Assembly: GCA_028867615.1 (NCBI GenBank) | Contig: JAGWGC010000006.1 | Coordinates: 1-32,868 of the forward strand | DNA length: 32,868 nucleotides | Source of the DNA: Nitrososphaerota archaeon | GTDB lineage: Archaea; Thermoproteota; Nitrososphaeria; Nitrososphaerales; Nitrosopumilaceae | Reading direction: 5' to 3' | Shown here: positions 1-32,868 of the stretch, piece by piece | How the letters are laid out: each line of letters opens with the position of its first letter | Position numbering within the stretch: the first letter of the stretch is position 1 | Notes under the pieces: generated by a model | Told to the model about the DNA's origin: nothing | Database searches by the model: none | The model's input: the letters and a program-made list of their open reading frames with translations, nothing else | Program-made: the position numbers and the translations under genes

Positions 1-858
1 ACTTTTGATCCAAAGGTTACATCAACTTCCATTAAAAATGAATATGATTTCTACAGGCCATTTGGAAAAGAGACACCAATTGTAAATGGTCAGTATTCCA
101 ATTTGCTTTACATGATACAGGTGAAAAAGGCATTAATGGCATACAAGGAAAAAGCCTTGTCTACTGGAATAATAAAATTAAAGGACGGAGAAACAATTCT
201 AGACTATATTGATTTTGTAAACATGCACCTTCCATACAGCAACATGGGCAAGAAAGCTTTGACATACTTGCTAAGACATGAGTGGAGAAGCTTACCGCGC
301 TGGAAAGGTATTGTAGAAAAAATGGGAATGAAAGAACCAATTCCAAAAGATCCGCGTGGTACAATAGAATCAATACTTGCAGATGAAGAATTTATGCAAA
401 AAGACCACGAGTTTACAAAACGATTTACAATGACTGAAGAATTCCAAGAAGCATATGATTCCAAGCTTGCAAGTTCACTTATTGCATCAAGCATGGTAGG
501 AAATCTCTACACTGCTTCACTATACATGGGCTTTAGGAGTTGTCTAGAATTTGAATTCCAAAAGGGCATTGATCTTGAGGGCAAGAGATTTGGATTTGGC
601 TCTTATGGTAGCGGAAGTAGTGCAATGGTCTTCAGCGGGGTCATCATGGACACATACAAGGAAATTGCCAAGAACATGAATCTAGAGGCAGAGATAGGCG
701 ATAGGAGAAAGGTATCTCTTGAAGAATACGAACAGATCCATGAAAGCAAGCTAAGTCCAACCCAAAACATCCTGGATGGTAAAAAAGAATTTGTGTTGGT
801 GGGAGTTGGAAGTAGCCCAGAATTACGTGGTCAGCGCAAGTATGTGTTTAATGAATAG
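1..858 (+). CDS. Hydroxymethylglutaryl-CoA synthase, C-terminal part (5' truncated by window edge)
   Basis: Frame 1 is open from base 1 (TFDPKVTSTSIKNEYDFYRPFGK...) through the listed ORF at 103. HMG-CoA synthase-like C-terminal sequence (HLPYSNMGKKAL, FGFGSYGSGSSAMVFSG). Confidence 0.9.
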   Translation, partial: TFDPKVTSTSIKNEYDFYRPFGKETPIVNGQYSNLLYMIQVKKALMAYKEKALSTGIIKLKDGETILDYIDFVNMHLPYSNMGKKALTYLLRHEWRSLPRWKGIVEKMGMKEPIPKDPRGTIESILADEEFMQKDHEFTKRFTMTEEFQEAYDSKLASSLIASSMVGNLYTASLYMGFRSCLEFEFQKGIDLEGKRFGFGSYGSGSSAMVFSGVIMDTYKEIAKNMNLEAEIGDRRKVSLEEYEQIHESKLSPTQNILDGKKEFVLVGVGSSPELRGQRKYVFNE

Positions 859-932
859 GTTATACAAAACGATCTTGACGATCAAAGCAAATCAACAAAA
901 AGGATATAAAATCATAAAGGCTGTGGTTATTT

Positions 933-1055
933 ATGAAAGACCGTTCAATGCCAGTTTGTTTTACAGCTGAACAATATGCAAAAATTGAACAGATTGCAAA
1001 GCAAAAGGGAATGTTAAGTGCAGGCCAGCTTCTAGAAGAAGCCTTGGAACAATAA
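933..1055 (+). CDS. Small (40 aa) helical protein, possibly ribbon-helix-helix-like
   Basis: ATG..TAA, not in ORF track: MKDRSMPVCFTAEQYAKIEQIAKQKGMLSAGQLLEEALEQ. Resembles the strand plus two helices of short RHH-like proteins. Confidence 0.55.
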   Translation: MKDRSMPVCFTAEQYAKIEQIAKQKGMLSAGQLLEEALEQ

Positions 1056-1103
1056 ACCCGAGAACTAGCGTTCTCAATTCCTTTCCTTTATGATAACTAT
1101 TTA

Positions 1104-1538
1104 ATGGATTTAGTGATATTCAATACCATGAACTTGTTTTCACGAAAACCCATCATCTGCACCATTTGTAAAAAAGAGTCTGTTCACAAGAATAAGCCAA
1201 AGAGTGAGTGGAAGATAGAGGGTCCACTTTGTGGTGATTGCTATGTTTCACAGATGAAAAAGTTCTATGAACAGAGCCTGAGACAGAAATGTGTCACATG
1301 TGGAATAGAAAAAGACGTTCCTGACTTGTGGGAACCGCGATACCAGTGGGATATGACTGGGTTGTTGTGCAAACCTTGTTTTGATAAAAAAGATCTTACC
1401 TATAAGAGTCAAAGGTCAAATTGCCAGACATGTGGAAAAAAACTCGGCATGATAAGGTATACTCCAAAGAAAAAATGGGTGCTTGACGGGCAATTGTGTA
1501 GGGAATGCTGGGACTCTCACAAGGCAAAGTTGGGCTAG
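1104..1538 (+). CDS. Triplicated Cys4 zinc-binding protein (start may be the Met codon at 1128)
   Basis: Three tandem units of the pattern CxxC ... W-(2)-(x)-G-x-L-C-x-x-C. Confidence 0.8.
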   Translation: MDLVIFNTMNLFSRKPIICTICKKESVHKNKPKSEWKIEGPLCGDCYVSQMKKFYEQSLRQKCVTCGIEKDVPDLWEPRYQWDMTGLLCKPCFDKKDLTYKSQRSNCQTCGKKLGMIRYTPKKKWVLDGQLCRECWDSHKAKLG

Positions 1539-1739
1539 ATGAATATTTTTAAAAAATTCAAGTGTGAGACATGTGGTGCAAAATTTAGACAGCAGGAATA
1601 TCTGATGTTACACCAGCAGTTACATCATTGTGACAAACGTTATGATTGTAAAGAATGTAACAAATTTTTTTCAAGCATGGAAGAGATGCGAACCCACATG
1701 CAACGTGCCCATAGTTATGGTGGGACTAGAGATATCTAG
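1539..1739 (+). CDS. Small C2H2-type zinc-finger protein
   Basis: Two fingers: CETCGAKFRQQEYLMLHQQLHH and CKECNKFFSSMEEMRTHMQRAH. Directly abuts the stop of the upstream Cys-rich gene. Confidence 0.85.
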   Translation: MNIFKKFKCETCGAKFRQQEYLMLHQQLHHCDKRYDCKECNKFFSSMEEMRTHMQRAHSYGGTRDI

Positions 1740-1930
1740 AATGCCTTGATTGTTTTTACTACTGGTGGTCTGACCTTGGTAAATACTCTAAAACCACAAA
1801 TACATTTTATTTCTGGCAATCGTGTAAGCTCTGATTGTGATACTTGAGTTCCACAGCGCATGCATGAATAAAAAACACTAAAACTAGTTGGTTTTTCTTC
1901 TGCAGGTGTTTCTTGAGTTGGTTCAGACAT
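1736..1930 (-). CDS. rpoP: DNA-directed RNA polymerase subunit P (Rpo12-like zinc ribbon)
   Basis: MSEPTQ...FYSCMRCGTQVSQSELTRLPEIKCICGFRVFTKVRPPVVKTIKAF. Short zinc ribbon of the RpoP/Rpb12 type directly downstream of rps10. Start set at MSEPTQ. Confidence 0.8.
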   Translation of the reverse strand: MSEPTQETPAEEKPTSFSVFYSCMRCGTQVSQSELTRLPEIKCICGFRVFTKVRPPVVKTIKAF

Positions 1931-1938
1931 TTTTATCA

Positions 1939-2247
1939 CTATTTCAAAGTAAGCTCGATATATACATCGTTTGGAATTTTGATTCTCATGAGTTGTCTTA
2001 TTGCTCTGTCGTCTGCACCAAGGTCTATCACTCGCCTATGGATTCGCATTTCCCATTTTTCATAGGTGTTTGTGCCTTGACCACATGGTGACTTTCGTGT
2101 AACGACGTTTAATGTTTTTACTGGTAACGGTGTTGGACCCTTTACTTTGACACCCGTCTTTTCACCGATGCCTTTGATTTCAGTACATACCCCGTCCAGT
2201 CTTAAAAGACTAGTACTTGTCAATTTTATTCGGGCTGTCTGTGTCAT
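1939..2247 (-). CDS. rps10: 30S ribosomal protein S10
   Basis: 102 aa; TARIKLTSTS, GPTPLPVKTLNVVTRKSPCGQGTNTYEKWEMRIHRRVIDL. Confidence 0.95.
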   Translation of the reverse strand: MTQTARIKLTSTSLLRLDGVCTEIKGIGEKTGVKVKGPTPLPVKTLNVVTRKSPCGQGTNTYEKWEMRIHRRVIDLGADDRAIRQLMRIKIPNDVYIELTLK

Positions 2248-2255
2248 TCAAGTCC

Positions 2256-3566
2256 CTATTTGGTGTATTTCTCAGTGATCTCTTTTACAATGCCTGCTGC
2301 AATTGTTGCACCCATGTCTCTAAGAGCGAATCTTCCCATTTCTGGAAATTCTCCAAATGTCTCAATGCACAACGGTCTGACTGGTTTGATTCTGACGATT
2401 GCTGAATCTCCGGCTTTTAAGAATTTGGGATTCTCTTCTTCAATTGCACCAGATTGTGGATTTATCTTTGCTTCAAAAGCGACTATTGTTGCTGCGACCT
2501 GAGCAGTATGTGCATGCATTACTGGTGTATATCCAGGTGCAATTGCTGTTGGATGATGAATAACTATTATTTGTGCTCTGAATTCTTTTGCTACGTTTGG
2601 TGGATTATCAGCTGTTCCAATGACATCACCTCTGTGGATATCTTTCTTTTCAATACCTCTCAAATTGAATCCGATGTTATCACCTGGTTCTGCTGATGGC
2701 ATTTCAGTATGGTGTGTTTCGATAGATTTGATTTCGCCTACTGCGCCTGATGGCATGACTACTATCTTCTGACCTGGTTTTGCAATGCCTGTTTCAACAC
2801 GTCCTACTGGGACGGTACCAACACCTGTGATTGTATAAACATCTTGTATTGGAATTCTAAGTGGTTTGCCTGTTGGTTTATCTGGCATTGTAAAGTCATC
2901 AAATGCTTCGAATAATGTTTTGCCTGTCCACCACGGCATATTTGGTGATTTCTTGACCAAGTTATCACCCTTCCAACCTGATACGGGAATAATTGCAACT
3001 TTGTCAAGTTTATAGCCTACTGATTTCAATAATTTCTCTGCCTTTTCTTTTGCTACTTTGTATGCTGCTTCTGAGAAATTGCTGTCATCCATTTTGTTAA
3101 TTGCTACTACCAGTTGTCCTACACCTAATGTTCTAAGTAAGAAAGCGTGCTCTCTTGCTTGTCCACCTGGTGCGGTTGCGGTATCAGTTTCACCCTCTTT
3201 GGCTGACAAGACTAGAACTGCACAGTCTGCCTCGGAGGCACCTGTGATCATGTTTTTGATAAAGTCTCTGTGACCTGGGGCATCTATTAATGTGAAGAAG
3301 TACTTTGGAGATTCAAATTTTTGAAATGCTAAATCGATTGTAATACCTCTCTCTCTTTCATCTTTGATATTGTCCATAACCCATGCATATTTGAAAGTGT
3401 CACCTTTTCCGGTCTTCTCGGATTCGGCTGCATGTGATGCGATTGTTCTTTCATCTACTAGTCCTAGTTCCATTAAAAAGTGACCCATGGTTGTAGATTT
3501 TCCGTTATCAATATGTCCTACGACAATCATGTTCAAGTGAGGTTTTCTTGATGCTGCAGTGCTCAT
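2256..3566 (-). CDS. tuf: Translation elongation factor EF-1 alpha
   Basis: 436 aa GTPase: GHIDNGKST (G1), DAPGHRDFIKNMITGASEAD (G3), NKMD (G4). Confidence 0.97.
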   Translation of the reverse strand: MSTAASRKPHLNMIVVGHIDNGKSTTMGHFLMELGLVDERTIASHAAESEKTGKGDTFKYAWVMDNIKDERERGITIDLAFQKFESPKYFFTLIDAPGHRDFIKNMITGASEADCAVLVLSAKEGETDTATAPGGQAREHAFLLRTLGVGQLVVAINKMDDSNFSEAAYKVAKEKAEKLLKSVGYKLDKVAIIPVSGWKGDNLVKKSPNMPWWTGKTLFEAFDDFTMPDKPTGKPLRIPIQDVYTITGVGTVPVGRVETGIAKPGQKIVVMPSGAVGEIKSIETHHTEMPSAEPGDNIGFNLRGIEKKDIHRGDVIGTADNPPNVAKEFRAQIIVIHHPTAIAPGYTPVMHAHTAQVAATIVAFEAKINPQSGAIEEENPKFLKAGDSAIVRIKPVRPLCIETFGEFPEMGRFALRDMGATIAAGIVKEITEKYTK

Positions 3567-3679
3567 GTTGGATGTTACTTGAGAAGGGCTTTATTAGCAT
3601 TTTCATTTTTTAATTTTTTTTCGGCCAAAAATTGAATTATTTTCTGACTCGATCATTGAGATCAATTTTTTTCACATGG

Positions 3680-3687
3680 TATAAATC
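3680..3687 (+). promoter_or_regulatory. Putative TATA-box-like element upstream of the FBP aldolase/phosphatase gene
   Basis: tataaatc about 24-30 nt upstream of the ATG at 3711, a spacing compatible with a leaderless archaeal transcript. Confidence 0.4.
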
Positions 3688-3710
3688 GAACTATTTCATC
3701 ACATTGAATA

Positions 3711-5384
3711 ATGAAAATTACAGTAACAGTAATCAAAGCTGATGTTGGCGGAATCGGCGGACATACAAGACCAAGCGACGGTCTACTAAACGCCGTAAAA
3801 AATCTTGTAAAGCCACAAGTAAGAAAAGACGGTAAAGGACTCTTGATTGATTCCTATATTGGATATTGTGGAGATGACATACACATAGTTATGACCCACA
3901 CTAGGGGTGTTAATAATTCTCAAGTCCATGGACTAGCATGGCGTGCATTTGAGGCTGCAACTCGTGTAGCTAAAAGTGAGGGACTTTATGGCGCAGGTCA
4001 AGATTTGTTGAAGGATTCATTTTCTGGAAATGTAAAAGGCATGGGACCTGGCGTTGCCGAGATGACATTTGATGAAAGACCCAATGAAGCATTTACAATT
4101 TATGCTGCAGACAAGACGGAACCTGGAGCATTCAACTATCCATTCTACAGAATGTTTGTTGATGCCCTATCTAATACGGGTTTGATTGTGAACCAGAATT
4201 TGGCAAGAGGTGTTAGAATTTCAGTAATGGACGTAGAAAAGGGCAAAGTAGCTACATTGGAAATGTGGCAAGACAAACCGACATTAGAAGCAGCTCTGAT
4301 GTATCCAGGAAGATATGTCATATCTACTGTGACTACCAAGGATAATCAACCAATATTGGCAGCATCTACTGACAGACTGCACAATATTGCAGGAACCTAT
4401 GTTGGAAAAGACGACCCAATTTGCATAGTGCGAACCCAGAAAGATTTTCCGGCAACAGAAGAGGCAGGATCTGCATTTAACAATCCGCATCTAGTAGCAG
4501 GGAATACCAGAGGTAGTCACCATATGCCATTGATGCCAGTGAAAATTAATTCTCCAGCAAGCATCAACTATGCCATTCCAATAGTATCAGCACTTGTGTT
4601 TTCCATGCACAATGGAGTTTTGACAGGTCCAATAGACGGATTTGGAACTGAAGACTGGAATTATGTTAGAAACGTAGCAATGAGACGAGCTGTTGCAATT
4701 AGAAGTCAAGGGTTTGTTCATCCTGCAACTTTGGTTCCAGACGAATTGGAATACGGGGTGGGCTACAAGGCAAGAATGAGTGTCTTATGGAGCAAGATGA
4801 AACCAATTCCTGGATCGTCACAAAATGCAAAACTTGGACAAAAACAAAATCTTGGAAATAAACATGGTAACAGACCACAAGGACAACAACAAGGTCAAAG
4901 ACCGGGTCAGAAACCACAGCAGGGTAACAGACCACAACAAGGACAAAGACCACAAGGACAACAACAAGGTCAAAGACCGGGTCAGAAACCACAGCAGGGT
5001 AACAGACCACAACAAGGACAAAGACCACAAGGACAACAACAAGGTCAAAGACCGGGTCAGAAACCACAGCAGGGCAACAGACCACAACAAGGTCAAAGAC
5101 CACAAGGACAACAACAAGGTCAAAGACCGGGTCAGAAACCACAGCAGGGCAACAGACCACAACAACAAAAACAAGGACAACATTCACAACAAAAACAGCA
5201 ATCAAAACCACAGACAGCACCACCATCTGTTTCTGAAAAAACTGTAAAACCATCTACCGAAGTCAAAGTAAAGAAACCACGTGCACCACGAAAGAAGAAA
5301 ACTGAAACTGTTACAATAAAACCAGCAGAAAGCACAATTTCAACAACTGAGACACAAAAGACAGAGACTAGTACCTCATCCTAG
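3711..5384 (+). CDS. fbp: Fructose 1,6-bisphosphate aldolase/phosphatase with a long repetitive, basic C-terminal extension
   Basis: MKITVTVIKADVGGIGGHTRPS...DDIHIVMTHTRG, typical of archaeal bifunctional FBPA/P. The tail from about 4815 is Q/G/P/R/K-rich. Confidence 0.95.
   Translation: MKITVTVIKADVGGIGGHTRPSDGLLNAVKNLVKPQVRKDGKGLLIDSYIGYCGDDIHIVMTHTRGVNNSQVHGLAWRAFEAATRVAKSEGLYGAGQDLLKDSFSGNVKGMGPGVAEMTFDERPNEAFTIYAADKTEPGAFNYPFYRMFVDALSNTGLIVNQNLARGVRISVMDVEKGKVATLEMWQDKPTLEAALMYPGRYVISTVTTKDNQPILAASTDRLHNIAGTYVGKDDPICIVRTQKDFPATEEAGSAFNNPHLVAGNTRGSHHMPLMPVKINSPASINYAIPIVSALVFSMHNGVLTGPIDGFGTEDWNYVRNVAMRRAVAIRSQGFVHPATLVPDELEYGVGYKARMSVLWSKMKPIPGSSQNAKLGQKQNLGNKHGNRPQGQQQGQRPGQKPQQGNRPQQGQRPQGQQQGQRPGQKPQQGNRPQQGQRPQGQQQGQRPGQKPQQGNRPQQGQRPQGQQQGQRPGQKPQQGNRPQQQKQGQHSQQKQQSKPQTAPPSVSEKTVKPSTEVKVKKPRAPRKKKTETVTIKPAESTISTTETQKTETSTSS
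4872..5165 (+). repeat. In-frame 75-nt tandem repeat, about 3.9 copies (25-aa unit RPQGQQQGQRPGQKPQQGNRPQQGQ)
   Basis: Unit starts seen at 4872, 4947, 5022 and 5097; spacing exactly 75 nt with few substitutions. Confidence 0.95.
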
Positions 5385-5456
5385 GTATTTTCTCTCCAGC
5401 GTTCTTTTCATTTTTATAAAATACAATTTTTATTATCTGTTTTTTATGACATTCCA

Positions 5457-5969
5457 GTGACAAAGAAAATACAAATTTTGATCATAGGTCATAATCAGAA
5501 TGGAATAACTCCTGAGATTGAAGAAATTGCATATGAGACAGGTGTAGAAGTTGCAAAATCCGGATCGGTCCTAGTTACAGGCGGATTGGAAGGAGTAATG
5601 AAAGCTGCCTCTCGTGGTGCAAAAGATGGAGGGGGCATTACGATAGGAATTATCCCACAAAACGATCCTTCTCTTGCAAATGAATATTGCGATATTGTCA
5701 TCCCGAGTGGGATGGGCCTGGCAAGAGACTTTCTAAATGCACTTTCTGGTGACGGAGTCATAATAATCGGCGGTGGAGTTGGGACATTATCTGAGACATG
5801 TGCAGCATATATGCACAACAAACCAATTGTTGCAATAAAAAACAGTGGAGGTATTGCAGAAAAATATGCTGATACATATCTAGATCACAGGAAAAATGTC
5901 TTGATAGTAGGAGCATCTTCTCCAAAAGAAGCAGTTAGAATACTTCTTGAAAAAATTAATTCTGATTGA
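5457..5969 (+). CDS. TIGR00725/LOG-like Rossmann-fold protein (GTG start)
   Basis: 170 aa: VLVTGGLEGVMKAASRGAKDGGGITIGIIP ... GGGVGTLSE. Confidence 0.8.
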   Translation: MTKKIQILIIGHNQNGITPEIEEIAYETGVEVAKSGSVLVTGGLEGVMKAASRGAKDGGGITIGIIPQNDPSLANEYCDIVIPSGMGLARDFLNALSGDGVIIIGGGVGTLSETCAAYMHNKPIVAIKNSGGIAEKYADTYLDHRKNVLIVGASSPKEAVRILLEKINSD

Positions 5970-7098
5970 TAGATAACAAATACGGGTCTGGCTCGTAGAA
6001 CTTGTTTTCTTTTGCCAGTTTTTGCAACTCACGTACAATGTTTTGCATACCAAATTGCTTTGCGGTATCAAACAATGGATTTTTGAGCCCCATTCCAAGT
6101 GACAAAGCTTTTTCAATTTCTGGAACATCACTTGCTTGATTTGTAACAAGCCATGCAGCGTTGTTTAGTATGTTTCCTAGCAATTGGATTGGATTGAATT
6201 TCTTTGCCAGTTCTTCTGTCAGGCTTATTCTCTCATATTGATCTCCCGAATACTTGTAAAAACCTTCACCGCTTTTTTGTCCTAGTTTCTTTTCATCGTA
6301 TAATTTTTCAATCAATGGATGTGGGTGAACCACTTTTTTGTCACGTGAATGCATCTCAAGTGTAGCTTTGTGGATTACATCCATGCCAGTAAAGTCAGCA
6401 AGCTCAAATATTCCCATGGGAAAATGAAGTGTGAATTTTACTGCAGAATCAATCTCTTCTTTTGTTGCACCCGTCCTATCCATGGCATAGACAGCTTCGT
6501 GGACTAATGGGATGAACAATCTATTTACTATAAATCCAGGTACATCTTTTTTACACAAGACAGGTTCCTTTGAGACTGATTTCACAAAATTAATTGTTGT
6601 ATCCACTAGATCCTTTGATGTCTTTTGGCCTGGAATGACTTCAACCAGCTTCATCAATTGTGGCGGGTTGAAAAAGTGAATTCCGATGAATCTTTCTGGT
6701 CTAGATGTTGTGCTTGCAATCTCTGTTATGGGCAAAGTACTGGTGTTTGATGCAAACACTGTCTTTTGCTGTGCAACTTTATCAACTTCGGCGTAAACTT
6801 TTTTCTTCAAATCCATTATTTCAGGCACTACTTCAATCATCAAGTCACAGTCTTTTAGTGCCTCGGCCAAATCTACTATCGGTATGATTCTTGCAAGAAT
6901 TTCTTTTCCCTGATCTTCTGTAATTTTTTGTTTCGACACTAGTTTATCAAGTGACCATTTGATCTTTTCCATTGCTTTGTCTAGAAATTGTTTTTCAATA
7001 TCTCTAAGAACTACATTGTATCCTGCCATTGCAGAAACTTGGGCAATCCCATGACCCATTATCCCAGAACCCAAAACCGTAATATTTTTTATTGTCAT
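5956..7098 (-). CDS. 3-hydroxyacyl-CoA (3-hydroxybutyryl-CoA) dehydrogenase
   Basis: Rossmann motif GSGIMGHGIAQV; FASNTSTLPITEIA; HFFNPPQLMKLVEVI; VPGFIVNRL. The family supplies a step of the 3-HP/4-HB cycle in these archaea. Confidence 0.92.
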   Translation of the reverse strand: MTIKNITVLGSGIMGHGIAQVSAMAGYNVVLRDIEKQFLDKAMEKIKWSLDKLVSKQKITEDQGKEILARIIPIVDLAEALKDCDLMIEVVPEIMDLKKKVYAEVDKVAQQKTVFASNTSTLPITEIASTTSRPERFIGIHFFNPPQLMKLVEVIPGQKTSKDLVDTTINFVKSVSKEPVLCKKDVPGFIVNRLFIPLVHEAVYAMDRTGATKEEIDSAVKFTLHFPMGIFELADFTGMDVIHKATLEMHSRDKKVVHPHPLIEKLYDEKKLGQKSGEGFYKYSGDQYERISLTEELAKKFNPIQLLGNILNNAAWLVTNQASDVPEIEKALSLGMGLKNPLFDTAKQFGMQNIVRELQKLAKENKFYEPDPYLLSINQN

Positions 7099-7282
7099 GT
7101 GTACTGGTTTGAATCACATCTATTTGTAAGTTTTTGACAGTGATATAGTACAGGTAAAAAATACAATTTGCGATTAAATATTTGACTTCAAGAACTATCT
7201 TGTCCATCTTCTGGACAATTTTGTTCATGAGATGTTTTCATATCTGCGAGGTGTTACACTTGAAGATGTTGAAAGTTTTGAA

Positions 7283-7621
7283 CTATAGACTATCTATGAT
7301 TTCTTTTATATGTGCGGGAATTTCTGGCAACTCACCAATATGACTAACGTTATTCTGTAATACGTCAGGACCAATTCTCCGTACTCTTTGTGTCCCAATC
7401 AGTGTTGCTATGCCCCTGTCAATATCCTTCTGAGGTAATACTGCCTTTAGTTTTTCAAGCAGGGTGTTTTCATCCTCATACTTTGAAATGGCATGCTGAA
7501 GAAGTACTAATTTGTCCTCACTTGACAGTTCATCCATGCTTATGATCACTTTATCTTGATAAAAAATCTTGTCAGTGCCTAAAAATACCAGCTTTTTTAA
7601 TCGTAGGTTTTGAATAATCAT
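7283..7621 (-). CDS. Hypothetical protein (112 aa)
   Basis: Complete ORF with balanced composition; family not recognised. Confidence 0.6.
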   Translation of the reverse strand: MIIQNLRLKKLVFLGTDKIFYQDKVIISMDELSSEDKLVLLQHAISKYEDENTLLEKLKAVLPQKDIDRGIATLIGTQRVRRIGPDVLQNNVSHIGELPEIPAHIKEIIDSL

Positions 7622-7657
7622 GAGTCATGATATACCGTGAGAGAAGTCTGGTTTATT

Positions 7658-7906
7658 CTAGTCCTTTTTCATCTTAGAAATCAATTTTTCGAGCTTTTCT
7701 TCATCAATTTCAAATCAAGCCAAATCCGGAAAGTATGACGCGATAACAACAGGTTCAAGAGGCCAAGGATCACCAAAATCAGAATATTTTGGAAGTATGG
7801 TAAACTGTTTTTTGAACGATTCTAGCATATCAGTACTTAGTAAAGTAAAATTAAACATGATTCTAGCATGTTGTAAACTACCAAACATGTAGTCCGTTAA
7901 AAACAT
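7658..7906 (-). pseudogene. Interrupted small ORF: 63 aa, TGA (7715-7717), then 18 more coding-like codons in the same frame to TAG
   Basis: MFLTDYMFGSLQHARIMFNFTLLSTDMLESFKKQFTILPKYSDFGDPWPLEPVVIASYFPDLA*FEIDEEKLEKLISKMKKD*. Confidence 0.5.
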
Positions 7907-8020
7907 GGATTAAACTAGAGCACAAATTTTCTATTAAAAATTTGACGCAAGACCATAATCGGTCATATCATTTGTGATAATTGTAAAATAGTTTTTATTA
8001 TAAAAATCCAAACCTGTTTT

Positions 8021-9037
8021 GTGACAAATAATATAGAATACATTTTGACCACAATTGGAATAATTTCTGTATTTTGTGTATTTTCAACTTCAACCCTTTC
8101 GGCATTTGCCGCTTCTAATGAACCGGAGCAAATACCTTCTTGGATCAAGATTAGAACAAAATGGTGGACTAGTGGACTAATTAGCGATTCAGAGTATGTA
8201 AAAGGAATTCAATACCTTGTCAAAACGGGGGTAATAAAATTAGAATCTACTAATGAAAAATCTGAAACTGTTAATGCAAATCAAATAACAATTTCCAGTC
8301 AACCATCTAACTGTCAAGATAGAACATTTCCAAAGGTTAATTGGTCTGGTTGTGATTTCTCTAATGCAAATTTACACAATGCCGATTTGACTGGTGCAAA
8401 TTTGACCGGAACTGATTTTAATAATGCAGATCTTCACAAAGCATACCTATTTCGTGCCAATCTTGCAGGAGCAAATCTTCAAAATGCAGATATTACAAAT
8501 GCTGATTTCCCAGAAGCCATACTAATAGGTGTCAACATGATTGATGTAAATGGTACATTCATCAACTTGCTTGCAGCAGACCTGACTGGCGCAAATCTCT
8601 CGGGAGGTAATTTTTACAATGCCGCACTTACTGGTGCCACTTTCAGGAATGCCACGTTGACTGGAGCCAATTTTAATCTATCTGAAATCAAAGATGTTGA
8701 TTTTACTGGTGCAAATCTTTCCGGCGCAAACTTTCAAGACTCGGATCTTTCAAATGCCATCATGATAGGAGTTAACCTAACTGATGCTAATCTTAAAAGC
8801 GCAGATCTTAACAATGCCATATTTACTGGCGCAGACCTCTCGGGTGCAAATTTACAAAATACGGGCCTTGGATTTGCAATCTTTGAGAATGCAACCCTGA
8901 ATGGCGCAAACCTAAATCATGCTGATTTAGGTGGTGCAGATCTCAGAGGTACAGACTTGACCAATGCAGACCTTACAGGTGCGGATTTATCGGGAGCAGA
9001 CATGCATTGTATTGGCAATCCCATCTGTATCCATTAA
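8021..9037 (+). CDS. Secreted/surface pentapeptide-repeat protein with an N-terminal SWIK..KWW..G motif (GTG start)
   Basis: Signal-like N-terminus (IGIISVFCVFSTSTLSAFAAS), IPSWIKIRTKWWTSGLISDSEYVKGIQYLVKTGVI, then many A(D/N)LxG/A pentapeptides from about 8345 to 9010. Confidence 0.85.
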   Translation: MTNNIEYILTTIGIISVFCVFSTSTLSAFAASNEPEQIPSWIKIRTKWWTSGLISDSEYVKGIQYLVKTGVIKLESTNEKSETVNANQITISSQPSNCQDRTFPKVNWSGCDFSNANLHNADLTGANLTGTDFNNADLHKAYLFRANLAGANLQNADITNADFPEAILIGVNMIDVNGTFINLLAADLTGANLSGGNFYNAALTGATFRNATLTGANFNLSEIKDVDFTGANLSGANFQDSDLSNAIMIGVNLTDANLKSADLNNAIFTGADLSGANLQNTGLGFAIFENATLNGANLNHADLGGADLRGTDLTNADLTGADLSGADMHCIGNPICIH

Positions 9038-9232
9038 AATCAAAACATGTGTTTAGCCAAATAATGCTAAATTTCGCGTTTTGATATGCTATTATAACAG
9101 TCTGTCACATTTTTCGAATGCGCAGAAAAAATTGAGAATTTACTTTCAAAACTAGAAAAAGTGTAAGATTTGTATTCCAGTTGATTTGACAATCTAAAGA
9201 ATGCTCTTATCCAAGTATGGGTTGTTTATTTT

Positions 9233-11029
9233 ATGACAGAATATGACGGTCTAAAAACATCAGACATAATTGTTGAAGGCCTGCTCAGATGGGGAGTAGA
9301 AGTAATTTTTGGATTACCTGGCGATGGAATCAATGGGGTAATTGAAGCATTAAGACGTCGTCAAGATAGAATAAAATTCATTCTGGTAAGACATGAGGAA
9401 TCAGCTGCCTTTATGGCATGTGCATACGCAAAATATACGGGAAAACTCGGAGTCTGTGTAGCTACATCAGGACCAGGTGCAACTCATCTGCTAACTGGAT
9501 TGTATGATGCAAAAGCAGATGGTGTTCCAGTACTTGCAATCACTGGAAACACATATTCTGATACGATGGGAACAAAATATCAACAAGATGTAAACCTGTT
9601 GCAATTGTTTTCAGATGTTGCAGTTTACAACAATATGATCAACGGTCCAGAACATGCCGAGTCTGTAATTGACATTGCATGTAGAAGTTCACTGGCACTA
9701 AGGGGTGTAAGCCACATAACCATTCCAATAGATACGCAAGAGCGAAAACTCGAAGGAAAATACACCAGACATAATGTTGGAGGCCATACGGCTCACCTTC
9801 TTTCTCCAACAACTGCAGCAAGAATTCCAGACATGGTTTTACTTGAAAAGGCGGCAGGAATTTTGAATGCAGGTAACAAAATAGTTTTGTTAGTAGGGCA
9901 AGGAGCCCTTGGTGCAGGAGATCAAGTAATTGAAGTTGCAAAAAAACTTTCAGCACCCATAGTCAAAGCACTCCTTGGTAAGGCAGTCATACCTGATGAT
10001 AATCCGTATAGCATAGGAGGCCTAGGATTGCTTGGTACTGAACCTGCAAGTGATGCAATGGCAGAAGCAGATACGTTGTTGATGATTGGAACTTCATTTC
10101 CATATATGGAATATCTTCCAAAACCCGGAAACGCAAGAGGAGTTCAAATTGACTTGTTTCCTGAAAGAATTGGGCTCAGATACCCAGTAGAAGTAGGTCT
10201 TGTGGGGGATGCAAAACGTACTCTTGACAAGTTATTGCCATTGTTACATAAAAAGGATGACAAGTTTCTAAAATCAAAACAAGTGTCCATGAGGAAATGG
10301 AACAGTCTAATTCATTCTTCAGATCCATTGGCTAAACCAATAAAACCACAGCTAATTGCAACAGCAGTTTCAGAGGAATTGGAAGATAATGCAATAATTT
10401 CTGTAGATAGTGGAACTAATACCATCTGGGCAGCTCGTTACATCAATATCCGAGAAGGAATGAAATTCTCCCTCTCTGGAACTCTTTCAACAATGGCATG
10501 TGGCTTGCCGTATGCAATAGCAGCTCAGATTGCGTTTCCAGATAGACAGTCTGTAGCTTTCGTGGGGGATGGTGGATTTACAATGCTAATGGGAGAATTT
10601 GCCACTGCAGTGAAATACAATCTCCCGATTAAAGTCATCATTATAAAAAATGACATTCTTGGAATGATCAGATGGGAACAATTGGCATTTCTTGGGAATC
10701 CAGAATATGGCGTAGAATTTTCCCCAATAGATTTTGTCAAATTTGCAGAGGCATGTGGCGGAAAAGGATATTCGATAAAAGAACCTCATGAGATTAAGAA
10801 AGTAATGCATGAAGCAATGTCACAAAATGTACCAACCATCATAGAGGCACATGTAGATCCCTTTGAGCCACCTATGCCGCCAAAGGTAGATATCAAACTA
10901 GTAAGCAAGATGGCAGAATCTTTTGCAAAAGGAGAACCATATGCAAAAAGAATAGGACTGACAATCTTTAGAAATCAAATACATGAAACATTAAGAAAGA
11001 TTCGCCCTGATGACCGGAAAGACAAGTAG
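9233..11029 (+). CDS. Thiamine-pyrophosphate-dependent enzyme, pyruvate oxidase / pyruvate dehydrogenase (quinone)-like
   Basis: 598 aa: GLPGDGINGVIEALR, RHEESAAFMA, SGPGATHLLTGLYDAKADGVPVLAITG, GDGGFTMLMGEFATAVKYNLPIKVIIIKN (TPP-binding GDG...N). Confidence 0.85.
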   Translation: MTEYDGLKTSDIIVEGLLRWGVEVIFGLPGDGINGVIEALRRRQDRIKFILVRHEESAAFMACAYAKYTGKLGVCVATSGPGATHLLTGLYDAKADGVPVLAITGNTYSDTMGTKYQQDVNLLQLFSDVAVYNNMINGPEHAESVIDIACRSSLALRGVSHITIPIDTQERKLEGKYTRHNVGGHTAHLLSPTTAARIPDMVLLEKAAGILNAGNKIVLLVGQGALGAGDQVIEVAKKLSAPIVKALLGKAVIPDDNPYSIGGLGLLGTEPASDAMAEADTLLMIGTSFPYMEYLPKPGNARGVQIDLFPERIGLRYPVEVGLVGDAKRTLDKLLPLLHKKDDKFLKSKQVSMRKWNSLIHSSDPLAKPIKPQLIATAVSEELEDNAIISVDSGTNTIWAARYINIREGMKFSLSGTLSTMACGLPYAIAAQIAFPDRQSVAFVGDGGFTMLMGEFATAVKYNLPIKVIIIKNDILGMIRWEQLAFLGNPEYGVEFSPIDFVKFAEACGGKGYSIKEPHEIKKVMHEAMSQNVPTIIEAHVDPFEPPMPPKVDIKLVSKMAESFAKGEPYAKRIGLTIFRNQIHETLRKIRPDDRKDK

Positions 11030-11193
11030 GTGCAGATATTTCGGATCTTTTTTTTGTACGTAAAATTTCACTATGCATTTTGACTGCTGACCCCAAAAAC
11101 TATGCCAGATGGTAAATTAGTAAAGTTGCATGTACTAGAAATTAAAAAAATATTCTGTTGTTTTTGTAGTCAAAGGAAATCTTTGTGAAAAGA

Positions 11194-11601
11194 CTAGCTC
11201 TTTGACTTTTTTATTATCTCATCCCACAAAACCTTTGGCACGGGCATTGCAGAAAGACGAGAGTTTCTAACAAGTTCCCATTCTTTGAATTTTGTATCAT
11301 TTTTGATCTCATCCAGAGTTACAGGCCTCTTGAGCTTGTCTGATGCCTGGACATCAAACACTATGAACCGTTTGTCAGACTCTTTTGGGTTTGGATAGGG
11401 ATTTGTCATGATATCCACTATTCCTACTGCCTGTCTCTCGTCACCAGTATGGTAAAAAATAGCCTTGTCACCCTTTTTCATACTGCGCATGTGTTTTAAT
11501 GCCAAGTTGTTATGGACTCCATCCCAGACTGTCTTTTTTTCCCTCTCCAGTCTGTCAAAATTGTATACCGTTGGTTCTTGCTTTAAAAGCCAATAATTCA
11601 T
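11194..11601 (-). CDS. EVE-domain protein
   Basis: MNYWLLKQEPTVYNFDRLEREKKTVWDGVHNNLALKHMRSMKKGDKAIFYHTGDERQAVGI, characteristic EVE-domain opening. Confidence 0.9.
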   Translation of the reverse strand: MNYWLLKQEPTVYNFDRLEREKKTVWDGVHNNLALKHMRSMKKGDKAIFYHTGDERQAVGIVDIMTNPYPNPKESDKRFIVFDVQASDKLKRPVTLDEIKNDTKFKEWELVRNSRLSAMPVPKVLWDEIIKKSKS

Positions 11602-11687
11602 GAATTTTGTACCAATTCCTAATTTTATAGATTTTTCTCAGCAACATGGATATAGTTCAGATCTAATGCTTTGGTCCTGATTTTTAA

Positions 11688-12062
11688 TCATAACAACTGG
11701 ATACCATGTGCTCTTCGGTGAACCAGCAACTCTTCCTGGCTTGATACTGCATACCCGCACATCTCGCACCTAAAAAAGCCAAAATCTTCTAGCGGTACTT
11801 CCTTAGACAGGAGCAGATTTTCGGAATCTATCTTGCGCATCGTGTGATCTAGTCTGTTTGTCTCCTTGAGAAAATTGACTAGAATGTGATCTATATCATT
11901 TTCATTTACCACTATCAGGGATTTGTCCACCTTTGCACTAAAGCCATGGCTCTTGAGATAACTTTCAAGTTCTTGCGCCACTGCGTCATCACCTGCACAG
12001 TCAACATACATCATGATATCATGATATGGACCATAGTTGACAATATGTCTTGTTGTATCCAC
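11688..12062 (-). CDS. Hypothetical protein with a C-terminal C2H2 zinc finger
   Basis: C-terminus FFRCEMCGYAVSSQEELLVHRRAHG. Confidence 0.75.
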   Translation of the reverse strand: MDTTRHIVNYGPYHDIMMYVDCAGDDAVAQELESYLKSHGFSAKVDKSLIVVNENDIDHILVNFLKETNRLDHTMRKIDSENLLLSKEVPLEDFGFFRCEMCGYAVSSQEELLVHRRAHGIQLL

Positions 12063-12163
12063 TCATGAACCATGTAATGAGATGATTATTTCAAGTATGA
12101 ATTGGTAAAATTTGAGAATCACTTGGAAACAACCATTTTGTACTAGTCTGCATATATGATATA

Positions 12164-12280
12164 ATGACTGAAAAATGTCAATGCGTGGAGTATAACTGTA
12201 CTTCGCAGATTTTTACAACTTGTAAAGACATGAAATTTTGCTCAATTTGCAGGTTGAGAAAACATATGCATAAAGATTAA
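12164..12280 (+). CDS. 38-aa Cys/His-rich microprotein
   Basis: ATG..TAA, not in ORF track: MTEKCQCVEYNCTSQIFTTCKDMKFCSICRLRKHMHKD. Confidence 0.55.
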   Translation: MTEKCQCVEYNCTSQIFTTCKDMKFCSICRLRKHMHKD

Positions 12281-12359
12281 CCCGTGAAATAACACAAGTT
12301 AAAGAAGAATGTAGCCAGTTTTAGTCTTTTCCATCGCCAACAAAAAACATTGTTCGCCA

Positions 12360-12535
12360 TCAATCTATGCTAAGTAATTTCTTTTCATTTGTTTTGGAAT
12401 CCATAATTATCTCATACTGACTAAATTTACCAGTCTTGCAACTGAGTCTGCTTCTTCTGATGGACCATCTGGAATTCTAGATAGTCATACCGCAGTCATC
12501 TCGATTATGCCAAGTTTGCTCTTTTTGACTTTCAT
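12360..12535 (-). pseudogene. Decayed small gene: in-frame TGA (12485-12487) plus a frameshift
   Basis: MKVKKSKLGIIEMTAV*LSRIPDGPSEEADSVAR// frame change near TTGCAAGACTGG //KTGKFSQYEIIMDSKTNEKKLLSID*. 176 nt is not a multiple of 3. Confidence 0.5.
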
Positions 12536-12560
12536 AATTTATGACATGGTGCGCATGTGA

Positions 12561-12737
12561 TACATACCTCATTCAAATTATCATGTTACCGTATTTCATG
12601 ATGTGAAAAACAAATCTGGAAAAATTTGGACCGTACATAATTTAATTACTTATTTCCAAATCAAACAAGGCATGATTTCTGCAGACTTTTCCAACCCGTA
12701 TGATAAATGCAGAAACGTAAATCTAGACGGCGAGTAG
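12561..12737 (+). pseudogene. Coding-like open frame preceded by TGA, without a good start codon (possible gene remnant)
   Basis: YIPHSNYHVTVFHDVKNKSGKIWTVHNLITYFQIKQGMISADFSNPYDKCRNVNLDGE*. Confidence 0.3.
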
Positions 12738-12828
12738 ATCAGTACAACAATATCTTCCAAAAACACATCCATGAAGAAACAATAACGTTTTAGATTTTTT
12801 CCAGAATTGTCATAGATTTCAAGACATT

Positions 12829-13029
12829 CTAGAAACGATATCTATCATCATGCGGTTCAGACTGTTTATTGTCTAGATGTTTTTCTATCAGATCTTGTAC
12901 ATATTTCTGATCAGATATAGAAAGTAATTCATCTTTTCGCAGTGCAAGCAGGATTGTATACAACCTAGTTGTATCCCCTATGCCATTTTGCATTAAAATC
13001 ACAATTGATTTCATCAGATCCTCTGACAT
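12829..13029 (-). CDS. Small hypothetical protein (66 aa)
   Basis: MSEDLMKSIVILMQNGIGDTTRLYTILLALRKDELLSISDQKYVQDLIEKHL...; amphipathic helical, coding-like composition. Confidence 0.7.
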   Translation of the reverse strand: MSEDLMKSIVILMQNGIGDTTRLYTILLALRKDELLSISDQKYVQDLIEKHLDNKQSEPHDDRYRF

Positions 13030-13069
13030 GGCATCTTGTCGTCAGCATTCTAGATAAATGTGAAAATAG

Positions 13070-13327
13070 TCAAGAATATGCCTTGTGTACATAACACCAC
13101 TTCCAGGCATAGTTTGGCAGTGCAACCATTACCGGATGTCCAGTTTTTTTAAAATGGTTTGTTGCATGAGTTCCAGGTGATGAATCACAGCATCCTACAT
13201 GACCGCAGGATAAACAAAGACGTAATGCCACCCAGTCGGTGCCCTCTTTTTCACACTCTTCGCATCCCTCCGTATTTGGAGAAACTTTCCGTACGCCGTC
13301 ATAGTGCTCGCATTTTTTGTCTGTCAT
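13070..13327 (-). CDS. UBP-type zinc-finger protein (85 aa)
   Basis: CEHYDGVRKVSPNTEGCEECEKEGTDWVALRLCLSCGHVGCCDSSPGTHATNHFKKTGHPVMVAL. The spacing of Cys/His and GHVGCCDSS...HATNHFKKTGHP matches zf-UBP. Confidence 0.9.
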   Translation of the reverse strand: MTDKKCEHYDGVRKVSPNTEGCEECEKEGTDWVALRLCLSCGHVGCCDSSPGTHATNHFKKTGHPVMVALPNYAWKWCYVHKAYS

Positions 13328-14364
13328 TTCTCAACTGTAAACAGCGCCAGAGTAAAATAGTTTTTCTTGTCAGTCCACATATGCACAGGCCTGAACCCCG
13401 TCCTTTTTGTCATCTTTTTGATTTGAGATAGGGTGTACTTGTGAGAATATTCCGTATGAATCAATTCATCTTTTTTGAATTTCAAAAACAAATCAATAAC
13501 AGGCATAAAGACATGTTGTTTTGTAAGAGATTTTAGGTACATCTCGATTCTCTTGTATTTTTTATTAAAGACTGCCACATGTTCGAACTTGGTCAAGTCA
13601 AAGTTTGCACCAAATTCCTTGTTCAAACGCAGCAAGAGATTACAATTGAAATTTGCGGTAATGCCTAAGGAATCATTGTATGCTGATTCTAATATTTTTA
13701 CATCCTTTACCAAGTCAAGGCCAAGCAACAACATATCACCAAGATTCATGGAACCGTGGATTTTTTCTAAAAACTCTATTCCATCTTCTGGACTAAAGTT
13801 GCCCATGCTAGAACCCAAAAATGCGACAAGTTTTTTTGTGTGATCTAATGTCCTGATAAATTCAAGTCCTGTTTCATAATTGTCAATGATTCCAGTTATC
13901 ATCAGGTTCTCATATTCATCATGCAGATTAATTGAGCTGTCCTTTAGGATGTCTGAAATATCCACTGGATAATACTCTACGTCTTTTTGTTTACAAGTCA
14001 AAATTTCCAAAAGTTTACGTGTCTTGACAGACGAACCACTTCCAAGTTCCACCAGAGCAAAGTTGTCTACAAGATATTCTGACAGCTCTGATTTTATTTC
14101 GTCAAGTATTTCAAATTCTGTTCTTGTAAGATAATATTCTGGCAAATTACATATTTTCTCAAAGGTCTCCGATCCTACATCATCGTAGAAAAACTTGGAT
14201 GGGATGAACTTCTTTTTCTGTGACAAGCTAAATGCTATTTCTTGAGCCATGTCGGAGTTTGTCATAACTTTTGGTTTAAAGTAGCAAAACCGTGGGGTTA
14301 CTGCAATTTTTTCATAATTTTCAATCTCCATCTGCTGTTTTCTAATCATATGTCTTCCACGCAC
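13324..14364 (-). CDS. egtD: EgtD-like L-histidine N-alpha-methyltransferase (actual start possibly MIRKQQ, codon ending at 14349)
   Basis: KKKFIPSKFFYDDVGSETFEKICNLPEYYLTRTEFEIL, LVELGSGSSVKTRKLLE, AFLGSSMGNFSPEDG. Confidence 0.9.
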   Translation of the reverse strand: MRGRHMIRKQQMEIENYEKIAVTPRFCYFKPKVMTNSDMAQEIAFSLSQKKKFIPSKFFYDDVGSETFEKICNLPEYYLTRTEFEILDEIKSELSEYLVDNFALVELGSGSSVKTRKLLEILTCKQKDVEYYPVDISDILKDSSINLHDEYENLMITGIIDNYETGLEFIRTLDHTKKLVAFLGSSMGNFSPEDGIEFLEKIHGSMNLGDMLLLGLDLVKDVKILESAYNDSLGITANFNCNLLLRLNKEFGANFDLTKFEHVAVFNKKYKRIEMYLKSLTKQHVFMPVIDLFLKFKKDELIHTEYSHKYTLSQIKKMTKRTGFRPVHMWTDKKNYFTLALFTVEK

Positions 14365-15656
14365 CTAAACCCTGCAAACATCCACCGCTCATCAGGTCTG
14401 AAAAAGTTCCTATAGCTGTTCTTGACCTGATATCTAGGCGTAGCAAACGAAGAGCCACGAAGTACCTTTTGGTTTGAAAACCACTTATCATTATATTCTG
14501 CAAATCCAGACTGGAATCCAGGATAACCTACAAAATCCGAAGTTGTCCATTCCCAAACATCCCCCATCATCTGGTGTATCCCATAATGACTTTTTCCAGA
14601 TGGATATGAGCCAATTTCAGCAGGTCCCCAGATGTGTGACTCTAACAAGTTTGCGTGATTTTCAGAGGGGGTTTCATTACCCCACGGATACAGCGTCTTT
14701 CTCTGTTTTTGTTCATTCCATGAAGCAGCTTTTTCCCACTCTGCCTCCGTCGGCAGTCTTTTTCCTGCCCATTTGCAATACGCATATGCTTCATAGTATG
14801 AAACGTTACAGACAGGCTCGTTGGGATTAATCGATAGTTTGCCTCTGAAATCATGCCTTGTCCACATGTCACCTTCCTTCTCCCAATACATTGGAGCATT
14901 CCAATTATTTTTCTTGACTTGATCCCATCCATCTGCAAGCCAAAATTTAAAATCTTCATATCCTCCCGAATCCATGAATTTCAAATAATCTTCATTTGTT
15001 ACTGGAAACACATCAATACTATACTGGTTCAGGTATGTTTTATGTTCTGGAAGTTCAATGTCGTAACAAAAATCATCTCCACAATACCCAAGCTCGTACA
15101 ATCCACCAGAAATCTTGATAGAATTTTTTTCAACAGGGAATGGTTTTGGAGCAACGTGATATTTTACGGGTGTGTATACACTTGCAAGTAAATGTTGCAA
15201 GTCATACACTAAAAGTTCTTGGTGTTGACATTCATGATTTAATGCAAGCTTGAACATATAATCGAGGTTAAGGTCAGCAACATGATTTTTTAAAAATTCT
15301 TCGACCCGCTTGTTTATGATGTCGAAATATTGCAGTGTCTCATCAACTGTAGGTCTTGACATTATTCCACGCTTTGTCTTTTCATGTGGCGTACCAAGTG
15401 CCTGGTAGTATGAGTTTAGGACCTTGGAATATTCTTGAGAATAGAATTCGTAACTTGGGTTCATCTTGCTCATTATCACCTCGTAGAACCAGGTGACGTG
15501 ACCCAAATGCCATTTTGGCGGGCTCATAAATGCAGCAGTCTGTACTACAAAGTCTTCTTTTTCAAGCGTTTTTACCAGCTCAAGTGTTTGTGCGCGGGTT
15601 TTTCTAAACTGTTCCGATAAAAATATCATATCAGAATTTTCTTGCTCCACTGTCAT
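14346..15656 (-). CDS. egtB: EgtB-like ergothioneine biosynthesis protein (DinB-like + formylglycine-generating-enzyme sulfatase fold)
   Basis: PPKWHLGHVTWFYE, LALNHECQHQELLVYDLQHLL (His ligands), C-terminal FGE-like GDVWEWTTSDFVGYPGF...KVLRGSSFATP...RNFFRPDERWMFAGFR. Confidence 0.92.
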   Translation of the reverse strand: MTVEQENSDMIFLSEQFRKTRAQTLELVKTLEKEDFVVQTAAFMSPPKWHLGHVTWFYEVIMSKMNPSYEFYSQEYSKVLNSYYQALGTPHEKTKRGIMSRPTVDETLQYFDIINKRVEEFLKNHVADLNLDYMFKLALNHECQHQELLVYDLQHLLASVYTPVKYHVAPKPFPVEKNSIKISGGLYELGYCGDDFCYDIELPEHKTYLNQYSIDVFPVTNEDYLKFMDSGGYEDFKFWLADGWDQVKKNNWNAPMYWEKEGDMWTRHDFRGKLSINPNEPVCNVSYYEAYAYCKWAGKRLPTEAEWEKAASWNEQKQRKTLYPWGNETPSENHANLLESHIWGPAEIGSYPSGKSHYGIHQMMGDVWEWTTSDFVGYPGFQSGFAEYNDKWFSNQKVLRGSSFATPRYQVKNSYRNFFRPDERWMFAGFRCVEDI

Positions 15657-15758
15657 GATAGCATTATGAAAAAATACTATATTAGTGATCTTCCAAATTT
15701 TTCCTAATTTTATTTAGGTCTTTTGTATCAAGTACAAGTTTTATTTTTGTAATTCTGG

Positions 15759-16049
15759 TCATTGTAAATCACTGATGGATTCCCCGTGTCTTACATAACC
15801 AAAAGAAATCCAGGAATCTTCTATGATGAGCGGTTCATAATGTATTTGTTCTAGTCCCCTCCTTTTGTTTACACCCTTGCATGCCCACCATTTTTCTACC
15901 AGAAAAATCACCAGTTGTTTTATCACAGGAATGCCATTCCATCCTAGAATAAAACCAATTCTATACAATGATTCGAAAGTAATTTTTTCCACATAACATA
16001 CGTGAGCAAATACGGTAATAATTGCCAAATCCAGTAAAATAATTGACAT
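15759..16049 (-). CDS. Hypothetical protein (96 aa) with hydrophobic N-terminal half
   Basis: Complete ORF, coding-like C-terminal region (VEKWWACKGVNKRRGLEQIHYEPLIIEDSWISFGYVRHG). Confidence 0.55.
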   Translation of the reverse strand: MSIILLDLAIITVFAHVCYVEKITFESLYRIGFILGWNGIPVIKQLVIFLVEKWWACKGVNKRRGLEQIHYEPLIIEDSWISFGYVRHGESISDLQ

Positions 16050-16109
16050 AGTATATGGTCGATTTAGCTAATCCTCTTAAACCCCGGGTTGGATTTAAAA
16101 TAGTAGATT

Positions 16110-16769
16110 TTGGATTTAGAAAAATTCACTGAAGATGTCTATACCGTTGCTGAGAAACTAACCCGTGATCAGACACCTGAAATAAAATCAAAGACAAATT
16201 TTGTAAGGGAGCGACTAATTGAGCTGTACAAAAAAAACCTGGTTAAGATCAATCATTCAGTATTGGAGATAATCTGTGCTTCAAACCTAATATCTCGTGG
16301 ATATACAGTAGATATTGAAAAGCAACTCTCAAACATTCTGGTCTGCGATGTGTTTGCAACAAAAGGGGACGGTACGCTGATTTTGGAAATAGAAACAGGT
16401 TTTACACCACCCGACCATGCGCTTGATACTATCGACTATTATGTTGCAAGAATATCAAGCAAGATTGCAAGATATAGCAAACATTGTTCCAAGTTTGCAC
16501 TAGCTACACCCGTTGTTGGAATTTTGCCAATCCCGAAATTATTCTTGAAACCTCCAAAGGATAGAAAACCAGAAGAAGTCCAAAAGATAAAATTGTTAGT
16601 AGACAGGTTTTACAAGAATCCGCCAATTGAACCAGAGGACATCCTAAATGCCCATCTGCATTCAATATATTTGATAAACATAGACAAGGGTTTTGCAAAA
16701 CAGCTAGACCCGTATACATATCTCGAACTGACTGGAAAACTACAAGATGCAAGTGAACTTGACCTGTAA
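16110..16769 (+). CDS. Conserved-looking 219-aa protein, possible PD-(D/E)XK-like nuclease fold (TTG start)
   Basis: VLEIICASNLISRGYTVDIEKQLSNILVCDVFATKGDGTLILEIETGF resembles the alpha-beta-D-beta-ExE core; inference only. Confidence 0.7.
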   Translation: MDLEKFTEDVYTVAEKLTRDQTPEIKSKTNFVRERLIELYKKNLVKINHSVLEIICASNLISRGYTVDIEKQLSNILVCDVFATKGDGTLILEIETGFTPPDHALDTIDYYVARISSKIARYSKHCSKFALATPVVGILPIPKLFLKPPKDRKPEEVQKIKLLVDRFYKNPPIEPEDILNAHLHSIYLINIDKGFAKQLDPYTYLELTGKLQDASELDL

Positions 16770-16796
16770 GAGAAAATTTCAATAAACCGCTTTAAC

Positions 16797-16961
16797 ATGT
16801 TGGCACTATTGCTCAAAAGTACCAGGTGTCCTATTTGCAGACAAAAATTTACAGAGCATTCAGAACTACAAGAGCAAATTTGCAGAGTCATAATGTTAAA
16901 AGAGTTCTCAGGAAATTGTCCGGGCTTTGACGTAGGAAAATTGGCAAAAGACTCTGAATAG
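16797..16961 (+). CDS. 54-aa Cys-containing microprotein (zinc-finger-like)
   Basis: ATG..TAG, not in ORF track: MLALLLKSTRCPICRQKFTEHSELQEQICRVIMLKEFSGNCPGFDVGKLAKDSE. Confidence 0.55.
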   Translation: MLALLLKSTRCPICRQKFTEHSELQEQICRVIMLKEFSGNCPGFDVGKLAKDSE

Positions 16962-17224
16962 TCAACAGATGTCACAAACAGTCTTTTTTGAAACAAGTTT
17001 ACCGACCTAGTGCAACATTCTACGAAAAAATGAATCTGAAATATTCTTCCACTGCAAGTGTACCGTTTTTGTTATAAAATATGGTATTTTACCATCTGAT
17101 GATGTGTTTCAAATGAATCACACATTGATTTATGAAATGATGCCATTGTGATACCACTAGGTTGCCCTACTACTTTTTTACGAGTATGTACACAATGAGA
17201 CGATATCGCATGTCATAAAATATC

Positions 17225-17389
17225 TCATGCAGAGTTGCTAGTTTTTACTTTAGACTTGCGCCTCTCACCTGTGCAGAATTTCATCTGTTCCGGCGTATGA
17301 TCTTTGACAAATTTTCCACACATGGCACAAGTGGGGGCAATCACAATAGGTTTTCGTTCAAACTTCGTAAAATTCTTCCCCCTGATCAC
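17225..17389 (-). CDS. 54-aa Cys-containing microprotein (GTG start), overlaps the 3' end of the 17358-17753 gene
   Basis: VIRGKNFTKFERKPIVIAPTCAMCGKFVKDHTPEQMKFCTGERRKSKVKTSNSA; not in ORF track. Confidence 0.55.
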   Translation of the reverse strand: MIRGKNFTKFERKPIVIAPTCAMCGKFVKDHTPEQMKFCTGERRKSKVKTSNSA

Positions 17390-17753
17390 TTTGTTCTATT
17401 ACGACAAGATTATTTTTATTCATCGATTGGTCAAGTTGAATAATAGACCGCAGTATCAGTGCTGAGATGCCAATGTGTGATGTAAGAAATGCAGTAGCCT
17501 CTTCTATTGCGTTTTCACCTCTATAACCCTCGTCGTATGTCATTTCTATCATCCCCTTGTCGGTCTCTACAAGTGCGGTAATCAAGGAATATGGTCCAAG
17601 TTTTTCATCCTTTCTTTGAATGTATAGATTTAATGTGACATTTTGTACCACATGGCCACGTTCCAAAAATTTTCCTCCTGATAATAATACAACGGTCTTA
17701 TCCGGGGTTCTGCCAATTCTTTCCGAGTCTGCAACTTCAACCACTTTTACCAT
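17358..17753 (-). CDS. Hypothetical protein (131 aa)
   Basis: Complete ORF with coding-like composition; family not recognised. Confidence 0.7.
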   Translation of the reverse strand: MVKVVEVADSERIGRTPDKTVVLLSGGKFLERGHVVQNVTLNLYIQRKDEKLGPYSLITALVETDKGMIEMTYDEGYRGENAIEEATAFLTSHIGISALILRSIIQLDQSMNKNNLVVIEQSDQGEEFYEV

Positions 17754-17825
17754 ATGATAATTAAGTGATCATTGTAGATAATCTTTGCCGGCGTCTAATC
17801 ATGAAATTAAAAATTATACATTGAG

Positions 17826-18080
17826 CTACTTTTCATCATCTATTGTTCCGCCCTGGCCATAAATTGCAGGTATTGACACAGTGCTAGTAACATGCGGTAC
17901 ACTTCTTACCTTACCTATTGTCAAATCAACCTTTGTTACATCAGGTGCTTGAATCTTGACAAAAATATCGTATTTGCCCATTATTCCATTTACCTCAACT
18001 ATGTTTGGCAATTCCTTAATTTTTTGTATGACTTCTTTTTCATTTCCAGGCATACATGTTGCAAGAATGTATGTAATCAT
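17826..18080 (-). CDS. Stand-alone Lrp/AsnC ligand-binding (RAM) domain protein (84 aa)
   Basis: MITYILATCMPGNEKEVIQKIKELPNIVEVNGIMGKYDIFVKIQAPDVTKVDLTIGKVRSVPHVTSTVSI; no HTH. The ORF-track start at 18260 adds an implausible extension. Confidence 0.85.
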   Translation of the reverse strand: MITYILATCMPGNEKEVIQKIKELPNIVEVNGIMGKYDIFVKIQAPDVTKVDLTIGKVRSVPHVTSTVSIPAIYGQGGTIDDEK

Positions 18081-18242
18081 GTTCTGCAATACCGCTTTAG
18101 ATGTTAAATATCTTTTGAAAAACATGATAAATTTTCGAACTGTTTTTCTACTACAAGGTATTTCAATGAAAATAACCCGTGAACAAATCTTCCGTAAAAA
18201 TTTGCGATCATGCCTAAATATGACAGAGTTAATTGGGTCACA

Positions 18243-18992
18243 ATGAGTAAAACTATACATGCAATAGCACTAGCTAGTATCATGGTACTGTCAATCATGA
18301 CATTTGACTGGCCTGCAGGATCAAGCTATGCTGCAAATGCATTCTCTGACAAGGATGAGAAACCAAAACAATTCAAAACAGGCAACGATGGTTTTCATGG
18401 AAAACGAAATAGCTGTCCAAGCCAAAGCTTTTTGGCAGACCCACATTCAAATGTAGCCAAACAAGTTCTAGACATTTCATACCTCGTACAAAATGATGAA
18501 GATTCCGGGGTGGGGAGCTATTGGGCACTTGACCATCTCAATGAACACCTAAAAGTGTGGAAGCTTGCAGACGGTTCATTTTATGCAATCAAAAAGTTTG
18601 ATGGCATATTTACAACACCACAAGGTGCACTAGACCCAGGAACAGGAACACGTGTACAAAACGAATCATCATTTGGTGATATAACTGGAGGTTATGTTGC
18701 TGTGCTTAATGGAACATTTGCTCCTGGTACAAACCCTGTCAATGGCAACATTGGAATATTCAACTATGGTGGAACAACAAGTGACATACTCCTTGGTGCA
18801 TCCAATATTAATGGCGCACCACATCCATACGACTGGACAATGGCCTATTTTAGCACCCAAAGCGGTTTTACCGAAACGCATTGGGGATGGTCATACACTC
18901 TAGACCCAGAATTTCAGTCAAACACTTCGGTTAATCAATGGTGCAACTATGACAACATAGACGGCGGAAACTCTGGCGACATCAGATCATAA
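18243..18992 (+). CDS. Secreted hypothetical protein
   Basis: Signal peptide MSKTIHAIALASIMVLSIMTFDWPAGSSYAANAF, then a Gly/Asn/aromatic-rich extracellular-type sequence. Confidence 0.75.
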   Translation: MSKTIHAIALASIMVLSIMTFDWPAGSSYAANAFSDKDEKPKQFKTGNDGFHGKRNSCPSQSFLADPHSNVAKQVLDISYLVQNDEDSGVGSYWALDHLNEHLKVWKLADGSFYAIKKFDGIFTTPQGALDPGTGTRVQNESSFGDITGGYVAVLNGTFAPGTNPVNGNIGIFNYGGTTSDILLGASNINGAPHPYDWTMAYFSTQSGFTETHWGWSYTLDPEFQSNTSVNQWCNYDNIDGGNSGDIRS

Positions 18993-19102
18993 TCCCAGAA
19001 AACCCTTTTTTATTTTCCATCACATTACTAGACTATCTCTAAACCAATTTGTTACATTATTTGCACACAGCACAGTATCACAGCACAACTAAAACTCTGG
19101 AT

Positions 19103-19561
19103 ATGAAACTAAAAGATGATGCCACAGCCAAGCTGATAAAAATGTCAGAAAGTGTCAGGGAGGAAATAACGAGAGACATATTAGATACATTTGGTGTTGA
19201 CATATCAAAACAAGAACTAGTGCATCACGACAAGACAAAACCTGTCTGGACCCAACAGATTCGTGACAACAGGGCCTTGAAGCACGAACTTGATTCGTTC
19301 CTAAATCTAGTGAAAAACAATGTAGAACACCTGCCGGAAATGATAAAATTTGAAAGGGAGCACCCTCTGGCTATTGAAGAAAATAATTCTCATGATTCCA
19401 TATCATATGATCTCGAGTTTCTCTGGATATGTGAGTCTCATGTGAAAAAATTTGAAAAGGAAAAACACTTATCACAAAAGGAAATATCAAGATATAATAT
19501 TCAAATTCAAGAGCTAAAAGACAAGATACGATACATTACAGTAGATAACCTTCAGAAATAA
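19103..19561 (+). CDS. Hypothetical charged/helical protein
   Basis: Likely start MKLKDDATAKLIKMSESVREEI; coding-like to TAA. Confidence 0.7.
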   Translation: MKLKDDATAKLIKMSESVREEITRDILDTFGVDISKQELVHHDKTKPVWTQQIRDNRALKHELDSFLNLVKNNVEHLPEMIKFEREHPLAIEENNSHDSISYDLEFLWICESHVKKFEKEKHLSQKEISRYNIQIQELKDKIRYITVDNLQK

Positions 19562-19569
19562 TACTTGAT

Positions 19570-20346
19570 CTACAAGTGAATTTCGGAAACCCTTGACAAA
19601 ACAACTACTGCAATTAAAGATATAGATATTGCAAGACCTGCCAACGGACCAAATTCTGGAATTACCGTGGCGCCAACCAATTCAAGTTCTGTAGAATTTG
19701 CAGGAATTGAGCAATCAAGTATGCGTATAGTATCAGTCTCACTCTGCGAACACAAGATCTGGTTTCCGTCAACTTTTAATACGATATTTCCTCCAGGTGT
19801 ATCAATTATTTTTTTCGGAATTTGATATTCCTGGTTTGCAGAATTGCCAGACACTTGTGATGTATCCATTGAAATTTTTATTGTATTATCAGTAGTAGAT
19901 ACTGAGACATCACCATATTTTATCATGTTTGTGCCATTTGTTCTTATTTTTATTTCACTATCAAAAACAGGGATTGTACTCAACGTTCCAGAATCTAGTA
20001 CAAAATGTAACTGACCGGAGGAATTGTTGTACTTGATATTGACAGTATATGTGCCACCCAAGGAATCATCGTTTAATACAAAATCGTGAACAAATAGATT
20101 GTTTAACAAGCTTACCTGTCCCACATCATAGACATTCCCCATGGGATTTCGAACAATTATGTTTACTGGATTACTGTTTACAACTTGGCCAACAGATCCG
20201 CTGATTATCACTTTATCTCCTGGTTGGTACGAACCCTTGTTTACAGACGCCGTAATTCCAGAATTATCTGCATAAACTGGAAGAATGATTGACGGTATGA
20301 CAAGAAGCAAGATTAGAAAAACTATATTTTTTGAGATACTCATCAA
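19570..20346 (-). CDS. Surface protein with signal peptide and PEFG-CTERM sorting signal
   Basis: N-terminal hydrophobic signal; C-terminus VIPEFGPLAGLAISISLIAVVVLSRVSEIHL (PEFG + TM + basic residue). Confidence 0.85.
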   Translation of the reverse strand: MMSISKNIVFLILLLVIPSIILPVYADNSGITASVNKGSYQPGDKVIISGSVGQVVNSNPVNIIVRNPMGNVYDVGQVSLLNNLFVHDFVLNDDSLGGTYTVNIKYNNSSGQLHFVLDSGTLSTIPVFDSEIKIRTNGTNMIKYGDVSVSTTDNTIKISMDTSQVSGNSANQEYQIPKKIIDTPGGNIVLKVDGNQILCSQSETDTIRILDCSIPANSTELELVGATVIPEFGPLAGLAISISLIAVVVLSRVSEIHL

Positions 20347-20419
20347 AAGTCTGTGATATTTCTATGATATTTAACTGTGATTTTATGTCGCATCAGAAAT
20401 TAAATGTCTATGCATGAAC

Positions 20420-21928
20420 CTAGAAGAATGAGTCAAGGCCTTTTTTTGCAACGGGTGCTTCTTGTTGTTCCAGAAACTTGTTCATTTTCTCGCCCATTCC
20501 CTTTGCAGCTGTAACCTTGCGTTTGCCTATCCAGTAATACGTTTCATCAGTTGTATCTTTTGCAATTAATACTACTAGTTTACCATAATCCTTTCTTCCA
20601 GTACGGCCTTTTCTCTGGACATATCGAATCGAACTTGGAACATTATCAAAAAATACTACTAGATTAACTTCTGAAATATCAAGACCCTCCTCACCTACAC
20701 GGGTTGCAATTAATACCTTGTATTGCCCATCACGGAATTTCTGTATTGTCTCTATCTGTTTTTTCTGTTTAAGGCCTGTTTCTCCAGCTTTTCCTATTAA
20801 AAATCCAGAAGGGATTCCCATCTCATTTAGTTTCAGGTGTATGACATCCACTGAATCCCTATAGCTTGTAAAGACAAGTGCCTTTCCAGGAATGTCATGC
20901 AATACCTCCTTTAGTTTTTCCATTTTGGAATGCTCAATTCCTTTTTCCTGTGCTTGTTTTGCAAGCCTTACTGCCCTGCTAAAATTCAGATCATTTTCAA
21001 ACAAGTCTCTTATGCCGACTCCTTTTTTCTCCCGAGTTCTCTCGCAAAACCTAAGAAAGGATGTAACACCGTGAGATTCAAACACGTTTAGTGCATGAAT
21101 AAGACGTATAGCAGTAAAAAGAGGCTTGGCAGCTCGCCTGTTTTGTCTTAAAACAAATTCCCTTACACGCAAGAGTTCAGACATTGACCGGCTTCCAGAA
21201 AGGTTGAGTCCGAGTTTTTTGAGTTCAAGATACCTAGAATCAATTGTGGCTTTTATCAAGGCCTGAATCTCTTTCATCTCTGGTCCAAGTTCAACAGTGA
21301 TCCATTGAGTGTCTGTTTGTTGAACGTATGGACTTACATCTGGACTCTCTTCTGTCCTCTGGGCTATGCTTGTAATCTGTAGTATCTTTACCATTTCCTC
21401 TGCCTTTTGTTTCTCGCTTGGTAAAGTAGCAGTCATGCCAATTATTCTGACACTCATGTTTGCAAAACGCTCTGCAATTCCAGAGTATGCATAATCTCCA
21501 ACTGTCCTATGAGCCTCATCAAATATTACAAGTGAAAACTGATCAGTGGAAACAATCTGTCTGTCAAGATCATTTTTTACAATTTCAGGAGTTGCACAAA
21601 TTATGCTATTTACCCAAAGTTTCTTTCTTTTTGCAAGTAAATCTTCTCCTGTAACAAGAGCAATATCATCAATTAACAAATTATTTTTTAAAAACTCATA
21701 ATGCTGATGCGCCAAGACTCTGGTAGGGGCCAAGAATAAGACCCCCCCTTTTCCTCTTGACATAAATTCTGCAATCACATGCAATGCAACAGTAGTCTTA
21801 CCAAGCCCTGTTGGAAGTACAATTAGACAATTTTCTGCAATTGCCTGTCTTGCCAAGTTGTCTTGATAATCCCTGTGCTCTATGCTTGATTTTTTGATAT
21901 ACCGGTGTTCTACGAAATTGCCACTCAA
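20420..21928 (-). CDS. SF2 helicase, Hef/FANCM-type helicase without nuclease domain
   Basis: EHRDYQDNLARQAIAENCLIVLPTGLGKTTVA (motif I), DEAHR (II), MTATLP (III), RKGRTGR (VI). Confidence 0.88.
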   Translation of the reverse strand: MSGNFVEHRYIKKSSIEHRDYQDNLARQAIAENCLIVLPTGLGKTTVALHVIAEFMSRGKGGVLFLAPTRVLAHQHYEFLKNNLLIDDIALVTGEDLLAKRKKLWVNSIICATPEIVKNDLDRQIVSTDQFSLVIFDEAHRTVGDYAYSGIAERFANMSVRIIGMTATLPSEKQKAEEMVKILQITSIAQRTEESPDVSPYVQQTDTQWITVELGPEMKEIQALIKATIDSRYLELKKLGLNLSGSRSMSELLRVREFVLRQNRRAAKPLFTAIRLIHALNVFESHGVTSFLRFCERTREKKGVGIRDLFENDLNFSRAVRLAKQAQEKGIEHSKMEKLKEVLHDIPGKALVFTSYRDSVDVIHLKLNEMGIPSGFLIGKAGETGLKQKKQIETIQKFRDGQYKVLIATRVGEEGLDISEVNLVVFFDNVPSSIRYVQRKGRTGRKDYGKLVVLIAKDTTDETYYWIGKRKVTAAKGMGEKMNKFLEQQEAPVAKKGLDSFF

Positions 21929-22052
21929 TTAATTCATAATTGTCATCATCTTGGTAAAAAGCTTGTTTAGAATAGAAAGTTGATCTTTACTTACTACTCT
22001 TTTCACTCCAAGATGTTTGTAATCTTATATTGGACCGTTATACAGTCTCCAT

Positions 22053-22589
22053 ATGAACAAGTCATTCGACCGTCCTACGTGGGACGAGTATTTTATGCTC
22101 CAAGCAGAGTTGGCAAAATTACGATCAAATTGCATTACAAGACAAGTTGGTGCAGTAATTGTACGAGAAAACAGACAGATTGCCACAGGCTATAATGGAA
22201 CGCCTCCAGGGGTAAAAAATTGCTTCGAGGGCGGCTGTAAAAGATGTCAACTTCGAATAGAAGGTAAAGTTGCATCAGGCGAAGGTCTTGACAGGTGCCT
22301 ATGCAACCATGCTGAAGCAAATGCCATAATGCATTGCGCCATACTTGGAGTAGGATCTGGCACCAAAAACTCTACCCTGTATACCACATTTATCACATGT
22401 TTAGAGTGTAGCAAAATGGCAATCACAATCGGGATTAAAAGAATAGTCTGCCTTGGAAATTATCCTGAGACAGATTATGAATTGTTACACGAAGCTGGAT
22501 TAGAGATAGTGATTTTGGACAAGAGTCGAATAAATCATTGGATAAGGGTTCTCCTTGAAGAGCCAAATGCCCATCTAACACCAAAGTGA
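22053..22589 (+). CDS. CMP/dCMP deaminase
   Basis: NHAEANAI and TCLECSK zinc-site motifs; RPTWDEYFMLQAELAKLRSNCITRQVGAVIV. Confidence 0.9.
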   Translation: MNKSFDRPTWDEYFMLQAELAKLRSNCITRQVGAVIVRENRQIATGYNGTPPGVKNCFEGGCKRCQLRIEGKVASGEGLDRCLCNHAEANAIMHCAILGVGSGTKNSTLYTTFITCLECSKMAITIGIKRIVCLGNYPETDYELLHEAGLEIVILDKSRINHWIRVLLEEPNAHLTPK

Positions 22590-22596
22590 TGGCATC

Positions 22597-25500
22597 ATGT
22601 CAAACGCAATAGAAGAAGTAACAACCACCATGCTACCAGCACTACTGGTGTCGGCAGCATATGATGGTCTGAAAAAATGTGCGGTGCTCAAGTTTTATGA
22701 GCCAAAATCTCAAACGCTAAAACTTTGGTTTGACAATACAGGGCATAAACCATATTGTTATTCAAAACTAGACCCAGAAGAACTAAAATTTTTGTCAAGT
22801 AGAACCGATGTATTAAAACTTGAAAGTGTCAAGCGGGAAGATTTGCTAAAAGACCGCATGATTGACATGACAAAAATTACAGTAACAGATCCACTTGCAA
22901 TTGGTGGCACCCAGACTGACAAGAGTATAAGGAACATCATGGAGACATGGGAGTCAGACATTAAATATTATGAAAACTATCTTTATGACAACTCGTTAAT
23001 TGTTGGCAGGTATTATACCATAGAAGACGGTAAACTCAAAGAGTATTCATATCCGATACCAGATGAGGTCCAGCTTGCACTAAAAGGACTGTTGTTTGAC
23101 AAGATAACAAACATTGGAATAATAGACACAAAGGGATTTCAAAATCACATCAGTGAATGGGCAAATCTTCTCAATCAACCTGTACCCAACATACGGAGAA
23201 TTACCTTTGATATCGAGGTAGAGTCTGAAACAGGAAGAATTCCTGATCCTAAAATTGCTGACAGAAAAATTACGGCGATAGGATTTTGTGCAAGTGATGA
23301 TTTCAAGACAGTTTTTGTCCTAAAGCGGGCAGGACTACAAATGGGAACTGACGAGCTTCCAAAGGATGTCAAGATAAGTTTCTATGAAGAAGATAAGGAG
23401 GCAGACATGTTAAGAGACGCATTCAAGATTTTGGAAAATTATCCATTTGTAATAACATTCAACGGAGATGAATTTGACATGCCTTTCATGTACAACAGGG
23501 CAGAAAGGCTGGGTGTTCCATTAAAGGAAATTCCATTGGTGATGATGCGTGATTCTGCAACTCTTAAAAAAGGCGTACATATTGACCTGTACAGAACATT
23601 TTCCAATCGTTCATTTCAAATCTATGCTTTTTCACACAAGTATAATGACTTTTCACTAAACACCATATGCGAAGGACTAATTGATGAATCCAAGACAGAA
23701 TACGAGGGAGAACTAGAAGATCTCTCTCTTTATGAATTGGGAAACTATTGTTTCAACGATTCAAGAATCACACAAAAACTTACAAGTTTTAACAATGATT
23801 TGTTGATGAATCTTCTTGTCGTCATAACAAGAATTGGACGCATGCCAATTGATGACATATCAAGAATGGGCGTATCTCAATGGATTCGAAGTCTGTTTTA
23901 TTATGAACATCGAAAGCACAATTATTTGATACCGCGAAGGGAAGAACTTGATCAAAAATCTGGTACTGCGTCAACAGAAGCTGTTATCAAAGACAAAAAG
24001 TATCGCGGAGGTCTAGTAGTAGAACCCACAGAAGGAATTCATTTCAATGTATCTGTAATGGACTTTGCAAGTCTGTATCCTAGCATAATCAAGGTGAGAA
24101 ACTTATCCTATGAGACAGTAAGATGCATCCATGATGAATGCAAAAAGAACATGATCCCAGGCACCACGCATTGGGTTTGTACCAAGAAAAATGGTCTGAC
24201 TGCCACATTAATTGGCTCGCTGAGGGACCTACGTGTAAACTATTACAAGAGCTTATCAAAAAACCCAAGCCTTTCTGCTGATCAAAGACAATTGTACACA
24301 GTAGCAAGTCAGGCGCTCAAGGTCATTTTGAACGCAAGCTATGGTGTAATGGGTGCAGAAATATTTCCACTATACTGCCTGCCGGTTGCCGAAGCAACTA
24401 CAGCAGTTGGGAGGTTTACAATTTTAGAAACAATTGAAAAATGTAAATCAGTTGGAATCGAGGTTTTATACGGAGACAGTGTACTTCCGGACACACCAAT
24501 CACAATTCGCAGAAAAGACGGAACAATTGATTTGATTCCAATAGAAACACTGATGCCAAAAACAGTAAGCAATACAAGATATGATAAGCTTGGAGATATT
24601 GAAGTACTGACAGAGAAAGGATTTACGAAAATAAAACATGTCTACCGGCACAAGGTAAAGAAGAAAGGATATCGAATTCTCACCAGAAAAGGATTTGTAG
24701 AATGTACTGAAGATCATAGCCTAGTCATAAATGGAAAAAGTGTAAAACCATCAGATCTAAAAGTGGGAGACAAGATTAATCAGGTTTCATTTAAAACAGA
24801 ATCCAGAATACATGTAAGCCCAGACCTAGGGTGGCTATTTGGTCTTTTTATTTCAAAAGGCACATGTAACACACACAGACATGAAAAGTGTATCAAATAT
24901 TCATGGAGAATTGTAAATCAAGACAAAAAGTTATTGCAAAAAGCACAAAAAATTATACACGAACATTTAGCTTTGGAAACAACCATCGAGGACATTCATA
25001 AAAGATCTTCCACATACGCATTGGTCCCAAAAGACAATCACAAACTATTTGTTGAGTATTTCAAGCTTTTTTGTTATCGTGATGACCACAAGGGAGTACC
25101 ACAACCCATATTGAATGCAAACAATGAGGCAAAGATGGCATTCATAAATGGAATGTCAGATAGAGACACCCATGCCAAGATAAATGGATTGACGATGCTT
25201 GATCAAATACACAAGACCGTTATTGCGGGAGTCATCGTCATGTTGGAACAATTAGGGCTAGAATACTCGCTACAAATAAGAAAAGACAAGCCAAGCGTAT
25301 GTAGACTCGAAATAATTAAAGATCAAAAAAATCGGAGAATAAAACAATCGGATATCATCGAAACAATAGAAAAATTTAGCATAAGTGGATATGTATATGA
25401 TTTGGAAACAAAGAATCATCATTTTTGTGGCGGATTAGGCAATGTCTTGCTACATAATACCGATTCATTATTTTTGAAAGCCCCATCGCAAGATCAGGTG

Positions 25501-26130
25501 CAAGGAGTGGTAGAATGGGCAAAAACAGAATTCGGAGTTGATTTGGATCTAGACAAGGAATATCGTTATGTAGTATTTAGTAAAAGAAAGAAAAACTATC
25601 TGGGAGTACAAAAAGATGGCAAGGTAGATGTCAAAGGTTTGACTGGAAAGAAATCACATACTCCACCATTTATTAGAAATCTGTTTTATGAAATACTTGG
25701 AATCTTGTCACAAGTACAAAACGAACAGGAGTTCTCCCAGTCCAAGACAAAAATTGGTGACATGATATCGGGTTATGCAAAAAAATTAAAGGCAAAGCAA
25801 ATTCCCCTTGTAGAACTTGCATTCAACGTAATGATAAGTAAAGCCCCCGCAGAATATGTCAAAACTATCCCTCAACACATCAGGGCTGCCAAACTGTTAG
25901 AACAGACAAGAGAGATAAAAAAAGGCGATATTATTTCATATGTCAAGATAATAAACAAACCAGGGGTGAAACCTACAGAAATGGCAAGGCCAGATGAGAT
26001 TGACACTCCAAAATACATGGAGTTTATGGAAAGTACATTTGACCAAATATTGTCTTCAATGGACTTGGACTTTGCAAGCTTGATTGGTGAACCAAAACAG
26101 ACTGGATTAGACCAATTTTTCTGGAAGTAA
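22597..26130 (+). CDS. polB: Family B DNA polymerase containing an intein
   Basis: FDIEVESETG (Exo I), DFASLYPSIIKVRNLSYE (motif A), KVILNASYGVMGAE (motif B), YGD|intein|TDSLFLKAP (motif C). Confidence 0.95.
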   Translation: MSNAIEEVTTTMLPALLVSAAYDGLKKCAVLKFYEPKSQTLKLWFDNTGHKPYCYSKLDPEELKFLSSRTDVLKLESVKREDLLKDRMIDMTKITVTDPLAIGGTQTDKSIRNIMETWESDIKYYENYLYDNSLIVGRYYTIEDGKLKEYSYPIPDEVQLALKGLLFDKITNIGIIDTKGFQNHISEWANLLNQPVPNIRRITFDIEVESETGRIPDPKIADRKITAIGFCASDDFKTVFVLKRAGLQMGTDELPKDVKISFYEEDKEADMLRDAFKILENYPFVITFNGDEFDMPFMYNRAERLGVPLKEIPLVMMRDSATLKKGVHIDLYRTFSNRSFQIYAFSHKYNDFSLNTICEGLIDESKTEYEGELEDLSLYELGNYCFNDSRITQKLTSFNNDLLMNLLVVITRIGRMPIDDISRMGVSQWIRSLFYYEHRKHNYLIPRREELDQKSGTASTEAVIKDKKYRGGLVVEPTEGIHFNVSVMDFASLYPSIIKVRNLSYETVRCIHDECKKNMIPGTTHWVCTKKNGLTATLIGSLRDLRVNYYKSLSKNPSLSADQRQLYTVASQALKVILNASYGVMGAEIFPLYCLPVAEATTAVGRFTILETIEKCKSVGIEVLYGDSVLPDTPITIRRKDGTIDLIPIETLMPKTVSNTRYDKLGDIEVLTEKGFTKIKHVYRHKVKKKGYRILTRKGFVECTEDHSLVINGKSVKPSDLKVGDKINQVSFKTESRIHVSPDLGWLFGLFISKGTCNTHRHEKCIKYSWRIVNQDKKLLQKAQKIIHEHLALETTIEDIHKRSSTYALVPKDNHKLFVEYFKLFCYRDDHKGVPQPILNANNEAKMAFINGMSDRDTHAKINGLTMLDQIHKTVIAGVIVMLEQLGLEYSLQIRKDKPSVCRLEIIKDQKNRRIKQSDIIETIEKFSISGYVYDLETKNHHFCGGLGNVLLHNTDSLFLKAPSQDQVQGVVEWAKTEFGVDLDLDKEYRYVVFSKRKKNYLGVQKDGKVDVKGLTGKKSHTPPFIRNLFYEILGILSQVQNEQEFSQSKTKIGDMISGYAKKLKAKQIPLVELAFNVMISKAPAEYVKTIPQHIRAAKLLEQTREIKKGDIISYVKIINKPGVKPTEMARPDEIDTPKYMEFMESTFDQILSSMDLDFASLIGEPKQTGLDQFFWK
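24478..25458 (+). mobile_element. Intein (327 aa) with degenerate DOD/LAGLIDADG domain at the PolB motif C site
   Basis: Starts SVLPDTPITIRRKDGTIDLIPIETL; block B ECTEDHSLVIN; end block GYVYDLETKNHHFCGGLGNVLLHN followed by extein T (TDSLF). Confidence 0.93.
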
Positions 26131-26276
26131 ACAGGACGTAAATAATATTGATCGGTTTTGGTCTCGAAAAATTGTTAAAACCTAGCATTAACCATAAAAA
26201 ATGATCAAATATTTACACCTGTATGTCAAGTCTGTCAGTACTAAAATTTATAAATAAAGTTATAGAAATTACAAGT

Positions 26277-26444
26277 ATGCGAAAAGATTCATGCAGAAAT
26301 TGCGGTGTTACCATGGAAGAATTCCAACGTTGCACTGTATGTAGTGAAGTAAACCAGTTTGTCTGCACCATCTGTAGAAAGGCAAGCGACGAGCAGGTCC
26401 ACCCAAAATGTAGTCTGATCGCAAGAAATGTTGTATGCAATTAG
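26277..26444 (+). CDS. Small Cys-rich zinc-binding protein
   Basis: MRKDSCRNCGVTMEEFQRCTVCSEVNQFVCTICRKASDEQVHPKC: several CxxC pairs. Confidence 0.75.
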   Translation: MRKDSCRNCGVTMEEFQRCTVCSEVNQFVCTICRKASDEQVHPKCSLIARNVVCN

Positions 26445-26458
26445 ATACTTTTCAAACA

Positions 26459-26516
26459 TTCAAAATTTGAACAATTTTGCTTTGCAAAAAAGAGGTTGGT
26501 TTCAATTCCAAACCAA
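26459..26516. repeat. Three consecutive short inverted repeats in an intergenic region
   Basis: TTCAAA-A-TTTGAA, TTTTGC-TTT-GCAAAA (26475-26489), TTGGTTT-CAATTCC-AAACCAA (26496-26516). Confidence 0.55.
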
Positions 26517-26626
26517 AAAGAGTATTTTTGAATAGATAACAGTTCATGTGATCATCTCTGAAAATCTCAGTTTTTTATTTGCCAAAAAGATCAAGATTTG
26601 AAATATTATTATACCACTGTAAAATG

Positions 26627-27514
26627 ATGAGCCTTACACAAATGAGTTTTCTTGACTTGTACATGAATCGAAATCCACTGATAACAAGCCCGAGTGAAAG
26701 TGGGGACGTATCCGCAATAGTTTATGGTATCCCTTTTGACTCGACGCATTCATTTAGACCTGGAACAAGATTTGGTCCAGACGCAGTACGCCAAGCTTTT
26801 AACAATATTGAAATATTTTCAACACGATTTAACGTAGATTTAGAAAGTGTCAATATCGAAGACCTTGGAAATACATATCATACGGTAGTTGCGACCGAAG
26901 TGCTTGACATGGTTGGAAAGATAACAACCGAGCTTGCAGAGAGAAACAAGCAGATGATCATTTTAGGAGGGGAGCACTTGATTACATATGGTACATACAT
27001 GGCATTTCCAAAAGATACCGGTTACATAGTATTTGATGCACATTATGATTTAAGAGATGAGTATGCAGACATTAAGCTGAGTCATGCAGCATACCTTAGA
27101 AGAATCATTGAAAAACGTGGCGCTGAAAATATTGTCCATGTTGGCGCAAGATCATTTGTAAAAGAAGAGCTTGCATTCAAGACAGAGCACAAGGTAAATG
27201 TTGTGACAGATAAGGACATCAGGGAGGGTAGAGGACCGAAGATGGTCAAAGACTTCATGTCTACTTTTGACAAGATCTATGTCAGTATTGATTTGGATGT
27301 GCTAGACCCAGCATTTGCACCAGGGGTTGGGAATCCAGAAGCCATGGGAATCACATCACGAGAGTTATTTGATATGATATATGCATTAGAGGGCAATACC
27401 ATAAGATGCATGGACATAGTGGAACTTTGTCCGCCATATGACAATGGTGCAACAGCCTCCGTTGCTGCAAAACTAATGTCTGAAGTCATAGCAATGAGTT
27501 TATCCCGCAAGTAA
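26627..27514 (+). CDS. Agmatinase/arginase-family ureohydrolase
   Basis: GGEHLITYG, DAHYDLRDEY, SIDLDVLDPAFAPGVGNPE metal-ligand motifs. Confidence 0.92.
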   Translation: MSLTQMSFLDLYMNRNPLITSPSESGDVSAIVYGIPFDSTHSFRPGTRFGPDAVRQAFNNIEIFSTRFNVDLESVNIEDLGNTYHTVVATEVLDMVGKITTELAERNKQMIILGGEHLITYGTYMAFPKDTGYIVFDAHYDLRDEYADIKLSHAAYLRRIIEKRGAENIVHVGARSFVKEELAFKTEHKVNVVTDKDIREGRGPKMVKDFMSTFDKIYVSIDLDVLDPAFAPGVGNPEAMGITSRELFDMIYALEGNTIRCMDIVELCPPYDNGATASVAAKLMSEVIAMSLSRK

Positions 27515-27543
27515 CTTAAGAGAGAAACAAAATTACCATCCTA

Positions 27544-27774
27544 GTGGAAGAAAGCATTTCTGATCTTGTCAAAAAAGGCATTCAGTTGGTTGTAGATGGA
27601 GATTTTGAGAATGCATTAAGTTATTTTGATCAAGCAATAATGATACAACCAAGTAACCCTGATTTGCTCAACAAAAAAGGAATTGCTCTGCGTGGCCTAG
27701 GAAGATATGATGAGGCCATTGAATGTTTTAATAAATCGCTGCAACTTGACCCAAGAGATTTAGATGCTTCCTAA
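27544..27774 (+). CDS. Short tetratricopeptide-repeat protein (GTG start, 76 aa)
   Basis: GDFENALSYFDQAIMIQPSNPDLLNKKGIALRGLGRYDEAIECFNKSLQLDP: TPR consensus. Confidence 0.85.
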   Translation: MEESISDLVKKGIQLVVDGDFENALSYFDQAIMIQPSNPDLLNKKGIALRGLGRYDEAIECFNKSLQLDPRDLDAS

Positions 27775-27776
27775 TA

Positions 27777-29627
27777 TCACACCATTATTTGTGGCCTTTT
27801 TGCTACACTTCTACCCATGTTTATTCTCATGAAAGGTTTCCCTTTAGTTTCTTCTTTGATATTTGCAATGAATTCTTCAACTGAAATATTATGAGGATCC
27901 TTTGATTTCCTGTCTCGAATAGACAGGGTAGTAGAATTTACTTCTTTTTCGCCAATGACTATGATGTATCGTATCCATTCCGTCTCTGCATCTCGGATAC
28001 TCTTACCTACACTTTCATTTCTGTCATCCACATCTACCCGTATATCATTTTCTGTGAGTTTGTCTGCAAGTTTTTCACAATAATTCAAAAACTCGGGTTT
28101 TACTGGAATTAGTCGTACTTGGGTGGGGGCAAGCCATAATGGGAACATGGGTTTCCGTCCCTCTCGCTGGTCCTTTGCTGCTTTCTCCAATAGTGTGTAT
28201 ATCACTCTCTCAATTGCACCGCTAGGAGAATTGTGTAGAATTATTGGGTTCTGAGGCTTGTTGGTATCATCCATGAACTCAATGTTGTATCTTTTTCCAT
28301 TTTCTACATCAATTTGATCGGTTGATAATGCAGAAGCTTTTCCAAGATTGTCCACATAATTGAATTCCCATTTTAGTACAAAATAGAAAAATCTCTCCTT
28401 CCACATCTCAACAAGCACTGGCTTGCCAATCTTTGCCACAATTTCTTCAATCAGGGATTTATTTTCATTGTAAAATTCTTCGGTAAATCGAATTGCCATT
28501 TCATAATCTTCACTTTCAATGCCAAGTCCTTTTATGACATCGCGTGATAGCTCAAATCTTTTTCTAAACTCTTCTTTTGCTTGGTTCATGTCCATACACA
28601 TGGCATGACAATCAGGCATTGTAAAAGCACGTAGTCTTCTAAGACCAACAAGCTCTCCAGACTGCTCCCTTCTGAAACTATATCTTGTAAGCTCATACAG
28701 TTTTAACGGCAGATTCTTGTATGACAATTGAAAATCTTTTGCCATTAAGAACTGACCAAAACATGCTGCAAATCTCAGGAAGAGGTGTTTTCCTTCCGAA
28801 TCAATACTATACTGTCGTGCCGGAAATCTGTGAAAGTAACTTTCCATGCTGGGATGATGCGAATCATACATTATCGGAGTCTCAACTTCAAACCCTCCAT
28901 ACTCCATTACCTTGTCTGTTACATATCTTTCAATTAGTGATTTCATGAGCCTGCCATTCGGATAAAACCTCATGTTGCCAGCATCTGATGCTGGTTCATA
29001 ATCTGCAATTGCCAATTTTTTCATTAATTTTACATGTGGCGGAGGCTCGTCAACTGCTCTTTTCTTAGCAGCTTCATATTTTGCCAACACTTCAAGATTT
29101 TGGCATTTTGCAAAATTGAACTTGTCAATATCATGCAGTTTGCCATCAGGGGTAAGTATATGCCAATATGATATGATCTTGGATTCTGCCTTTAGTGCAT
29201 TTGATGACGAATCTTTTTCTTCTCCAGCTGTTATTGTTTTAGAATTTTCAGCCAACGGGTGTCCTTTGACCTGAAGTTTGTAGGATTTTGTCCATCCAAA
29301 TGGTGCCCTATGTACCTCCAGACCTGTGGCATTTTTTTCCATATCTTGGAGTAGAAGCAATGCAGTGGTAGGAGATGCAAGCTTTGAGCTCAAGTGAGCA
29401 TAAGGATACAATAATAATTTAGAACAGCCGATTTTTTGCATGGATTCTGAGATTTCAACTATTGCCTTTTTTGCAACGACCTCATTATCTGATTCTTCTA
29501 CTGCTACAAATGCGACCACGATCTCTTCAAGGCGTTTTGACTGAGGATCTATTTCTTCAGCAGATTTTATTTCCTTTTTTACTGGCGTATATTCGATATA
29601 GTCGCAATGTAACTGCAATATCCGCAT
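27777..29627 (-). CDS. thrS: Threonyl-tRNA synthetase (archaeal type, archaeal N-terminal editing domain)
   Basis: MRILQLHCDYIEYTP...; class II motifs (GLRRLRAFTMPDCHAMC; HNSPSGAIERVIYTLLE) and anticodon domain (LWLAPTQVRLIPV). Confidence 0.95.
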   Translation of the reverse strand: MRILQLHCDYIEYTPVKKEIKSAEEIDPQSKRLEEIVVAFVAVEESDNEVVAKKAIVEISESMQKIGCSKLLLYPYAHLSSKLASPTTALLLLQDMEKNATGLEVHRAPFGWTKSYKLQVKGHPLAENSKTITAGEEKDSSSNALKAESKIISYWHILTPDGKLHDIDKFNFAKCQNLEVLAKYEAAKKRAVDEPPPHVKLMKKLAIADYEPASDAGNMRFYPNGRLMKSLIERYVTDKVMEYGGFEVETPIMYDSHHPSMESYFHRFPARQYSIDSEGKHLFLRFAACFGQFLMAKDFQLSYKNLPLKLYELTRYSFRREQSGELVGLRRLRAFTMPDCHAMCMDMNQAKEEFRKRFELSRDVIKGLGIESEDYEMAIRFTEEFYNENKSLIEEIVAKIGKPVLVEMWKERFFYFVLKWEFNYVDNLGKASALSTDQIDVENGKRYNIEFMDDTNKPQNPIILHNSPSGAIERVIYTLLEKAAKDQREGRKPMFPLWLAPTQVRLIPVKPEFLNYCEKLADKLTENDIRVDVDDRNESVGKSIRDAETEWIRYIIVIGEKEVNSTTLSIRDRKSKDPHNISVEEFIANIKEETKGKPFMRINMGRSVAKRPQIMV

Positions 29628-29735
29628 GTTTTATTTTTGTTTTGGCTGTCGAATTAAACTTTATGCCAAAATGAACATGTGAAGATAAAACATATTCAAA
29701 AAAAAACTTGAGCCATTAATGATCATATTAAGAAA

Positions 29736-29879
29736 TCACCTACGTCTCATTTTCTCAAGCTTGGTAGTTATTCTAACTATTTTTTCAATTATCTCATCAT
29801 TACTACCCTTTCCAGCCAAAAACTTGACTAGCCAGTCTATCTCTTCGTTGTTAAGCAGGTTTTCCATGGATAGAATCAT
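29736..29879 (-). CDS. 47-aa small protein
   Basis: Not in ORF track: MILSMENLLNNEEIDWLVKFLAGKGSNDEIIEKIVRITTKLEKMRRR. Confidence 0.5.
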   Translation of the reverse strand: MILSMENLLNNEEIDWLVKFLAGKGSNDEIIEKIVRITTKLEKMRRR

Positions 29880-29920
29880 TTGATTAGTTGGCATCCATAA
29901 GTATTTTCATGATTGTATCA

Positions 29921-30187
29921 TTATACTGATTTTATTATAACGTCGTCACGGTTGTAGAGTATCTTTTCATGCGTTATGGTTATAGTACAGTTTTGTTTGA
30001 ACTTCATCTCTTTTTTGTTTCCTACAGAATCTTTGAAGATTACACTAGGATCTTGGATCACGTCAATCTTATACTGTGTTCCTTGTTTTAGTTTCTTCAA
30101 TTCCTGGCAACCTTGCATATTGATAAGCAGCGAACATGCAACGGAATTTGATTCTAAAGTAGACATTAATGGTTTTGCGGTTTGCAA
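29921..30187 (-). CDS. Hypothetical protein (88 aa)
   Basis: Open frame with plausible composition. Confidence 0.5.
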   Translation of the reverse strand: MQTAKPLMSTLESNSVACSLLINMQGCQELKKLKQGTQYKIDVIQDPSVIFKDSVGNKKEMKFKQNCTITITHEKILYNRDDVIIKSV

Positions 30188-30279
30188 TTATAAAAATGGT
30201 TGCGTTATGTACAATATGCATCAATTTGGATTTCATACTGTTTGTAAAAAATTCAAACATATTGCAAAATTAATTCGAG

Positions 30280-30492
30280 TTACTTTTCCTGAGAGTTTTT
30301 TTCCTTTTCATCATAAGAGTATAAGGAATCATCACGCACGTATGTGCCTGCATCTCTAAATTTACTTGAAGTATTGTCTTTTTTACTGTACCAGCGTCTA
30401 AAAATTACTGCTGCTGGACCACCGATCAAACTAAGAAGCAGTGGATAAATCCAACTATCCATCACACATGTGCCACCACATTTTAATTGCAT
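30280..30492 (-). CDS. Small single-TM protein (70 aa)
   Basis: SWIYPLLLSLIGGPAAVIFRRWYSKKDN followed by a charged tail. Confidence 0.55.
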   Translation of the reverse strand: MQLKCGGTCVMDSWIYPLLLSLIGGPAAVIFRRWYSKKDNTSSKFRDAGTYVRDDSLYSYDEKEKNSQEK

Positions 30493-30524
30493 CTAACAAT
30501 CATCTAATAAAAATCCGTCTCAGA

Positions 30525-30656
30525 TTATCTAGTTTTTAGAACATGGGAAAAGAAGATGCATGTTACTGCCTCATCATTTTCTTCAGCAACACATGGTTTA
30601 AGAACATTGCAATGTTTATCCGTAATTGACAATGTATCGCAATCATGTTTCATCAT
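30525..30656 (-). CDS. 43-aa Cys-containing microprotein
   Basis: Not in ORF track: MMKHDCDTLSITDKHCNVLKPCVAEENDEAVTCIFFSHVLKTR. Confidence 0.5.
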   Translation of the reverse strand: MMKHDCDTLSITDKHCNVLKPCVAEENDEAVTCIFFSHVLKTR

Positions 30657-30760
30657 GATTGTGACAGGCTAACCAAAAATATTATTATTTTTCCCAAAGA
30701 CAAGATTGTCATTCTCAATTATTACAGCCATATTAGAAAAAATCAGATCAATTAGAGGCA

Positions 30761-31057
30761 TCATAGTTTATAGTCTTTGCCCAATTCGCTTTTTAAAATA
30801 GCAACCTGTTCAAGATTTCTAAACATCTCATCAATTTCTTTTAAAATGACACATAATTCAAGTACTTGTTCATAATCCATTCCAATCTTGTCTGGGACAT
30901 GGTGAAATGACAGTAATTCTTCCACAATTTCCCATAACTTTTCAATAGGTAATTTTCTTAGTTCTTTTTCAAAGTACTTGTGATGTGATCTCAAATAGAC
31001 ACAATCCTTTGTACTGGGAAGAAAATCCACGACATTATAATTTACAGTAATGATCAT
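30761..31057 (-). CDS. Hypothetical protein (98 aa)
   Basis: Complete ORF, helical/charged, coding-like. Confidence 0.6.
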   Translation of the reverse strand: MIITVNYNVVDFLPSTKDCVYLRSHHKYFEKELRKLPIEKLWEIVEELLSFHHVPDKIGMDYEQVLELCVILKEIDEMFRNLEQVAILKSELGKDYKL

Positions 31058-31213
31058 GAATATACATCATATATTGAGTGTGGAATGTTTAACACGTATT
31101 TGATTCTAATTTGGCATCAATTCCAGCATTACTTGTGAAAAAATCACATAAATTTTTAGTCAATAATTTGTACGGAATAGTTTAAGATACATTTTCGATA
31201 GATATGATGAATA

Positions 31214-31429
31214 CTATATCCCAGTAATTAGATATCCGCGCTGACCAGTTTCAGCATCCACCATTGTTTTCATGAAATAGTCTGCTTTATCAATCACGGT
31301 AAAAGTATGCGATAACCAGTTTTCATTTTCAATCAGATTATTTATGCTAATAAACGATACACATGACATTGGCAATAGCATTCCAACAATCATCCAAGAA
31401 GTATTGAATTTATTTCGAACATCATGCAT
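31214..31429 (-). pseudogene. CHASE3-type sensor N-terminus, truncated (no HAMP/kinase)
   Basis: TM segment then SHTFTVIDKADYFMKTMVDAETGQRGYLITGI*; AETGQRGYLITG is the CHASE3 signature, followed at once by TAG. Confidence 0.7.
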
Positions 31430-31458
31430 TCCCCTAAAACATGCATAAGGGAGTCATG

Positions 31459-32358
31459 TCATTTTGTACACACCACCTTGCTATTCTTGTCACCATCATA
31501 CAATCCATGTAATGCATCAATATCACAGGCAGAGATATACGGATAATCTGGAAGCATAGGATGCATAAGATCTTCCACAGCAGTAGAGTGTCCAAGCCCT
31601 AGAGCATGACCGAATTCATGTCTCATTATAGCCTCAAGTCTATCAGCATCAAGCTTGTTTGCCTTGAAGATAGTTATTTTAGACTTTAGGATTTGATTGC
31701 CATCTACAAGAGATTTGGTATATCCTGAATACCCATCAGGATTTACATCACTTGTCAGTATTATTTCAATATCTCCCACTCCATCGGGAGATCCATTTAT
31801 GTCAAATTTTTGCGGTATGTATAACGTGGTAGGCTTTTCAGATGCCTGCTCAGTAGCTCCTTCCCATCCCACATAATATGTAGAAGAAGTTCCCGGTGGA
31901 CCTTTACCTGTTTGTGAATCATCTATCGATACAACTTTAGTAGACAAGATTGCATCTTTCAGGGCATTTATCATGTCTTGTGGAACTTTTGCTTCATTAA
32001 CAACATGGACGTGAATCACTCTTCCATCTTCAATATTCCATGATACCCATGTATCTACAGTATCACCTTGTAGATTCTGGATTACATAATTTGAGTTGTA
32101 ATTCGACATATTGTGTGATATAGCTTTGTTCACAACTTGATTCTCATAGTAAGAATAGCCTACAAATCCTAATGAAACTACAACTATGATAACTGAAACC
32201 GATACATAGTGTCTTTTATGGACTCTTTTTTCAGTCTTTTCCCCATCATGTACTATCTCTTCAAGAATAATTTTTTCTTGCTCTAATTCTTTGGATTTTT
32301 GTGACTCATCAACTAGTTTTCTCTCTAGATCTTGTTTTAATTTACCCAGTTCATTCAT
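31459..32358 (-). CDS. Membrane-anchored matrixin-type (M10-like) metalloprotease with cytoplasmic coiled coil; open frame continues upstream to 32484
   Basis: Coiled coil, TM (YVSVSVIIVVVSLGFVGYSYY), zinc motif HEFGHALGLGH and Met-turn DLMHPM. Confidence 0.88.
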   Translation of the reverse strand: MNELGKLKQDLERKLVDESQKSKELEQEKIILEEIVHDGEKTEKRVHKRHYVSVSVIIVVVSLGFVGYSYYENQVVNKAISHNMSNYNSNYVIQNLQGDTVDTWVSWNIEDGRVIHVHVVNEAKVPQDMINALKDAILSTKVVSIDDSQTGKGPPGTSSTYYVGWEGATEQASEKPTTLYIPQKFDINGSPDGVGDIEIILTSDVNPDGYSGYTKSLVDGNQILKSKITIFKANKLDADRLEAIMRHEFGHALGLGHSTAVEDLMHPMLPDYPYISACDIDALHGLYDGDKNSKVVCTK

Positions 32359-32484
32359 TTGCGAGGATATTGAATCGTTGACTTCCTTTAGAATGATTTT
32401 TTCCTGCTCTAATTCTTTTATCTTATCACTTTCAAACGGCTTTCCATCTGCAGATGTATCATTTTTGTCTGAGCTAATTTTGAC

Positions 32485-32838
32485 TCAGGCTCCTATAGTT
32501 TTCATCAGAACCTCTAATTTTACAGGTTTTTTAAGGCAGGCGTGTGCCCCTTTTTTCATAAGCTTTTGAATGTCTTCATCGTTGATAGATGAGGCAGTAA
32601 ACAAGACTATTTTGTGTTTTCCCATTTTTCCGTTTTTATATAGATTATCTATTACATCCACTCCGGTAAACTCTGGCATTGCCAAATCCAGTAATATCAC
32701 ATCGAATTTTTCTTGTTCAATCAGAGTCAGCCCATTCCTTCCATCATTTGCAACAATACATTCATGTCCCTTACTTGTGAGATACTTGGACATCATTTCG
32801 GTGATAGATTCATTATCATCTATTAGTAAAACTTTCAT
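32485..32838 (-). CDS. Response regulator receiver domain protein
   Basis: MKVLLIDDNESITEMMSKYL...VILLDLAMPEFTG (phospho-Asp)...VLFTASS...LKKPV. Confidence 0.95.
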   Translation of the reverse strand: MKVLLIDDNESITEMMSKYLTSKGHECIVANDGRNGLTLIEQEKFDVILLDLAMPEFTGVDVIDNLYKNGKMGKHKIVLFTASSINDEDIQKLMKKGAHACLKKPVKLEVLMKTIGA

Positions 32839-32868
32839 TATAGTATCTGATTTTATATACTATATTTC

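Follow-up and report, generated by a model that had tools for sequence, protein, structure and literature searches.

A receiver-domain gene and a membrane matrixin-like protease gene in Nitrosotalea: evidence for two neighbouring genes and a probable non-canonical start beside the stop of the first

Near one end of the 32,868-nucleotide stretch of DNA analysed here (the window), from an archaeon whose named relatives are Candidatus Nitrosotalea, a receiver domain and a membrane metalloprotease share one reading frame that is split by a single stop codon. The receiver (REC) ORF, 117 aa at 32838-32485 (-), ends ...MKTIGA-TGA with its stop at 32487-32485; the frame reopens at 32484 and runs 341 codons to the protease stop at 31461-31459 (-). 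ATG, GTG and TTG are all absent from the first 42 codons (32484-32359), the earliest being the ATG at 32358, and KELEQEKIIL spans codons 23-32 and, 42 codons on, is repeated at codons 65-74. The original prediction had described the stop position, the open frame, the start-less codons and the repeat, all of which were borne out on re-reading, and had proposed from them a single REC-coil-TM-M10 polypeptide. Does the stop interrupt one protein, or does it end one gene beside another, and where would the second gene then start? The window belongs to a 77%-complete MAG, and just 30 bases separate the start of REC from the end of the contig. The features of the locus are as follows.

32485-32838, minus strand: single-domain response regulator (REC), 117 aa (PF00072, E = 8.6e-23)
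32490-32494, minus strand: Shine-Dalgarno-like AGGAG in the final REC codons (dG about -6 against AUCACCUCCU)
32485-32487, minus strand: REC stop codon TGA (TGA, TAA or TAG in orthologues)
32476-32484, minus strand: probable protease start region, GTC 32484-32482, AAA, ATT 32478-32476 (orthologues have GTA, GTG, or CTG/TTG nearby)
32422-32484, minus strand: hydrophilic linker, codons 1-21 (length varies only in frame; pN/pS 0.53)
32359-32421, minus strand: first coiled-coil part, codons 22-42, with KELEQEKIIL copy 1 (pN/pS 0.11; E26, Q27 and E28 invariant)
32209-32358, minus strand: second coiled-coil part, from the non-conserved ATG 32358, with KELEQEKIIL copy 2 (sequence and orthologues)
32146-32208, minus strand: single transmembrane (TM) helix, codons 93-113, with positive residues before it (hydrophobic in every orthologue)
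31462-32145, minus strand: extracytoplasmic matrixin-like metalloprotease domain (PF00413, E = 4e-8)
31459-31461, minus strand: protease stop codon TGA (sequence)
31214-31429, minus strand: broken histidine kinase remnant, CHASE3 N-terminal part only, 71 aa (tblastn, PF05227)

An equivalent frame was found in 14 further loci of the genus, two of them within single-contig genomes, and the stretch ahead of ATG 32358 is conserved in all 14. Differences in linker length among the orthologues keep the frame, and no stop falls inside the linker. Pooled over 11 pairs, which overlap so that the values are descriptive, pN/pS is 0.53 for the linker (codons 2-21), 0.11 for coil codons 22-42, 0.23 for the remaining coil, 0.36 for the TM helix and 0.13 for the ectodomain; among the window, L006 and L007, the pre-ATG coil has 0-1 nonsynonymous against 3-6 synonymous changes. 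A linker that stays in frame without stops, followed by a coil of low pN/pS, argues that the upstream coil is translated. Judged by this conservation, the 42 codons ahead of ATG 32358 are real coding sequence, as had been supposed from the repeat.

This finding bears directly on an ordinary two-gene operon in which the protease starts at ATG 32358. The codon is common to the window, L006 and L007, but it is replaced by ATA in L008 and GTA in L009 and is otherwise absent through L020, and the coil before it is constrained even in the three loci that have it. In L010, L017 and L018 no canonical start codon is reached until the TM helix or its vicinity. Distance also argues against this start: termination-reinitiation is documented in archaea, and in Haloferax volcanii it was abolished at 22 nt (PMC6728339, PMC10666635), a range far exceeded by an ATG at +126 nt. 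Conservation and position thus rule out ATG 32358 as the sole start, although it could be the source of a minor short form, and we consider this version of the operon unlikely. The original prediction had included it as an alternative, of which the two genes stand and the start codon does not; it had also named a conserved ATG 32358 with unconserved codons upstream as the pattern that would speak against a single protein, and neither half of that pattern is seen.

A second possibility is decay, in which the protease start was lost in the window's lineage and the gene is a pseudogene in the making. The histidine kinase downstream has already gone this way: its remnant aligns by tblastn at 85% identity with residues 8-74 of the kinase in L006 (PF05227, E = 9.5e-10), where intact copies in relatives have about 471 aa, and codon 1 of the protease frame is GTG, GTA or GTC among relatives. 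Yet the ectodomain pN/pS within the window, L006 and L007 is about 0.05-0.09, and at least two tree clusters with intact kinases lack canonical starts, which makes decay distinctly unlikely.

The stop codon itself is informative. Two single-contig genomes, G003 (1.97 Mb) and G002 (LN890280.1, Ca. Nitrosotalea devanaterra), share this arrangement, which rules out an assembly or sequencing error; an assembly error had been offered as one explanation. REC ends in TGA in the window, L006-L009 and L011-L014, in TAA in L010, L017, L018 and L020, and in TAG in L019. The protease is in the REC frame in ten of the fifteen loci and in another frame in five (L011-L014 and L034, the last a short contig, too short to reveal the REC domain itself), where the REC stop TGA overlaps a protease-frame CTG as CTGA. 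One REC-coil-TM-M10 polypeptide, made by stop readthrough in the in-frame loci and by frameshifting in the others, would suit the ten loci that keep the frame and the lack of a canonical start in most; however, the stop codon and the frame relation are not shared across orthologues as readthrough or recoding would have them, the five out-of-frame loci would instead require a -1 shift, and other genera have separate ATG starts. The varying stop and changing frame also rule out selenocysteine-type recoding or readthrough of TGA, the latter having been among the options first listed. A fused REC was sought in 122 homologous protease frames, the orthologue check that the original prediction had proposed, and none was found, the sole match scoring 13 bits. 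We regard a single polypeptide made in this way as highly improbable. A stop that is fixed in position while its codon and frame relation vary points to a terminator, not a recoding site; on this comparison of loci, REC and protease are two neighbouring genes and the REC stop is a genuine terminator.

The least probable alternative is a bulge-helix-bulge (BHB) mini-intron that carries the stop and is spliced out, fusing REC to the protease; splicing was tested because a predicted BHB mini-intron had been seen in carB of these archaea, and it would account for the varying stops, varying frames and missing starts, but a scan with carB as positive control (22/22 loci) found a frame-compatible motif in just 2/15 junctions, where the motifs are incidental, unrelated and at differing places, and this rules it out. 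Together with the varying stop and frame and the lack of fused homologues, this result leaves the single polypeptide originally proposed without support. In carB of Nitrosopumilaceae (L321-L350; own genome L322, G000:C199), an insert of 20-22 nt parts ...IGEAGE from FDYSGSQ in 30/30 inspected loci. In 22/22 scanned loci the insert has a BHB motif with a GGCG/CGTC helix and 3-nt bulges; its inner stem varies (GTCAC/GTGAC, GTCG/CGAC, GTAG/CTAC), and cutting at AA^A and AA^T restores GEFDYSG. The carB insert is predicted to be an archaeal pre-mRNA mini-intron, of which no earlier report was found in the open-access literature.

To return to two neighbouring genes, the start of the second has to be sought near the REC stop. 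Among 14 clade junctions, ATG occurs in none, GTG or TTG in 3 and neither in 11, which have CTG, GTA or GTC instead. Directly beside the stop stands GTC in the window, where GTC against GTA rests on a single assembled base, GTA in L006 and L007, and GTG in L008 and L009. L010, L017, L018 and L019 have stop-NNN-CTG and L020 has stop-ACT-TTG, which makes the codon in second place after the stop CTG in four loci and TTG in one, CTG being about 10% of Leu codons; in L011-L014 and L034 the CTG lies over the stop. The candidate starts lie 0-6 nt from the REC stop or overlap it by 4, each exact start codon being a candidate only. The window's ATT two codons on is also present in L006-L009 and most of the CTGA group, with ATC in L011. 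Outside the clade, in contrast, 34/34 REC-M10 pairs have ATG (27) or TTG (7) at -23 to +26 nt of the REC stop, covering all three frame relations; the difference from the clade (3/14) gives a Fisher value of 1.6e-8, which ignores shared descent. Loci of one genus are non-independent; the tree splits the clade loci into at least two clusters. In a paralogous pair of the same genome, the REC TAA is followed immediately by ATG.

A Shine-Dalgarno (SD)-like motif is found in the last REC codons of 15/15 loci, and the 16S 3' end GGATCACCTCCTT was read in G002 and G003 (located with RF01959). The window's AGGAG stands 5 nt ahead of codon 1 GTC and 11 nt ahead of ATT; members of the CTGA subgroup have almost no gap between SD and CTG. 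For GUC the SD spacing is better, but AUU is the closer match to AUG, with one mismatch against two. Because GUC and GUA are two positions off AUG and are very weak starts generally, the window's own start codon is left as a set of candidates. Upstream GTG/TTG in REC at -55 nt (L012-L014) and GTG in L034 were ruled out as starts because L011 has a stop between that site and the coil. A hairpin is predicted at 32465-32500, around the REC stop and the start candidates, in the window, L008, L009, L013, L014 and L034; as it is missing from the other loci, it is not used as an explanation. A search of the open-access literature for Nitrosotalea start codons found nothing relevant.

We put a probability of about 0.7 on a translationally coupled operon in which protease translation begins, next to the REC stop, at a non-canonical codon. 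REC translation would end at a true stop codon, and terminating ribosomes, aided by the SD-like AGGAG, would restart within a few nucleotides at the protease start. CUG would serve in nine loci, five of them with the CTGA overlap of ATGA type, and three would use UUG or GUG; for the window and its two closest relatives, GUC/GUA, or AUU two codons on, is proposed. Two proteins would result, at a ratio that is fixed and probably low. Termination-reinitiation pairs of archaea and bacteria (Huber et al. 2019, 2023) likewise have the second start at or overlapping the first stop and an SD-like motif in the upstream gene; their known starts are of ATGA/TGATG type, whereas here CTGA, stop-GTA, stop-GTC or stop-NNN-CTG is seen. 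The coding constraint, which extends to the linker beside the stop, agrees with the spacing of such pairs (a second start within about 20 nt), but the canonical start expected of them is absent in 11/14 loci. Subunits of complexes are over-represented among closely spaced gene pairs (PMC10666635), in line with joint action of REC and protease. A bolder version, in which ribosomes restart largely irrespective of the start codon (CUG, GUA, even GUC), position relative to the stop and SD sets the start, and the codon is tuned to keep a phosphorelay-controlled ectoprotease low, is possible but doubtful. The AUU start of bacterial infC is a non-AUG start, and it is similar as a near-cognate start that goes with low or regulated output; it differs in being bacterial and autoregulated, whereas the start proposed here is archaeal, lies beside an upstream stop and has no known autoregulatory link.

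How common such starts might be was surveyed in 664 conserved gene pairs of G003 (0.8 Mb) and G002 (1.6 Mb), with hits read by eye; others may have been missed. The apparently real genes without a canonical start were REC-M10, one membrane-protein gene and carB (intron); the remaining hits resemble leaders, antisense frames or decayed copies. At the membrane-protein gene (ALRDRLSDIKEKL..., L302-L312; own genome L303, G000:C170), one start position has CTG in four, TTG in four and ATG in two species, an exchange that makes CUG initiation credible at the REC-protease junction. If the proposal is true, comparative genomics would here make the case that archaea conserve initiation at CUG, perhaps also at weaker codons, in connection with reinitiation. 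Standard gene finders take ATG, GTG and TTG and would truncate or miss the cytoplasmic half of the protease in most Nitrosotalea; losing that half in annotation is losing the link to signalling.

The two proteins are recognizable in themselves. REC has the residues of a response regulator: the acidic pair, the phospho-acceptor Asp in VILLDLAMP, the Thr and the Lys (LKKPV). In the protease, HExxHxxGxxH lies at 31620-31588 and the Met-turn Met codon at 31566-31564 (-); the zinc ligands, this Met and two cysteines are invariant over 69 homologues, in keeping with the M10/metzincin zinc motif. An AF2 model of the ectodomain (69-sequence alignment) has a pLDDT of 91.7, and Foldseek matches it to MMP-1/-3/-7 with target-normalised TM up to 0.67 and prob 1.0, a metzincin fold; by profile and fold (PDB) it matches MMP catalytic domains and fragilysin. 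AF2 of the entire 341-residue frame was poor (mean pLDDT 43). The protease thus appears matrixin-like with a metzincin-like fold, and proteolytic activity is predicted. It resembles the matrixins (MEROPS M10, PF00413) in HExxHxxGxxH, Met-turn and MMP-like fold; it differs in its cytoplasmic N-terminal coil, TM anchor and genomic link to REC and histidine kinase, and a cysteine-switch propeptide is not seen.

That REC and the membrane M10 protease belong together is supported by their gene order: REC precedes the protease in 14 loci of the clade and in 34 beyond it. A histidine kinase (CHASE3-HisKA-HATPase or dCache-HisKA-HATPase), usually the third gene of the proposed operon, begins +1 to +122 nt after the protease in 13 relatives; L020 keeps a kinase fragment from the end opposite to that of the window, the ATPase end. 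A HisKA motif precedes the coil in 17/83 family members and was Pfam-confirmed in the three scanned, with E of 1e-9 to 1e-12 on sister proteases adjoining a REC gene. In L015, L021, L050, L053-L057 and others, HisKA without HATPase is fused ahead of the coil-TM-matrixin, with the REC gene adjacent. The kinase gene in relatives and the HisKA-protease fusions in sister lineages make a phosphorylation-controlled ectoprotease plausible in trans; it is in this form, not the fused one, that the idea survives from the original prediction. An extracytoplasmic signal would act on the kinase to give phosphorylated REC, which may act in trans on the cytoplasmic coil of the protease (the HisKA domain in sister proteins) and alter its extracytoplasmic activity; contact between REC and coil and the control of proteolysis are candidate steps. 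Since the window's kinase is broken, its REC would depend on some other phosphodonor. Two-component systems with a single-domain response regulator similarly have a histidine kinase and a REC with normal catalytic residues, whereas here a membrane ectoprotease seems to take the place of transcription or a motor as output, and some of the proteases bear HisKA. Nothing relevant on a matrixin with a response regulator in archaea was found in the open-access literature. If true, this would be a conserved archaeal module, a two-component system wired to a surface membrane matrixin, in acid-soil ammonia oxidisers.

Two further features of the window were noticed. From a reading of the ORF list, the Family B DNA polymerase frame at 22597-26130 (1177 aa) looks intein-interrupted between YGDS and NTDS. 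The frame at 3711-5384 encodes an enzyme-sized, otherwise ordinary-looking protein with tandem Q/G/P/R-rich C-terminal repeats (GQQQGQRPGQKPQQGNRPQQGQRP).
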